This document shows, piece by piece, positions 1 through 64,000 of a DNA stretch of 64,000 nt. How positions within the stretch are numbered: the first letter of the stretch is position 1; the number at the start of each line of letters is the position of its first letter. The stretch is from positions 1 through 64,000 of the forward strand of contig PBSL01000030.1 of assembly GCA_002726205.1 (NCBI GenBank), given 5' to 3'. The position numbers were made by a program, and so were the translations under genes. Source of the DNA: Planctomycetaceae bacterium. GTDB lineage: Bacteria > Planctomycetota > Planctomycetia > Planctomycetales > Planctomycetaceae. Below the pieces are notes generated by a model, which was given only the letters and a program-made list of their open reading frames with translations, was not told the DNA's origin and did no database searches.

Positions 1-49
1 ATCGGCTGGCAACACGGTGACCATGGAACTGGCCACCGTTAACGACGAA

Positions 50-71
50 AACCCCTGCGGTGACAGGGGTT
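50..71 (-). terminator. Probable terminator downstream of tmRNA
   Basis: An 8-bp perfect inverted repeat (50-57 with 64-71, six-base loop) read on the minus strand ends in GGGGTTTTCG, which resembles a short intrinsic terminator. It lies about 50 bases past the 3' end of the tmRNA. A second, imperfect hairpin (about 88-116) lies between them. The U tract is short, so efficiency is uncertain. Confidence 0.5.
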
Positions 72-121
72 TAGACGCCGTTTGTCCGCCCGTGGCCATC
101 GATGGCACGGACGGGGAAAAG

Positions 122-475
122 TGGAGGCGGCGGGAATCGAACCCGCGTCCTGTGATCCCTCGGAAGAGGCCTCTACGTGCGTAGTCCGCTGATTAATCTC
201 ACTGCCGACGGTTCCTCGGACAAGACACGTCCGGCAGCCAGTCCACCACGTTTCTCGTACCAGGCGTAGCGGACGGCTGACCTGGTACCAGCCCGAATTT
301 TGACCGACCTTCAGGCTCCTCGGGCAGGGATCCCTCGGCCGGGACTACGTATTTACGCAGCCAATGCAAACTGCTTGTTGGCAGTTAAATTGCGATCAGC
401 TTTTTACGTGGCCTGCTGATCAACCACGGCACGCCACCCAATCGTATGGTGACCCAGTCGAATCCAATCGCCCCC
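122..475 (-). ncRNA. ssrA: tmRNA (transfer-messenger RNA)
   Basis: This is the trans-translation RNA that rescues stalled ribosomes together with SmpB. The 5' end GGGGGCG (469-475) pairs with the 3' end CGCCTCC (123-129) to form a 7-bp acceptor stem with one G-U pair. The 3' end carries a T-arm with GGTTCGATTCC. The start reads GGGGGCGATTGGATTCGAC, the usual tmRNA opening. A tag reading frame (353-382) ends in ALAA followed by TAA, and several pseudoknot-like paired segments lie between the tag and the T-arm. The 3' CCA is not encoded: the discriminator A is followed by CTT. At 354 nt the length is normal. A well-matched promoter lies upstream at 562-589. Confidence 0.95.
353..382 (-). other. 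tmRNA proteolysis tag reading frame (ANKQFALAA)
   Basis: The frame reads GCC AAC AAG CAG TTT GCA TTG GCT GCG TAA and encodes ANKQFALAA. Resume codons in this family are usually alanine, and the ALAA end is the ClpXP/ClpAP degradation signal. An in-frame TAA just upstream (at about 386-388) fixes the first possible codon, and only ACT lies between it and the GCC resume codon. Confidence 0.85.
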
Positions 476-561
476 TTGTGTTGCAGGTTTTCCGGAACTT
501 CCAAGGAGAATTCCCTCGCGAGAACGCTCCTTCTCATGCATTTCGTAAACGCAGCATCCTT

Positions 562-589
562 CTTATATCGGTTTCCAGGGAGCCGTCAA
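562..589 (-). promoter_or_regulatory. Sigma-70-type promoter for tmRNA
   Basis: On the minus strand TTGACG (584-589) is followed after 16 bases by TATAAG (562-567), each 5 of 6 to consensus. The start site would be near 555, giving an 80-nt leader that RNase P would remove to leave the mature 5' end at 475. The rest of 476-720 shows no other feature; small open frames there look like noise. Confidence 0.6.
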
Positions 590-720
590 GAAGGACTAGA
601 TAAAAGAATGACGCAACACATTGTCACATCATCGGTTAGAGTCTCTCTGCGCCGACCGTTTTACGGGAAACTCCGGGGCAGGGGAATGCCTTTTTAGGGA
701 AAACCTGAGAAGATGAAGAA

Positions 721-1647
721 ATGAACGCCGGACCCAGGAAGGCTACTGCCCGTGACCTGCTTGCCGGTCATCCCAATGCCGTCTACGGCGTGGACTGGTC
801 AAAGGACGGCAAGCTGATCGCCTCGGCCAGCCTCGACAACACCGTCAAGCTCTGGGATTCCGTCTCCGGCAAACAACTGATCCGACTGCCCGGCCACGGC
901 GACGGGGTCAGCAGCGTGGCGTTTTCACCCAATGGCAAGACGTTGATCTCGGGCAGCCTGGATCGCTCGATCAAGATCTGGGACATCGGCACTCGGAGCC
1001 TCGTCAAGACAATCGACGCCCATGCCGGTTTCGTGTGGTCGCTGGCCTGGTCACCCGATGGCAAGACTTTCGTCAGCGGCGGGTACGACAACACCGCCAA
1101 GACGTGGACGCCTGCCGGGTCGATGGTCACCCGTTTTTCTCCCGGCAAGCAGCCGATCCTCGCCGTTGCCGCCTCTCCGGACGGTCGTTGGTACGTCGCC
1201 GGTTCGAAAGACTCCAACGCCTATGTGCTCGTTCCCGGCCAGGCCCAGCCACGACTCACGCTCTCCGGCCACAATGCTGCCGTCGAGGGAGTCGTCGTCA
1301 GTCACGACGGCAAGACGATCATCACGGCAAGCCAGGACAAGACGCTAAGGACCTGGGAGGCCAAGACCGGTCGCCCGCTCAGCACGATTGAAGGCCACAC
1401 CCGTTACATCCAGTGTCTGGCCATCTCGCCCAACGGCCGAATGATTGCCAGTGGCAGTAACTCGGGTTCAATCCGCCTGTGGGACGCCGCCACCGGCGTG
1501 TTGCAGTCAACCCTGGAGGGCCATGCCAACACCGTCTACGCCCTGGCTTTTGCACCCGACAACCGCCGCCTGGTCTCGGCCAGTTTCGATCGCACCGTCA
1601 AGGTCTGGAACGTCGGAAGCGGACGCCGGATCACTGCCGGTTCGTAG
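721..1647 (+). CDS. WD40-repeat beta-propeller protein
   Basis: A 308-residue protein made almost wholly of seven WD40 repeats (about residues 15-305), matching one seven-bladed propeller. Repeats show the usual GH dipeptide start and D-x-T-V-K-x-W-D end, for example LDNTVKLWD, LDRSIKIWD and FDRTVKVWN. The third and fourth repeats are the most degenerate. WD40 propellers are protein-interaction scaffolds; no catalytic domain, signal peptide or membrane segment is present, so it is likely cytosolic. The start ATG at 721 follows a GAGAAG ribosome-binding site. An ATG AAG AAA TGA mini-frame at 713 overlaps the start. The partner is unknown. Its end overlaps the next, convergent gene by 17 bases. 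Confidence 0.9.
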   Translation: MNAGPRKATARDLLAGHPNAVYGVDWSKDGKLIASASLDNTVKLWDSVSGKQLIRLPGHGDGVSSVAFSPNGKTLISGSLDRSIKIWDIGTRSLVKTIDAHAGFVWSLAWSPDGKTFVSGGYDNTAKTWTPAGSMVTRFSPGKQPILAVAASPDGRWYVAGSKDSNAYVLVPGQAQPRLTLSGHNAAVEGVVVSHDGKTIITASQDKTLRTWEAKTGRPLSTIEGHTRYIQCLAISPNGRMIASGSNSGSIRLWDAATGVLQSTLEGHANTVYALAFAPDNRRLVSASFDRTVKVWNVGSGRRITAGS

Positions 1648-2014
1648 CCGTTGACCAGGTGTCCTCGGTCGTCTCGCCGGCCCGACTCCTGCGATCTCCC
1701 GAGAGGTCCAAAGCCGTCCAGATCAGCAGCGCATAGGCGATCGACCCGGGAACCGAGTACATCAATGCATTCAACAGTACCCGCAACTGGATTTCCTCGA
1801 TCCCTCCACCGATGGCATTCAGCACCAGGGGCGTGATCAACGGAAACACGATTCGTGTGAGAAAGAAGATCCCCACGGCCAGCAGCACCATTGTCGAACG
1901 GCGTGGATCCCGGTCAAACCGCACAAACGCGACGATGGCAGCAGCCAGCCAGACCGCCAACAACGGCACCGTGCCGGCCAGCCCGAACAGATAAAGTCCC
2001 GAATCGATCTGCAT
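1631..2014 (-). CDS. Small hypothetical membrane protein (three TM segments)
   Basis: A 127-residue protein with three hydrophobic spans (about residues 8-29, 40-66 and 83-102) and a polar C-terminal tail of about 25 residues rich in Thr, Arg and Asp. No family is recognised. It is convergent with the WD40 gene and overlaps its last 17 bases. ATG at 2014 is preceded by AGGGGT. The clear hydrophobic pattern in one frame supports a real gene; function unknown. Confidence 0.6.
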   Translation of the reverse strand: MQIDSGLYLFGLAGTVPLLAVWLAAAIVAFVRFDRDPRRSTMVLLAVGIFFLTRIVFPLITPLVLNAIGGGIEEIQLRVLLNALMYSVPGSIAYALLIWTALDLSGDRRSRAGETTEDTWSTATNRQ

Positions 2015-2113
2015 ACCCCTGATCTCCCTCTGTTTTACCTTTTTCCCGGCCAGCGACCGGGCGGTGAATAGTACCTCATCGAGCTACAGCGGATCAGTCA
2101 ACACCGTGCCACA

Positions 2114-2141
2114 TTGAATTTCTGCGGTCGCCCGTTAAGAT
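2114..2141 (+). promoter_or_regulatory. Candidate promoter for thiC
   Basis: TTGAAT (2114-2119) and TAAGAT (2136-2141) are 16 bases apart. The predicted start near 2148 leaves a leader of only about 30 nt before the ATG at 2178, too short for a TPP riboswitch. Confidence 0.4.
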
Positions 2142-2177
2142 GTTGCCTGACGTTCTTCATGGAGGAACAGCGGCACG

Positions 2178-4019
2178 ATGACAAGTCTCAATAATCATCC
2201 CAGCCCAGGCCAGGATCCCTGGTCGGATCGTCACTACGAGCTGCCACCGCTCGGGCACAGTCCTTCGAGTACCGGGGCGGGCACAACGCCGGCCAGCTTT
2301 GCCCAACCGCCGCAACTCTCGCCCGGCCATGCCGGTGCCTGGACCTATTCCTCGCCCGACACACCCGGCATGCCACAGCCGTCAAACCGCACGGCGTGGG
2401 ACTTCATGCCCGCCGACTGGACCCTGCTCGCGGGATTCCATGACAATTACGAGTGTGCCGATGCCTGGCAACCCCCGCTCGCTTTCGTCGCCAGCACGCA
2501 GCTCGAACACGCCCGGATCGGGACGATCACACCCGAGATGGTCCGCGTGGCCCAACGGGAAGGTCACCTGACGCCAGAACAGGTTCGCGATGAAGTCTCG
2601 GCGGGGCGGATGATCATTCCCGCCAACCGCGTCCACCTTGGCTACCAGCTCGACGCGATGGCAATCGGCCGTGCCTCGCGAACCAAGATCAACGCCAACA
2701 TGGGAGCCTCGCCAGTTTCCTCGGGAACCGAGGAGGAAGTCGACAAGCTACACTGGGCCCAACGCTGGGGTGCCGACACGGTCATGGACCTCTCCACCGG
2801 CGGCGACCTCGACGGCTGCCGCGAGGCGATTCTTCAGGCCAGCACGGTCCCGATCGGCACCGTGCCAATCTACTCGATGATCATCGGCCGCCGGATCGAA
2901 GACCTCGACACCGACTCGATCCTGCAGACCATCGAACACCAGTCGCGTCAGGGTGTCGATTATTTCACCATTCACGCCGGCGTGGTCCAACAGCATCTGT
3001 CGCTGGTCCGCGACCGATTGATCGGCATCGTCAGCCGCGGTGGTTCGCTGCTGGCCAAATGGATGCTGCACCATGATCGCCAGAACCCGATGTACGATCT
3101 CTGGGAGAGTATCTGCGGGATCATGCGGCAGTGGGATGTTGCCTTCTCGATCGGCGACGGCCTTCGACCGGGTGGCCTGGCCGACGCCACCGATGCTGCC
3201 CAGTTGGCCGAATTGCAGGTGATCGGCGAGTTGACCGAGCGGGCCTGGCGCCAGGGCGTGCAGGTGATGTGCGAGGGTCCGGGACACATCCCGTTCGATC
3301 AGATCGAATACAACATGAAGGTGGAGCGGAACCTGTGCCACGGGGCGCCGTTCTACGTGTTGGGCCCCCTGGTCACCGACATTTTCCCCGGATACGACCA
3401 CATCACCAGCGCGATCGGGGCGACCTCGGCGGCCTACCACGGGGCGAGCATGCTGTGCTACGTCACACCGAAAGAACACCTGGGACTGCCCAAGCGCGAC
3501 GATGTCAAGCAGGGTTGCGTTGCCTACAAGATTGCCGCTCATGCGGCCGACATCGCACTGGGAATCCCCTCGGCGCGTGATCGTGACGACGAGTTGACCC
3601 GGGCGCGGGCCGCGTTGAACTGGCAGAAGCACTTTGACCTTTCCTTCGATCCCGACACCGCCCGAGCCCTGCACGACGAGGACCTGGACGTCGACACCGA
3701 CTTCTGCGCGATGTGCGGACATGATTGGTGCAGCGTGCGGATTTCCAAGGAGATCACCGAGTTCCTCTCGGGCAAGGACGAAGCCTACGCCTGGGACAAC
3801 GCGAAGATCTCTGATGCCCTCAACGACGATCAAAAGCAGATCCTCGAACAGCGGGGTGTGCTCAGCCCTGACGAGATCCACAAGTTAGCCGTCAAGACGC
3901 AGGGAACGATGCAGGACGAAACCGACGCTCCGGCTCCCTGCCACAGCGACCTCACCGACGGCAGCGACGCCCGCCAGTTGCAGGCGCGGCAACTTCCGGT
4001 CGCCGGATCCGACGACTAG
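2178..4019 (+). CDS. thiC: Phosphomethylpyrimidine synthase ThiC
   Basis: ThiC is a radical-SAM enzyme that converts aminoimidazole ribotide to HMP-phosphate in thiamine synthesis. The 613-residue protein carries the family core: INANMGASPVSS near residue 173, the TVMDLSTGGD strand, CEGPGHIPFDQI, and the C-terminal iron-sulfur motif CAMCGHDWC with Cys510, Cys513 and Cys518. The first 75 or so residues are low complexity (Pro, Ser, Gly), do not resemble the usual ThiC N-terminal domain and may be a lineage extension. GGAGG precedes the ATG by 12 bases. No TPP-riboswitch elements were seen upstream. The C-terminal tail of about 40 residues after residue 570 is polar and probably flexible. Confidence 0.95.
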   Translation: MTSLNNHPSPGQDPWSDRHYELPPLGHSPSSTGAGTTPASFAQPPQLSPGHAGAWTYSSPDTPGMPQPSNRTAWDFMPADWTLLAGFHDNYECADAWQPPLAFVASTQLEHARIGTITPEMVRVAQREGHLTPEQVRDEVSAGRMIIPANRVHLGYQLDAMAIGRASRTKINANMGASPVSSGTEEEVDKLHWAQRWGADTVMDLSTGGDLDGCREAILQASTVPIGTVPIYSMIIGRRIEDLDTDSILQTIEHQSRQGVDYFTIHAGVVQQHLSLVRDRLIGIVSRGGSLLAKWMLHHDRQNPMYDLWESICGIMRQWDVAFSIGDGLRPGGLADATDAAQLAELQVIGELTERAWRQGVQVMCEGPGHIPFDQIEYNMKVERNLCHGAPFYVLGPLVTDIFPGYDHITSAIGATSAAYHGASMLCYVTPKEHLGLPKRDDVKQGCVAYKIAAHAADIALGIPSARDRDDELTRARAALNWQKHFDLSFDPDTARALHDEDLDVDTDFCAMCGHDWCSVRISKEITEFLSGKDEAYAWDNAKISDALNDDQKQILEQRGVLSPDEIHKLAVKTQGTMQDETDAPAPCHSDLTDGSDARQLQARQLPVAGSDD

Positions 4020-4076
4020 TCGCCGACAGCAGCCCGGCGGCAGGGAACAGGCTTCCCGCCGCCAGTCCGACGGTTG

Positions 4077-5378
4077 TCACAGTTCTGCCTCGGGTGGACG
4101 GAACAGCAACGCCACCGGCAGCACGACGACCGCCAGCACGGGAAATGTCCAGCTGATCGGCAACTCCAGCCAGCCCCACACGGTGCGTAGAAGCCAGAAT
4201 GCGACCGCCGCAGCCACGATCCCGCAGAAGTTGATCAGGTTCATCGTCCCCATCATCCGCCCCTTCAGATCGGCGGGCGGACAGACCTGCAGGAACACCT
4301 GCAACGGGACGACGAAGATCCCGGCACAAAAGCCCAGCAGCAACAAGATTGCTCCGGCCGCCGCGAACCAACCCTCCGGCACCGGTGAAGCCGCCTTGCC
4401 GGCGATCAGCCACAGGGCACCCAGGCACACCGTCATTCCCCAGGCCCCCCGGTTGACCAATCGGAAGTTGATGCGGTTGCGAGAAAGCAACGAGGCGGAG
4501 ATGCAGCCAAAGGCAATGCCGACACCAATCGCGGCCAGCAACAGGCTGGTCCTGGCTTCACCGATCTTCCACTCGAATATGCCGAATTCGTTGATCAATT
4601 GTTGGCACATCCCACCGACGAACCAGAACAGGCTGGAGATCAGCAGGACTTTCAACGCGAGCCGGTCCTCGCGTAACAAGCTGCGCACGGGGGGATCCAG
4701 CGCGATGATCATCGCAGGTGTGAATTTCAAATCCGGAACTGCGACCGGAGTCCGACGGACCAGGAATGAAAACAATGTCCCGACCACCGCGATCCCGACA
4801 CAGCCCCAGCAGATCCACTGCAGGCCCGTCAGCTGGTACTGGTTGGCCCACTCCTTGAGTACGCCGGCCAACGCTCCACCGAAAATCACCGCCACGAATG
4901 TGGTCATCTGGATGATGCCGTTGGCCGACGGCAAGTCGCGGACCCGCAACATCTCGGGAAGGATCCCGTACTTCGACGGCCCGAACACGGTGCTCTGCAA
5001 TCCCATCAGAAACAAGACCAGCAAGGGAGCCCAGGGAACATCTTCCAGGTAGAACACGTCGGCACGGTCGACTCGGAAGGCAAAGACGCCGGCCAGCATG
5101 ACAGCGATCTCGGCAAACTTGCAGCCGATGATCAGCGATCGCTTGCTGCAGCGGTCGGCCAGGAAACCCGAAACACCCGACCCAAAAACAAAGGGAATCG
5201 AGAACAGGAAGAAGGCGACCGGCTGATAATAGCCTCCCCCTTCACCCAGCTCGGTCAGACAATACAGCAGCACCAACTGCTTGAAGAGGTTGTCGTTGAA
5301 GGCACCCAGCAGCTGGGTTGTGATCATGCCCCAGAAGCAACGGTCGCGTGCAAGCGGTGGTAACGACGAGTTCTGCAT
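4077..5378 (-). CDS. MFS transporter, LplT-like
   Basis: A 433-residue major facilitator protein with about twelve hydrophobic spans. The N-terminal motif LGAFNDNLFKQ is typical of the LplT/lysophospholipid-transporter-like branch of MFS. The open frame runs upstream to 5696 but that part is polar, Arg-rich and overlaps the divergent lipoprotein gene, so the start is placed at ATG 5378 (MQNSSLPPLARD). No acyltransferase or acyl-ACP synthetase domain is fused at the C-terminus, unlike some relatives. The natural substrate is not shown; phospholipid handling is an inference from the motif. It is divergent from the ABC operon and convergent with thiC. Confidence 0.85.
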   Translation of the reverse strand: MQNSSLPPLARDRCFWGMITTQLLGAFNDNLFKQLVLLYCLTELGEGGGYYQPVAFFLFSIPFVFGSGVSGFLADRCSKRSLIIGCKFAEIAVMLAGVFAFRVDRADVFYLEDVPWAPLLVLFLMGLQSTVFGPSKYGILPEMLRVRDLPSANGIIQMTTFVAVIFGGALAGVLKEWANQYQLTGLQWICWGCVGIAVVGTLFSFLVRRTPVAVPDLKFTPAMIIALDPPVRSLLREDRLALKVLLISSLFWFVGGMCQQLINEFGIFEWKIGEARTSLLLAAIGVGIAFGCISASLLSRNRINFRLVNRGAWGMTVCLGALWLIAGKAASPVPEGWFAAAGAILLLLGFCAGIFVVPLQVFLQVCPPADLKGRMMGTMNLINFCGIVAAAVAFWLLRTVWGWLELPISWTFPVLAVVVLPVALLFRPPEAEL

Positions 5379-5466
5379 CCTGCATGATCTGACCGGGGAA
5401 CGGTGACGTACCATATCGAATCCGTCCCGGCGTTTACACCGCGATAAACGGGGGGGCCGGAATTGC

Positions 5467-5495
5467 TTTTCGTTACCGAAAGAGGCTGATACGAT
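5467..5495 (+). promoter_or_regulatory. Weak candidate promoter for ABC importer operon
   Basis: TTTTCG (5467-5472) and TACGAT (5490-5495) are 17 bases apart. The -35 match is poor (3 of 6). If right, the upstream ATG at 5494 cannot be used, supporting the start at 5533. Confidence 0.3.
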
Positions 5496-5532
5496 GACCC
5501 CTTCGACATCGAGGCTCCTCCGAGGTGATTTC

Positions 5533-6561
5533 ATGCGTGGCCGTCTCTCACTGAACCTGGCTCTCGTCTTGAGTGGACTGCTGCTGACCGGCTGCAGCGA
5601 CGATGACGGTTCGACCAACCCGTCGAAAGCAACGGCCGGCAGCACCACCGCAGCCACTCCTGCAAAACTCCGCATCGCCGTCATCCCCAAGGGCACCTCT
5701 CATGACTTCTGGCTCTCGGTCCGCTTCGGCGCCGAGAAGGCCGCCCGGGAACTGGGCAACGTTCAGGTCGTCTGGAAGGGAACGCTCAAGGAAGACAACA
5801 AGGAAGGTCAGATCCAGATCGTCGAGGGATTTGCCATCCAGGGCGTCGACGGGATCTGCCTGGCACCGATCGATCGCGAGGCGATGGTGCCGGTGGTTTC
5901 ACGGGCCCGTGACCGCAAGATCCCCACGGTCGTCTTCGACAGTGGCCTGGCCGACGAAAGTGCCTATGTCAGCTACGTGGCAACGGACAACTACAAGGGT
6001 GGTGTCATGGCCGCCCGCCGGATGGCCGAAGTCCTCGATGGCAAAGGTGACGTGATCATGCTGCGTTACCAGGCGGGCAGCCAGAGTACCGAGAACCGTG
6101 AGAAGGGCTTCCTGGAAACGCTCGCCAAGGAATTCCCCGGCATCAACGTGCTCTCGGAAAATCAGCGGGCGACTTCCGACATCACCGAGGCCAAGCAGAA
6201 ATCCACCTCGCTGCTGATCCGGTTCCAGGACGAAGTCGACGGGGTGTTCACCGTCTGCGAACCCCACAACAAGGGAATGCTCACCGCGCTCTCGGACAAG
6301 AAACTCAGCGGCAAGGTCAAGTTCATCGCGTTCGACTCCGATCCCCGGATGATCGAAGGCCTGGCCAGTAATACCGTCCACGGTGTCGTGTTGCAGGATC
6401 CCGTCAACATGGGTTACATGGCTGTCAAGACCATGGCAAAGCACCTGGCCAATCAACCCGTCGAGAAGAGGATTTCGACCGGCGAATACGTGGCGACACC
6501 GGAAAACAAGGACGAGGAGAAGATCGCCCAGGTGCTCAAGCCTCAAAAGCACGCTCCCTGA
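5533..6561 (+). CDS. Sugar-type ABC transporter substrate-binding lipoprotein
   Basis: A 342-residue periplasmic-binding-protein of the RbsB/type 1 fold. The N-terminus is a lipoprotein signal: charged MRGR, hydrophobic stretch, then LTGC with lipidated Cys21. Family motifs include the domain opening LRIAVIPKGTSHDFW, GVDGICLAPID, and the hinge-side GKVKFIAFDSDPRMIEGL. ATG 5533 is chosen over 5494 because GAGGTG lies just upstream and the signal peptide then begins normally. It leads a run with an ATPase (59 bases downstream) and a permease, so it should capture the ligand for import. The ligand is probably a sugar or sugar-like molecule but cannot be named. Confidence 0.9.
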   Translation: MRGRLSLNLALVLSGLLLTGCSDDDGSTNPSKATAGSTTAATPAKLRIAVIPKGTSHDFWLSVRFGAEKAARELGNVQVVWKGTLKEDNKEGQIQIVEGFAIQGVDGICLAPIDREAMVPVVSRARDRKIPTVVFDSGLADESAYVSYVATDNYKGGVMAARRMAEVLDGKGDVIMLRYQAGSQSTENREKGFLETLAKEFPGINVLSENQRATSDITEAKQKSTSLLIRFQDEVDGVFTVCEPHNKGMLTALSDKKLSGKVKFIAFDSDPRMIEGLASNTVHGVVLQDPVNMGYMAVKTMAKHLANQPVEKRISTGEYVATPENKDEEKIAQVLKPQKHAP

Positions 6562-6620
6562 CGTCGCCTGGTCATTAACGTTTTTGCCTTCGGACCGCCT
6601 GCACCGTGCCGGCCTGGCTC

Positions 6621-8156
6621 ATGACCGCCCCCCTGCTCGGCATGCACGGAATCGGCAAACGCTTCGGCGCCACCCAGGCGCTCGACGATGTCTCGTTCCA
6701 ACTCGGCGCCGGTCGCGTGATGGCGTTGATCGGAGAAAACGGTGCCGGAAAAAGCACGTTGATGAAAGTGCTCAGCGGGGCCTGCCCGGCCGACCGCGGT
6801 CAGATGGAGGTTGCCGGCAGGCCCTATCGGCCGACCGGTCCACACTCGGCCCGCGATGCCGGGATCGCCATGATCTACCAGGAACTGAACCTGGCCCCGG
6901 ACCTCTCGGTCGAAGACAACATCATGCTCGGCCAGGAGCACCAGCGACAGGGGATCCTGCTGCGATCCCGCCAGCGGCCCCGGGTTCTCGAAGCCCTCGC
7001 GCGGTTGGGACATCCGGAATTGCATCCCGAGACCCCGGTAAGGCAACTCTCGGTCGGTGCCCGGCAACTGGTCGAAATCGCCAGGGCCCTGATCCAGCAA
7101 GCGAGCGTGATCGTCTTCGACGAACCGACCAGTTCCCTGGCCAGCCAGGATGTGACCCGGCTCTTCGAGGTCATCAGCCGATTGCGGGATGACGGGATCG
7201 GGATCGTCTATATCAGCCACTTTCTTGAAGAGGTGCGGACACTGTGCGACGACTACACGGTGCTCCGCGATGGACAGGTCGCCGGAACCGGATCACTCCA
7301 GGGAACCAGCGAAGCCGACATCATCTCGATGATGGTCGGCCGCAGCGTCGACGAGCTGTTTCCGACGGTTCCCCACTCCCCCGGTGACGCTCTGCTTGAC
7401 CTCTCGGGCCTGTGCGGACGGGCGATTCCCCGCGATATTGACCTGACACTGCATCAAGGCGAGATCCTCGGGGTGGCCGGCCTGGTCGGAGCCGGCCGAA
7501 CCGAGTTGTTGCGCTGCCTGTTCGGCCTCGACCCGATCGCTTCCGGCACCGTCTGCATTGGCGGGATCACCCGAACCCCGGCTCCTCGCACGATGATCAA
7601 TGCCGGCCTGTCATTTGTTTCCGAGGACCGCAAGGACGAGGGTCTGGCACAACAACGATCGATCGCCGACAACATCACCTACAGCCGCCTCAAACCCTAT
7701 GGCCGACTTGGCTGGCTCAACCTCCGCCGTCGCAGCCAGGCGGTGTCCGAGTGCATGCAGCAACTCGAGATCAAGGCCGTTTCCGGTCAGCAATCGGTTT
7801 GGGAACTCTCGGGGGGAAACCAGCAAAAGGTGGCACTGGCCCGCGCGCTGCACCAGAATGCCCAGGTGCTGTTGCTTGATGAACCGACCCGTGGCATCGA
7901 CGTGGGAACCAAGGCCGAGGTCTACCGCCTGATCGGAGAGCAGGCGGCTGATGGCAAGGGCGTGCTGTTTGTCAGTTCCTATGCCCCCGAGTTGCTCGCG
8001 GTCTGTGATCGCGTGGCCGTGCTGGCCCGCGGCAGACTGCAGGAAGTACGTCCCGCATCGGAGTGGACCGAGGAATCGCTGCTCAACTGCGCAACGGGTT
8101 CGACGACCGCTGGCAGTTCTACGAGCATGATAGAGACGACGAGGCCTTCCCGATGA
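6621..8156 (+). CDS. Sugar ABC transporter ATP-binding protein (RbsA/MglA type)
   Basis: A 511-residue protein with two tandem nucleotide-binding domains. Domain 1 has an intact Walker A, GENGAGKST (residues 38-46), and the altered signature LSVGARQ usual in this family. Domain 2 has a degenerate Walker A (GLVGAGRTE) and a full LSGGNQQKVALARAL signature followed by LLLDEPTRGID. This asymmetry is normal for RbsA-type ATPases. The start could be GTG 6606, but ATG 6621 gives the natural N-terminus. Its stop overlaps the start of the permease gene in ATGA, so the two are translationally coupled. Confidence 0.92.
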   Translation: MTAPLLGMHGIGKRFGATQALDDVSFQLGAGRVMALIGENGAGKSTLMKVLSGACPADRGQMEVAGRPYRPTGPHSARDAGIAMIYQELNLAPDLSVEDNIMLGQEHQRQGILLRSRQRPRVLEALARLGHPELHPETPVRQLSVGARQLVEIARALIQQASVIVFDEPTSSLASQDVTRLFEVISRLRDDGIGIVYISHFLEEVRTLCDDYTVLRDGQVAGTGSLQGTSEADIISMMVGRSVDELFPTVPHSPGDALLDLSGLCGRAIPRDIDLTLHQGEILGVAGLVGAGRTELLRCLFGLDPIASGTVCIGGITRTPAPRTMINAGLSFVSEDRKDEGLAQQRSIADNITYSRLKPYGRLGWLNLRRRSQAVSECMQQLEIKAVSGQQSVWELSGGNQQKVALARALHQNAQVLLLDEPTRGIDVGTKAEVYRLIGEQAADGKGVLFVSSYAPELLAVCDRVAVLARGRLQEVRPASEWTEESLLNCATGSTTAGSSTSMIETTRPSR

Positions 8157-9211
8157 CCAACGGGCGAAAACGCATCACGAAGCTCTTGTGGTCGCTGGGT
8201 CCCCTGCTGGGGCTGGTGGTCGTCGTGCTGGTCTTCGGCCTGATCGAGTACAAGGTCGCTGGGGACGAGAATCGACCGGCCCGGTTCTTCACCCTGGAAA
8301 GCGCCCAGGCGGTGCTCAGCTATACGTCGCTGGTCGGCGTGGCCGCGCTGGGGATGACGTTGATCATCATCGCCGGAGGGATCGACCTGTCGGCGGGAAC
8401 AGCGATTGCACTGACGGCCACCGTGACCGCGTGGTTTTACCGCGAGGGGTTTGCCTACACCGAGACCTGGCGGGCGGATTCGCCGCTGCTGGGCACCGTC
8501 ACCCTCTCGCTGGTCGCGATTCTCGGCGGCATGATCACCGGTTGCCTCTGCGGTTTCATCAACGGTGGGCTGATCAGCCTGCTGCGACTGGTACCGTTCA
8601 TCGTCACGTTGGGCACGATGACCGCCTTTCAGGGAATCGGTCGCACGATTGCCGGCGACACGCCTGTCCGGGCGTTTGGCAAGGTTCCCGATGCCGTGCT
8701 CTCGCTGCAACAACCCTACCCCGATCCGGAATGGCTGGTGGTTTCGCCGGGTGTCTGGATCATGCTGATCCTGGGATGCCTGGTAGCACTGATGCTGCGG
8801 TACACCGTCTTCGGTCGGCATGTCTATGCGATCGGTTCCAACGAGGCCACGGCCAGGCTGTGCGGCATCAACGTCGTCCGCACTCGTATCTGGGTCTACA
8901 CACTGGCTGGCCTGTTTGTCGGTGTCGCCGGGCTGTATCAGTTCACGGTCCTGGCCGGCGAGGGCGACCCGGCGTCGGGGCTGGGCTTGGAACTGCAGGT
9001 CATCGCTGCGGTTGTCATCGGCGGCGGCAGTCTCAACGGTGGCCGCGGCAGTATTCTCGGAACCATCTCGGGAGCCTGCATCATGGGCGTGATCCAGCAC
9101 GGCAGCGTCCTGATCGGCGTGGCCGATCGCTACCAGGACATCCTGATCGGGATGATCATCATTGCCGCTGTCACGCTCGACCAGTTCCGCGTACGGTTAC
9201 AGAGTTCCTGA
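8153..9211 (+). CDS. Sugar ABC transporter permease (RbsC type)
   Basis: A 352-residue membrane protein of the BPD_transp_2 family with about eight to ten hydrophobic spans. The family signature is visible around GGIDLSAGTAIALTA, and the cytoplasmic EAA-like loop around IGSNEATARLCGIN and the GGGSLNGGRGSILGT segment match ribose-type permeases. ATG 8153 overlaps the ATPase stop (ATGA). The open frame begins at 8063, but the extra 30 residues are polar and lie inside the ATPase gene. It would pair with the double ATPase to move the ligand delivered by the lipoprotein. Confidence 0.92.
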   Translation: MTNGRKRITKLLWSLGPLLGLVVVVLVFGLIEYKVAGDENRPARFFTLESAQAVLSYTSLVGVAALGMTLIIIAGGIDLSAGTAIALTATVTAWFYREGFAYTETWRADSPLLGTVTLSLVAILGGMITGCLCGFINGGLISLLRLVPFIVTLGTMTAFQGIGRTIAGDTPVRAFGKVPDAVLSLQQPYPDPEWLVVSPGVWIMLILGCLVALMLRYTVFGRHVYAIGSNEATARLCGINVVRTRIWVYTLAGLFVGVAGLYQFTVLAGEGDPASGLGLELQVIAAVVIGGGSLNGGRGSILGTISGACIMGVIQHGSVLIGVADRYQDILIGMIIIAAVTLDQFRVRLQSS

Positions 9212-9236
9212 GGAACCGCGATCGGCTTGCTGCACC

Positions 9237-10223
9237 ATGACGGATCTCGCGCCTCACCCGCCGGTCAGCTACGACGATGTCGTCGCCGCGCTGCCCCGCG
9301 TCCACGATCTCCTGAAACCGACACCGCTGCTGGAGTGGCCCGGACTGGGAAAACTGGTTGGAGGCCGGTTCTTCCTCAAGCACGAAAATCATCAGCCCGT
9401 CGGAGCGTTCAAGGTCCGTGGAGGCGTGAACCTGGCCTCGATGCTCACCGAAGACGAGCGCCGGGCCGGGCTGCTGGGCTGCTCGACTGGGAATCACGGT
9501 CAGTCACTTGCCTTTGCCGCGGCCCGTTTCGGGATCAGCTGCACGATTGTGGTGCCCGTCGGGAATAACCCCGGCAAGAACGAGGCGATGCGTCGATTGG
9601 GTGCGACGGTGATCGAACACGGACAGGATTTTGACGAGGCACGCGGCCACATCGAAGAGGAACTTGCCGGGCAGGGAGCACGCTACGTGCATTCGGCCAA
9701 CGAACCCGCGTTGATTGCCGGCGTGGGGACAATGGCCTGGGAGATCTTCCAGGAGCTGCCGGAACCGGATGTCGTGCTGGTACCGATCGGCCTGGGCAGT
9801 GGTGTGTGCGGCACCGGGCTGGTCGCCCGGGCCCTGAGACCCGCCACACAAGTGATCGGTGTCCAGGCGAGCGGGGCCGCCGCGGTCGCCCGGACCTGGC
9901 AAACCGGCCAGTGGACAACGACCCAACGGGCCCAGACCTGGGCCGAAGGCATGGCCACCCGCGTGCCAGCCAGGATGACACTGGAGATCATGCGATCGGT
10001 CATGGATGACGTGCTGCTCGTCGATGACGACGACCTGCGAAAGGCCTGCCGCACACTGCTGGAACACACGCACAACCTGGCCGAGGGCGCTGGGGCTGCA
10101 ACCCTGGCAGCGGCAGTCCGCTACCGCGAACGCTTCGCCGACCAGACGGTCGTCGGCATCCTCTCGGGAGGCAATCTCGATTCTGCAGAACTTCCAGCGA
10201 TTCTCGCCACCGAACCGTATTGA
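9237..10223 (+). CDS. PLP-dependent threonine dehydratase / serine racemase-like enzyme
   Basis: A 328-residue fold-type II PLP enzyme. The Schiff-base lysine is Lys59 in GAFKVRGG, the substrate loop is CSTGNHGQS, and the phosphate-binding glycine loop is GLGSGVCG. There is no C-terminal ACT regulatory domain, so it resembles the short catabolic dehydratases and serine racemases. It starts 25 bases after the permease stop with no strong ribosome-binding site and probably belongs to the same transcript. The reaction may be deamination of threonine, serine or a hydroxy amino acid such as 3-hydroxyaspartate; the sequence does not decide. Its position suggests a link to the imported ligand. Confidence 0.85.
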   Translation: MTDLAPHPPVSYDDVVAALPRVHDLLKPTPLLEWPGLGKLVGGRFFLKHENHQPVGAFKVRGGVNLASMLTEDERRAGLLGCSTGNHGQSLAFAAARFGISCTIVVPVGNNPGKNEAMRRLGATVIEHGQDFDEARGHIEEELAGQGARYVHSANEPALIAGVGTMAWEIFQELPEPDVVLVPIGLGSGVCGTGLVARALRPATQVIGVQASGAAAVARTWQTGQWTTTQRAQTWAEGMATRVPARMTLEIMRSVMDDVLLVDDDDLRKACRTLLEHTHNLAEGAGAATLAAAVRYRERFADQTVVGILSGGNLDSAELPAILATEPY

Positions 10224-10244
10224 CGGTGTCCGGACCGCCAACGA

Positions 10245-11921
<1,677 letters not shown>

Positions 11922-12341
11922 GGAAGCACTCCCTCCCTGGAATTCCAAGACCTGCAATCGCCATCGGCAACAGCCAACGCGGCGTCGGTGGCGCGGACGC
12001 GCCATCACGGCAGCGGGCTCTCAGCGACAGCATCCATTCTCTCTTGACGAGAACCTCAGCGACCGAACCAGCTTGTGCGGCCTTCCTGGCCAACCGGGTC
12101 GGTCGAATTTCAAGGTCGCGACTCTAACAAAAACCCTTCAATCGTTCACAGAAAAACCCCCCAATCATCTGAGATTGCCAAACTTTTCCACGGCGTACGG
12201 TTCACCTTCAATCCCGGCACCTGGCCCAGCGTCGGACCTGATCGTTAGCTTCAGTACGACACGAACACCCGCGAGCAAACTTGATTTCCATGCCGAAAAA
12301 CGCCGATCTATTCCCGGGGGATTTCCCGAGGAACCAACACC
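11922..12341. other. Divergent intergenic region between rpoD and beta-helix gene
   Basis: About 420 bases separate two divergent genes. It contains the rpoD ribosome-binding site at its left edge and a GAGGAA site for the next gene at its right edge. AT-rich runs at 12125-12200 are the likely promoter zone, but no convincing -35/-10 pair was found on either strand. Short open frames here have no protein-like features. Confidence 0.5.
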
Positions 12342-13265
12342 ATGTCAGCACCGTCATCGCAGCACAGCAAACAGGACCCGCGTCAACGGCGCCGGGCGAC
12401 TTGTGCATTTCCCTGGGCCTGTTCCCTCGTGCTGCTGGTCAGCGGACTCACTTCAACGGTGGCGGCCCGCACGATTTTCGTCGACAACCTGCGAGGACAT
12501 GACCAGTGCGACGGATCTACCGTGGACCCCATCGACACTTTGGTCGGACCGGTCCGAACCTTTGACCGCGCCCTGGCATTGGCCCGACAGACAGACACGA
12601 TTCACCTGGTCAACACAGGCCGTCCCTACCGGGGCGACCTGCGACTGTTCGGACATCGTCACAGCGGCTTCCCCACCCGACCTTTCCGAATCCGCGGCAA
12701 CGGCTCGGTGATTTCCGGTGCCAAGCCGGTTCCAACTGCCGCCTGGCGTTCACGAGGGAACCTCTGGTGGATGGCACCACGACGCAAGGGACACTACCTG
12801 CTCTTGAAGGACGGAAAGCCGCTGCCCCGGCATTCGCTCGACACCAACACCCCGGCCTCTAACCTGCTGTCGATCCCCAAGGGGCACTGGGCCTCCTGGC
12901 GTGGCCGAATCTACTATCGAACCGATGCCCTGTTGGATCATGGAGACCAGAACCTGGCAATTGCCGGAGACGATTGTGGCATCACGCTCTACGCCATCCG
13001 TCATGTCGTGATCGAGAACCTCACCGTTCGCCACTGGCGACTGGATGGCATCAGTGCTCCCGGTCTCTGCAGCGACGTGGTGCTCCGCAATGTGATCTGC
13101 CGGGAAAACGGCCGTGCCGGCATGACTATCTCGGGAACCTCCCGGATCCGGGGCGAGGACCTCGAATTGACCGACAACGGCAAGCACTCGCTGCTCGTCG
13201 AGGGCTTCGGTGTTGCCGATCTCAAGAACGCCCGGTTGACTCCGCCGCCCACGCTGGCACCCTAG
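12342..13265 (+). CDS. Secreted right-handed beta-helix-like protein
   Basis: A 307-residue protein with a long Arg-rich n-region, a hydrophobic span (about residues 24-40) and a likely signal cleavage near VAARTIFVD. The start TIFVDNLRGHDQCDG followed by a G-x-GP-x-RT-x-DRAL motif is typical of exported right-handed parallel beta-helix proteins that bind or cleave polysaccharides. Helix-like coils such as HVVIENLTVRHW and DVVLRNVICREN lie in the second half. Only a few coils are present before the stop, so it is short for the family and may be truncated. GAGGAA precedes the ATG. It overlaps the next, convergent gene by four bases. No catalytic residues can be assigned. Confidence 0.7.
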   Translation: MSAPSSQHSKQDPRQRRRATCAFPWACSLVLLVSGLTSTVAARTIFVDNLRGHDQCDGSTVDPIDTLVGPVRTFDRALALARQTDTIHLVNTGRPYRGDLRLFGHRHSGFPTRPFRIRGNGSVISGAKPVPTAAWRSRGNLWWMAPRRKGHYLLLKDGKPLPRHSLDTNTPASNLLSIPKGHWASWRGRIYYRTDALLDHGDQNLAIAGDDCGITLYAIRHVVIENLTVRHWRLDGISAPGLCSDVVLRNVICRENGRAGMTISGTSRIRGEDLELTDNGKHSLLVEGFGVADLKNARLTPPPTLAP

Positions 13266-14293
13266 CCGCCCTCGTCCTCGGTTTCGGTGGCCCGCATCAT
13301 CTCTCCCCAGCCCAGCCCGGTTCGCGTCAGGCACCACAGCCCGGCGCAGGTGACGGGGATGAACTGCCAGAGGTGGTAGTAGACTGATGCGGCCATCGCG
13401 GTGTCGGTGTCCAGGCCATACAGGCCCAGAACGCTGATGAAGCAGAACTGGATCACGCCGATGTAACCCGGCGGCGCCGGCAACAGGATCGCCACGGCGA
13501 TCACGCCGACGACGACCAGCGAGGGAAGAAACATGCCGTCGGCTCCCATCGTCACCAGCGACAACCAGACCATCACACCCATCAGCAGCCACTGAGCAAA
13601 CGACGTGGCCACGATCCCGGCCGCCAGCCTCGGTTGCCTGAGTGCGCCCAACCCCCGCGCGGCAGCCGTGACCATCTCCACCAGTGCTTGCCTCCACCGA
13701 CCCGGCAGCAGGCCCAACCAGCGATCGCTGACCCACGTCACCACCCGCACGCAGCTGTCGGTGGCAAACACAAACAGCACCGCCCCGGCCAGCACACCGG
13801 CGGTGATCCCCGCCACGGTGATCACCGCCTCATGATATTCCTGCCGCAACCGCGGATCGGCCAGCATACCCACAGCCAGGAAGGTCAGGATCGCCGTGAG
13901 ATCGAAAAGGCGTTCGAGAACGACGGTCGAGAAAACAGCGGCGCGGGACACCTGGCGTGTTCGTCCCATCACGTGCACGCGTACCAGTTCACCCAGGTGC
14001 GCCGGCAGGATGTTGTTGGCCATGAACCCAATCAGCAGCGGCCCGGCCACCTCGCCGGTCCTCATCACCGACACCGGCATCAGCAACATTCGCCAGCGGA
14101 CGGCCTTGAATGCGAAGAATCCGACCAGCAGCACGCCCATCACCGGCAGCGACACCCACGATGCGTCGCCGAACCGCTCACGAACCGTGCCCCAGTCAAC
14201 ATCACGAATCGAGAACCACAGACACACCGCCGCAACAGCCAGGCCCGGCAGCAATTGAAACAGTTGTACGAAACCACGTCGGCGACGGCTCAT
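13262..14293 (-). CDS. Lysylphosphatidylglycerol synthase TM-region family protein (UPF0104)
   Basis: A 343-residue integral membrane protein with about eight hydrophobic spans, matching the LPG_synthase_TM (AglD/UPF0104) family. The characteristic central block reads GFMANNILPAHLGELVRV, and STVVLERLFDLTA follows. In MprF this module flips lipids, and stand-alone members in other bacteria are mostly uncharacterised. No aminoacyl-transferase domain is attached, so lysyl transfer is not claimed. A GGAGG motif lies about 14 bases before the ATG, rather far. It is divergent from the zinc-ribbon gene. Confidence 0.85.
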   Translation of the reverse strand: MSRRRRGFVQLFQLLPGLAVAAVCLWFSIRDVDWGTVRERFGDASWVSLPVMGVLLVGFFAFKAVRWRMLLMPVSVMRTGEVAGPLLIGFMANNILPAHLGELVRVHVMGRTRQVSRAAVFSTVVLERLFDLTAILTFLAVGMLADPRLRQEYHEAVITVAGITAGVLAGAVLFVFATDSCVRVVTWVSDRWLGLLPGRWRQALVEMVTAAARGLGALRQPRLAAGIVATSFAQWLLMGVMVWLSLVTMGADGMFLPSLVVVGVIAVAILLPAPPGYIGVIQFCFISVLGLYGLDTDTAMAASVYYHLWQFIPVTCAGLWCLTRTGLGWGEMMRATETEDEGG

Positions 14294-14440
14294 CGGCTGC
14301 TTTCATCCCTCCCCGAAATCATCTTGCCTTTTCCGTCGACGGATTCTATGTTGGCGCCAGCATCGAGGTCCATGCGGACTGGGCGGGTGGCAATGGAAGC
14401 CCCTGGCCGCCGACCTCAGGGCTGCGAGGCATGGATGCCG

Positions 14441-14767
14441 ATGACCGAGTTGAGGCTGTTCCGCCCCGACGCGAACGTGGCCACCGACGGCGTTGGTCCT
14501 TCGCCTCCGGTCGTCTACGCGATCGGGGCCTACCGGGTGCGGGCACCGAAACCTTCGCGTCGCACGATCGTTTCCCGAGCACGGCTGATCCACGCCAATC
14601 GCCTCTGTCCCAGTTGCGGACGCACGACAGTCGTTCCCCGGGAATTTGCTGACGCGACCCTGAATCGCAACTTGCTGCCCATACCCGGAACAGCCACTCT
14701 GGCCGGATTTTCCTGCCACGGTTGTGGGCACGAGTGGGGCGTCGACGCAGGTCCGCTCGACGGCTAG
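14441..14767 (+). CDS. Small zinc-ribbon protein of unknown function
   Basis: A 108-residue protein with paired cysteines CPSCGR and CHGCGHEW about 35 residues apart, a plausible four-Cys zinc ribbon. The N-terminal half has no recognised domain. The frame is open far upstream through the antisense of the previous gene, so the start is uncertain: ATG 14441 has GAGG nearby, and ATG 14348 or 14393 are alternatives. It sits 58 bases before the DJ-1 gene in the same direction. No signal peptide is visible from the chosen start. The Cys spacing, rather than homology, is the basis for the call. Confidence 0.6.
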   Translation: MTELRLFRPDANVATDGVGPSPPVVYAIGAYRVRAPKPSRRTIVSRARLIHANRLCPSCGRTTVVPREFADATLNRNLLPIPGTATLAGFSCHGCGHEWGVDAGPLDG

Positions 14768-14825
14768 CGACCGCTCACCGCTCGCGTTATGCTGGCCCCG
14801 TGCTGACCGAGAACGGGAGCCGCAA

Positions 14826-15401
14826 ATGCCCAAGGTGCTGATCATCATCGGAGACGCCACCGAGTGTCTGGACACGATGTATCCGTATTTCCGGATTGCC
14901 GAGGATGGCTACGAGGTCGTCGTTGCCGCCCCCGAGAAGCGTCTCTATCACATGGTGCTGCACGAGGTGCCGCCCGGATCCACCTGGGACATCACCCAGG
15001 AAACCGCCGGTTACCATCTGCAAAGTGACATCGCTTTCCGGGACGTCGTTCCCCAGGAGTATGCCGGCCTGTTCGTCTCGGGTGGCCGCGCCCCGGAATA
15101 TCTCCGCTACGACCAGGACTTGCTCAATCTCACCCGGCATTTCTTCGACGCCAACAAGCCTGTCTGCAGCGTCTGCCACGGGATCGAGATCATTGCGGCC
15201 GCCGATTGTATTCGCGGCCGAAAGGTGACCACCGTGGCCAAGTGCGCTTTGGACGCAACAACCGTCGGTGCGGAATTCGTCGACGAGAGCTGCGTGATCG
15301 ACGGCAACCTTGTTTGCGGACGGACCTGGCACGACAACACCCCGCTGCTCAAGGCCTTCATGGATCTGCTCAATGCCCAAGCTCACGATGCTTCGTCCTG
15401 A
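14826..15401 (+). CDS. DJ-1/PfpI family protein
   Basis: A 191-residue class I glutamine-amidotransferase-like protein of the DJ-1/PfpI superfamily. The nucleophile-elbow cysteine is Cys117 in SVCHGIEI, preceded by the conserved GLFVSGGRAPEYLR loop. Members include proteases, deglycases, chaperones and isonitrile hydratases, and the exact activity cannot be told. GGGAG lies six bases before the ATG. The next gene overlaps its 3' end by 29 bases, so it probably heads a co-transcribed run with the PQQ-like propeller, an isomerase, a PhoD-like phosphatase and a sugar-acid dehydratase. Confidence 0.85.
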   Translation: MPKVLIIIGDATECLDTMYPYFRIAEDGYEVVVAAPEKRLYHMVLHEVPPGSTWDITQETAGYHLQSDIAFRDVVPQEYAGLFVSGGRAPEYLRYDQDLLNLTRHFFDANKPVCSVCHGIEIIAAADCIRGRKVTTVAKCALDATTVGAEFVDESCVIDGNLVCGRTWHDNTPLLKAFMDLLNAQAHDASS

Positions 15402-16668
15402 ATCGATATTCCCGGCCTGGCCGACCCTCGCGATTCTCGCACTGGTTGCCTCGACGACGCTCGCCGGTGACTGGCCGCAGATTCTCGGCCCCCACCGCAA
15501 CGGGATTGCCACCGCCGAACGTCTCGCCGACTCCTGGGCCGACGATGGGCCGAAACTGGTCTGGCAGAAACCGGTCGGAACCGGTTTTTCCGGCCCGGCT
15601 GTCGCCGGGGGACGTGTGTTTCTCTTCGATCGCACCGGTGTTCGCGAACGCGTCACGGCGCTTTCGGCCTCCGACGGTCGCCAACTCTGGAAATCCGACT
15701 TCGCCGCCAAATTCGTCCCGGCCTACGTCAAGGATGACGGGCCCCGCTGTGTTCCGATCGTTCACGACGGTCGCGTGATCGTCTTCGGAGCCCAGGGCGG
15801 CCTGCATTGCCTGGACGCGAAGACGGGCAAGACTCACTGGAGTCGCAACACGATGGCCGATTTCAACTCGAAACGTCCCTTTCGTGGTGAGCCGCCCGAG
15901 GGATTCTTCGGGAAAGGCAGTACGCCGATCGTTGTCGGCAACCTGGTGATCGTCAACGTGGGCGGTGCCGAAAAGATGGCCGGGATCGTCGCCTTTCGCC
16001 TGGCCGATGGCAAGACCGCCTGGCAATCCACCGACGTTCGCGCCAGTTACTCCTCACCCGCCTTCGCCCGTATCGGCACGATCCCCCAGGTGATTTTTGC
16101 CGCCAGGTTTCATGTCGTCTCGGTGGATCCCCGCACCGGCAAGGAATTGTTTCGATTTCCCTTCGGCCGCCCCGGCCCCAACGTGACCGCCGCCAACCCG
16201 CTGGTCATCGGCGAGCGAATTTTCGTGACAGCCAGTTACGGTTTCGGAGCCGTGATGGCCACGGTTTCCGGAGGACGTGTCCGCGACGCCTGGCGGAGCG
16301 ACGAGATCCTCTCCAGCCAATACACCACGGCCATCGCCAGCGGAGGCCGACTCTACGGGATCCACGGTCGCCAGGATTCCGGCCAAACGTCACTACGTTG
16401 CATCGATGCCAAGGACGGTCGCGTCGCCTGGGAGGAACCCGGCTTCGGTTACGCGACATTGATCGCCGCCGACGGAAAACTGCTGATGCTCAAGACCGAC
16501 GGGACGCTCGTCCTGGCCCGGCTCTCCCCGGACAAGTACCAGCCGTTGGCCAAGACACAAATCTTTACCGCCACCACCCGGGCACTACCCGCTCTCGCCT
16601 CCGGGCGACTGTATGCCCGTGACGGTCAAACGCTGAAGTCTGTTCACGTGGGTCGAGCGAGCAAGTGA
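15373..16668 (+). CDS. Exported PQQ-like beta-propeller protein
   Basis: A 431-residue protein with a signal peptide (hydrophobic span around LAILALVASTTLA, cleavage before GDWPQ) and repeated PQQ-like blades ending in patterns such as DAKTGKTHW, LADGKTAWQ and DAKDGRVAW. The opening DWPQILGPHRNG is typical of planctomycete outer-membrane-assembly-like propellers. No quinoprotein dehydrogenase active site or haem motif is seen, so it is more likely a binding or scaffold protein than an enzyme. Start 15373 has a GGA triplet upstream; 15388 is possible. It overlaps the DJ-1 gene by 29 bases, and the next gene starts inside its stop (GTGA). Confidence 0.85.
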   Translation: MPKLTMLRPESIFPAWPTLAILALVASTTLAGDWPQILGPHRNGIATAERLADSWADDGPKLVWQKPVGTGFSGPAVAGGRVFLFDRTGVRERVTALSASDGRQLWKSDFAAKFVPAYVKDDGPRCVPIVHDGRVIVFGAQGGLHCLDAKTGKTHWSRNTMADFNSKRPFRGEPPEGFFGKGSTPIVVGNLVIVNVGGAEKMAGIVAFRLADGKTAWQSTDVRASYSSPAFARIGTIPQVIFAARFHVVSVDPRTGKELFRFPFGRPGPNVTAANPLVIGERIFVTASYGFGAVMATVSGGRVRDAWRSDEILSSQYTTAIASGGRLYGIHGRQDSGQTSLRCIDAKDGRVAWEEPGFGYATLIAADGKLLMLKTDGTLVLARLSPDKYQPLAKTQIFTATTRALPALASGRLYARDGQTLKSVHVGRASK

Positions 16669-17501
16669 CCAACGTCATTTCCTGCCTGACAAACAGCTAC
16701 GGCCGCTTCGGCGCCTCGGCGGCCATCGAGATGGTCCGCGATGCCGGGATCGAATGGATCGAACTGCCGATCCGCACCGCCGGCACAGATTCGATTTTCG
16801 GTGACGAGCCACTGATCACCACCGGATCGTCCACCGCCGATCTCAAGGCACTCGCACGCCGTCTCGATGATCACGGCGTGCGGTTGAGCAGCTGCAACGT
16901 CACCAGCGGCAATCCGCTGGATCCCGAGGTCCTGGACGTGACGCTGGCGAAACTCGACCTGGCCGCCGAGCTCGGCGTTCCGCTTGTGGTTGGCGGAGCC
17001 GGCGAGGCCCAAGACGAGACTGACCGCCAGACTCTCTTCGAGCATCTTCGCCAGATCGGTGACCATGCCGCCAGTCGCGGACTGATCTACTGCTTCGAAA
17101 CACATCCCGGCCTCTGCCAGAATCATCGCGGAATGTACGACACGATGCAGGAACTCGAACATCCGCACCTGCGACTGAACTTCGACACGGGCAACATCCT
17201 TTACTACAACGAGCAGATTCATGGCGAGATTGCCCTGGCCAAGGTCTGCCATCTGGTTTCCCACCTGCACCTAAAGGACTCGCAGGGTGCGTACCAGCAA
17301 TGGTACTTCCCGGCCCTGGGACATGGGGGTGCCGTGGATTTCGTCAGGGTCCTGGAATTGATGAGCGTCTGTGGATTTGAAGGTCCCTACAGCCTCGAGA
17401 TCGAGGGTATCCAGGGCGAGGAAGAATTGTCGCTGGAAGACCACCACCAACGGATCGTCGACAGCGTCGAACACCTGCGGATGTGCGGTTTCCTGGATTA
17501 G
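16665..17501 (+). CDS. Sugar phosphate isomerase/epimerase-like TIM-barrel protein
   Basis: A 278-residue xylose-isomerase-like TIM barrel (AP_endonuc_2 family). Metal-site candidates are visible in YCFETHPGLC, LNFDTGN, SHLHLKD and SLEIEG. There is no signal peptide, so it acts in the cytosol. The GTG start overlaps the propeller stop (GTGA), indicating translational coupling. Members interconvert keto-sugars or act on inositol derivatives. The presence of a rhamnonate-dehydratase-like enzyme two genes downstream suggests a role in sugar or sugar-acid catabolism, which is inference. Confidence 0.85.
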   Translation: MTNVISCLTNSYGRFGASAAIEMVRDAGIEWIELPIRTAGTDSIFGDEPLITTGSSTADLKALARRLDDHGVRLSSCNVTSGNPLDPEVLDVTLAKLDLAAELGVPLVVGGAGEAQDETDRQTLFEHLRQIGDHAASRGLIYCFETHPGLCQNHRGMYDTMQELEHPHLRLNFDTGNILYYNEQIHGEIALAKVCHLVSHLHLKDSQGAYQQWYFPALGHGGAVDFVRVLELMSVCGFEGPYSLEIEGIQGEEELSLEDHHQRIVDSVEHLRMCGFLD

Positions 17502-17565
17502 CCTCCGAAAGACGACCGTCTGTTCCAGGCCGCTTTCATCGAACTGTTTTAGCCAGAGGATCGTC

Positions 17566-19434
17566 ATGAGCTTGCGTCACAAATGCCTGGTCCTGTTGCT
17601 GATCTCCGGGTTGGGCCACACGGCGTTTGCCGCCGGTGACCTGTACAATCACGTTTCGCACGGCCCGATTCTCGGTCGACTGAGTGCCCATGGCGTGGGC
17701 ATCTGGGCCCGGACTCTGCGGACGGGGGCCTTTGCGGTTCGCTACGGAACCGATCCCCGCCGTCTCGACCAGCAAACCAAACCCGTCATCACTCACCTCG
17801 GCCACGACAACACCGGCTGGGTCCACATCACCGGCCTCGCAGCTGACACGAAGTACTACTACGAGTTGTTCATTCCCGGCCAGACCGGGTTGACCGGAAA
17901 ACAGGGTTCGTTTCGGACACTGCCGGACTCAGCCAAGCTCGTCGATCCGGACCTCAATCCCCGCGGACTGTTCAATTTCAGCTTCGAATTCGCCTGCGGG
18001 AACAATCAGAATCCCGGTCACAGCAACGGGCCGGGTCTTCCCACCTTCGCCACGATGCTCAAGCAGTTGCAGGACCGGATTCACTTCGCGATTCTCAACG
18101 GCGACTGGCTCTACGAGTCGCGTCGCGAATACCAGCCCGACCAGTGGCTCAAGCAGGTCGACCGCCGCGCAGCCGACACGCCACAGGTCGTCAATGTGGC
18201 GCCCGCCGTCGTCGGCGTCTGGCAGAACTACAAGCAATTCCTCGAACAGGGGCACAACATGGCGATCTGGCATCGCCATGTCCCCAGTTTCTTCACGTTT
18301 GATGACCACGAGATCCTCAATGACGTCTGGGGCGCCGGTTCACCGGGCCTGCGTGACCGGCGAGCCGTCTTCCGAGATGTCGGCGTCCGCGCCTGGTATG
18401 ACTACCTTGGCTGGAGCAATCCGACACGCTTTCCACAACGCATCCGTTTCGGCCGGGGACGTGTTCGGGACGACCGGAGCGTGCTCGAAGATCGATCGGC
18501 GGATTTCAGCAAACTCGACCTGGCCCAGGCCAACAACCTGCACATTCACTGGGGAACCAAGACCGACGGGATCAACGACAACAAGCTCGACGGCGTCGGT
18601 GGCACACCCAATGCGGGGGTCTACCGCATCGTCAAGATCCTCGACAAACACCGCCTGAAGATCGCACCGGAAACCAGCATGGACGAAACCGTGTCGTACT
18701 CGATCGGTCGCCGTTCGTACTTTCGCTTGACGGTCGCCAATTGCGATTTCTTCGTTCTCGACACCCGCAGCCAGCGACAGATGCACGACACCAAGAACCC
18801 GGCCAAGAAGGGACTCTCGATGTTGGGCCCAATCCAGCGCGACTGGTTACTCGACGGCGTCAAGACCAGCAAAGCGGACTTCGTTTTCGTCGTTTCCAGT
18901 GTCAATTTCATGGTCCCGCATATCGGCGGCGGCAAGGTACGCGCCACGAACAAGGACGACGCCTGGACGGTATTTTTCGACGAGCGCGAACGCTTGATCA
19001 ACGCCTGGGACAAGCTCGACAAGCCGGTCTTCGTATTGACCGGAGATTTGCACAACAGTTTCGTCATCCGCATTACCGACAACGTCTGGGAATTCGCCTC
19101 CGGCCCCCATAACTCCAACAACCATTGGGCCAGCGACGAGGGCGACCGCCCGGCCAACGGGCGATTCCAGTACGGGCCACGGCCGGTCGATATTCGCTGG
19201 AGCAGTTACTTCAAGACCGACATCCCCCGGTTCAACCTGCGCACACCCTATTTCTGCGTCGTTCAACTCAACAATGTCTTCAACAATCCCAAGATTCCCG
19301 GAGGCACCCGCCGCGTGGCCTTCCCGCGTCCGCAGGTCATCTTCCAGTACTACAACGGCAAGTCCGGACAGCTGGAATATGCCGAGTCGGTATTGGCACG
19401 ACCGAAACTCCCGCCGAAGAAGGCTGTCCGTTGA
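17566..19434 (+). CDS. PhoD-like alkaline phosphatase / metallophosphatase, exported
   Basis: A 622-residue protein with a signal peptide (MSLRHKCLVLLLISGLG, cleavage after AFAA). An N-terminal fibronectin-like PhoD_N domain (about residues 25-120) precedes the metallophosphatase domain. Metal-binding motifs include NGDWLYE, FDDHEILND and TGDLHNS. The family hydrolyses phosphomono- or diesters outside the cytoplasm. Compared with shorter PhoD proteins there is extra sequence between the motifs. AGAGGA lies five bases before ATG 17566; upstream open frame to 17371 lies inside the previous gene. The next gene begins in its stop codon (TTGA). Confidence 0.88.
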   Translation: MSLRHKCLVLLLISGLGHTAFAAGDLYNHVSHGPILGRLSAHGVGIWARTLRTGAFAVRYGTDPRRLDQQTKPVITHLGHDNTGWVHITGLAADTKYYYELFIPGQTGLTGKQGSFRTLPDSAKLVDPDLNPRGLFNFSFEFACGNNQNPGHSNGPGLPTFATMLKQLQDRIHFAILNGDWLYESRREYQPDQWLKQVDRRAADTPQVVNVAPAVVGVWQNYKQFLEQGHNMAIWHRHVPSFFTFDDHEILNDVWGAGSPGLRDRRAVFRDVGVRAWYDYLGWSNPTRFPQRIRFGRGRVRDDRSVLEDRSADFSKLDLAQANNLHIHWGTKTDGINDNKLDGVGGTPNAGVYRIVKILDKHRLKIAPETSMDETVSYSIGRRSYFRLTVANCDFFVLDTRSQRQMHDTKNPAKKGLSMLGPIQRDWLLDGVKTSKADFVFVVSSVNFMVPHIGGGKVRATNKDDAWTVFFDERERLINAWDKLDKPVFVLTGDLHNSFVIRITDNVWEFASGPHNSNNHWASDEGDRPANGRFQYGPRPVDIRWSSYFKTDIPRFNLRTPYFCVVQLNNVFNNPKIPGGTRRVAFPRPQVIFQYYNGKSGQLEYAESVLARPKLPPKKAVR

Positions 19435-20474
19435 AGATCACGAGTCTGCGCGGCTGCCAACCGATTGCCGAGAACTCGCCGGCCGACTGGAGAACCACGA
19501 TCGGCCAGATCCTGGTCGCGATCGAGACCGACACCGGCCTTGTCGGCTACGGTGTTGGTGGGGGCGGTGCCGCGGGCATCCACGTCATCGAGGCCGAATT
19601 GCGTTCGGCCCTAATCGGGCGTGACCCGAGTCCGATCGAGGAGATCTGGGACGATCTCTACGAGTTGATGCTGCCCTACGGCCAACGCGGAATTGCCATC
19701 ATGGCGCTCAGCGCGGTCGATCTCGCGCTCTGGGATCTCCGTGGCAAGGAAGCAGGTCGCCCCGTCGCCGACCTGCTGGCCGGAGACCAGGGTAGCCGCG
19801 TCGGTGAACCGCTGCCCACCTACATTACCGTTTGGGACGGCCTGGCCGAAGCATTCGCAACCGGGCACCGGGCCTTCAAGTTGCACGTCGAACGCAACAG
19901 CGGCCCCGAACGCGTCGCCCGGGTCCTGGACACGGTTCACCAGGCTCGCGAGCTGGTTGGCCCCGGCGTCCCGCTGATGGTCGATGCCTGGATGAAGTGG
20001 GATCTCGACACCACGCTGGCCGTGGCCGAGGGATGCCAGGATCTTGGCGTGGACTGGATCGAGGAGCCGTTACCGCTGCACGATATCGACGGTTATTTGC
20101 GGCTCGCCCGCGAATCACCGATCCCGATTGCCGGCGGTGAACACGAGTACACGGCCCGGGCATTCCAAACGCTGATCGACCAGCGTTTGCACCAGGTACT
20201 GCAACCGGATGTCTGCTGGTGTGGCGGGTTGACCGAACTCGTCAAGATCTACCGGATGGCCCAGGGGACCGGGATCCGCGTCTGCCCGCACCGTGGTGCG
20301 GAACCGTGGTCACTGCACGCCCTGGCCGGGCTGGATCCGGATCCCCTGCCCGAGTCGGGACGGCCGTGGATGACCTGGGTTGGCGGCCAGCCACCCATCA
20401 TCGACGGCAAGATCACGCTCTCGGACCGCCCCGGATTGGGCGTCGAGATTGACGAGGACGCGCTGCCGCTGTGA
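19431..20474 (+). CDS. Enolase-superfamily sugar-acid dehydratase, rhamnonate-dehydratase-like
   Basis: A 347-residue mandelate-racemase/muconate-lactonising-type protein. Metal ligands appear as Asp185 in DAWMKWD, Glu in IEEPLP and Glu in GGEHEYT, and the block QPDVCWCGGLTELVKI closely resembles L-rhamnonate dehydratases. The second-strand KxK acid-base motif of many relatives is replaced by KLH. CPHRG supplies a candidate catalytic His. The predicted reaction is dehydration of an aldonic acid to its 2-keto-3-deoxy form. The start is TTG overlapping the upstream TGA, with AAGAAGG before it; an upstream start in the open frame would overlap 306 bases and lacks sense. Confidence 0.85.
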   Translation: MKITSLRGCQPIAENSPADWRTTIGQILVAIETDTGLVGYGVGGGGAAGIHVIEAELRSALIGRDPSPIEEIWDDLYELMLPYGQRGIAIMALSAVDLALWDLRGKEAGRPVADLLAGDQGSRVGEPLPTYITVWDGLAEAFATGHRAFKLHVERNSGPERVARVLDTVHQARELVGPGVPLMVDAWMKWDLDTTLAVAEGCQDLGVDWIEEPLPLHDIDGYLRLARESPIPIAGGEHEYTARAFQTLIDQRLHQVLQPDVCWCGGLTELVKIYRMAQGTGIRVCPHRGAEPWSLHALAGLDPDPLPESGRPWMTWVGGQPPIIDGKITLSDRPGLGVEIDEDALPL

Positions 20475-20499
20475 CCGACAGCGTAGCAATCGCCACGGT

Positions 20500-21294
20500 C
20501 TACTTGTTCGCCTCTCGGAACAACCGCGACCTCAAGCCAACCCGGTGCAACCAGAACCGAGTCAGCACGCCCAGCGTCCCCAGGCCGTAGCGAATGCTCC
20601 TGAACAGGCTGATGCTCGAGGCCTCGTCGAAATACCTCACCGGCACGGGAATGTCGCCCAGTTTGAATCCGAAATGGACAGCCTGGGCCAGAAACTGGCT
20701 GTCGAAGACGAAGTCGTCGGAATTGCCGTCAAGTGGTATCGTCTCGAGGACCTCCCGGCGATAGGCACGGAAGCCACTGTGGAAATCGCCGAGGTTCTGT
20801 CCCAACGCGACATTCTCGATGGTGGTCAACACCCGGTTGGCCACGTATTTCCAACGGGGCATTCCGCCGGCCAACGCCTCTCGTCGTGTGCGAATCCGTG
20901 AGCCCAGCACACAATCGCAGATCCCCAATCGCAGGATCTCCACGGCAACCGTCAACAGCCGCGCGTCGTACTGGTAGTCGGGGTGGATCATCACGACGAA
21001 GTCAGCCCCCGCCTCGAGCGCCCGGCGATAGCACGTCTTCTGGTTCGCCCCGTAGCCCCGGTTGGCATCGTGCGCGACGACGGTCAGCCCCAGTCTCTCG
21101 GCAATCTCCACGGTGTCATCACTGCTGTGATCGTCGACCAGAATGACTTCATCGACGGCATCAACCGGCAGGTCGGCCACCGTTCGTTCCAGAGTCGCGG
21201 CGGCATTGTACGCCGGCATCACCACCACGGTTCGCCCTGCCTCGGGTGCGACCGCTGCCTGGCGGGTTCGAGTGGCCGTGGCATGCTCGTCCAT
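20500..21294 (-). CDS. Family 2 glycosyltransferase
   Basis: A 264-residue GT-A-fold protein. The nucleotide-sugar site is visible at the start, [13 protein letters not shown], then [12 protein letters not shown] and the HPDYQYD region carrying the D-x-D-like metal motif. It resembles dolichyl-phosphate-mannose-synthase-like enzymes in order and length, but lacks a C-terminal membrane anchor. The product is likely an undecaprenyl-phosphate sugar or surface glycan unit. It stands alone, convergent with the dehydratase and divergent from the ceramidase gene. ATG 21294 has no clear ribosome-binding site. Confidence 0.88.
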
Positions 21295-21352
21295 GCCGTC
21301 ATTTTCAACCTCCGGCTACCGGGCCGACAACCCCCAACCCGAAGAAGCGTGC

Positions 21353-21382
21353 TGCGACAACTTCGTCCACGCCGGTTACAAT
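21353..21382 (+). promoter_or_regulatory. Candidate promoter for ceramidase-like gene
   Basis: TACAAT (21377-21382) is a good -10. The -35 candidate TGCGAC (21353-21358), 18 bases upstream, is weak. The implied leader of about 35 nt fits the ATG at 21424 better than the GTG at 21403. Confidence 0.35.
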
Positions 21383-21423
21383 GATCGCGCCGGTCAAACC
21401 GGGTGCATTTCAAGGACACGCCC

Positions 21424-23403
21424 ATGACTCTTCGCCACGCCGTCGTCTTTCTCGCGTTCCTCGCCGCCGTTGCCCAGCCAGTCTCGGCAGCCGCCCCCAA
21501 GTCTTCCGCCGACGGTTGGCAGGCCGGCGTGGCCCGCGTGGTGATCACGCCGGAGAAGATGATCTGGATGTCCGGCTACGGCGGGCGTTCCCATCCCGCC
21601 GAGGGCAAGATCCATGATCTGTGGGCCAAGGCCGTCGCCTTGCGGGATCCCACCGGCAAGACGGTCGTCTTCGTCTCGACCGACCTGATCACGGTCCCGA
21701 TCAAGATGGTCAACGCGGTGATGGCCGAGGTAACACAACGCCACGGCCTGGGGCGTTCTGAGGTGATGTTCACCTGCTCGCACACGCACTGTGGACCGGC
21801 CGTTGATGACATGCTCAGCTACATGCTGGCGATGAAGGAAACCGACTGGGCAGCCGTTCGTGCTAACCAGAAAGTCATGGATGCCAAGATCATTTCCCTG
21901 ATCGGGGCCGCCTTGAAGGACCTCAAGCCGGCAGCCGTCTCCTCGGGCAACGGCACCTGTGCGGTCGCATCGAACCGTCGCACGCCGCGAGGGATTGGGC
22001 CCTACGACCACGATGTGCCAGTCCTGCGAATTGCCTCGCCCGACGGACACCGGTTGCGAGCGGTCGTTTTCGGCTACGCCTGCCACAACACCGTGATGGG
22101 TTTCTACAAGTGGAGCGGTGATTACGCGGGATTTGCACAGCTGTATCTCGAAGGTCGCCACCCCGGGGTCACGGCCCTGTTCTTCTCGGGATGTGGCGCC
22201 GACCAGAACCCGTTGCCGCGGCGCCGGCTCGAGCTGGCCGAAAAATACGGCCGAATGCTTGGTGTCGCCGTCGACCGGGTTCTCGAGGAGCCGATGACTC
22301 GAATCGGTGGCCGGATTGCCTCACGATTCCAGAACATCGAACTGGCCTTCCACGAACTGCCCACCAAGAAAGCCCTGCTGGAAGTCCAGAAGACCGGCAA
22401 CCGCTACCGGAAAGCCTGGGCCGGCAACCTGCTCAAGCAATACGAACTCTACGGCCGACTGCTGCCGAAATACCCCTATCCGATCCAATCCTGGCAGTTG
22501 GGAAATCAGGTCAGCTGGGTTGCCCTCGGTGGGGAAGTCGTCGTCGATTACGCCCTGCGGCTGAAACGCGAGTTGGCCGTCAAGCAACGCGGGCACAGCA
22601 CCTGGGTGACCGGGTACGCCAATGACGTCATGGCCTACATTCCCTCGGAACGGGTTCTCGCCGAGGGTGGCTACGAGGGAGAATCCTCGATGGTGTACTA
22701 CCAGAAGCCATCGAAATGGAAGACTGGCCTCGAGCGAGCCATCGTCGAGACCGTCCTGGCCCTGGTTGCAGACAATCGCAGACAGGCCGCGCTGCCGTTG
22801 CAGCTCCCGGGAAAGTCACTTTTTGACGGCAAGAGTCTCACCGGTTGGAAAAAGACCACCTTCGGGGGCCAGGGCGAAGTGACCATTCGCAACGGCCAGT
22901 TGATTCTCGAAATCGGAGCGGACATGACCGGGGTGACCTGGAACCGCCCGCAACCGCCGCCAACCTGGGACTACGAGATCACGCTCGACACCATGCGAGT
23001 GGACGGACACGACTTCTTCTGCGGACTGACGTTTCCTGTCGGCAAGGATCCCTGCAGCCTGATCCTGGGTGGCTGGGGCGGCGGGGTCTGTGGACTCTCG
23101 AGTATCGACGGCAACGACGCCAGCGAAAATGACACGACCGGCTACCAGGAATTCCAGAACGGTCGCTGGTACCGTGTCCGTTTGCAGGTCACCCACAAGC
23201 GGATCAGAGCCTGGATCGACGGAAAAGAACTGCTTGACCAGCCCCTGAAAGGCCACAAGATCGGAATTCGCGGTGAGGTCGACCTGTCGCGGCCACTGGG
23301 GCTGGCCACCTGGCAGACCGCCGGTGCTGTTCGCAATCTACGAATCCGAACGATCACCGCCGCCGAACGCCCCAGCAAATCGCCTCGGAAGAACCCGAAA
23401 TGA
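21424..23403 (+). CDS. Exported neutral ceramidase-like enzyme fused to a DUF1080-like domain
   Basis: A 659-residue protein with a signal peptide (cleavage near VSAAAPK). Residues of about 35-440 match the neutral/alkaline non-lysosomal ceramidase N-terminal domain, with the FTCSHTHCGP zinc-site block and the GYACHNTVMG block. From about residue 463 a second domain begins, KSLFDGKSLTGWKK, matching the opening of the DUF1080 (3-keto-disaccharide hydrolase-like, concanavalin-type) fold. Planctomycetes often carry ceramidase-like proteins of unknown substrate, and true sphingolipid hydrolysis is not assured. AAGGA lies upstream of ATG 21424. The glycosyltransferase gene is divergent. Confidence 0.85.
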   Translation: MTLRHAVVFLAFLAAVAQPVSAAAPKSSADGWQAGVARVVITPEKMIWMSGYGGRSHPAEGKIHDLWAKAVALRDPTGKTVVFVSTDLITVPIKMVNAVMAEVTQRHGLGRSEVMFTCSHTHCGPAVDDMLSYMLAMKETDWAAVRANQKVMDAKIISLIGAALKDLKPAAVSSGNGTCAVASNRRTPRGIGPYDHDVPVLRIASPDGHRLRAVVFGYACHNTVMGFYKWSGDYAGFAQLYLEGRHPGVTALFFSGCGADQNPLPRRRLELAEKYGRMLGVAVDRVLEEPMTRIGGRIASRFQNIELAFHELPTKKALLEVQKTGNRYRKAWAGNLLKQYELYGRLLPKYPYPIQSWQLGNQVSWVALGGEVVVDYALRLKRELAVKQRGHSTWVTGYANDVMAYIPSERVLAEGGYEGESSMVYYQKPSKWKTGLERAIVETVLALVADNRRQAALPLQLPGKSLFDGKSLTGWKKTTFGGQGEVTIRNGQLILEIGADMTGVTWNRPQPPPTWDYEITLDTMRVDGHDFFCGLTFPVGKDPCSLILGGWGGGVCGLSSIDGNDASENDTTGYQEFQNGRWYRVRLQVTHKRIRAWIDGKELLDQPLKGHKIGIRGEVDLSRPLGLATWQTAGAVRNLRIRTITAAERPSKSPRKNPK

Positions 23404-23465
23404 CCCGGGAAGGCCTCGCCGAGAGACGCGGCCGACCGCTGCCGCGGAAAGCCGGCTTGCAGTGG

Positions 23466-23495
23466 TTGACCCCTCTCGTGCCCGCTGTCTAGGAT
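23466..23495 (+). promoter_or_regulatory. Promoter for DAHP synthase gene
   Basis: TTGACC (23466-23471, 5 of 6) and TAGGAT (23490-23495, 4 of 6) are 18 bases apart. The start near 23502 gives a leader of about 115 nt. No terminator-like or riboswitch-like structure was recognised in it. Confidence 0.5.
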
Positions 23496-23616
23496 TGCCG
23501 GGGACGCGTCCAGCATGGCCCTGCTTCACGCCCTGGCGACCCGAACGGGTTCCGGGGCGTTGTTCGTTCGCTCCATCACGGACACATTTGCCTGCGAAGA
23601 CAAGACGAGGACCACG

Positions 23617-24630
23617 ATGATCGTTGTCATGAAACAACAGGCCACCGACGAGATGATCCACTCGGTGGCGGCGCGAATTGAATCGATGGGCCTGAAAGCC
23701 CACGTGATCGTCGGCACCGAACGGACCGTCATCGCCGCGATCGGCGAGAAGCGTGATGGCGAGCAGGAGACACTCTCGAGCCTCGAGGAGGTCGACAAGG
23801 TCGTTCCGATCCTGGCCCCCTACAAGGTCGCCAGCCGCGAGACGAAGTCCGAACCGACGGTCGTCCGCTCTCACGACCTGATCCTCGGGGGCGGCCACGT
23901 TGGCGTAATTGCCGGCCCCTGTTCGGTCGAGAGCGAAGAACAGATCCTCGAATCGGCCCGGCAGGTCAAGTTGGCCGGCGCAACGGGCCTGCGGGGGGGA
24001 GCGTTCAAACCCCGCACGAGTCCCTATTCCTTCCAGGGACTCAAGGAGGAGGGCCTGAAGCTGCTTGCCGCCGCACGCGAGGAAACCGGGCTGGCAGTCG
24101 TGACCGAGGTGATGACGCCCGACCACGTTTCGCTGGTCGGCAACTACGCCGACGTGCTCCAGATCGGAGCCCGCAACATGCAGAACTACCACCTGTTACA
24201 AGCCGTCGGCGAATCCGACAAGCCGGTGCTGTTGAAGCGGGGGCCCTCGGCGTCGATCGACGAGTTCCTGCTGGCCGCCGAGTACATTCTCGACCAGGGC
24301 AACGCCCAGGTGGTGCTCTGCGAGCGTGGCATCCGCACCTTCGAAACCCACACGCGTTTTACCCTGCCACTGGCGACTGTTCCCTACCTGCGTCAACGCA
24401 CTCACCTGCCAATCGTCATCGACCCCAGTCACGGAACCGGAGTCGCGTCACTGGTCTCGCCGATGGCCGTAGCGGCAATAGCCGCCGACTGCGATGGGCT
24501 GATCATCGAGGTACACCCCAACCCGGCCGAGGCACTCAGCGATGGTGCCCAGTCGCTGACACCCGCCCAGTTCGCCGACACGATGATCCGGTGCCGTTTG
24601 GTGGCGGAAGCGTTGAGCCGATCGATTTAG
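23617..24630 (+). CDS. aroF: 3-deoxy-7-phosphoheptulonate (DAHP) synthase, class I beta
   Basis: A 337-residue enzyme that condenses phosphoenolpyruvate and erythrose-4-phosphate, the first step of the shikimate pathway. The N-terminal 70 residues form the ferredoxin-like regulatory domain of the Thermotoga-type enzymes ([14 protein letters not shown]). The barrel shows [26 protein letters not shown] and the C-terminal DPSHGTG metal site. GAGG lies six bases before ATG 23617; the frame extends to 23515 without a ribosome-binding site. It is a single gene with its own promoter candidate. Inhibition by an aromatic amino acid through the N-terminal domain is known in the family but not shown here. 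Confidence 0.95.
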
Positions 24631-24711
24631 CACGATCAATGCGACCCGCGCAACCCTTACGCTGCGAGAAGGCGTCTGAATTGCCAATTTGGCGCCGTTG
24701 ACGAGTTTTTC

Positions 24712-24741
24712 TTGTCGCCCGCGAGAAACGTGAGATAAGAT
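24712..24741 (+). promoter_or_regulatory. Candidate promoter for glycine-rich protein gene
   Basis: TTGTCG (24712-24717) and TAAGAT (24736-24741) are 18 bases apart. The -10 abuts ATG 24743, so that ATG could not be translated from this transcript, which supports the start at 24779. Confidence 0.4.
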
Positions 24742-24778
24742 TATGGAAACAGGTAGAAGTTCCGTCAGGAGAACACCC

Positions 24779-25672
24779 ATGGTGTCTCGTTTTTCAAAGA
24801 TCGCTGTTCCCGCCGTCTTGGTCGGGTTGGTTCTCGCCTCAGCTCTCTCGGCCGCATCCCGTACACGGAACCGGCCAATCTCCAAGCCCAAGTTCGACCC
24901 GGTCGCGCCACGGGTGGAGTTGTTCCAGGGCATCAAGGACGGAAAGCTCTCGGCTCAACTGATCCTGAAGAACTCCCGTCAGGGTAACGTGCTGATCGAA
25001 AACAAGACCGATCGTCCAATCACCGTCAAGCTTCCCGACGCGGTCGTGGGAGTGCAGGTGCTCAAACAGGCCGCAGGCATGGGTATGGGCGGCGGCGGTA
25101 TGGGCGGTGGCGGCATGGGTGGCGGAGGCGGTGGCGGCGGTGGCGGCGGTCAGTCATCCGGCGGAGGCATGGGTGGCGGCGGCATGGGCGGCGGCGGCAT
25201 GGGCGGCGGCATGGGCGGTGGCGGTGGCGGTATGGGTATGTTCTCGATCCCCCCCCGAAAAATCGTCCGTCTTGCCTACCGCGGTGTCTGCCTCGAGCAC
25301 GGAAAGCGTGAGCCCAGTTCGCGAATGCGGTACAAGCTGGTTCCCGTCAAGGATTACTCGAAGGATCCCGGGTTGGCGGAACTGTTGTCCCTGGTCGCTC
25401 GCGGCCGAATTGCCACTCCGATTGCCCAGGCTGCGGCCTGGAATCTCAACAGCAAGATGACCTGGCAGGCGTTGGCAGCCAAGCGTTACTCGCGCCTCGG
25501 TGGCGGTTACCACCCACCGTATTTCCACCTGCAGCACCTGATCAAGGCACGCGAAGTGGTGGCCTGGTCACGGGCCATGGGCGCCAAGCGTCAGCGACAG
25601 GCCCCGCGGGTCGAGCCGACTCGTCCAGCACAGGGAATCCGCACCTTCGACGGTGCGGCAGCCACCCGCTGA
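24779..25672 (+). CDS. Exported glycine/methionine-rich protein
   Basis: A 297-residue protein with a signal peptide (hydrophobic VPAVLVGLVLASALSAA) and a central low-complexity block at about residues 99-157 made of GMGGGG-type repeats. The flanking parts are globular-looking and contain no recognised domain; the C-terminal third is basic. AGGAG precedes ATG 24779 and a candidate promoter and strong terminator frame it as a single-gene transcript. Gly-Met-rich spacers in exported planctomycete proteins have unknown function. The repeat is encoded by GC-rich codons and is the most repetitive DNA in the window. Confidence 0.75.
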   Translation: MVSRFSKIAVPAVLVGLVLASALSAASRTRNRPISKPKFDPVAPRVELFQGIKDGKLSAQLILKNSRQGNVLIENKTDRPITVKLPDAVVGVQVLKQAAGMGMGGGGMGGGGMGGGGGGGGGGGQSSGGGMGGGGMGGGGMGGGMGGGGGGMGMFSIPPRKIVRLAYRGVCLEHGKREPSSRMRYKLVPVKDYSKDPGLAELLSLVARGRIATPIAQAAAWNLNSKMTWQALAAKRYSRLGGGYHPPYFHLQHLIKAREVVAWSRAMGAKRQRQAPRVEPTRPAQGIRTFDGAAATR

Positions 25673-25704
25673 AAGCACCGGACCCTCACAAATCACGGCA
25701 TTCC

Positions 25705-25740
25705 GAAAACCCGTCCCCCGACATCGGGAGGCGGGTTTTC
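25705..25740 (+). terminator. Intrinsic terminator after glycine-rich gene
   Basis: A long hairpin pairs GAAAACCCG (25705-25713) with CGGGTTTTC (25732-25740), with further pairing of CCCCG and CGGG inside, followed by TTCATTTT. This is the clearest plus-strand intrinsic terminator in the window and ends 32 bases after the stop. Confidence 0.85.
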
Positions 25741-25883
25741 TTCATTTTCACCGGCTCACGGACGTTCTTGACACACCTCTGGAGACGTGATTGACTATCC
25801 CCAGACCCTCCGAACCGGGCTCGTTCGGCACCCTGTCGAACCCCGATTGCCCGGTTCACAATTCCTCGCGGAGTGCCCAGGTC

Positions 25884-28800
25884 ATGGCCGGTACGATTTC
25901 TCGATTCCCCGGTGCCTCGCTACTGCTTTGGCTGTTGGTTGCGATCACGGCCCCGTCAGGTGTCCAGGCCGCTGGCGAACTGCCACCGCCGGCAAAACGC
26001 AAGGTCGATTTTGCCAAGGACATCAGGCCGCTGCTGACCAAGCACTGCTTGGCTTGCCACGGCGCCAAGAAGCAGGAATCCGGTCTGCGGTTCGACACCA
26101 GGACCAAGACGCTCGCCGGTGGCGATCGCGGCGTCTCCTTTGAAATCGGCAACAGTTCCGAGAGTCTGCTGGTTCGTTACATCGCCGGGCTCGATCCTGA
26201 CATCACGATGCCTCCTGAAGGAGACCAGCTGTCAAAAACCGAGGTCGGTTTGTTCCGCGCGTGGATCGACCAGGGCGCGAAGTGGCCGGCCGGCGTTCGC
26301 ATCGGGGGCCCCACGAAACAGCACTGGGCGTTCTCGAAGCTCGTCCGCCCCGAACCTCCCGCCCTGCCCAAAGCACTTGCCGTGCACGCCCGCAGCCCCA
26401 TTGATGCCTTCATTCTCAAGCGGCTTACCGCCAACCGCCTGTCTCCCTCTCCGGCGGCCGACCGTTACATGCTGGCACGCAGACTCAGCCTTGACCTGCT
26501 CGGACTGCCACCGTCCCCGCAAGAGGTCGACCGTTTTGTTGCCGACAAATCTCCCCGGGCCTACGAACGACTCGTCGACCGACTGCTCAAGTCTCGCCAC
26601 TTCGGCGAACGCTGGGGACGACACTGGCTGGACAAGGCCCGCTACGCCGACAGCGACGGCTACGAGAAGGACCGTCCCCGGCCCAACGCCTGGCGCTGGC
26701 GAGACTGGGTCATCGAGGCGATCAATCGCGACATGCCCTTCGACCAGTTCACGATCGAACAGATCGCCGGTGACCTGCTCCCGGCTGCCAATCCCGGACA
26801 GCAGCTGGCCACCGCCTTTCACCGGCAGACACTGACCAACACCGAGGGCGGTACCGACAAGGAACAGTGGCGGATCGAGGCGGTGTTTGACCGGGTGGAA
26901 ACCACCGGCACCGTCTGGTTGGGACTGACGATGGTTTGTGCGCGGTGCCATTCACACAAGTACGATCCCATCGCGCAACGCGAGTACTACCAGGTCTTTT
27001 CCTTCTTCAACAACGGCGACGAGACCAACACGAAGGTGTCGACATCAACAGCTTCGCGATCGAAGTTTGCGACCGATCTCGTCACGTACAAGGCTCGTGT
27101 TGCCAAGATCGAGGCCGCGCTGGCAACAGCCCGCAAGGCCAGCCGACCGGCCCTGACGAAGTGGATTGCCCAACAAAGTGCCCAATTGACCAGTTCACGC
27201 AAGGACCCGATCCGCGAACTCGCGCTGACCGGCACGTCGGCTTCGGGCAGTGGCAAGACCAAGCTCACGATCCAGAAAGACAACGCCTTTCTGGTGTCCG
27301 GCGCCAATCCCGACAAGGCAACCTACACGATCGTCGCACTCCTGCCGGCATCACGCCTGACCGGCCTGCGATTGCAGGTACAAACCGACAAGTCGCTTCC
27401 CAGCAATGGTCCGGGACGCGCCTCCAACGGCAACTTCGTCGTCAGTGGATTGCAGATCGAACTTTCTGCCGACAAGTCGTTCTCTAAACCCCACCAAGTG
27501 AAGCTGGTTCGGCCCGAGGCCTCGTTCACACAGAAAGGATTCCCTGCCTCGGCAGCCCTCGACGGCAAGTCCACGACCGGCTGGGCTGTCGTCCCGCAAA
27601 CCGGTAAGGCCCATTCGGCGACCTTCTTTCTCTCCAGCCCCCAAGACTTCAAGCAGCCACACCACATTCGAATCACAATTGCCCAGTCCTACGGTGGAAA
27701 GCACACCCTGGGCCGATTCCGTCTGGTCCCGTTGACCGGCTCGCGGCCGGGCTTGCTCCTTCCCAAACCGGTCATCGCCGCTCTCGACGCCCTGTCGAAG
27801 AATTCCAAGGATGCCAAGAGCCGTGAGGTCCTGGCCGCCCACTTTGCGACCGTCGACAAGGCGACTGCTCCCCTGGCCAAGCAACTCGCGGAACTGAAAA
27901 AGACAATGCCCAAGCCGCCCCTGATGGATGTCCGGATCATCCGGCAGAGGATCAAGGACCCACGGACGACGTTCATCCTGCATCGCGGTGACTTTCTTCA
28001 GCCACAGAAGGACACTCCCATTGCGGCCGGCGGCATCGGACCGCTGCCGCCGGTCAAGAATCGAGCCGCCAAGCCGAAGGTGCCCGCCGATCGTCTCGAT
28101 CTGGCACGTTGGTTGGTCTCCGACGAAAACCCACTCTCTCCCCGGGTTGCCGTCAATCATATCTGGAGCCACCTGTTCGGCCGCGGGCTGGTCGCAACAC
28201 CCAACGATTTCGGCGTCCGGGGCGAGAAACCGACCCATCCCCGACTGCTCGACTGGTTGGCCACCGAATATCGCCGTCTGAAATGGAGTCGCAAGGCGTT
28301 GATTCGTTCGATCGTGCTTTCTTCCAGCTACCGCCAGACCTCGCGTGCCACGCAAACCCTGGCCAAGGCCGACCCGCAAAATCGTTGGTTGGGTCGACAG
28401 AACCGTGTCCGTTTGGAGGCCGAAATCGTTCGCGACAACAGCCTGGCCGCGTCAGGATTATTGTCCAGGAAGATCGGCGGTCCCAGTGTCTTCCCACCGA
28501 TGCCCGCCGACGTGGCCGCGGTCAGTTATGCCAACAACTTCAAGTGGAAGACCAGCACCGGCGAAGACCGATACCGCCGCGGCATGTACACCTTCTTCAA
28601 GAGGACGGCACCCCACCCGAACCTGACGGCTTTTGACTGTCCCGACTCAAACACGACTTGTGTTGAGCGTCGCGCCTCGAACACCCCCCTGCAGGCTCTG
28701 ACCACGCTCAACAACGAGGTCTACGTCGAGGCGTCACGGGCGCTGGCTCGTCGGGTGCTCGATGAACAGCACTCCAATGACCCGGGCCGGTTGAGCCGCG

Positions 28801-29021
28801 CGTTCCAGTTGTGTGTCACAAGACCGGCCGCTGCCCGCGAGATCGAGGGCTTCGCCGACCTGCTGGTGGCGGCCAGGACCTGGTACCAGGCGCACGGCGA
28901 CGACGCCAAGAAGCTCGTCGGCAGTTACACCGCCAAATCGTCCTCTGCCGAGGAACTGGCGGCGTGGGTCGCCACCTGCCGGATCATGCTCAACATGGAT
29001 GAATTTATCACCCGCGAATAG
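25884..29021 (+). CDS. PSCyt1-DUF1549-DUF1553 exported haem-domain protein
   Basis: A 1045-residue exported protein of the planctomycete cytochrome family. A signal peptide is followed by a PSCyt1 domain with CLACH at residues 55-59, a c-type haem motif. DUF1549 begins near residue 172 (IDAFILKRL) and DUF1553 near residue 732 (DRLDLARWLVSDENPLSPRVAVN). The intervening part contains a carbohydrate-binding-like discoidin-type region (about 450-620). GGAG lies about ten bases before ATG 25884; the open frame reaches 25791. A DUF1501 gene follows after 20 bases, the standard pairing for this family. The role is thought to be periplasmic sugar or polymer catabolism; the reaction is not known. Confidence 0.9.
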   Translation: MAGTISRFPGASLLLWLLVAITAPSGVQAAGELPPPAKRKVDFAKDIRPLLTKHCLACHGAKKQESGLRFDTRTKTLAGGDRGVSFEIGNSSESLLVRYIAGLDPDITMPPEGDQLSKTEVGLFRAWIDQGAKWPAGVRIGGPTKQHWAFSKLVRPEPPALPKALAVHARSPIDAFILKRLTANRLSPSPAADRYMLARRLSLDLLGLPPSPQEVDRFVADKSPRAYERLVDRLLKSRHFGERWGRHWLDKARYADSDGYEKDRPRPNAWRWRDWVIEAINRDMPFDQFTIEQIAGDLLPAANPGQQLATAFHRQTLTNTEGGTDKEQWRIEAVFDRVETTGTVWLGLTMVCARCHSHKYDPIAQREYYQVFSFFNNGDETNTKVSTSTASRSKFATDLVTYKARVAKIEAALATARKASRPALTKWIAQQSAQLTSSRKDPIRELALTGTSASGSGKTKLTIQKDNAFLVSGANPDKATYTIVALLPASRLTGLRLQVQTDKSLPSNGPGRASNGNFVVSGLQIELSADKSFSKPHQVKLVRPEASFTQKGFPASAALDGKSTTGWAVVPQTGKAHSATFFLSSPQDFKQPHHIRITIAQSYGGKHTLGRFRLVPLTGSRPGLLLPKPVIAALDALSKNSKDAKSREVLAAHFATVDKATAPLAKQLAELKKTMPKPPLMDVRIIRQRIKDPRTTFILHRGDFLQPQKDTPIAAGGIGPLPPVKNRAAKPKVPADRLDLARWLVSDENPLSPRVAVNHIWSHLFGRGLVATPNDFGVRGEKPTHPRLLDWLATEYRRLKWSRKALIRSIVLSSSYRQTSRATQTLAKADPQNRWLGRQNRVRLEAEIVRDNSLAASGLLSRKIGGPSVFPPMPADVAAVSYANNFKWKTSTGEDRYRRGMYTFFKRTAPHPNLTAFDCPDSNTTCVERRASNTPLQALTTLNNEVYVEASRALARRVLDEQHSNDPGRLSRAFQLCVTRPAAAREIEGFADLLVAARTWYQAHGDDAKKLVGSYTAKSSSAEELAAWVATCRIMLNMDEFITRE

Positions 29022-29041
29022 TCACGGTTGGAGCCGCCACC

Positions 29042-30505
29042 ATGCACGACCTGTTGTCGAGTACCCGCCGAGATTTTCTGACCAGCTCGGCCTGCGGGCT
29101 GGGGGCCGCCGGGCTGGGGGCCCTGCTCGCCGACGACGGCGTCCTTGCAGCCGACTCCTCAAGTAATCCGCTCGCCGTCAAGCCGTCCCACTTTGAACCA
29201 CGGGCCAAGTCGTGCATCTTCATCTTCATGGCCGGTGCCCCTTCGCATCTGGATCTCTTCGACCCCAAGCCAAAACTCAATGAACTCCACCAACAACCCC
29301 TTCCCGCGGAACAACTCAAGGACGTCCGGTTTGCCTTCATCAAGAAGGACTCTGTCCGGCTGATGGGCTCGAAGCGGAAATTCACACCCTACGGAGAATC
29401 GGGGATCGAGTTCTCCGATTTCCTGCCTCACATCGGTGGATGTGCAGACGACTTGTTGCTGGTGCGATCGTTGTACTCCCAGCAGTTCAACCATCATCCA
29501 GGTCAACTGCTGATGCAGTGCGGTCGAGGAACATTCGGCCTGCCGACGATGGGCTCCTGGTTTACCTACGGCCTCGGCAGCCAATCCAACGATCTGCCCG
29601 GATATGTCGTCCTGACCAGCGGGCGCGGTTCCAGCGGCGGAGCGACACTCTGGCAAAGCGGTTTTCTGCCCAGCGTCTACGCCGGCGTCCGTTTTCGCAC
29701 CAGTGGTGAACCGGTGCTGAATCTCTCCAATCCCGGCGGGTTGCCCCGCCAACTACAACGCAAGGGCCTTGATGTTCTTCGTCAGATCAATTCCGGTCGT
29801 TTGACTTCCCAGCGCGACCCCGAGATTGCCAGTCGTATCGCCAGTTATGAGCTCGCCTACCGCATGCAGACGTCGGCTCCGGACCTGATCGATCTCTCCG
29901 GAGAAACCAAGGCGACGCGAGCCTTGTACGGTGTGGATCGCAAGGAAACTCGCAAGGGTGGCCGCGGCAAGTCGGGCAACACTTACCAGAGTTTCGCCCG
30001 CAATTGCCTGCTGGCCCGACGCCTGGTCGAGCGAGGAGTCCGTTTCGTCAACATCGTCTACGCGTCCTGGGATCACCACAGCAATCTCGACAATGAACTC
30101 GGCTACAACTCGCAGGTTGTCGACCAACCGATCGCCGCGTTGATCAAGGACCTCAAACAACGTGGACTTCACGACCAGACGATGGTCGTCTGGGGTTCGG
30201 AGTTTGGCCGCACGCCACTGGGCGAGAACCGCGGTGGGCGTCCCAATGTGACCGGTCGAGACCACCATCCGTTTTCCTTCAGCATGTTTCTCTCTGGGGG
30301 CGGCTTGAAGAAAGGGTTGGTCCACGGTGCCAGCGACGAAATCGGTTGGGGCGTCGCCGAGAAGCCTGTCCACATCAACGATCTCCATGCCACCATGCTG
30401 CACTGTTTCGGCTTGGATCACCTGAAATTGACTCAGCGATTCCAGGGCCGTGACTTTCGCCTGACCGACATCGGCGGCCAGGTCGTCACCGACTGGCTGG
30501 CCTGA
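29042..30505 (+). CDS. DUF1501 (Tat-exported sulfatase-fold) protein
   Basis: A 487-residue protein with a twin-arginine signal (STRRDFLTSSACGLGAAG) and the DUF1501 fold, related to the alkaline-phosphatase/sulfatase superfamily. Typical blocks are SCIFIFMAGAPSHLDLFDPK, NHHPGQLLMQ, the VVWGSEFGRTP motif and the GRDHHPFSFSMFLSGGG metal-site region. No sulfatase formylglycine motif is present. It lies 20 bases after the PSCyt1 gene and two bases before the next gene, so all three are probably one transcript. DUF1501 proteins are usually partnered with PSCyt1 proteins, though their activity is unproven. Confidence 0.9.
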   Translation: MHDLLSSTRRDFLTSSACGLGAAGLGALLADDGVLAADSSSNPLAVKPSHFEPRAKSCIFIFMAGAPSHLDLFDPKPKLNELHQQPLPAEQLKDVRFAFIKKDSVRLMGSKRKFTPYGESGIEFSDFLPHIGGCADDLLLVRSLYSQQFNHHPGQLLMQCGRGTFGLPTMGSWFTYGLGSQSNDLPGYVVLTSGRGSSGGATLWQSGFLPSVYAGVRFRTSGEPVLNLSNPGGLPRQLQRKGLDVLRQINSGRLTSQRDPEIASRIASYELAYRMQTSAPDLIDLSGETKATRALYGVDRKETRKGGRGKSGNTYQSFARNCLLARRLVERGVRFVNIVYASWDHHSNLDNELGYNSQVVDQPIAALIKDLKQRGLHDQTMVVWGSEFGRTPLGENRGGRPNVTGRDHHPFSFSMFLSGGGLKKGLVHGASDEIGWGVAEKPVHINDLHATMLHCFGLDHLKLTQRFQGRDFRLTDIGGQVVTDWLA

Positions 30506-30507
30506 GC

Positions 30508-31395
30508 GTGCCCGCTGCCCGGAACACGCCTTTGCCCGCGCTGCGACGCTGGGGGCGACGCCTGGCCGTCGCTGCGTGTCTGCTTGTCGGAATCGGCCTG
30601 GTTTGCGGTTTGCTGCTGAAGTCCTGGACCCGACTGAGCGTGGCTGACAACGCGCCTGTGATTGGTGCTTCTCTCGACACGTCCTGGCACGCCCGACTGG
30701 GAATCAGCACCACCAATTATGAAGTCGCCCTGGCCCGGGTCGGCGCCCGGCTCGAAACAGTCCGCGTCGGCGATCCCGATCCCGGCACTTTTCTGGATCG
30801 CATCGATGGCCTTCTGTTGACCGGAGGAGGAGATATCGACCCCGACCTCTATGGCGGACAATCTGGATCTGCCCTGCTCGTTGACCGAACACGTGACGAC
30901 TTCGAACTGTCGTTGGTCAACGAGGCACTCGCACGCGGCATGCCAATTCTGGGTATCTGTCGGGGGATCCAGTTGATCAACGTCGCTCATGGCGGCACGT
31001 TGCTCAACTTGCGCGACACGCCGGAACTGGCCCACCGGCACGACATCGGTTCGTCGAGCATCTCCGCCCACCTGGTCACCATCGCCGACGGCAGCCGGCT
31101 CCGCGAAATGCTCGGTGACGGCCCGCACCAGGTCAACTCGTTCCACGGACAGGCCGTCGATCGCCTCGGACACGGATTACGCGTCGTCGCCCGTGCCAGC
31201 GACGACACCATCGAGGCGATTGAAGTTCCCGGAGAATCGTTCGTCGTTGCTACGCAGTGGCACCCCGAGATTCCGCCACAACAACTTGCCGTCTTCACGA
31301 AATTCCTGCAGGCAGCCCGCCGCTATCGCCAGGGTCGCGAACAACAACGCGCTCAATCAGAAACGCCATCCGACGCCGGGGGACTTTCGCCCTGA
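30508..31395 (+). CDS. Class I glutamine amidotransferase-like (PuuD/peptidase C26) protein with N-terminal membrane anchor
   Basis: A 295-residue gamma-glutamyl hydrolase/PuuD-type protein. The nucleophile Cys lies in GICRGIQLIN, with WHPE supplying His and Glu; LLLTGGGDIDPDLY is the usual oxyanion region. Before it are an arginine-rich stretch and one hydrophobic span (about residues 20-38), so it appears anchored in or exported across the membrane, which is odd for a normally cytosolic family. The start is GTG two bases after the DUF1501 stop. The substrate may be a gamma-glutamyl compound. It closes the PSCyt1-DUF1501 operon; its last 43 bases overlap a convergent gene. Confidence 0.85.
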   Translation: MPAARNTPLPALRRWGRRLAVAACLLVGIGLVCGLLLKSWTRLSVADNAPVIGASLDTSWHARLGISTTNYEVALARVGARLETVRVGDPDPGTFLDRIDGLLLTGGGDIDPDLYGGQSGSALLVDRTRDDFELSLVNEALARGMPILGICRGIQLINVAHGGTLLNLRDTPELAHRHDIGSSSISAHLVTIADGSRLREMLGDGPHQVNSFHGQAVDRLGHGLRVVARASDDTIEAIEVPGESFVVATQWHPEIPPQQLAVFTKFLQAARRYRQGREQQRAQSETPSDAGGLSP

Positions 31396-31613
31396 TCAGC
31401 ACCCGACGCCAACGCCTGCACGATCTCGAAAGCCGTCTGGCCGCAGAGCCAGGCGCCATAGGTACCAAAGCTCACCATGACCAGGTACATCGGGCGGCTG
31501 GAAGCGGGTACCGACGCAAGCCGTCCCACGCTGCTGACACAACAATAAACCAGGCCCACCGCTGCCGCCGCATAAAGCAGTGCGTAAACAACTTCCCTGG
31601 TGAATCGGTACAT
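31353..31613 (-). CDS. Small two-TM membrane protein
   Basis: An 86-residue protein with two hydrophobic spans (about residues 8-32 and 40-68) and a polar acidic tail. No family is recognised. It starts 33 bases downstream of the ATP-grasp gene in the same direction and probably shares its transcript. Its 3' end overlaps the convergent amidotransferase-like gene by 43 bases. The hydrophobic pattern supports a real protein, but homology is untested. Confidence 0.55.
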   Translation of the reverse strand: MYRFTREVVYALLYAAAAVGLVYCCVSSVGRLASVPASSRPMYLVMVSFGTYGAWLCGQTAFEIVQALASGADQGESPPASDGVSD

Positions 31614-31646
31614 GCCGCGGACGATAGGGCAACGCGGTCGAACCTG

Positions 31647-33272
31647 TCAACCCGCTGAACGCTGGCGCAGCACCACCGCCGAGAACACGTACAGGAAGGC
31701 GACGTTCATCACGTAGAACCCAACCAGGTTCATCGCCCCCTTCACGGTGCCAGCGGCCTCGTGTAACGCCTCGCGGGAACCAAACACCGACTCCGACGGC
31801 CACAGCAACCACCGCCCCAGGTTGTCGCCGGTCATTCCCGCGTTGACAAGTAACACGCACACGACGAACAGCAGGATCGTGACCACGACGGTCTTCCACC
31901 GCGGCCGCAACAATTGGCTGCGAAAGCTGCGACGGGGCCTTTCCTCATCGATTTCGGCTTCCGCCGTCAACACCCCGACCGACAACTTGCCGTGTTTCAA
32001 CATCAAGGCAATCGGAAACAACACCCCCATTGCCGGACGTGGATCATCGGACTGCAACACATCGTTGATCGTGTCACGGTGCTTCTCGAACATCTCGCCC
32101 AGGTACGCCTTGATGTCGCTCGGGTTGGATGCATCACGGATGGCCTCCCAGAGTGGTTTCAGCCGCACATCCTCGACATTGCTCCGCCCCAACGATCCGA
32201 GTTCTTCACTGACACGCTGCAGACGGCCCATCGCACGCTCGTCGTGAGCAATTTCGTCGAGCGTCGCCAGCAGCCCCAGCATCGGCGCCTCGGTCCGAAC
32301 ATCGTAATCGAGTTCCGGCTCCCGCTCGATCATTTCCCCACAGGCCATCCGAAACAACAGCCACGGGTAATCGGCTCCCGAGGCAATCGCCTGCGGAAGA
32401 CCGCCGAAGAACCGCGGATTCAGTTCGATCAGGTACGCGGTTCCGTCGTCACCGACACGATAATCCAACTGCGCCATTCCGTGCCAACCCAGGTGTTCAA
32501 GCAATCGTTGTGCCGACGCCTCGGCCTCGGGCAAAGCCACCGTTTCCCGCAGCGCCCCGGCACCGGTCCCTCGTGGAAAGGCCCGCACGTTGTGATAGGT
32601 CATCATCGCCACACGTCGACCGCGATCGAACAGGGCCGATACGCAATAGTCTTCGCCAGGCACAAACGCCTGCACCAACGGGAATTCCTCCGGTTGCAGA
32701 TCAAAACCGTCAACAAACTGTTTGAACGAGGCCGTCAATTCTTCCGCTGAATCGCACTTCTTCAAGCCCACACCAGCGGCACCTTCACGCACCTTCAGGA
32801 ACACCGGGAATTCCATTTCCGGTATCGCCCGGTAAAGGTCCGCCTGGTCGTGAAACTGGCGGGTAGGCGGAATCGTGATGCCCAGTTCTTCTGCGAGCAG
32901 TGCCAACTTTCCCTTGTCGTGCGTCCGCTTCATGTTCTCGAAGGATGTCAGCGGGACGGTAACCAGGTCCTCGAATCGCTCGCGGTGCTGCGAAAACAGC
33001 CAGGTCTCCTTGTGTACCGGCATCAGTACGTAGGGTTCTTCAGGGTCCTCGGGCTTCAATTCCCGAACCTTCTCGACCATGAACTCGATGAAACCGTCCG
33101 GATCCGACGTCACCGACGGATGCTGAAAACTGCCCGCGCAGTATTTCGAAAAGAAACAGGGAGCAAACGGGGCCTCTTCGCCACAAAACACCTCGACGCC
33201 TTGACGTCCCAGGCTTCGCACCATCGCCAGGGCGTGCCAACCCCGGGAATGCGTCACGATCACTCGTCCCAT
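31647..33272 (-). CDS. ATP-grasp protein with C-terminal membrane segments
   Basis: A 541-residue protein. The first 330 or so residues are a carboxylate-amine ligase-like ATP-grasp domain: the pre-ATP-grasp Rossmann part (VIVTHSRGWHALAMVRSLG), the lysine strand EFPVFLKVREGAAGVGLKK and the metal site LIELNPRFFGGLPQA. After a linker of about 150 residues, two hydrophobic spans close the protein (about 455-475 and 510-535), tying the enzyme to the membrane. Start 33272 (MGRVIV) gives the usual Rossmann beginning; the frame opens at 33290. The substrate pair for ligation is unknown. It follows an outer-membrane gene but is separated from it by a strong terminator. Confidence 0.82.
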   Translation of the reverse strand: MGRVIVTHSRGWHALAMVRSLGRQGVEVFCGEEAPFAPCFFSKYCAGSFQHPSVTSDPDGFIEFMVEKVRELKPEDPEEPYVLMPVHKETWLFSQHRERFEDLVTVPLTSFENMKRTHDKGKLALLAEELGITIPPTRQFHDQADLYRAIPEMEFPVFLKVREGAAGVGLKKCDSAEELTASFKQFVDGFDLQPEEFPLVQAFVPGEDYCVSALFDRGRRVAMMTYHNVRAFPRGTGAGALRETVALPEAEASAQRLLEHLGWHGMAQLDYRVGDDGTAYLIELNPRFFGGLPQAIASGADYPWLLFRMACGEMIEREPELDYDVRTEAPMLGLLATLDEIAHDERAMGRLQRVSEELGSLGRSNVEDVRLKPLWEAIRDASNPSDIKAYLGEMFEKHRDTINDVLQSDDPRPAMGVLFPIALMLKHGKLSVGVLTAEAEIDEERPRRSFRSQLLRPRWKTVVVTILLFVVCVLLVNAGMTGDNLGRWLLWPSESVFGSREALHEAAGTVKGAMNLVGFYVMNVAFLYVFSAVVLRQRSAG

Positions 33273-33327
33273 ACAAGCAACCCCCGTCATTCGTGTGCTT
33301 CAGGATTCTCGCCGCGAGCATAAACAA

Positions 33328-33359
33328 AGCGAGGGACCCGAAACAACGGGTCCCTCGCT
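33328..33359 (-). terminator. Intrinsic terminator after outer-membrane protein gene
   Basis: A perfect 13-bp inverted repeat (33328-33340 with 33347-33359, six-base loop) read on the minus strand ends in TTTGTTTA. It lies about 50 bases past the stop of the barrel gene and ahead of the ATP-grasp gene, so the two are separate transcripts. Confidence 0.85.
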
Positions 33360-33407
33360 CTCACGGGTCATTTTGATGTCGAACCAGAAATCGCCTGGTG
33401 TCGGCTG

Positions 33408-34781
33408 CTACCGCAACCAGATCTGACCACCCACTGTCAGACCTTGCCACCAGAGGACTTCAAAGCCGGGTTCGACACCAATTGCCGGGGGCTCCGACTG
33501 ACCGTTATCGTTGTAGTAAACATTGTCATGTGCTCGTGAAACACCACCGGCAACCATGATGTCGTACGAACAGAACAACTGGATGTTCTCACTGGGATTG
33601 AGTTTCACGTAGAACCTGAAATCACCGACCTGAGCAAGCCGGGCACCACGACGGCTCTGGGACGTGTAGGGGTCATCGTGGCTTCGCAGTCGGTTCGTCG
33701 AGACGTGCATCTGGTAGGCGTTGACCCCCACGGCCACTTTCGGCTCAAATCCCAGCGTGAACCAGCGGTGCTGCAACTGGAAACGCAGCCCGAACTGTGG
33801 TGCAAAGACCTCGTTGTTGACCGTCGAGTTGATCACGCTGATCAGGGCAGGCATCCCCGGTTCCAGCACCCCGTCACCGTTGAGGTCTTCACCGGGATCG
33901 AGTTGACCGTTTCCGTTGAAGTCTTCTCCGGGGAAGTCGACGTCGCCGTCAAAACCACCGTCGAAGATCCCCGTCTGGAACATGCCTTCGTTCATCTCGA
34001 AGTAGCGAAAACCGATCATCGGCAGGATCTTCAAGCCCTCGCCCTCCTGGGCGTCATCGGCGATATAGTTGATCCCCGTCCCCCAGAGATCCTGAACATA
34101 GCGAACGTGGAAACTGTGGTCGTAGAGGAACTGGTTGTTCCCTAACTCACCGTTGACCATCGTGCTGGTGGCAGCAAACACCGGCGGTGGCGGCAAGGCA
34201 CCACCTTCGGAGGGTCCAAAGTCCTGCGGTCCCAGATTCGGGACGGAAAACTCATATTCGTTTTCCTTGGACCCCCAGATATCGGCCTCCAACGAGCCGC
34301 CGGCGAGGGCGATTCCCAGCGTGGCACGCATTCCGTTGACATTCTTCAGGCTGACCGCGTCAATCGCGGGAACGGTTGCCGTCCCAATCGCCGCTCCCCC
34401 ACCTTCGGGATACACGTTGAAGGGCAAACGTTCGTTGGCGACGCCCAGGATATTGGCTCCCAACAGGTGATCCCCGGGCCGACTGGCATCCCAGAGCCTG
34501 TAGTCCAATCGAATCCAGGTGTTCCGCGTCAAGCGCTGCAACAGAAAATCAAGTTGCGTATCTTCGTAGTCCCAACCCTTGTCACGCGAGAGCATCTGCT
34601 CCCCCATGACCGGCCCCGTGTTCGAGGGGTTGGCCCAGGCCCCGGCCGCATATGAGGCGGGTGACACACCAGCAGGCGGTGTGGGCATCGCCGTTCGCCG
34701 AGCAGGGTACTGGCCATAGGCCGGCACCGATGCCGTCACGGCAACGGCGACAACAGCAAGGACAGTCAAACGACCGATCAT
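33408..34781 (-). CDS. Outer-membrane beta-barrel protein (BBP7-like) with calcium-loop repeats
   Basis: A 457-residue exported protein with a signal peptide (MIGRLTVLAVVAVAVTASVPAYG). The rest alternates amphipathic strands, as in planctomycete BBP7-type barrels (for example TWIRLDYRLWDASRPGDHLLG). Around residues 285-315 the sequence carries loop motifs of the type DFNGNGQLDPGEDLNGDG, resembling EF-hand or dockerin calcium loops, set in an extracellular-loop position. The C-terminus ends VGGQIWLR rather than in Phe. AGGAAG lies seven bases before ATG 34781; the upstream ATG at 34823 lacks one. Function as a porin or adhesion protein is not decided. Confidence 0.78.
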   Translation of the reverse strand: MIGRLTVLAVVAVAVTASVPAYGQYPARRTAMPTPPAGVSPASYAAGAWANPSNTGPVMGEQMLSRDKGWDYEDTQLDFLLQRLTRNTWIRLDYRLWDASRPGDHLLGANILGVANERLPFNVYPEGGGAAIGTATVPAIDAVSLKNVNGMRATLGIALAGGSLEADIWGSKENEYEFSVPNLGPQDFGPSEGGALPPPPVFAATSTMVNGELGNNQFLYDHSFHVRYVQDLWGTGINYIADDAQEGEGLKILPMIGFRYFEMNEGMFQTGIFDGGFDGDVDFPGEDFNGNGQLDPGEDLNGDGVLEPGMPALISVINSTVNNEVFAPQFGLRFQLQHRWFTLGFEPKVAVGVNAYQMHVSTNRLRSHDDPYTSQSRRGARLAQVGDFRFYVKLNPSENIQLFCSYDIMVAGGVSRAHDNVYYNDNGQSEPPAIGVEPGFEVLWWQGLTVGGQIWLR

Positions 34782-35083
34782 ACGCCAGCTTCCTGGACGG
34801 ACCGAGCAAGAACACCCGCGCAATACGGATGCGACTCGGAACGGTTTTACGGGTTATGACAACAGTATCGACGTCATGATCGGCAAAACTTGCCTGAAAC
34901 ACGTGATCCATCGCCGGTTCGTACCGATTATGACGGTTGTTTCACGACCGACTTTTTCCCCCTATGCGGGTTTCAAACAGCTCGGCAATTAGAATTCCGG
35001 GGATTTTTGGGATATTCTTGGCCAAGATCCACGGCGATCCGCCGTGGGACTCCACAACCTGATAGAGCACACTCGGAGAACCG
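34782..35083. other. Divergent intergenic region
   Basis: About 300 bases between the barrel gene and the hydrolase gene. It is the local AT-rich stretch and contains TATTCT near 35013, a possible -10 for the plus-strand gene, with a poor -35. A hairpin at 35029-35047 lies in the probable leader. No gene or convincing RNA was seen. Confidence 0.4.
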
Positions 35084-36025
35084 ATGGCCGCCATCGACTT
35101 CAAGGAACGCCTGCTGTCCGGACTCGGTGGCGATTGGCCCAAGCCGTGTCCGTTGAAGATCCAGACGCCCAGGACGGAACAGAAGGACGGGTACCGACTG
35201 ATCTCGATCAACTACGAAGTGGAACCCGGTGATCGGGTTCCCGCCCTGTTGCTGATCCCCGATGGTGTGACCGAAAAGACGCCGGCACCGGGAGTTGCCA
35301 TCTGGCATCAACACGCGGGACAATTTCACCTCGGCAAGAGCGAGCCGGCCGGCCTGGCCGGCAATCCGATGCACCACACCGGAGTGGCATTGGCACGAGA
35401 AGGCTATGTCGTGCTCTGCCCCGACGCACTGTGTTTCGAAGACCGCCAGGATGCGACCAAGAAGCTGAAAGGACACTGGTTCGAGCGTTTCGAATTCCTG
35501 CGGTACGTCGTCGAAGGCCGCTGCATGGCCTGGAAGAACATCCTCGACATGCGACGGGCAGTCGATGTCCTTGCCGGACGCCCCGAGGTACAGGAAAACC
35601 ACCTGGGCTGTTACGGCCATTCGATGGGTTCGACCCATACCTGGCTGGTTGGCCCCTGGGAACCGCGATTGAAATGCCTGGTGGGTAACTGTTGCCTGCC
35701 GACATACAAGGGGATACACCGCGAACACATGCTGCATTGCTTTCCGAATTTCGTTCCCGGGATTTTTCCGCACGGCGACACGCCTGACATTGCCGCCTTG
35801 ATCGCACCGCGCGCCCTGCACATGAACTTCGGTGAAACCGACGGGGGAAGTCCGATTGACGAGGTCCGTCGCGGCGTCAAGGTGATCGCGGCCGCTTACG
35901 AATCGATTCACGCCGAAAACAATTTCTCACACTACATCGAGAAAGGATCCGGCCACGTCCTCTCAAAGAAAATGTGGCAGCTCACTCGCGATTGGTTCGC
36001 CCGGCACCTGAAGTCCACCACGTGA
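35084..36025 (+). CDS. Alpha/beta hydrolase (dienelactone hydrolase/acetyl-esterase-like)
   Basis: A 313-residue hydrolase without a signal peptide. The nucleophile elbow is GHSMGS (about residue 185), the likely acid is near ETDGGS, and the His lies in GSGHVLS. The pattern of a long domain before the elbow with WHQHAG and the absence of a lid resembles the abhydrolase_7 and acetyl-xylan-esterase-like proteins common in Planctomycetes. CGGAGAA precedes the ATG. The M20 peptidase gene follows after 57 bases and may share the transcript. Substrate unknown. Confidence 0.82.
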   Translation: MAAIDFKERLLSGLGGDWPKPCPLKIQTPRTEQKDGYRLISINYEVEPGDRVPALLLIPDGVTEKTPAPGVAIWHQHAGQFHLGKSEPAGLAGNPMHHTGVALAREGYVVLCPDALCFEDRQDATKKLKGHWFERFEFLRYVVEGRCMAWKNILDMRRAVDVLAGRPEVQENHLGCYGHSMGSTHTWLVGPWEPRLKCLVGNCCLPTYKGIHREHMLHCFPNFVPGIFPHGDTPDIAALIAPRALHMNFGETDGGSPIDEVRRGVKVIAAAYESIHAENNFSHYIEKGSGHVLSKKMWQLTRDWFARHLKSTT

Positions 36026-36082
36026 CCTTCCCGCCACCGAAAACACCCTGATTTCTCCGTCAACGACAGGATAACCTCCACT

Positions 36083-37210
36083 ATGGATGCTCTTGAATAC
36101 AACCAGCGACTCGTCTCATTCGAATCCACCAGCGTTCTCTCCAATGCTCCCGTCAGTGACTACTGCGACGAAGTGCTACGGGGACTGGGTTTCGAAATCG
36201 AACGTATCGAGTACGACGACCCCCACGGTGTTCGCAAGGTCAGCGTGCTGGGTAAAAAGGGCACTGGCACCGGCGGGATGGCCTACTTCGGCCACACCGA
36301 TGTCGTGCCGGCCGATCCCTGGTTCTTTGAGGACTTTGGGCCATTCGAACCCACCATCCGCGACGATCGACTCTACGGCCGGGGCAGTTGTGACATGAAG
36401 GGATCGATCGCCTGCATGCTTGCCGCGGCCGAACGCACTTCCGACCTGTCGCTTCAACACCCGATCTACATCGTCTGCACCTCCGACGAGGAGATCGGGT
36501 ATGGCGGCGCCAAGGCCATTGCCCAGCGCAGCGAGATGTTTCGTGAGATGGTCGCCGGCGAGGCCAACGGGATCATCGGCGAACCCACGATGCTTGAAGT
36601 CGTCTACGCCCACAAGGGAACAACCGGGCTCGTGGCCACATCACATGGCAAGGCCGCGCATTCCAGCACCCGCGAAGGACTCAACGCCAACCTCGCGATG
36701 ATCCCCTATCTCGCCGAGATGAAGGCGATTTTCGAGGAAACCGAAAGTTCCACCGACTGGCAGAATGACGAGTTCGATCCGCCGACGATCAGCTGGAACA
36801 TTGGTATCAATGACCACACGACCGCGGTCAACATCACTCCACCCCAGAGCATCTGCACGGTCTATTTCCGAGCGATGCCGGGCCAGGAAGTCGACGTCCT
36901 GATCGACCGCGCACGGGCGAAGGCCGATGAATGCGGAATCGAATTCCAGGTCAAAAGCCGCGCCGAACCACTCTACATCGAACCCGGTGCGCCATTTGTC
37001 CGCGAGGTGCTGGAGTTGGCCCAGCGCGAGACTCCCACGACCGTCTGCTACGGCACCGACGGTGGAATGTTGACCGAGTTGAAGAACATGGTGGTCATCG
37101 GACCCGGCGACATCGCCCAGGCGCACACTCACGACGAGTGGATCGCGTTGGAACAGCTCGAGAGAGGCACTGACCTCTATGCCCGGATGATCGAACACTG
37201 GTGCGGCTAG
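36083..37210 (+). CDS. M20-family metallopeptidase (ArgE/DapE-like deacylase)
   Basis: A 375-residue zinc amidase. Metal ligands are visible in FGHTDVVPAD, GRGSCDMKG, SDEEIGYGG and the C-terminal AHTHDEW, and a dimerisation domain lies in the middle (about 180-290). The closest familiar patterns are acetylornithine deacetylase and succinyl-diaminopimelate desuccinylase, but the subtype is not certain. There is no signal peptide, so it is cytosolic. AGGATAAC is upstream of the ATG. It lies 57 bases after the hydrolase gene, and a convergent gene begins 18 bases past its stop. Confidence 0.88.
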   Translation: MDALEYNQRLVSFESTSVLSNAPVSDYCDEVLRGLGFEIERIEYDDPHGVRKVSVLGKKGTGTGGMAYFGHTDVVPADPWFFEDFGPFEPTIRDDRLYGRGSCDMKGSIACMLAAAERTSDLSLQHPIYIVCTSDEEIGYGGAKAIAQRSEMFREMVAGEANGIIGEPTMLEVVYAHKGTTGLVATSHGKAAHSSTREGLNANLAMIPYLAEMKAIFEETESSTDWQNDEFDPPTISWNIGINDHTTAVNITPPQSICTVYFRAMPGQEVDVLIDRARAKADECGIEFQVKSRAEPLYIEPGAPFVREVLELAQRETPTTVCYGTDGGMLTELKNMVVIGPGDIAQAHTHDEWIALEQLERGTDLYARMIEHWCG

Positions 37211-37228
37211 ACGCCGCTCCACCGCCGA

Positions 37229-38287
37229 CTAACGTTTCCGTTTCAACAACGCGGCGCGGCGTCGAGTTTCCCGGTTGAACACTTCCGGGTCGAACACATC
37301 AACCGCCACACGCCGCGCAGAGGTCTTGAACGGACCTGCAGGAGTACCCGGTCTCTCATTCCGAGACACCTTGGCCTTCGGCTGCGGTTGACGCGTTGAC
37401 GATCCGGGCCGGTCGGCCACAACAGCTGCGATCCATTTTTCGACCACATCGACCTGTTTTGCGTTCATCCGATCCACGCGTAACCGTCGACCGCTCGCCC
37501 CGTGTCCTCGCCTGAGATACAAGAGCAACCGGCTTCGGCCGGCACCCGTCCGATCGAGCTGCCCGAGGACGGCAGCGAGATTTCGTCGGGTGCGGACCTG
37601 GAATCCACTGCGATTGCGACCAATTGGTTCGAGTCGAAACTTCCGAGACGCGCTCGGCCCATGGCAGGACCCGTTGCCACAACGATTCACCAACAACGGT
37701 TGAACCCGGCGAACAAACTCGACGGCCTCGGCGGTTGGCAGCCCGCCCAGTGGTTCAACGGCGACCGCATCCCGCGTGAGTGTCGCCACGGTTGCCTGGG
37801 TCGTGGGCGTCGTTGCCCGTGATCGGATGATTGGATCCAGCCTGCTGACCATCGACTGTGCGGTCCGGTGCATCGGCGCCAGGCGAAGTGCATCGCGAAG
37901 TTCGCGTGCCGCCTCGCTCTTGAGTCCGTACGAAAGACACCAGCGTGCCAGCACGACGTGACGAGCCGCGGTCGGCTGGGGCATGGCCGCGCGCATCTTG
38001 CGGTAGGCATCGACCAGGTTCTTCGCCTCGATCTCGACAAACTCGCGAGGGACAACGACGCGTCCGCCGGATCGTTCGACCTGGTACCCCTCGTCGACCA
38101 GCCGAACACGACCACTGATGATTCGCCCGTTCCGCAGCACCAGGATGTGCTCCGCGCTCTTGGCCGCGGTTGCCTTCTTTATCCCGGCCGCCAAACAGGA
38201 TTGCAGCCTGGATTCGACCAACGGGCCGCCCAGGACGACGATCAAACAGGAAAACCAGCGAGACACGACGGGAACTCGATTCGTCAA
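37229..38287 (-). CDS. Exported hypothetical protein with CX4CH motif
   Basis: A 352-residue protein that starts with a hydrophobic signal (VVSRWFSCLIVVLGGPLV). A first block, NGRIISGRVRLVDEGYQV followed by a VP-x-E-F motif, resembles short planctomycete domains of unknown function; a tetratricopeptide-like helical part follows (LSYGLKSEAARELRDALRLAP). Around residue 200 is NRCGNGSCHG, a CX4CH arrangement instead of the CXXCH haem motif. The C-terminus is basic. The start is TTG at 38287 without a ribosome-binding site; GTG 38266 is possible. It is convergent with the M20 gene. Confidence 0.65.
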   Translation of the reverse strand: MTNRVPVVSRWFSCLIVVLGGPLVESRLQSCLAAGIKKATAAKSAEHILVLRNGRIISGRVRLVDEGYQVERSGGRVVVPREFVEIEAKNLVDAYRKMRAAMPQPTAARHVVLARWCLSYGLKSEAARELRDALRLAPMHRTAQSMVSRLDPIIRSRATTPTTQATVATLTRDAVAVEPLGGLPTAEAVEFVRRVQPLLVNRCGNGSCHGPSASRKFRLEPIGRNRSGFQVRTRRNLAAVLGQLDRTGAGRSRLLLYLRRGHGASGRRLRVDRMNAKQVDVVEKWIAAVVADRPGSSTRQPQPKAKVSRNERPGTPAGPFKTSARRVAVDVFDPEVFNRETRRRAALLKRKR

Positions 38288-38397
38288 GCCAGCGGGGGAC
38301 GATGCGGGCGGGAGAATACCGGTGGGTTTGCCCGTCGGTCAAGATCGACTGTCGTCGCCTGTTCTGTCATCCTGACGTTGGTTCACGGAAACAGCAG

Positions 38398-39312
38398 ATG
38401 AATTCCCCTCGCCCCGTCACCGCCGACGATCTCCCGCAGGTCATCGACCTGCTTGACACCATCTTTCGTCGGGAAAAGGGGATCGTCGACCAAAGCGTGC
38501 TCTCGGATTTCCCGTTGGTCTTCGCTGCCGGGAACCTCCAGAACTGCCGCGTGATCTGTCACGACGGTCGCGTGATCAGCCACGCCGCCGTCTGGCCCCG
38601 GACCATGATGATCGATGGCCATCGCGTGGGAGTCGGGATCATCGTTCTCGTGGCCACGGCCCGGGACGCCCGGCATCGCGGGCACGCTGCCGCCCTGATG
38701 AAAGATCTGCAAGATTCGATGCCGGCGCTGGGATGTGACATCGGATTGCTCTGGACGGGCGTCCCTGGCTTCTATCAACGCCTGGGCTGGACACTGAACA
38801 GTCCTCCTGGCTGGTTCGCCACCGGGTCGACGGCGGCTGTCGCAACAACAACGTCGATCATCGATTACCGTCCCAGCGAACATCTCAGCGACCTGCACAA
38901 CCTGCAGCAGGCCGGCTCGATTCACGCCAGCCGTACGATGGCCGAAACCGGGGTGCTGCTTTCCTTGCCCAAGTGCCATGTCAGCGTTGCTGTCGATGGC
39001 GACCGTCCCGGCGCCTACCTGGTTGAAGGACGGGCCATCAACAAGCAAGGTCTGATCGAATATGCCGGCCCGCCCGAACTCGTCTGGTCGCTGGTTTCGC
39101 GGGCTGCGTCCCGGACGACGACCGATTCCCGCCTGGTCGTCTTCCCAACACACGCGTCGCTGGCCACATTCGCTCGAGACGCCGGGTGGCAGGTGCAGCC
39201 ACTGACGAGCTCCAAGGGTCTCGGCGATGAGATGGTGCTCGTATTGAATCCGAAGATCGCAACGCCGCAGATTCTCGATCGACTGTTCGCCTGGGGTCTC
39301 GACCAGGCCTGA
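38398..39312 (+). CDS. GNAT-family N-acetyltransferase
   Basis: A 304-residue protein whose first half is a GNAT domain. The acetyl-CoA loop is seen near VATARDARHRGHAAALMKDL (R/Q-x-x-G-x-A), and GLLWTGVPGFYQRLGW is the usual C-terminal motif of the domain. A second, related-looking half (about 155-300) suggests an Eis-like or double-GNAT layout. No signal peptide. The open frame begins upstream at 38170, inside the divergent gene, so ATG 38398 (MNSPRPVTADDL) is chosen. The acceptor substrate is unknown. Confidence 0.82.
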   Translation: MNSPRPVTADDLPQVIDLLDTIFRREKGIVDQSVLSDFPLVFAAGNLQNCRVICHDGRVISHAAVWPRTMMIDGHRVGVGIIVLVATARDARHRGHAAALMKDLQDSMPALGCDIGLLWTGVPGFYQRLGWTLNSPPGWFATGSTAAVATTTSIIDYRPSEHLSDLHNLQQAGSIHASRTMAETGVLLSLPKCHVSVAVDGDRPGAYLVEGRAINKQGLIEYAGPPELVWSLVSRAASRTTTDSRLVVFPTHASLATFARDAGWQVQPLTSSKGLGDEMVLVLNPKIATPQILDRLFAWGLDQA

Positions 39313-39325
39313 CACTCCCATCAGC

Positions 39326-40705
39326 CTAGGCGAACAGGGCCGCGATCGGCTCGCCCTCGGCCAGGGTCTGTGGCCGCTGAAACTGATCGTGAATGCGTTG
39401 TCGCGGGTCGACTCCCAGGGCCGTGTAGATCGTCGCGGCCACATCCTGGGGTGTCACCCGATCGGCGACGGGGTAGGCTGCCAGGCGATCCGATCTGCCG
39501 TGCACGTAGCCGGCCTTGATTCCTCCTCCGGCAAACAACGCCGTGAAACAATGAGGCCAATGGTCACGGCCGTCAGACGTCGCGCCGGCCGACGAAGTCA
39601 CCTGGCCAAGCTTGGGAGTCCGACCGAACTCCGACAGGCAGGCGACGAGCGTATCCTGCAACATCCCCCGGTCTTCCAGATCACCGATCAACGCCGACAG
39701 TCCCCTGTCAACGGGCGGGCACAGGCCGTCGGTCAGGCTCTTGTAGTGCTGCTTGTGCCCATCGAAGGCCTGGCCGCCAGCCCAGACCGACACCAGTCGC
39801 ACGCCCCGCTCGACCAGCCGGCGTGCCAGCAGCAGGCATTGGCCCAGGTGGGGCAAACCCCCTCCGCGCACGCCAGCGACCGATCGCCGCATCCCGTAGC
39901 GGGCGCGGACGGCCTCGGATTCCTTGTCGAGTCGAAAAGCGTCTCGCGCCTCGCTGGCCGTGATCAGTGAAAATGCCTTCTCGTAGAACACGTCCTTGCG
40001 GGTTACCGAACGGGGCGGACGGGGCTCGTCAAGACCACGATCCAGCAGCCCCAGCAGCGAGCGTCGACGCCCGAACCGTTCCTCGCCCATCTGCTTGTCC
40101 AGCCCCGGCACCCGGTAGTCCGACTGGCTGGGGTCTCCGGCGATGAACGGGTCGAAAGTATCACCGAGAAATCCGGCCAGGACCCCGGGAATGAAGTGAC
40201 CGCAGTTGAACATCCGTTTGGGCAGGTGCACGTAGTCGGGCAGCGCCCGCTCGGTCGGTTGAAGTTTCGCCAGGACCGAACCGTAGGGAGGGGCATTCGA
40301 CGGAGATGACCCGCGGATCAATTGCGAGCCCCGCAATGGTGCCTGTCCAGTCAGCATGAAGTAGGAACTGGCATTGTGATCGACGAACGTGTGGCTGACC
40401 GAGCGGACCACGCTCAGATGGTGCATCTGCCGGGCCAACAGCGGCAGGTGTTCGCAAAGCTGCATCCCCGGCAACGACGTGGCGATCGGCCGGTAGGGCC
40501 CCCGCACGTTCTGTGGCGCTGACGGCTTCATGTCCCAGAGATCGATCTGGCTGGGCCCCCCTTCCATGAAGAACAGGATGCACGACTTCGCCCGCCGACG
40601 CGAGGAACTGTCGCGACGCTGCTCGGATCGCAGGACGGCCGGCAACGACAACCCCAGCGCCCCCAGGCTTCCGGCCTGCAACAATTGTCGTCTGCGAAAC
40701 GTCAT
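39326..40705 (-). CDS. DUF1501 protein
   Basis: A 459-residue DUF1501 protein with a Tat-like signal (MTFRRRQLLQAGSLGALG). Family blocks include CILFFMEGGPSQIDLWDMK, VVRSVSHTFVDHNASSYFML and the closing LSEFGRTPKLG followed by GRDHWPHCFTALFAGGGIK. The genes around it are not PSCyt1 proteins, so its usual partner is absent here. It is convergent with the GNAT gene and divergent from the oxidoreductase gene. Confidence 0.88.
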   Translation of the reverse strand: MTFRRRQLLQAGSLGALGLSLPAVLRSEQRRDSSSRRRAKSCILFFMEGGPSQIDLWDMKPSAPQNVRGPYRPIATSLPGMQLCEHLPLLARQMHHLSVVRSVSHTFVDHNASSYFMLTGQAPLRGSQLIRGSSPSNAPPYGSVLAKLQPTERALPDYVHLPKRMFNCGHFIPGVLAGFLGDTFDPFIAGDPSQSDYRVPGLDKQMGEERFGRRRSLLGLLDRGLDEPRPPRSVTRKDVFYEKAFSLITASEARDAFRLDKESEAVRARYGMRRSVAGVRGGGLPHLGQCLLLARRLVERGVRLVSVWAGGQAFDGHKQHYKSLTDGLCPPVDRGLSALIGDLEDRGMLQDTLVACLSEFGRTPKLGQVTSSAGATSDGRDHWPHCFTALFAGGGIKAGYVHGRSDRLAAYPVADRVTPQDVAATIYTALGVDPRQRIHDQFQRPQTLAEGEPIAALFA

Positions 40706-40825
40706 CCGCTGATTCTACGCCGCGATCAGCAAGCGGTTCAATCGCTTCTCCGCGGGTTGCCTGCCCGGTGGTCGCGGCGGTAGCATGACCGCGACTGGAC
40801 TGGCGACGGGTATGGGAGAAACGAC

Positions 40826-42112
40826 ATGAGCGATCTTGATCGACGCAGCTTCCTGGAAGGTTCGGTTGCCGCAGCAGCCACCGGGCTCGGCGTCGCCGCT
40901 GCCGCGGCCCCCAGCGAAACCGTCAATGTGGCCGTGCTGGGCTGTGGCCGAGGATCGGGACTCGCCCGCTTTTTCGCGCGCCTCAAGGAAAGCCAGGTCG
41001 TGGCGATCTGCGACATCGACAACAGCCGCGGCGCGGCGCTGTGCCGGCAAATTGAACAGATCTCCGGCCGTCGTCCCGAGCATGTCGTGGATTACCGCAG
41101 GCTGCTGGAACGAAACGACGTCGATGCACTGGCGGTGGCCACCCCCGACCACTGGCATGCCCCGGTGACAATCAACGCCTGCCTGGCCGGCAAGGACGTC
41201 TACGTCGAGAAACCTGCCTCGCACAACGTGCGCGAGGGCCGATTGGCGGTCCAGGCCGCTCGCAAGTACAAGCGAATTGTCCAGCACGGCACCAATCTCC
41301 GCGCCGCCCCGCATTACCGCAAGGCATGGAAGATGCTCGCCGACGGGGTCATCGGCAAGGTGATGATGGTCAAGGCCATCAACAACCAGCGGCGAGGCCG
41401 GCTGCCACACCGCAAGGACGAACCCGTCCCCACCGGAGTCGACTACGACCTCTGGATGGGCCCCGCCCCCAAGCGGCCCTTCAACCGCAACCGCTTCCAC
41501 ACCGGTTGGCACTGGCTCTGGGACTACGGCACCGGCGACCTGGGCAACGACGGCGTGCACCAGGTCGACCTGGGCCGCTGGGCACTCAACCTGGGCGCCC
41601 CCAAAGCGGTCAGCTGCAGCGGGGCGAAGCTGGGATGGAAGGGCGATGCCCACGAAGTGCCCGACGCCATGGTCGTCACCTGGGAATACGAGGACCTGCT
41701 GTATGTCTTCGAACAACGCGACTTCACTCCCTATCGCATGCCCGCCCACCAGAACGACAACGACAACATCTTCTATGGTGACGCCGGTTACATGATGGTC
41801 GATCGCGACGGATACCGCGTCTTCCATCAACGTGGCAAGCCGGGTCCGTCATTCCACAAGAAGTGGACCGATGATGGTGGCCACTACCAGAATTTCATCA
41901 CCTGCGTGAAGAACCGTCGGCAGGAAGACCTCAATGCCGACATTCTCGAAGGCCACTACTCGGCAATGCTGTGTCACCTGGGCAACATCGCCTACCGGAC
42001 CGGCAAGCGGCTCGAATTCGACGCCAGGACCGAAACATTCACCAACGACAAGGCGGCCAACGACCTGCTCGGACGCGAGTACCGCAAGGGATACGAGCTG
42101 CCCAAGGTCTGA
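40826..42112 (+). CDS. Gfo/Idh/MocA-family oxidoreductase, Tat-exported
   Basis: A 428-residue NAD(P)-dependent sugar oxidoreductase. It begins with a Tat signal (DRRSFLEGSVAAAATG), then a Rossmann domain (VNVAVLGCGRGSGLARFF) and the conserved EKPASHN block with its catalytic-site lysine. The C-terminal domain is the usual GFO_IDH_MocA beta sheet. Tat export is common for such proteins in Planctomycetes and implies a folded, cofactor-loaded periplasmic enzyme. GGGAG precedes the ATG. It is convergent with a TIM-barrel isomerase gene, suggesting a shared sugar pathway, though the substrate is unknown. Confidence 0.9.
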   Translation: MSDLDRRSFLEGSVAAAATGLGVAAAAAPSETVNVAVLGCGRGSGLARFFARLKESQVVAICDIDNSRGAALCRQIEQISGRRPEHVVDYRRLLERNDVDALAVATPDHWHAPVTINACLAGKDVYVEKPASHNVREGRLAVQAARKYKRIVQHGTNLRAAPHYRKAWKMLADGVIGKVMMVKAINNQRRGRLPHRKDEPVPTGVDYDLWMGPAPKRPFNRNRFHTGWHWLWDYGTGDLGNDGVHQVDLGRWALNLGAPKAVSCSGAKLGWKGDAHEVPDAMVVTWEYEDLLYVFEQRDFTPYRMPAHQNDNDNIFYGDAGYMMVDRDGYRVFHQRGKPGPSFHKKWTDDGGHYQNFITCVKNRRQEDLNADILEGHYSAMLCHLGNIAYRTGKRLEFDARTETFTNDKAANDLLGREYRKGYELPKV

Positions 42113-42133
42113 GTCCGGACTCTCGGGCAAGAA

Positions 42134-43066
42134 TCAGGCCTGCACGAGACACTTCTCGAGGTACGCCCGTGATCGGTTGATTTCGGCGGTAACCTTCGCG
42201 GTCGTCTCCAGGATCGGGATGCCCCGGGGCACCGGGTGCATGAATATCTCCACCCGTCCACCGAAGTTGATCGCCTTGAGTGCCTTGACGATCGGCCGAA
42301 AATCCAGCGGCCCGCGACCGGGCAACTGCATCAATTCCTGTGCCTTGGGCAATTTCTTGCTGCAACCCATCCCGTGCTCCCACGCCTGGAAGTGAACAAG
42401 CCGCTTGCCCAGTCGCTGGATGTGCCTTCCGATCAGGTCCGGATTCTGCGGCATGTGGTAACCAGCCAGGGCCATTCCCAGGTGCGACGAAGGCACCAGG
42501 TCCATCAGCATCAACTGGGATTCCGGCGAGTTGATGATCGTCCCGCCGTGGTTCTCGACTCCCAGGATCACGCCGAGTTCCTCGGCTCTGGCCACGTGAG
42601 GTTTCAGCTTCTCGGCCAGGGACTTGACGGCCGACTTCAAAGCGTCGCCCTTCAGGCCACGTGGACCCACGCTGTTGCAGATCACCATGTCGCCACCAAG
42701 CGACTTGACCAGTTTCATTTCCGGTTGCATCCCGAAGATGCCGTACTTGAAACACGTCAGGCTGCCCATCCGTACCCGGTTCTTCTTCAGCAAATCCCGC
42801 ACGGCCTCCACGCCCAGCTTGTCGACCTGTTCCCGCTGGTTGCCGTGCGGCCGCGCCCAGAACTCGACCGCCTCGGCCCCGGTCTTGCGGACTTCCGGCA
42901 GGATCTCGGCCAGGGGTTTTGTGCCGTACATCGCGGCACCGACAATGTACTTCAACCGAAATTTCGGTTTCGATTCGGCCGTGGCCACTCCGGCCAACGT
43001 CGCACCGGCGGCCAGTGCCGTGGCACCGGTGATGAAATCACGCCGCGTCTGTAACTCACCACGCAT
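42134..43066 (-). CDS. Tat-exported sugar phosphate isomerase/epimerase-like TIM-barrel protein
   Basis: A 310-residue xylose-isomerase-like barrel protein with a Tat signal (QTRRDFITGATALAAGA). Metal-site blocks include VILGVENHGGT, HLGMALAGYHM and VEIFMHP. The start is chosen at ATG 43066, where GGAG lies nine bases upstream; ATG 43081 and GTG 43093 are alternatives. It is the last gene of a minus-strand run (DUF1501, Nramp-like, sulfatase, hydrolase), with 23 bases or fewer to the previous gene. The role is probably sugar isomerisation in the periplasm; substrate unknown. Confidence 0.87.
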   Translation of the reverse strand: MRGELQTRRDFITGATALAAGATLAGVATAESKPKFRLKYIVGAAMYGTKPLAEILPEVRKTGAEAVEFWARPHGNQREQVDKLGVEAVRDLLKKNRVRMGSLTCFKYGIFGMQPEMKLVKSLGGDMVICNSVGPRGLKGDALKSAVKSLAEKLKPHVARAEELGVILGVENHGGTIINSPESQLMLMDLVPSSHLGMALAGYHMPQNPDLIGRHIQRLGKRLVHFQAWEHGMGCSKKLPKAQELMQLPGRGPLDFRPIVKALKAINFGGRVEIFMHPVPRGIPILETTAKVTAEINRSRAYLEKCLVQA

Positions 43067-43089
43067 GTCCCTGATCTCCATTTGACTTG

Positions 43090-44028
43090 TCACTCTCTCT
43101 CTACCATCAAGCTTCTCACCGCCCCGACAATCGGTGGGTGCGGAATCGCATTATGACCAATTCCCGGCAATTCGACGAACCTCCGCTCGACTCCCGTGGC
43201 CGACTGCGACGGGGCTGCCGCGAACAGTTTACGCGACAAACCAACCGGAATCAGCTGATCTTCTGCACCGTGTACGATCGTCAGAGGACAGGTCACGTCG
43301 CCGATGTGATCGATCGACTCGTAACGGTCGACCAGCAACCAGCTCACCGGCAGCCAGGGATAGTGGTGACGGCCGGTATCGGTCATCGAAGAAAACGGGG
43401 ATCGCAGCAGCAGCCCGGCAGGCGACTCGCCGCCGCGGCACAGATCAGCCGCCAGGCGGACCGCGACCGCGCAGCCCAGCGATTCCCCGAAGAGGATCAG
43501 TCGATCGGCAGCAACGCCACGGGCCATCAGCCAGGCGTGGGTGTCCCGGGCGTCAGCGTGCAACGACGCCTCGGTCGGTTTTCCGGAATTTTCAGCGTAG
43601 CCGCGGTAATCGACGAGCACCACGTCGAGTCCCAGATTCGTGAGTCCGGCGATCGCGTCGGCCCGGTAGCCACGGTGCCCGGCATTGCCGGGAAAATACA
43701 GCAGCAGTGTTCTGCCCTCGGAAAGTCTCTCGAGGCCTTCGACGGAATCACCGGCGGCCTGGCCATCGGCCAGCGCCAACCAGCCATGCAGCATCAGGTC
43801 GTCGGCCATGGGCACCTCGATTTCATGAACCTGCCCTGGCGCCAGACCGCACTCGGCAGTCGGCACCGTCGCCACTCGCGTGGGAAAGTACATCATCGAT
43901 CGCTGCAACCAGGCAAACATCAGGACCAGCGCCAGGTAGGGAACCAGCAGGAACAGAAACACTCGACGCAACCACGCTCGAAACCACGGCGCGACCGTTG
44001 AACCGCCTGGAGACTCCGGAACAATCAC
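43090..44028 (-). CDS. Membrane-anchored alpha/beta hydrolase
   Basis: A 312-residue hydrolase with one N-terminal hydrophobic span (RRVFLFLLVPYLALVLMFAW), then an alpha/beta fold similar to YfhR/BEM46-type proteins. The nucleophile elbow is FGESLGC, the acid is in HGAEDQLIP and the His is in PGIGHNA. The GTG start overlaps the sulfatase stop (GTGA), so it is coupled to that gene. The opening LLYFPGNAGHRG supports the family. Substrate unknown, perhaps an ester released in sugar degradation. Confidence 0.85.
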   Translation of the reverse strand: MIVPESPGGSTVAPWFRAWLRRVFLFLLVPYLALVLMFAWLQRSMMYFPTRVATVPTAECGLAPGQVHEIEVPMADDLMLHGWLALADGQAAGDSVEGLERLSEGRTLLLYFPGNAGHRGYRADAIAGLTNLGLDVVLVDYRGYAENSGKPTEASLHADARDTHAWLMARGVAADRLILFGESLGCAVAVRLAADLCRGGESPAGLLLRSPFSSMTDTGRHHYPWLPVSWLLVDRYESIDHIGDVTCPLTIVHGAEDQLIPVGLSRKLFAAAPSQSATGVERRFVELPGIGHNAIPHPPIVGAVRSLMVERE

Positions 44029-45494
44029 CGCCCCTCTCGCTTCTTCGCATCAAACCGGCCGTTGCGAGCTGGCATCACCGCCCCGGTCTCCTTGAGCATC
44101 CGGTGCAGCGTGGCCTGCATGGCCCGCGCCCGATCGGGCTGGCGTTTCGCCAGGTCCCGGGTCTCGCCGATGTCGTTCTCGAGATCGAACAATTCCACCC
44201 GCTGGTCCTCGTACCATTCGATCAACTTCCATTGTCCTTCGCGAATCGCACCCGCGGGAGCTCCGCCCTGGTTTCCGTAGTGCGGGTAATGCCACAGCAG
44301 CGGTCCGCGCTTTCGGCTGCCTCCCTTCAGCAGCGACACGAAACTCATGCCGTCGCGGTGCTGATCGGGCCGGGCCTTCAGCCCGGTCATCTCGAGAATC
44401 GTCGGATAGAAGTCGGTGCTGGTGACCACCTGCTTGCAGACACTGCCGGCGGTGGTGACACCCGGCCAGCGGACAATCATCGGCTCGCGGATTCCCCCCT
44501 CGTACATCCACCCCTTGCCACCTCGCAGTGGCAGGTTACTGGTCGGATGCCCCTCGGAAGTCGACAACCCGCCGTTGTCGGACATGAAGAACACGATCGT
44601 ATTCTGTTCCAGGCCCAGCCTCTTCAGTCCCGACAGCACGGTGCCCACCGCCTGATCCATCGCCTCGACCATTCCCGCATAGACCGCGTGGGCCTGCAGT
44701 GTCCGCACCCGTCTGCGATGCTCACGCCGCGAAAACTCTCCGGCCACGACCCGGGCATCAAGTGCCTTCCGTTTCGCCCGGTACTTCTCGCGGAGGTCCG
44801 CACGAGCGATCAGCGGGGTATGAACCGAGTAGAACGAGAGATAGGCCAGGAAGGGCTTCTTGCGGTTGGCCTCGATGAACTTCACCGTCTCATTGGCCAG
44901 GCGGGCCGGCAGGTGTTCTCCCGGCGGACCATCCTTCAGCCGCGGGTTGCCGTAGGGCGAGAAGTACTTCTTGCCCCCGTAAGGGCCACCACGGGTGATG
45001 CCCCCGCGGTTGACGTCAAACCCCTGGCTCTCGGGCCAGAAACCCTCCGGCCCCAGGTGCCACTTGCCGGCGAAGAAGGTTGCATAACCGGCACCCTTCA
45101 AGGCCTCGGCCAGCGTCACTTCCTCGTGTGCCATCCGATCCTTGTAGGCGGAAGGCATCAGCTTCGTGTTGCGTCGCCATTTCCGCGGCTGGTTACCGCC
45201 GCCGGCGTTGATGTAGTCGGTGATGCCGATCCGCGAGGGGTACTTGCCGGTCAGGATACTGGCCCGGGTCGGACTGCAGACCGGGCAGGCGGCATAGGCG
45301 TTGGTGAATCGCATGCCCGAGCGGGCCAGGCTGTCAACGTGAGGCGTGTCATAAAAGGAACTGCCGAAACATCCCAGGTCGGTCCAGCCAAGGTCATCGA
45401 CCAGGAAGAAAACCACGTTGGGCCGCTCGGATGCCCTGGCCGGTTCCACCGGCATCAGCACGACCAGAGCGACAAGCATCCAGGCCAACCGCAT
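44025..45494 (-). CDS. Sulfatase (exported, type I)
   Basis: A 489-residue sulfatase with a signal peptide (MRLAWMLVALVVLMPVEPARA). The formylglycine site is CSPTRASILTG, where the first Cys is modified by a formylglycine-generating enzyme. Metal-binding residues appear in FFLVDDLGWTDLGC. It removes sulfate esters, probably from polysaccharides. AGGAGAG lies seven bases before ATG 45494; the open frame to 45737 overlaps the Nramp-like gene and is not sensible. It is five bases from the Nramp-like gene and overlaps the hydrolase gene, all in one run. Confidence 0.95.
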   Translation of the reverse strand: MRLAWMLVALVVLMPVEPARASERPNVVFFLVDDLGWTDLGCFGSSFYDTPHVDSLARSGMRFTNAYAACPVCSPTRASILTGKYPSRIGITDYINAGGGNQPRKWRRNTKLMPSAYKDRMAHEEVTLAEALKGAGYATFFAGKWHLGPEGFWPESQGFDVNRGGITRGGPYGGKKYFSPYGNPRLKDGPPGEHLPARLANETVKFIEANRKKPFLAYLSFYSVHTPLIARADLREKYRAKRKALDARVVAGEFSRREHRRRVRTLQAHAVYAGMVEAMDQAVGTVLSGLKRLGLEQNTIVFFMSDNGGLSTSEGHPTSNLPLRGGKGWMYEGGIREPMIVRWPGVTTAGSVCKQVVTSTDFYPTILEMTGLKARPDQHRDGMSFVSLLKGGSRKRGPLLWHYPHYGNQGGAPAGAIREGQWKLIEWYEDQRVELFDLENDIGETRDLAKRQPDRARAMQATLHRMLKETGAVMPARNGRFDAKKREGR

Positions 45495-45498
45495 GGGA

Positions 45499-47220
45499 TT
45501 ACTCTCCTGCAGACGAGACCGGGTCCGAACCCGCAAGATCAGGTGCCTCGGCCGGTTCTGGCTCTGCGGGCGGTTTCCCACCACGAACGACATGGACCAC
45601 GCCGGCCAGACCCAGAAACACCACCACGACCGCGACACCCTTCCACTGCGTCTTGCTCCAGATCGAATAGCCGGCCCCGATCGTGGCCGCCACAAGTGCA
45701 ACCAGCATCGCCAGGTTGACGGCAATCCGTTTGCCACCCCGTGGCAGATGTTCGCCCAGCAGGCTGCGGTTGTTCATCATCAGGAAAAACGTCAGGTAGG
45801 CGATCGGCAGCAGCACCATGCCGAAGACACTCGTCGGCACCGCCAGCCAGAACCTCGCCTCGCTGTCGCCCCAGAGGAACAGGAAGCCCAGCGCACCGGT
45901 GATTCCCGGCAACAGGCTCCAGGCCCGATGTTGAAAACCGGCCGAGGGCAGCCCGATCATCTCGCAGACGGTGAACCCGTTGATCAGCATCAGAATAATG
46001 ATCGTCGAGAAGGCCATGCCGACGACACCGATGCCAAACACCACGTGTGCGACCGTCCGACCGGTGAGCTTCTCCAGTGAGTTGGCCAGCAGGAACGAAT
46101 CGCGGGGGACAAGCATCGCGGCAATCCGATGGTCTGCAGCACCGATGTCGGAGTCCTCAGGTGGGGCGCCCTTGTTGGCATCCACGAGGTGATCGTTCAA
46201 TCCACTGATATTCTTCTCGTAACCACTCTTGAGCTTGTCGGTGATCCCCGGGGTTGCCGGTCCCTCGCCGACCAGGCCCTTGTCGTATTGACCGTGGAAC
46301 TGGTTGGCCGAGGCGATCACAACACAACTGGTCGCCAGCAGGAATGGCAGAAACAGGCCCACCGACAGATCGAAGGTTGCCAGGCCTCGGAAATCTCGAT
46401 CCCAGCCACGTTTCAGGAACGAGTAAGGCAACAGGAAGGTCATGTTGATCCCCACCGCCGTCGCCGCCGCGGTGACCATCCGATCACGCTGGGTCGAAAG
46501 AATCTGGTCTCGCCAGTAATCAGCGTTCGCGGTTTGTCCCAGCACCTGTTCAAACGCGGCAGCCGGCCGCGAGAGCAGGGACGGATCGGGAATGAAACCA
46601 GCCAGGATCTCGCCCCAGGGCAACCCGGCTTCCTGGTTCGACATCGCGACGACCACGCCGAAAAAACTCAGCACGACCACGGCCACCATGACTTTCAACA
46701 GGATCTCGAACAGCTTCAACCCCCAGCCACCGCTGTCGTAGAACCAGATCACGATCGCCGATACGCCAAACAGCAACCCCACGGCGATGTACTTCCCCTG
46801 GTCCCCTCCCAGCGCGTCGGGCAGCAGGTTCTGCTGCAGTGCCGCCGTTCCCAGTGAAAACTGGGGCATCGCCCAGACCAGGTTGGCCATCAACGTGGCG
46901 ATCGCCCAACCCCACCCCAGCACGGGGTTGACGTGCCGGTTAATCGCGTGAAAGGGACGTTCGCCGGTCGACAGGGCGACGTAGCCGATGGCGCTGAGCA
47001 TCACGATGCCCAGGATCATCATCACCGGCTGCAGCCACATCATCTCGTAGCCGCCGATCACGCCCAGGTAGAGGCTGCCGGCCAGCGAACCGCCTCCCAG
47101 CGTGATCGCCCCCTGCAGCCATCCCGGACCCGACAACCGGCCATAGGACAGCAACGTCGCCAGCCCGCCACGCTGTTTCGCCTCGAGAATCGCCTGGCGA
47201 TCTTGTTCCACCTGTGACAT
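45499..47220 (-). CDS. Nramp-family-related membrane transporter lacking the canonical metal motif
   Basis: A 573-residue membrane protein with about eleven to twelve hydrophobic spans and an Nramp-like layout. The first span reads GWLQGAITLGGGSLAGS, where the family's DPGN metal motif would stand, and the sixth has GINMTFLLPYSFLKRGW in place of the usual MPHN-type block. So metal transport is doubtful and the substrate is unknown. ATG 47220 has GGGAA upstream. It lies between a DUF1501 gene and the sulfatase, and may move an ion or a small product of polysaccharide breakdown. A large polar loop is seen around residues 310-370. Confidence 0.75.
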   Translation of the reverse strand: MSQVEQDRQAILEAKQRGGLATLLSYGRLSGPGWLQGAITLGGGSLAGSLYLGVIGGYEMMWLQPVMMILGIVMLSAIGYVALSTGERPFHAINRHVNPVLGWGWAIATLMANLVWAMPQFSLGTAALQQNLLPDALGGDQGKYIAVGLLFGVSAIVIWFYDSGGWGLKLFEILLKVMVAVVVLSFFGVVVAMSNQEAGLPWGEILAGFIPDPSLLSRPAAAFEQVLGQTANADYWRDQILSTQRDRMVTAAATAVGINMTFLLPYSFLKRGWDRDFRGLATFDLSVGLFLPFLLATSCVVIASANQFHGQYDKGLVGEGPATPGITDKLKSGYEKNISGLNDHLVDANKGAPPEDSDIGAADHRIAAMLVPRDSFLLANSLEKLTGRTVAHVVFGIGVVGMAFSTIIILMLINGFTVCEMIGLPSAGFQHRAWSLLPGITGALGFLFLWGDSEARFWLAVPTSVFGMVLLPIAYLTFFLMMNNRSLLGEHLPRGGKRIAVNLAMLVALVAATIGAGYSIWSKTQWKGVAVVVVFLGLAGVVHVVRGGKPPAEPEPAEAPDLAGSDPVSSAGE

Positions 47221-47327
47221 GAGTTTCCCGTCCCGTTCGGATCGACTGCACTGCGGTTAACGTCGGTCGATTGTGCCACGCCGAGGCACACGACGAAAGC
47301 GACCGGGATCCGGGTTTGCCAGCCGGC

Positions 47328-48707
47328 CTAGTAGAGGTCGTGGACCGGCGTGCCCTCGACGACAAAAACCGGTCGTCCGGTAGGGTCGACGACACGGGTG
47401 TCGGAGTCGTAGCCCAGCGAGTGGTAGATCGTCGCCACGAAGTCACGGACGTGCACCGGATTGTCGGCCGGGTAACCGGCGATCTTGTCGCTGGACCCGT
47501 GGACCTGACCGCCGCGGATGCCTCCGCCGGCCAGCACCGTGCTGTAAACGGCGCCCCAGTGGTCCCGACCCGCGTTCTTGTTGATCTTGGGCGTCCGTCC
47601 GAATTCCCCCGTCCAGGCCACGATCGTCTCGTCGAGCATTCCCCGCTCGGCCAGGTCTTCCAGCAAGGCCGAGAAGGCCCGGTCCAGCGGTGGCATCAGC
47701 AGGTCCTTCATGACCTTGAAGTGCTTGGCGTGAGTATCGAAGTTTTTTGTCGAGTGCAGGTACATCCAGGGCACCGTCACCAGCCCGACACCGGCTTCAA
47801 CCAGCCGCCGCGCCACCAGGCAACTGCGGCCGAACTTGTTGTCACCGTAGCGGGCCAGCGTTTCCGGTGACTCGTCGTCGATCGTGAAAGCCCGCCAGGC
47901 CGAGTTCGACCCCAGGATATCCAGCGCCTGCTGCTGAAACCGGCCGTAATTCTGCTCGGAGACCGAGGCGATGGGTCGCCCCTTGTCGATTCCCGTCAGC
48001 AGTTGCTGGCGACGACCCTGCCGCGACTTGCTGACACCCTGGGGAGGAGAGAATCCCGGCGGCAACGTGCCCGGTTTCCATGATTCGTCGATCAACATCA
48101 GCGGGTCGAACTGGGAGCCGAGGAACCCGGCGTGCTGGCCACCCCATTGGAAGTTGTTCTGGTCGCCGATGCGAACCGGGAGATGAACCGATGCCGGCAA
48201 CCCGTTGCGATCGCCCCGCAGTTGACGGATCACGCCCCCGACACACGGGGGGTCGCGGCGATCCATCTGCGGCTCGCCACGGGTCCGCGGGGCATTCTTC
48301 AACCCCGTCATGTTGTAGTGGACGCCGATGCCGTGCGTGTTGCTGTTGTGAAAAGTCGAACGGATGACCGAGTAACGGTGAGCCTGCTGGGCCATCATCG
48401 GCAGCAGTTCACAGATTTCCATCCCCGGGGCCGTGGTCGCAATCGGATCATTCTCACCACGGTAGCCCTGGTTGGCCCTGGGCTTCATGTCGAAGCTTTC
48501 CTGCTGAGCCGGACCACCGGTCATGTACAGCAGGATGGCCGCTTTCGCCGACCCACGTCGGCCACCGTTGGCGGCCGACGCCTCGCGGGCGGCCAGCAAA
48601 TCCGGCAACGCCAACCCCATTCCGGCCAATCCACCAGCTGCCAGTCCCGACTCGAGAAAAGCCCGGCGACGCATCGCCAACGAAGAATCAACGGGCAGGG
48701 GCATCAT
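47328..48707 (-). CDS. DUF1501 protein
   Basis: A 459-residue DUF1501 protein with a Tat signal (AMRRRAFLESGLAAGGLAG). Family blocks include AILLYMTGGPAQQESFDMK, STFHNSNTHGIGVHYN and the closing TGEFGRTPKINK followed by GRDHWGAVYSTVLAGGG. ATG 48707 is chosen because AAGG precedes it; the frame runs to 48767. It heads a minus-strand run ending with the TIM-barrel isomerase. Its usual PSCyt1 partner is absent nearby; the nearest haem protein is the divergent sugar dehydrogenase at 48897. Confidence 0.88.
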   Translation of the reverse strand: MMPLPVDSSLAMRRRAFLESGLAAGGLAGMGLALPDLLAAREASAANGGRRGSAKAAILLYMTGGPAQQESFDMKPRANQGYRGENDPIATTAPGMEICELLPMMAQQAHRYSVIRSTFHNSNTHGIGVHYNMTGLKNAPRTRGEPQMDRRDPPCVGGVIRQLRGDRNGLPASVHLPVRIGDQNNFQWGGQHAGFLGSQFDPLMLIDESWKPGTLPPGFSPPQGVSKSRQGRRQQLLTGIDKGRPIASVSEQNYGRFQQQALDILGSNSAWRAFTIDDESPETLARYGDNKFGRSCLVARRLVEAGVGLVTVPWMYLHSTKNFDTHAKHFKVMKDLLMPPLDRAFSALLEDLAERGMLDETIVAWTGEFGRTPKINKNAGRDHWGAVYSTVLAGGGIRGGQVHGSSDKIAGYPADNPVHVRDFVATIYHSLGYDSDTRVVDPTGRPVFVVEGTPVHDLY

Positions 48708-48896
48708 GCAGCCTTGTCGGTTCGGGAGTGACCTGGGTTCCGTGATTCTACTGATCGGCGTTTCCACCGATCAAGGTGCATTGATCTTTCTAGCCAATAA
48801 CGCCCGAACTCGCGTTTCACGGGGCGTGCGTCGTGGTTGTGCCGTTGCCGAGATTGTATGCTGATTGGCCGCACCGTTTTCGAAGGAGACCGCACC

Positions 48897-51800
48897 GTGA
48901 CATCCCTGGTCCGAACGATTCTTGTCACCGGCCTGGTTCTTGCTGCCACCACGGCGTTGGCTGCCGACCGGCCTGCCTTCAACACAAAGACGCGGGTCCC
49001 CTGGACCACGTCTCGAGTGAAGGGGTCTCCGGATCCGCCCAGTCCGTACAGGACACGGATTGCCTTCACCGGGCTGAAGTTCGATGAACCACTCGACATG
49101 AATTATTCGGCGGGCATCAATCGGCTACTGGTCGTCGAACGCTACGGCCGGATCTATTCGGTGCCGGTGGACCGCAACGCCACCAAGGGTGACCTGGTCC
49201 TGGACGCCAACCAGGTGCTTGGTCGTACCAAGCCCAAGACCTGTTCGGCCTACGGATTTGCCCTGCACCCGAAGTACCCGAAGGTCCGCTACGCCTACGC
49301 CACGATCGTCACGAGCAACACCGAGGAACTGCCCAAGGGAACGCGGGTCTCGCGTTTTCGTGTATTGCCGGGCGAGCCCCCGGTTTGTGACCCCAAGAGC
49401 GAACAGATCGTCCTGGAATGGGCCTCGGGTGGTCACAACGGCGGCTGCCTGCAGTTCGGCCCGGACGGTTACCTCTACATCGCAACCGGCGACAGTAGCG
49501 GGATTGCCGATCTCTACCTGACCGGACAGGATCTCACGAATCTTCCCGGATCGATTCTCCGCATCGACGTCGATCACCCGGGCGAGAAACTCCCCTACAC
49601 GGTGCCCCGCGACAACCCGTTTCTCGACATCAAGGGCGCTCGGCCCGAGATCTGGGCTTACGGGCTGCGACAGCCGTGGAAAATGAGTTTCGACACGGCC
49701 ACCGGAGACCTCTGGACCGGAAACATCGGCCAGGATCTCTGGGAGATGGTCTTCCGTGTCCAACGGGGCGCCAATTTCGGATGGAGCCTGACGGAAGGTT
49801 CGCATCCATTTGAACCCGAGCGGCCCCGCGGCCCGACCAACATCACTCCCCCGATCATCGAACACGACCACGCCAACTTCCGTTCGATCACCGGTGGTTT
49901 CATCTACCACGGCAAGGCCCTGCCCAAGCTCCGCGGCGCCTACATCTACGGGGACTACGACACCGGTCGGATCTGGCAGCTTCGCTACGATCGCAAGGCC
50001 GACAAGCTCGTCTCGGCCTCGGAACTGGTCGATTCCAGCCTGCGGCTGGTGGGATTCGGCCAAGACGGCCAGGGCGAACTCTACCTGCTCGATCACGTCA
50101 GCGGTCGTCTCCATGAACTGGTGCCCAACCCCGACGCCGGCCGCAAGAGCACGTTTCCCCGACGACTTGCCGATACGGGCCTGTTTGCCTCGGTCAAGGA
50201 CCTGGTTCCCGCAGCGGGACTGATCCCCTACACCGTCAATTCGCCACAATGGACCGACGGCGCCACGAAACAGCGGTTGCTGGGCTTGCCGGGGAAATCG
50301 CAGATCGAATTCGAAACGCTGCTTTACCCGCAACCGGCTCCGGGATCACCTCCCGGCTGGAAGTTCCCCGACGGTACGGTGATCGTCGAGACGATTTTCC
50401 TGGAAATGAAGCAGGGCCAGCCCGACAGCCGTCGCCGGGTCGAGACGCGGATCATGCACCACGAACGTCTCAGTGGCGACGAATCCAACGGCGACCAGTA
50501 CTGGCAGGGCTACACCTACATCTGGAACGACGCGCAGACCGAAGCGACCCTGCTGCTGGATTCCCAGGGCCGGGACCGCACGTTCCGCATCGCCGATCCC
50601 GCCGCTCCGGGTGGTGTTCGCCGGCAGACCTGGCATTTTCCCAGTCGGACCGAATGCACCGTCTGTCACAACATGGCGGCGAAGTACGTGCTCGGTGCCA
50701 CCACGCTGCAGATGAACCGCCCGCACGACTACGGCAGCCTCAAAACCAACCAGATCGCGATGCTGGACGCGCTGGGCTGTTTTGCAGCCCCGCTGCCCAA
50801 GCCTGCCGCGAAAATGGACCGACTGGTTGATTACCGTTCCAAGTCCCACGACCTCGACCGTAGGGCACGATCGTACCTGCATGCCAACTGTTCACACTGC
50901 CACCGCAAGTGGGGCGGAGGGAACGCCCGGTTCCAGTTGCTGGCGACCGTGGATCTTGCCGGCACCGGAACCGTGAATGTCCGGCCCGGCCAGGGCACGT
51001 TTCGGATGGCCCAGGCAAAGCTGCTGGCTCCGGGAGACCCCTACCGCAGCGTGCTGTTCTTCCGGATGTCGAAACTCGGTTCGGGCCGCATGCCGCGAAT
51101 CGGATCGTCGGTCATCGACACGGCCGGGGTCGGGTTGATCCACGACTGGATCGCCAGCCTGCCGGCCGGTTCGCCCGACAACAACCTCGCCGTTGAACGA
51201 GGCCGGATCGCCACGGCGATCAAGGCGCTGGGCACCGGAGCCAATGACAAGGCGCGAGGCCAGGAGATCGACAAGCTGCTCGGGTCCACCCCCGGCGCGA
51301 TTCGCCTGCTGCAGGCGATCAAACGCAGTGAACTGCCGGCAGCGACCGGACAACAGGCAATCCGGGTTGCCGCCTCGCACCAGGTCGCCCTGGTGCGGGA
51401 CCTGTTCGAACAGTTCCTGCCCGAGGAAAAACGGATCAAGCGATTGGGTTCGACGGTCAGGCCCGAACAGATCCTGGCATTGCCGGGCAGCATCGCCCGG
51501 GGCCGCGACGTGTTCTTCAAGGCCGATGGCATCCAGTGTCGCAACTGTCACAAGATCGAGGGCAAGGGCAAGGAGATCGGCCCGGACCTCAGCGGGGTCG
51601 GCAAGAAAAACACCCGAGCCCAGATTCTCGAGAGCATCCTGCAACCATCCAAGAAGATCGACCCGAAATGGTTGGCCTTCGTCGTCGAGACCGTCCAGGG
51701 CCGCGTGTTCACGGGCCTGCTGATCAAGAAGGACGACAAGGAGGTGGTGCTGCGTGACGCCAAGGACAAGCTGACGCGGATTCCCGCAGCCGATGTCGAC

Positions 51801-51956
51801 GTGATGGCACCTCAACAAAAGTCGCTGATGCCCGACCTGCTTGTTCGCGACATGACCGCCGCGCAGGTGGCCGACCTCACCGCCTTCCTGGCCAGTCTCA
51901 AGACGCCGGCCCCGGCAAGTTCTCCCGGGACCGACAAGCCAAACAAGTCCAAGTGA
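48897..51956 (+). CDS. Exported sugar dehydrogenase propeller fused to c-type haem domains
   Basis: A 1019-residue exported protein. After a signal peptide (about residues 1-24) comes a glucose/sorbosone-dehydrogenase-type PQQ propeller (about 40-430), with the typical RYAYATIVTSN and GHNGGCLQFGPDGYLYIATGD blocks. Three CXXCH haem motifs follow: CTVCH at 587, CSHCH at 665 and CRNCH at 881. The last lies in the cytochrome-like unit GPDLSGVGKKNTRAQILESI seen in other planctomycete fusions. It probably oxidises sugars and passes electrons through the haems. The start is GTG with AAGGAGA eight bases upstream. It is divergent from the DUF1501 gene. Confidence 0.92.
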   Translation: MTSLVRTILVTGLVLAATTALAADRPAFNTKTRVPWTTSRVKGSPDPPSPYRTRIAFTGLKFDEPLDMNYSAGINRLLVVERYGRIYSVPVDRNATKGDLVLDANQVLGRTKPKTCSAYGFALHPKYPKVRYAYATIVTSNTEELPKGTRVSRFRVLPGEPPVCDPKSEQIVLEWASGGHNGGCLQFGPDGYLYIATGDSSGIADLYLTGQDLTNLPGSILRIDVDHPGEKLPYTVPRDNPFLDIKGARPEIWAYGLRQPWKMSFDTATGDLWTGNIGQDLWEMVFRVQRGANFGWSLTEGSHPFEPERPRGPTNITPPIIEHDHANFRSITGGFIYHGKALPKLRGAYIYGDYDTGRIWQLRYDRKADKLVSASELVDSSLRLVGFGQDGQGELYLLDHVSGRLHELVPNPDAGRKSTFPRRLADTGLFASVKDLVPAAGLIPYTVNSPQWTDGATKQRLLGLPGKSQIEFETLLYPQPAPGSPPGWKFPDGTVIVETIFLEMKQGQPDSRRRVETRIMHHERLSGDESNGDQYWQGYTYIWNDAQTEATLLLDSQGRDRTFRIADPAAPGGVRRQTWHFPSRTECTVCHNMAAKYVLGATTLQMNRPHDYGSLKTNQIAMLDALGCFAAPLPKPAAKMDRLVDYRSKSHDLDRRARSYLHANCSHCHRKWGGGNARFQLLATVDLAGTGTVNVRPGQGTFRMAQAKLLAPGDPYRSVLFFRMSKLGSGRMPRIGSSVIDTAGVGLIHDWIASLPAGSPDNNLAVERGRIATAIKALGTGANDKARGQEIDKLLGSTPGAIRLLQAIKRSELPAATGQQAIRVAASHQVALVRDLFEQFLPEEKRIKRLGSTVRPEQILALPGSIARGRDVFFKADGIQCRNCHKIEGKGKEIGPDLSGVGKKNTRAQILESILQPSKKIDPKWLAFVVETVQGRVFTGLLIKKDDKEVVLRDAKDKLTRIPAADVDVMAPQQKSLMPDLLVRDMTAAQVADLTAFLASLKTPAPASSPGTDKPNKSK

Positions 51957-52042
51957 ACTCGCTGATCTTGTCCACGTCCTCGTGGTCATCGGAAACGGCG
52001 TGCGGTTTGACCCAGGGGGGCTGGCCGTGGCCGGGTTCAACC

Positions 52043-52071
52043 TTGCCGCTACCCCACCGCGCCTCTACACT
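52043..52071 (+). promoter_or_regulatory. Promoter for rpmE-prfA cluster
   Basis: TTGCCG (52043-52048) and TACACT (52066-52071) are 17 bases apart, each 4 of 6. The start near 52078 leaves a leader of about 54 nt before rpmE. Confidence 0.45.
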
Positions 52072-52131
52072 GACGACTGATCAGCCCGGCGAGCCGGGCT
52101 TTCCGGTGGCAAGAGATCGGCGGACACGACC

Positions 52132-52368
52132 ATGAAACAGGGCATTCACCCCGATTACGTGGAAACAGAGGTCACCTGTGGCTGCGGCAATGCGTTCACG
52201 ACGCGGAGTACCGTCGAGAAGATGAACGTCGAGATCTGCAGTGCCTGCCATCCCTTCTACACCGGCCAGATGAAGTACGTCGACAGCGCCGGCCGCGTCG
52301 AGAAGTTCCAGAAGAAGTACAACTGGGACCAGCGGAAAAAACAGGCCGCTGCAGACGCCAAGGAGTAG
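52132..52368 (+). CDS. rpmE: 50S ribosomal protein L31
   Basis: A 78-residue ribosomal protein that contacts both subunits. It is the zinc-binding (C+) type, with VTCGCGN and [11 protein letters not shown] supplying the cysteines. The N-terminus, [11 protein letters not shown], is typical. A basic C-terminal tail follows. It opens the translation-cell wall cluster rpmE-prfA-prmC-murA, with prfA starting 25 bases later. Confidence 0.97.
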
Positions 52369-52393
52369 TGTCGGCGATACGGAGTGATCGCTG

Positions 52394-53470
52394 ATGTTGT
52401 TTCCTTCGCTACAGGCCAAGCTGAAGCGTTTCGAGGAATTGGAAGCGCAGCTGGTCGACCCCGAGGTGCTTGCCGACGTCGGCCGCATGGTGGCCGTGCA
52501 ACGCGAGTACGGGGGCCTGACGAAGGTCGCGGTCCCGGTACGTGAGTTCAACGAGTTGCAGGAGAACATCGAGACCGCACAGCAGATGCTCAGCGACGAA
52601 TCCGACCCCGAGGCAAAGGCCTATGCCGAGGAGGAACTCGCCGAGCTGCTTGTCGAAAGCGAGACCCAACAGGCAGCGTTGGAAGAACTGCTTGCCACCG
52701 GTGACGCCATCTCGCGTGGCAGCCTGATCATGGAAATCCGGGCCGGTACCGGCGGGGATGAGGCCGCGTTGTTTGTTCGCGACCTGCTGGAGATGTACCA
52801 GCGTCTTGTCGAACGGCGGGGCTGGAAATCAGAGTTGATCGACAGTTCTCCGACCGAACTGGGAGGACTCAAGGATGTCACCCTCTCGATCTCCGGCGAC
52901 GGGGCCTTCCTGCAATTGCAGTTCGAGAGCGGTGGGCACCGGGTACAACGGGTCCCCGAAACCGAAGCCCAGGGGCGGATCCACACGTCGGCGGCCACCG
53001 TCGCCGTGTTGCCCGAGGCCAACGACGTCGAGATCGAGATCAAGGCCGACGACCTGCGAGTCGACACCTTTTTTGCCAGTGGCCCGGGTGGGCAGAAGGT
53101 CAACAAGACGGCCAGTGCCATCCGCATCACGCATATTCCCACCAACACCGTCGTCCAATGCCAGGACGAAAAGAGCCAGCACAAGAACAAGGCAAAAGCG
53201 ATGCGGGTGCTGCGGAGCCGGTTGCTGGAAGCCCGGGAACAGAAACTGCACGCCGAACGAGCTGACAAGCGACGGACGCTGATCGGCTCGGGCGACCGCA
53301 GCCAACGCGTCCGTACCTACAATTTTCCCCAGAATCGCCTGACCGATCACCGCATCGGCCTGTCTCTCTACAAGCTCGACCAGATCATGCAGGGCAGCCT
53401 TGACACTGTCATCGATGCCCTGCTCGAATTCGACCGACAGGAACGCCTGCAGGGTGGCTCGACCTCTTGA
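52394..53470 (+). CDS. prfA: Peptide chain release factor 1
   Basis: RF1 (358 residues) recognises UAA and UAG stops. The GGQ motif is seen in [11 protein letters not shown], which reaches the peptidyl transferase centre. The codon-recognition region of domain 2 is around [23 protein letters not shown] precedes the ATG. The downstream prmC gene starts inside the stop codon (TTGA), and PrmC methylates the GGQ glutamine of release factors, so coupling is meaningful. Confidence 0.97.
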
Positions 53471-54366
53471 CCGCACTTCCCCAACCTGCCGATCAACCCC
53501 CGGACCGCTGGACGGTCCAGGCCGTGCTCGACTGGACCACCGGCCACCTGACTCGCAACGGCAGTTCCACCCCGCGACTCGACACCGAGATCCTGCTGGC
53601 ACAGGCACGCGACTGCCGACGAATCGAGTTGTACACTCACTACGACACCGAGCTGACTGCCGAACAACGCCAGGTGATGCGTGATCTGGTCAAACGCCGC
53701 GCGGCAGCCGAACCGGTCGCCTACCTGGTCGGTTTTCGCGAGTTCTTCGGGCTGAATTTCCAGGTCACACCCCAGACATTGATCCCCCGTCCCGACACCG
53801 AAACTCTCGTCGTCGAAGCACTCGACCTGGCCCGGAACCTGCCGCACCCCCCACAGGTTCTTGACCTGGGTACCGGCAGCGGTTGCATCGTGGTCGCCCT
53901 CGCCACGCAACAACCCTCGGCCCAACTGGTCGCCGTCGATATCTGCAACGGGGCTCTCGAGGTCGCCCGCCGCAATGCCACGGTTCACGATGTCGCTGGC
54001 CGGATCGATTTCCGGGTCGGAGATCTCTTCGAACCGCTCGAGAGCGGACGACGCTTCGACATGATCGTCAGTAATCCCCCGTATGTCGCCCACGCCGAAC
54101 TCGACGAGTTGCCCGCCGATGTCCGGGACCACGAACCACTGCAGGCACTTGATGGTGGTGACGATGGTCTGGACATTGTTCGCCGGATCATCGACGCTGC
54201 CCCCAATCACCTGGCCGCTGACGGGACCCTGCTGTGCGAGATTTCTCCGGAACAGGCCCAGTGCGTCTGCCAACTCGTCGCCGACAACCAAAGTTACCTG
54301 GAGCCGCGAATCGCCAACGACCTGGCCGGCCGACCACGCGTGATCATCGCCCCGTCGGCCGACTGA
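53467..54366 (+). CDS. prmC: Release factor glutamine methyltransferase
   Basis: A 299-residue AdoMet-dependent methyltransferase that methylates the Gln of the GGQ motif in release factors. The N-terminal helical domain binds the factor; the SAM site is [16 protein letters not shown] and the catalytic NPPY lies in [13 protein letters not shown]. The start is TTG overlapping the prfA stop (TTGA). Length and motif order are normal. Confidence 0.96.
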
Positions 54367-54413
54367 ACGACGATGATCCTGTTGCTGCAATCTGAAAACC
54401 GGAGCGTCCACGG

Positions 54414-55820
54414 ATGGACATGTTTGTTGTCGAGGGCGGCCAGCGTCTCAGCGGCCGGGCCAGGATCGGCGGTGCCAAGAACGCCGCGTTGCCGATCATG
54501 GCTGCCTCGCTGGCCAGCGACGGGCCGTTGCAACTGGTCGACGTACCCGATCTCGTCGATGTCAGCACGCTGTCCCGGTTGCTGCAGACACTGGGTGTCG
54601 CCGTCGATCGGTCCGCTGACGGGCTGCTGACGCTGGCCGTCAGCGACACCGGATCCTTCGTCGCCGACTACGAACTGGTTCGCCAGATGCGGGCGAGCAT
54701 CTGCGTGCTCGGGCCGCTGCTGGCACGCCGGGGTCGCGCCTGCGTTTCGCTGCCCGGCGGGTGCAACATCGGACACCGCCCCATCGATCTCCATCTGAAG
54801 GGGCTGGCAGCCCTGGGCGCCGACATTCGCGTCGAACGCGGTTATGTCGTGGCCGAAGCCGACCGGCTGCGCGGCGCTGCGATTGACCTCGGCGGCCCAT
54901 TCGGAAGTACGGTCACCGGCACCTGCAACGTCATGACCGCCGCCACGCTGGCCGAGGGACGTACCACGATCGACACGGCCGCCTGTGAACCCGAGGTCGT
55001 CAACCTCGGTCACTGCCTGAACCGCATGGGAGCCCGGATCCAGGGCCTGGGAACACCGCGACTGGAGATCGACGGCGTCGATCAACTCGGAACCGCTCGC
55101 CATCGCGTGATTCCCGACCGGATCGAGGCAGCCACGCTCCTGATCGCCGCGGCAATCACATCCGGCACGATCGAGATCTCACCGGTCTGCCCGGATCACC
55201 TGGCCGCCGTTTGCGAAACACTTCGCCTGACGGGAGTCCGGATTTCCACTGAACCGCTGCCGGCCGAATCGTCTCCGGGCGATCGCCCTGGAAACGCCGT
55301 CGAGAGTCCACTCCTGGCAACACTGCGAGCCGAGGGCCCCGGCCCCGGGTCCTTGCAACCGACAACCGTCACGGCACTGCCCTACCCCGGCGTCCCCACT
55401 GACGTCCAGGCACAACTGATGGCTCTGCTTTGCCTGGCCGACGGCAACAGCGTCCTGACCGACAGGGTCTTTCCCGACCGATTCCTGCACGCCGCCGAAT
55501 TGTCACGGATGGGGGCAAACATCCACCGCGAGGCGACCGGCGCGGTCATCAACGGTGTCGCTCGACTCAGTGGCGCCAATGTCATGGCCGGCGACCTCCG
55601 CGCCAGCGCCGCGCTGGTCCTGGCCGCACTGGCCGCCGAAGGTTCCTCGACAATTCGCCGCATCTATCATCTCGACCGGGGCTACCAGCGCCTCGACGAC
55701 AAACTCAACCAACTCGGCGCCCGGATCCAGCGGATTTCCGACGAGCCCGGTTCAAGCACCCAGCCACCTCACTGGCTCGCTCGTGAGCAACAGGCCAGTA
55801 TCTCCCGGCACCGGAACTAG
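54414..55820 (+). CDS. murA: UDP-N-acetylglucosamine 1-carboxyvinyltransferase MurA
   Basis: MurA (468 residues) performs the first committed step of peptidoglycan synthesis. The N-terminus shows [15 protein letters not shown], and the catalytic-loop Cys lies in [15 protein letters not shown], the fosfomycin-sensitive Cys form. The later block [17 protein letters not shown] and the C-terminal [13 protein letters not shown] are normal. It is about 45 residues longer than usual because of a polar insertion around residues 285-320 (rich in Pro, Ser, Gly). GGAG is nine bases before the ATG. Its presence argues for peptidoglycan in this organism. Confidence 0.96.
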
Positions 55821-55834
55821 CCCCTGCCAACTCG

Positions 55835-56368
55835 CTAGGGCAGGAAGCCGCGTTCACGAAGTTCCTGGACATTGTCCGGCGCGCTGGCCCAGATCCGCTC
55901 GGCCGCGTACCGCAACAACGCCACACCGCCCAGGCCGGCCGGTGCAGTCAGGATAGCCGTTCGATCCTCCTCGAGATCATCCAGCCGCCGGTTGAGCTTC
56001 TCGACGGCTTCCTCGATCCGATCGCTGACGATTTCGGCCGGTCCGCTCGTGTTGTCGAGCTTGAGGTTGGAGAATCCGGCAGTTCGGGCCATCAGGAACT
56101 CGACGATACTGTCGTCCTCCTGCTCGCCGAAGAAATTCCGGAATTCCGGCTGCGCAGTGTCGGGCGTGATGATCGTCGCCCGGGTGATCCGAACCTCGCC
56201 GCGGGTCACCGACACCGTCTCCCCGTCGGCGGTCTTGTCGCAGACCAGGTAATAGGGCAATTCGGATTCCCCGAAGGTGAACAGGGAATAATTGACCGGC
56301 CGCGCAATTTGCACGGCTTCCCAGGTGTCGCGAAACCGAAGCTCGTCGTCGAATTCATCAAACCACAT
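55835..56368 (-). CDS. Hypothetical protein, possibly conserved in Planctomycetes
   Basis: A 177-residue soluble protein without signal peptide. It begins MWFDEFDDELRFRDTWEAV, contains a beta-rich middle (about 30-85, including NYSLFTFGESELPYYL) and a helical C-terminal part, with LDDLEEDRTAILTAPAGLGG before a final amphipathic helix. No family is recognised. AAGGGG lies nine bases before ATG 56368; ATG 56386 and a frame running to 56743 are alternatives, but the extra N-terminus is antisense to the next gene. The regular alternation of charges argues for a real protein. It lies convergent with murA. Confidence 0.65.
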   Translation of the reverse strand: MWFDEFDDELRFRDTWEAVQIARPVNYSLFTFGESELPYYLVCDKTADGETVSVTRGEVRITRATIITPDTAQPEFRNFFGEQEDDSIVEFLMARTAGFSNLKLDNTSGPAEIVSDRIEEAVEKLNRRLDDLEEDRTAILTAPAGLGGVALLRYAAERIWASAPDNVQELRERGFLP

Positions 56369-56560
56369 TGCTGCCAACCCCTTCATCCGGCCCCGGGGTC
56401 CGCCCGGCTCGACCGACGTTGTGAGTATAAAGGCCATTGACGAATGCGGCAAAGGCCTGCGGTGGCCCCTTGACAATTTCCCGAGTCGTTGACGAGAATC
56501 CATCAGGGTTACGGAGCTGCATTTCCAGCAGCCAATCATCACACCAACGAGAGAACCATC

Positions 56561-56725
56561 ATGAGCGGACCGATTGTTCGCACCGGAGCGACACCAGAGT
56601 TCTGGGCCAACTGGGACCAGATCTTCGGCGACAAGAAAAAGACCGCCGGCAAGAAAACCGGTAAGAAAGCCGGCGCCAAGGCCTCCAAGAAAACGGCGAA
56701 AAAGAAGTCGAGCAAGAAAGAGTAG
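56561..56725 (+). CDS. Small protein with lysine/alanine-rich tail
   Basis: A 54-residue protein with two parts: a short head, GPIVRTGATPEFWANWDQIFG, with paired Trp residues, and a tail of about 30 residues rich in Lys, Ala, Gly and Thr, resembling histone H1-type tails. GAGAG lies upstream of the ATG. From memory, similar head sequences occur in Planctomycetes, but this is not checked. The tail suggests binding to nucleic acid or acidic polymers; the head may dock on a protein. Function unknown. Confidence 0.65.
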   Translation: MSGPIVRTGATPEFWANWDQIFGDKKKTAGKKTGKKAGAKASKKTAKKKSSKKE

Positions 56726-56760
56726 TCGCCGCACCGCTTCCACCCGGACGTGGCCGCCGC

Positions 56761-58259
56761 CTGCTGATCCTGTCGCTCGCCACGGTCGCCTGCCTGGCCT
56801 GTTCGTTGGTGCGCGCGCCGATCCCGGCCGTCAACGAGCCGCATTACCTGACCAAGGCCCGGCACTTCGCCGACAGCGACTGGTGTCGTAATGACTTTTT
56901 CCTTGCCTCGTCGAACCCCCACCGGGTGTTCTACCACCTGGTGAGCCCGCTGACCGATGCCCTCCCTTTCGAGACGGTAGCCCTGGCGGGTCGCCTGCTG
57001 ACCCTGACCGTGTTGGCCACCGGCTGGGTCGTGTTGCTGCAGCGGCTTGTCCCGGACCCCTGGGCCGGCTGGGCGGGCACCTGCCTGTTCCTGTTGGCAG
57101 CGTCACTGGGAAATCTCTCTGGCGAATGGATCGTCGGCGGTTTCGAAGCAAAAGTCCTCGCCTACGGCCTGCTGCTGTGGTCGTGCGTTGCCGCGATCGA
57201 GGGCCGCCTTCTTGTCGCGGCAGCCTTGTGTGGAACCGCGATCAGCTTGCATCCGATCATCGGCGGCTGGGGCCTGGTACTGGCGATGCTGGCTGCACCA
57301 CGGCCAATCAATCGCCGACTGCTGCTGCAGGGTTGCCTGCTGGTGGGATTTGCCCTGCCAGGGATCATCCCGGCCCTGGGACTGCTCGGGCAGGGAACCA
57401 CCCGGGCCGACAACCTGCAGGTCTTCGCCCGACTGGGCCACCACCTGGTGCCCTCGCGATTTTCGATACCTGCGATACTGGTCTACACCGCGGCGTTGGT
57501 CGCCTGGCTGGTCATCCGGCAACGGGCAGCACGGGCAGAACCGAGGCCTGGTGGACACGCCTGGTCCTGGCTTCACTGCTGATCGCCGTTGTCGGCTGGA
57601 CGCTGTCGCTGGATTCCCCGGCCGGCGACGGCCCCCTGGATCGGCTGCGGCTGGTCCTGATGAAGTTCTATCCCTACCGACTCTTCGACGTGTTGTTGCC
57701 GGCTGCCGTCGCGGTCAGCGTGTCCGGACTGCTTGCCCGCTGTTCCACAACGGGTCCGCGGATTCTCGTTCCCGCGGTGGCACTCGTCGTGGCACTGGTC
57801 CTGCCCGCACACGATCGCAACCCCAGCCGGTTGCCCGCCGACAGGCACCGGGATTGGCTCTCGACTTGTGACTGGATCGATCGCAACCTGCCAGCCGACG
57901 CGGTTGTCCTGACCCCGCCGTCCAGCTGGGCATTCAAGTGGTATGCCCGCCGCGCCGAGTTCGTTGTCTTCAAGGACTGTCCCCAGGATGCCGCCGGAAT
58001 TCTCGAATGGGACAGGCGTCGACAGGTCCGGGGACGCTGGTTGCACAACCTGCAACGGGGCCGCCCCGTGCTGCCGACAACCCGGACCGCTTTCTCCAGG
58101 CGAGAAATCACGCACATCCTCTGGAGTCGCCACGACGGCCCCGGCGGGCTGCAGGGATTGGCCGCCGTCTACCAGAACCGTGGCTACGTCGTCTACGCGG
58201 TTCCCGAATCGCTGGTCAGCGACCTGCTGCCGCGAAGCTACTTTCCGCGCAGGTCATAG
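56761..58259 (+). pseudogene. Frameshifted multi-pass membrane protein gene
   Basis: Two overlapping frames encode one membrane protein. The first, open from about 56665, contains several hydrophobic spans and NEPHYLTKARHF near its start, then ends at 57582 (WSWLHC stop). The second, starting usefully near 57545 with EAWWTRLVLASLLI, continues the hydrophobic pattern and the tail to 58259. The switch is a -1 shift near 57530-57560. No ATG, GTG or TTG lies in frame before 56806, although the hydrophobic lead LLILSLATVACLACSLV lies earlier, at 56761. So the gene is broken, wrongly sequenced or uses unusual decoding. The last 22 bases overlap the convergent propeller gene. Confidence 0.65.
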
Positions 58260-59758
58260 CACAGCAGCCTTGGCCCGGTCCGGGTGACCGGATCGCGGGC
58301 GTTCTGGCTGATGTAGAGCAGGCCCCGGCTCAGTACCGGTGGACACCAGGTCTCGCGGGCCAGAAACAGCGACTCCCGCTGCACGATCTTCTGGCCTTTC
58401 GGCGAGAGATCCATCAACAGCAGCTGGCCGAGTTCACCCAGCACGAGCGAGTGACCGTCGGCCTGCAGAAAAGATCCTCGTAATGTGCTCAGCGTCAGCG
58501 TCTGCTCGATTCCCATCACCGTCACCGTCTGATCCCACTCGGGCGCTTCCCGCCAGACGACCTTCCCGGCCTTCAGGTCAACACAGACCAGCGTCGCATC
58601 CGGCTCGTTGCGACCGTCGAATCCGTAAAGGTAGCCGTCCTTGACCAGCGGCGTGTTCCAGTGCAGGCCCAGTTCTTCGGGCTGGGTATTGTGCTCGCTG
58701 TCGACCATCTTCCACAGCGGCTTGTGCGACGTGAAGTCCTTGCCGATTTCCAGCAACGTGCTGCCGGTCTGGTAACTGGCGGAGATGAAAATCCTGTTGC
58801 CGCCGATGTCCAGCGGGCACGAGGCGTTGACGCTCTCGTACTTCCGGCTTCTCCAGAAGTACTCGACTTCCAGTTTCCCGCTCGCGGGATCGATCACCAT
58901 CAGGCCCCCCGTCGAGGGCCGACTTTCACCGCCGGCAAAGACCAGGACCCGTGTCTGTCCGTTCAGCGTGGCCGGCATCGGCGAGGCATAGCTGGGCCCC
59001 CACTTGTTGCCAGCCCCCCAGACCATCCGGCCGGTCCGCTTATCGAAGGCGGCCACCGTCGGACCCGCCGGTGCACCAAGATTGATCACCAGGCGATCGC
59101 CTACCAGCAACGGCGTGCCGACCGACCCGAAGAAATCCTGGGGCACCTTGAATTCGGTCGAGAGATCCCGTTGCCAGACCAGTTGCCCGGTCGACAGTTG
59201 ATAGCAAATCAGGAACCCCTCGGCACTGGAAACATAGACCCGGTTGCCATCAATCACCGGTGTCGCCCGTGGACCACTGCTGTACCCCAGCCGGTCACGG
59301 TAATTCGTAGGAAACTTCTGCTGCCAAAACGACTGACCAGTTTCGGAATGCAGGCACTCGACGATGACCTCGTTGCCAACCCGATGCGGGTAAACCAGGT
59401 AGGGATACCGGATGGCCGGCGAGGCGTACCCTTCTCCGGCTTCCAGTTCCCAGACCTTGTTGGGCCCCCCCTTGGGCCATTTTTTCAGGAGACGAGTCTC
59501 GGTGGAAACACTGTTGTGGGTCGGACCAAGAAACCCGGTCCACGCATGGGTCCTGGCAGAAGGAGAAAGCGCCGCGGGGGCCTTGTGAAACTTGACCCGC
59601 TTGTACTTGACCGGCGTGGCCACGCTCGGCTTATCGTCGACGGCACGCACCCGGGGTGGGGCCGGATCCTTGAATGCCACGGCCTTGTCCGCAGCGGAAA
59701 CCGGGCCGACAACGGCCAGAAGTACTGCAGTCAACGCGGTCAAACGGTCCCTTCGCAT
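58238..59758 (-). CDS. Exported PQQ-like beta-propeller protein
   Basis: A 506-residue protein with a signal peptide (MRRDRLTALTAVLLAVVG, cleavage near VSAAD) and PQQ-like blades, with motifs such as LSTGQLVWQRDL, DKRTGRMVWGAG and DLKAGKVVWRE. No haem or dehydrogenase active site is seen. GGAGGTAAG lies just before ATG 59758, which fixes the start over the open frame to 59836. It is a second member of the same general family as the gene at 15373, but the two are not close neighbours. Role probably binding or assembly at the envelope. Confidence 0.87.
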   Translation of the reverse strand: MRRDRLTALTAVLLAVVGPVSAADKAVAFKDPAPPRVRAVDDKPSVATPVKYKRVKFHKAPAALSPSARTHAWTGFLGPTHNSVSTETRLLKKWPKGGPNKVWELEAGEGYASPAIRYPYLVYPHRVGNEVIVECLHSETGQSFWQQKFPTNYRDRLGYSSGPRATPVIDGNRVYVSSAEGFLICYQLSTGQLVWQRDLSTEFKVPQDFFGSVGTPLLVGDRLVINLGAPAGPTVAAFDKRTGRMVWGAGNKWGPSYASPMPATLNGQTRVLVFAGGESRPSTGGLMVIDPASGKLEVEYFWRSRKYESVNASCPLDIGGNRIFISASYQTGSTLLEIGKDFTSHKPLWKMVDSEHNTQPEELGLHWNTPLVKDGYLYGFDGRNEPDATLVCVDLKAGKVVWREAPEWDQTVTVMGIEQTLTLSTLRGSFLQADGHSLVLGELGQLLLMDLSPKGQKIVQRESLFLARETWCPPVLSRGLLYISQNARDPVTRTGPRLLCYDLRGK

Positions 59759-59851
59759 CTTACCTCCGGTTGTCTGTCGACACGGATCTTCTCGATGAAC
59801 CGGCCCGATTGAACCGGGTGATCTGAGGTTTTGCAACCCGCCGCCAAACGA

Positions 59852-60979
59852 CTAGTCCCAGTCCGGCAACGACGGGTAATCCCGTGGCCCCGGCCCCACG
59901 TAGTGCCCCTCGGTCACGCCCGACGATGGAAGACCCGACTGCTCCAGGACATGTGCCGCCCATCCCAGCAGCCGGCTGACGGCGACAAGCGGCAGATGCA
60001 GTTCCGGCTCGATTCCGGCAACCGCCAGCAACCGGATCGCCGACCACTCCCAACGAGGCGACCAACCCCACTGCGCCGCTGCACGTTCCACCTCGGCCGC
60101 GGCCCGGTTGATGGCCCGGCCACGACCCTCGACCGCCAGTCGCTCGGTCCAGATCTGCAGAACCCCCAGCCGTGGATCCATCGGTGCTTCGAGCAGCGAC
60201 ACCAGGCCCGGCAGGCCGGCCTCGGAATTGAGCTGTTCCCGAACCCACCCGTCAACATCATCATCCCAGGGCATGTCTTCCCACAGCGAAATCAGCCGCG
60301 TCGCCAGGTCGCTCCGCTCGGTGGTCGCCTCGACGGACACCGCGGCCAACACGGCCCCGTACAGGTCGGTTCCCGCCGAGATCCCCAACCGGGCCGCCTG
60401 CACCGAACGACTGAAACCGGCATCGACCATGCTGATCAACAGCACCTCGATCGCCTTCTCCAGGTCCGGGGAAGGCATCTGCCCGGTGAGCAACGCCACC
60501 AACTGCGCCGGGTAGCTCCATTCGAGATCGGGCTGGAGCGGGTCGAAGCCCCGTGTCGCCCGGAATCGGGTCGAGACCAGCACCGGAACCTGGGCCAGCA
60601 GGCGAATCGCCCGTGCCCGATCGGCGTCGATCGATCGATCGCCCGGCTGCGGATCGAAGTGCGCCACCGCGCTGATGGCCGTTCGCAACACGTCGCCTGC
60701 CGCAACGTGCAGTGGCAACTCCTCGAGCAGTTCCTGCACCGGGCCGGGCACTGCGAACGATTCGGCCATCACCGCCTGGAAATCCGCCAGGAACAGCTCG
60801 TCGGGCAATTCCCCGTAGAGCAACAGGTAGGCCACCTCGGTGAACGTCGATTCGCGCACGAGGTCACGGACATCGTAACCACGGTAGACCACCGTTTCGG
60901 CATCCCAGTGAGCAATGCCGGTGTCGGTCACCGTGACCCGGCGACCGCTTCGAGCAACTTCCACCTCGCCATGGTCCAT
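59852..60979 (-). CDS. Citrate-synthase-fold protein lacking catalytic residues
   Basis: A 375-residue citrate-synthase-like protein. The fold is clear from the start (GIAHWDAETVVYRGYDVRDL) and from the closing VAVSRLLGWAAHVLEQSGLP. The active-site His of LHGGAN is missing, replaced by TDLYGAV at about residue 203; the GHR-VYK block is absent although the DPR remnant remains in MDPRLGV; and the VDFYS block reads SPRWEWSA, so the catalytic Asp is lost. Citrate synthesis is therefore unlikely. AGGAGAT precedes ATG 60979, while the frame runs to 61087. It may be regulatory or a pseudo-enzyme. Divergent from the esterase gene. Confidence 0.8.
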   Translation of the reverse strand: MDHGEVEVARSGRRVTVTDTGIAHWDAETVVYRGYDVRDLVRESTFTEVAYLLLYGELPDELFLADFQAVMAESFAVPGPVQELLEELPLHVAAGDVLRTAISAVAHFDPQPGDRSIDADRARAIRLLAQVPVLVSTRFRATRGFDPLQPDLEWSYPAQLVALLTGQMPSPDLEKAIEVLLISMVDAGFSRSVQAARLGISAGTDLYGAVLAAVSVEATTERSDLATRLISLWEDMPWDDDVDGWVREQLNSEAGLPGLVSLLEAPMDPRLGVLQIWTERLAVEGRGRAINRAAAEVERAAAQWGWSPRWEWSAIRLLAVAGIEPELHLPLVAVSRLLGWAAHVLEQSGLPSSGVTEGHYVGPGPRDYPSLPDWD

Positions 60980-61207
60980 CACGGCGTCATCTCCTGAATC
61001 TTCTCTCTCCAAGCCACTCCCTGGCTTGGCTGGGCGGCATTGTAACGTCTTGAACGCGTCACGGGCGTCAAAAGACACGAAAATCACAGATCAGGTCGCT
61101 ACGATGAGTCGCTGTCGCTGTTGCGGAAACACCGGGAGATCTCCGCCAACGGCCTTGTCACTTCAGCCATCGCCGGCTCGACCAGGACCGGCCCCACGAG
61201 GAATCCC

Positions 61208-62779
61208 ATGACCCGACCCCTGTTGCGACTGCACCTGCTGGCAGCTGCCTGTGTCCCGCTGCTCGGGCTACTGACCGACTCGACGGCTCGATGCGACTCG
61301 CGGAGTTTCCAGGTCGAATACGTCAAGGAAGCCCACAAGGGCCCGTTCACCGGGCGGGTCTACCTGATCTTCAGCAAAAGGAACAAGGAACCACGCCGGG
61401 GCCCCGGGTGGTTCAACCCCGAGCAATTCGTCGCCCGGGATGTGCAGGACTGGCATCCGGGAGTCCGGCTCGAATTTTCCGGCAAGCTGCCCGGCAGCAC
61501 GACCGGTCCCCGGGGACTGAAGGCGGGTCCCATCCTTGGCTACCCGGGTCCGCTGGCCGCCATGCAACTCGAAGGTTTCCACGCCCAGGCCGTCACCCGC
61601 TTCAATCCCAACGATCGGGAGATCGGACAGGGCGCCGGAAACGGCTTCAGCATGGCGAAGACGCTCGGCAGCGAAACCGCCCAACCGAAGGTCGCATTCA
61701 GTGTTTCGCAACTGGTCCCGGCAAGGCCTTTCAGACAGACCCGCTGGGGCCGGTTGCTGAAGGTGAATTCGGCCCTGTTGACCGCGTTCTACAAGAGGCC
61801 GGTTTTCCTGAGGGGCGGTGTGATCCTGCCGGCAAGTTATTACGAGAAACCCGAGCGACGCTACCCGGTGATCTTTACCGTACCCGGCTTCGGCGGAACA
61901 CATCACTCGGGAAGTGTCGCCGCCCCGGTCGCCGAACGCAACGACGGCGGCGTCGAGTTCCTCCGGATCATTCTCGACCCGAGTTGCCCGCTGGGGCACC
62001 ACGTCTTTGCCGATTCGGCCAACAATGGCCCGGTCGGCCAGGCACTGACAACCGAGTTGATCCCCGCCCTGGACAAGCAGTTCCGCACGATCGCCAGGCC
62101 CAGCGCACGATTCCTGACCGGCCACTCCTCGGGTGGCTGGAGCAGCCTGTGGTTGCAGGTGACCTACCCGAACGTCTTTGCCGGCACCTGGAGCACGGCG
62201 CCGGACCCGGTCGATTTTCGCGACTTCCAGCGAATCAATCTCTATCGCCGTGGCGAGAACATGTACACCGATGGCCAGGGACGTCGTCGCCCGCTGGCGC
62301 GGGTCAATGGCCAGGTCAGGCTCTGGTACAAGGGCTTTGCCGACATGGAGTGGGTGCTGGGCCACGGAGGCCAGTTGCACAGTTTCGAAGCGGTCTTCAG
62401 CCCCAGGGGTTCCAACGGGCGACCGCGACTGGTCTGGGACCGTGCCGACGGCAAGATCGATCTCGAGGCGGCGCGGACGTGGGAAAAATACGACATCCGC
62501 CTGGTACTCCAACGCAACTGGAAGACGCTGGGCCCGAAACTCAAGGGCAAGCTGCACGTCTTCATGGGTGACACCGACACATTCTATCTCGAAGGGGCAA
62601 CGATCCGGCTCAAGGCAGCTCTCGAGAAACTCGGCAGCGATGCCGTCGTCGAGATCCACAAGGGCAGTGATCACTTCAATCTGTTCCGCAACGGGTTGCG
62701 GCAGCGAATCCGCAAGGAGATGACCGCCGCCTTCCTGGCCGCTCACCCCGATCAACGGCAGTCGGCCGGAGGCCGTTGA
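61208..62779 (+). CDS. Exported putative esterase (alpha/beta hydrolase)
   Basis: A 523-residue exported protein with a signal peptide (LLRLHLLAAACVPLLGLL). The C-terminal two thirds contain an alpha/beta hydrolase with nucleophile elbow GHSSGGWSS and a His in the closing KGSDHFNLF. A preceding N-terminal domain (about residues 30-170) has an immunoglobulin-like look. The hydrolase part resembles esterase-D-like proteins that remove acyl groups from sugars. GAGGAAT lies before ATG 61208. It is divergent from the citrate-synthase-like gene, and fabI follows. Confidence 0.82.
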   Translation: MTRPLLRLHLLAAACVPLLGLLTDSTARCDSRSFQVEYVKEAHKGPFTGRVYLIFSKRNKEPRRGPGWFNPEQFVARDVQDWHPGVRLEFSGKLPGSTTGPRGLKAGPILGYPGPLAAMQLEGFHAQAVTRFNPNDREIGQGAGNGFSMAKTLGSETAQPKVAFSVSQLVPARPFRQTRWGRLLKVNSALLTAFYKRPVFLRGGVILPASYYEKPERRYPVIFTVPGFGGTHHSGSVAAPVAERNDGGVEFLRIILDPSCPLGHHVFADSANNGPVGQALTTELIPALDKQFRTIARPSARFLTGHSSGGWSSLWLQVTYPNVFAGTWSTAPDPVDFRDFQRINLYRRGENMYTDGQGRRRPLARVNGQVRLWYKGFADMEWVLGHGGQLHSFEAVFSPRGSNGRPRLVWDRADGKIDLEAARTWEKYDIRLVLQRNWKTLGPKLKGKLHVFMGDTDTFYLEGATIRLKAALEKLGSDAVVEIHKGSDHFNLFRNGLRQRIRKEMTAAFLAAHPDQRQSAGGR

Positions 62780-62804
62780 AGCCCCCCGCGGCAGTCGTTA
62801 TTCT
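62776..62804 (+). promoter_or_regulatory. Candidate promoter for fabI
   Basis: TTGAAG (62776-62781) and TATTCT (62799-62804) are 17 bases apart, each 4 of 6. The -35 overlaps the esterase stop codon. The start near 62811 gives a leader of about 62 nt. Confidence 0.4.
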
Positions 62805-62872
62805 TGCCCCACGCGACGCGCAACCCGCTCGTCACCCGGGCCTATCTCCCCGACTCCCAAGGAATTTCGCGA

Positions 62873-63688
62873 ATGGGACTCTTCGACGGCAAAAAGGGAC
62901 TCGTCTTCGGCATCGCCAACGATCACTCGATCGCCTGGGCCATCACCCAGCGGCTCGAGCAGGAGGGTGCCGAGATGGGGTTCACGCACCTGCCCGACAA
63001 GGATCCCGAGCGACCGCGAATGGAACGGCGGCTCAGAAAACTGGTCGAGCCGCTGGGGGCGCCGCTCATCGAGCCCTGCGATGTCACCAACGACGACGAC
63101 CTCGATCGCGTCTTCGGGATCGCCGCGGAAACCTTCGGCGAACTCGATTTCGTCCTGCACTCGGTAGCCTATGCGCCGCTGGATGATCTCAAGGGCGAGG
63201 TCGTCAACGTCAGCCGCGACGGGTTCAAGCTCTCGATGGAAATCAGCGTCTACAGCCTGATGACCATCGCCCGACGGGCACGGCCGCTGCTGAAATCCGG
63301 CGGCAGCATCCTGACGCTGACCTACCTCGGCGGCGAGAAAGTCATCCCCGGCTACAACGTGATGGGACTGTGCAAGTCGGCCCTGGAAAGTGCCACCGAG
63401 TACCTGGCCGGAGAACTGGGCCCGCAGGGAATCCGCGTCAACGCCCTCTCGGCCGGGCCGATCAAGACACTCAGCTCCTCGGCCGTCGGCGACTTTGACC
63501 TGATGCTACAACTCTACGAGACCATGTCTCCGCTGCGCCGCAACGTCGAAATCGACGAGGTCGGCAAGTCGGGCATGTTCCTGCTCAGCGACCTGGCCAG
63601 CGGAATCACCGGCGAAACGCTGCACGTCGACTCGGGTTACCACGTCATGGGCGCCCCGCCAACCGATTCCCGCAACGACGACCAGTGA
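62873..63688 (+). CDS. fabI: Enoyl-[acyl-carrier-protein] reductase (NADH), FabI
   Basis: FabI (271 residues) reduces enoyl-ACP in the last step of fatty acid elongation. It starts [20 protein letters not shown], typical of the family, with NAD site residues in that glycine loop. The active-site Tyr-x6-Lys appears in [19 protein letters not shown] lies eight bases before ATG 62873; the open frame to 62804 is ignored. It is the usual triclosan-sensitive class. The Nudix gene starts in its stop codon (GTGA), so the pair is coupled. Confidence 0.95.
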
Positions 63689-64000
63689 CCGGCCCGACCA
63701 CGCCCGTCGGTGTCGCCGTCGTGCTGTGCAATGACCGCTGCCTGGTAGGAACCCGGTCCGACGACATTCCACTGGCCGGTCGCTGCGAGTTCCCGGGCGG
63801 AAAATGCCTGGCGGGCGAGTCGCCCCGCGACGCCGCCGTTCGCGAATGCCGCGAGGAAACCGGTCTCGAGATCGAACCGGTCGCACTGCTGGGGCAGGCC
63901 ACCCACGTCTACGACCACGGCAGCGTCGACGTGCAGTTCTGGCACTGCCGCCCCCGGGCCGACGCGGCCGAACAGGCATCGCACCGGGGATTTCACTGGG
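63685..64000 (+). CDS. Nudix hydrolase, MutT-like (partial, runs off window)
   Basis: The frame from GTG 63685 stays open to the window end (105 residues seen). The Nudix box is complete, with [18 protein letters not shown] leading into REETGL. The opening [16 protein letters not shown] is usual for MutT-type enzymes that clean oxidised nucleotides. The GTG overlaps the fabI stop (GTGA). The C-terminus lies outside the window, so the substrate class cannot be judged. Confidence 0.85.

Follow-up and report, generated by a model that had tools for sequence, protein, structure and literature searches.

What does a protein with the fold of citrate synthase do when the residues that carry the chemistry are gone? 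The question is raised by a minus-strand gene in the window, by which we mean the whole 64,000-nucleotide stretch of Planctomycetaceae DNA that was analysed. The initial annotation had described the gene product as a conserved but catalytically dead citrate synthase fold that might bind acetyl-CoA or oxaloacetate as a sensor or act as a partner of the true synthase. Citrate synthase is the point of entry to the TCA cycle, and there is one known case in which the bacterial cell cycle is regulated in a catalysis-free manner by such a protein.

Fold and active site of the window protein

The minus-strand open reading frame covers positions 59852 to 61087 and encodes 411 amino acids when counted from the GTG at 61087. 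The likely start is the GTG at 60982 or the ATG at 60979; the initial annotation took the ATG, one codon after the GTG, and in the alignment the position of the GTG at 60982 is also where the region conserved in relatives begins. The gene and its neighbour are listed as follows:

59852..60982, minus strand: catalytically degenerate citrate synthase gene (PF00285 at 194 bits, predicted model, conserved in three relatives; the open reading frame extends to GTG 61087)
61211..62779, plus strand: putative esterase (PF00756, profile match), divergently transcribed beside the window gene

The match of the window protein to PF00285 scores 194.2 bits (E = 4.2e-57, profile positions 4–348 of 357), far above the cut-off of 27, and the solved structures closest to the protein in sequence are those of citrate and methylcitrate synthases (1iom, E = 4.3e-37). 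When the structure was predicted from the window protein together with 29 relatives, the model had a pLDDT of 86.5 and a pTM of 0.87, and it superposed on the Thermus citrate synthase 1ixe with Z = 40.0 and an rmsd of 2.5 across 342 residues; among the matches listed, Z values against solved citrate synthases were 35–41. Both the profile match and the overlay, with Z about 40, thus bear out the citrate synthase fold that had been proposed for this protein. Against the best NCBIfam model of a functional synthase, TIGR01800 (cit_synth_II), the window protein scores 178.2 bits as compared to a curated cut-off of 421.3. Among the matches listed, none of the 20 NCBIfam models reaches its own cut-off, and the citryl-CoA lyase models give at most 55.6 bits as compared to a cut-off of 245.

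To compare active-site residues, we used the catalytically complete copies in the alignment as the reference and assigned the E. coli numbers H226, H264, H305, R314, D362 and R387 to the aligned columns. We take H226 to be the oxaloacetate-binding histidine, H264 the catalytic histidine of LHGGAN, D362 the catalytic aspartate, and R314 and R387 the arginines that bind carboxylates. In the window protein, the histidine helix AEHEFNAS is replaced by VDAGFSRS, LHGGAN by TERSDL, GHRVYK by VSLLEA, PNLDW by PRWEW and the C-terminal RPR by VTE. The codons of interest, placed by alignment except where noted, are:

60419..60421, minus strand: A187, in the column of the oxaloacetate-binding His (H226)
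60314..60316, minus strand: R222, in the column of the LHGGAN catalytic His (H264)
60197..60199, minus strand: S261, in the column of the GHR His (H305)
60047..60049, minus strand: E311, in the column of the catalytic Asp (D362), where the g58 relatives have Asp
60170..60172, minus strand: R270, the DPR arginine (R314), still present here and in all 48 degenerate copies
59972..59974, minus strand: R336, the SRLLGW arginine (R387), likewise still present here and in all 48 degenerate copies

Where a functional citrate synthase has the HGGAN histidine, the GHR histidine and the catalytic aspartate, the window protein has R222, S261 and E311. The reported losses of the LHGGAN histidine and of the GHR block are confirmed, and neither an alignment to PDB sequences nor separate MAFFT family alignments recovered the catalytic residues. 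The reported loss of the aspartate holds for the window protein, as a change from D to E, but the three closest relatives, all from genus g58, still have it (PGWDW); accordingly, all three catalytic positions are lost in the window protein and two of the three in these relatives. PMC7083601 describes H306 of E. coli GltA, which by our reading is the GHR histidine in the numbering of that paper, as binding oxaloacetate, and it describes Caulobacter CitA with replacements of the matching H303 as no longer complementing a gltA mutant of E. coli.

The dead gene and its genomic setting

The same dead gene is present in three of the 170 genomes of the family, all from the one other genus, g58, at 55–59% identity, and gene order is common to the window and these three genomes across some ten genes, within the reach of the contigs. 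In the closest pair, G167 and G169, the dN/dS of the dead gene is 0.087 at a dS of 0.27, or 0.069 with trimmed codons; in the same pair, dN/dS is 0.188 for the flanking esterase and 0.029 for the enoyl-ACP reductase FabI. Between the window and the g58 copies, dN/dS is 0.235–0.286 at a dS of 1.1 to 1.5, which is near saturation and makes the ratio rough. Since dN/dS is 0.07–0.09 between its two closest relatives, we consider the window gene a maintained pseudoenzyme, in which catalytic loss is combined with purifying selection, the latter seen in the window lineage in one close pair. Together with the presence of the dead gene in three relatives, this agrees with its first description as conserved but catalytically dead.

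We found an intact citrate synthase elsewhere in the window genome, with a score of 458.8 bits. In 20 genomes, mostly picked because they carry a degenerate copy, a synthase scoring as intact (at least 416 bits) is present in 19, including the window genome and the three g58 genomes; the sole exception is G009, a 64% complete genome. We had considered that every genome has an A-type synthase. This was dropped because g9, g44 and g45 have only another intact type, and since some lineages lack the A-type, the claim is restated as at least one intact synthase. The window protein may be a partner of the true synthase, as had been suggested, and the intact synthase of the same genome is a natural candidate for its partner.

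The neighbours in the window are homologues of prfA, prmC and aroA, a PQQ-type propeller, the esterase, the enoyl-ACP reductase and an open reading frame that we label Nudix-like from our own reading of it. The homologues of peptide release factor 1, PrmC methylase and EPSP synthase lie in a row near the locus, at window positions 52394–55820 on the plus strand. In other lineages the neighbours vary (porphobilinogen deaminase, MMPL, UvrB, MgtE, PanB) and point to no partner. The pair of esterase and synthase recurs: the synthase copy is live or almost so in g48 and dead in the window clade and g24. In the comparison of the esterases, the one from G169 represents that of the window. Because the same divergent esterase lies alongside, these appear to be different states of a single locus. 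We therefore read the recurring esterase as a sign of positional orthology rather than of function, and we set the neighbours aside as a clue to function, given that only the divergent esterase recurs while other lineages have other neighbours.

Degenerate copies across the family

To place the window gene in its family, we surveyed 101 copies of the paralogue (L256 included) from 100 of the family's 170 genomes and 43 genera, the other genomes being unfetched or without the paralogue. All four of H226, H264, H305 and D362 are present in 37 copies, one is missing in 16 and at least two are missing in 48, which are spread over 17 of the 43 genera. The family-based label of citrate synthase is thus incorrect for nearly half of the paralogue copies surveyed. 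H226 is kept in none of the nine degenerate groups and H305 almost never, and the aspartate has become glutamate in 12 of the 48 degenerate copies, in four groups (window, g9, g24 and g45). R314 and R387, in contrast, are kept in all 48 and belong to the nine columns, out of 48 conserved in live copies, that are kept in every degenerate group (nine groups). Among the degenerate g9 copies, dN/dS is 0.02–0.08 across the six closest pairs.

Some genomes of the family lack the paralogue, such as G162, which is 100% complete and has one synthase gene. In a sample of the phylum (392 genomes), a window-clade profile, applied with a limit of E 1e-66, matched only the window genome and G081. Restriction of the paralogue as a whole to the window's lineage or family was rejected, since intact-looking relatives (51–64% identity to L010) occur in other families of the class. 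Weak PF00285 matches in the g14, g37, g36 and g2 genomes (L247, L250–L252) keep HVGA and GHP motifs and resemble citryl-CoA lyases or short citrate synthases, the label of lyase being a guess from the motifs. Two strongly shortened PF00285 proteins in genus g3 (L253, L254) have no catalytic-loop region at all.

We built a tree from 94 rows out of 162 synthase-like open reading frames, with the motif columns excluded. The citryl-lyase-like L247 and L250–L252, the fragments L253, L254, L206 and L256, 19 of 100 copies with at least 88% identity to a retained row, and most of the A-type and B-type copies (all but 5 and 8, respectively) were left out. In this tree of 94 copies, degenerate copies are scattered over several parts of the paralogue's radiation, and the g24 group is placed, with strong support, as sister to copies that are mostly intact. 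A single old loss was rejected: when all 42 degenerate rows are forced into a single clade, the log-likelihood falls by 174.7 units (p-AU 3e-67), with the test group defined by residues at a time when a quick tree was already known. For the 34 most degenerate rows, the rejection of a single loss is weaker (p 0.009), and this group was picked after the tree and contains long branches. By unordered parsimony there are five changes, four of them forced by starred branches, and on the same tree we count eight losses if loss is irreversible; because the backbone branches are short and the degenerate branches long, the exact number is uncertain. Related lineages seem to have lost the synthase chemistry several separate times, and repeated separate losses together with continued selection suggest that the protein now does another job.

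The old pocket and the present role

To see how the old pocket has fared, we compared identity in the motif columns with identity elsewhere in the protein. In live copies, identity is 0.97 in the motif columns as compared to 0.64 elsewhere. Between the window and two g58 copies, the values are 0.50 and 0.58, and a fraction of 0.25 of random block sets is that low or lower. The corresponding values for g24 are 0.47 and 0.68, and just 0.012 of the random sets fall that low. The motif columns of g9, g45 and g44 do not differ from the remainder. In a clade of 21 copies (g50, g6, g7, g46 and g23), the motif columns reach 0.75 as compared to 0.50, which exceeds a fraction of 0.999 of the random sets, and the residues differ from those of live copies. 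Thus, the pocket was released in some lineages and seems to have been rebuilt in one. In the window copy, the early helices 46–55 and 94–107 and the late helix 325–347 are near the live consensus (0.80, 0.79 and 0.61), while helix 222–235, which follows the lost HGGAN, falls to 0.14. The 21-copy clade (L228–L245, L248, L249 and L255) has site motifs of its own, CLTE.RPAC, Q.RNDPF, MPFGF and LLP.LRY, and keeps the aspartate; a gene for a PLP-dependent enzyme adjoins three of its loci (g7, g6 and g50).

These data bear on whether the dead protein might be a ligand sensor, which would use its remaining arginines to bind an acyl-CoA or a carboxylate such as citrate or oxaloacetate and would signal this to a partner. 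We consider this unlikely. The domain fold is complete and both arginines are present in 48 of 48 degenerate copies, which speaks for a sensor; yet seven other columns, for which we know of no substrate role, are kept just as fully in every degenerate group, so the arginines may be structural. The HGGAN, GHRVYK and RPR loops are replaced, and the pocket is no better conserved than the remainder in the window lineage and less so in g24 (0.012). With the loops for both substrates replaced, and with 0.50 in the pocket as compared to 0.58 elsewhere, the suggestion of an acetyl-CoA or oxaloacetate sensor did not find support; the released pocket of the window lineage argues against it and in favour of a non-catalytic role by protein contact. 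An enzyme whose site was rebuilt for another reaction, perhaps condensation or lysis of an acyl-CoA, is more doubtful still. Rebuilding does seem to occur in this family, given the new residues and the values of 0.75 and 0.50 in the 21-copy clade, but such conservation of the site is absent in the window lineage, which lacks all three histidines and whose only shared polar replacements are R222 and a serine after the helix.

The least probable of these alternatives, by a narrow margin, is a redundant copy that is being lost and is open by chance. The copy in G168 (L006, G168:C11) has one in-frame TAG, which may mean that the gene is going in that lineage or may be an assembly error; the rest is open, and its remaining divergence from the G167/G169 pair gives a dN/dS of 0.15. 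Decay would also fit the 58% identity of the dead gene as compared to 60–86% for most neighbours, alongside 52–56% for the Nudix-like gene, and the absence of the paralogue from some genomes such as G162. It fits poorly with the low dN/dS (0.07–0.09) of the sole close pair, with a frame that is open in three of four species at a dS above 1 between the window and the others, with a codon-position GC pattern that matches the neighbouring genes (0.78 at third codon positions, like theirs), and with a dead state that is stably kept in g9.

We conclude that the window protein, which represents a second, type-II-like citrate synthase of Planctomycetaceae, is probably a pseudoenzyme that has lost its chemistry and is kept for a non-catalytic job of its folded body. 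An intact synthase elsewhere presumably made the activity of the second copy redundant, after which the catalytic residues would have been lost and the folded body retained under selection. The protein would do this job through contacts, either with itself in a homodimer or in a mixed assembly that includes the intact synthase or some other partner, and presumably without binding of the old substrates. More tentatively, and with rather less confidence than in the pseudoenzyme itself, we suggest that a conserved non-catalytic function of the second synthase predates the loss of chemistry, so that the catalytic residues could disappear wherever a different synthase serves metabolism; this would have happened about eight times, with the two arginines always kept and the pocket rebuilt for a new purpose in one clade of 21 copies. 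Repeated natural loss of catalysis with the body under selection would cleanly separate two roles of the protein, and the second is directly testable. In the literature searched, whose reach excluded most subscription papers, we found no description of a naturally dead citrate synthase.

As compared to the PF00285/TIGR01800 family (Thermus 1ixe, M. tuberculosis 3hwk), the window protein has the near-full-length fold, the SRxxGWxxHxxEQ helix and DPR, but the catalytic histidines, the HGGAN and GHR loops and RPR are gone. The other degenerate copies in Planctomycetaceae (g9, g24, g45, g44, g49, g16, g33 and the 21-copy clade) are likewise copies of this paralogue with the two arginines and an intact synthase elsewhere; however, their losses are separate on the tree, their replacement residues are others and the pocket of the 21-copy clade is both new and conserved. 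The closest tested precedent, by analogy, is CitA of Caulobacter crescentus, which controls the transition from G1 to S even when its active-site histidine is replaced (PMC7083601). Like the window protein, CitA is a synthase paralogue in a genome with another active synthase, and its regulatory work is catalysis-free; in contrast, CitA is itself an active enzyme (PMC7083601), whereas the window protein is dead by nature.
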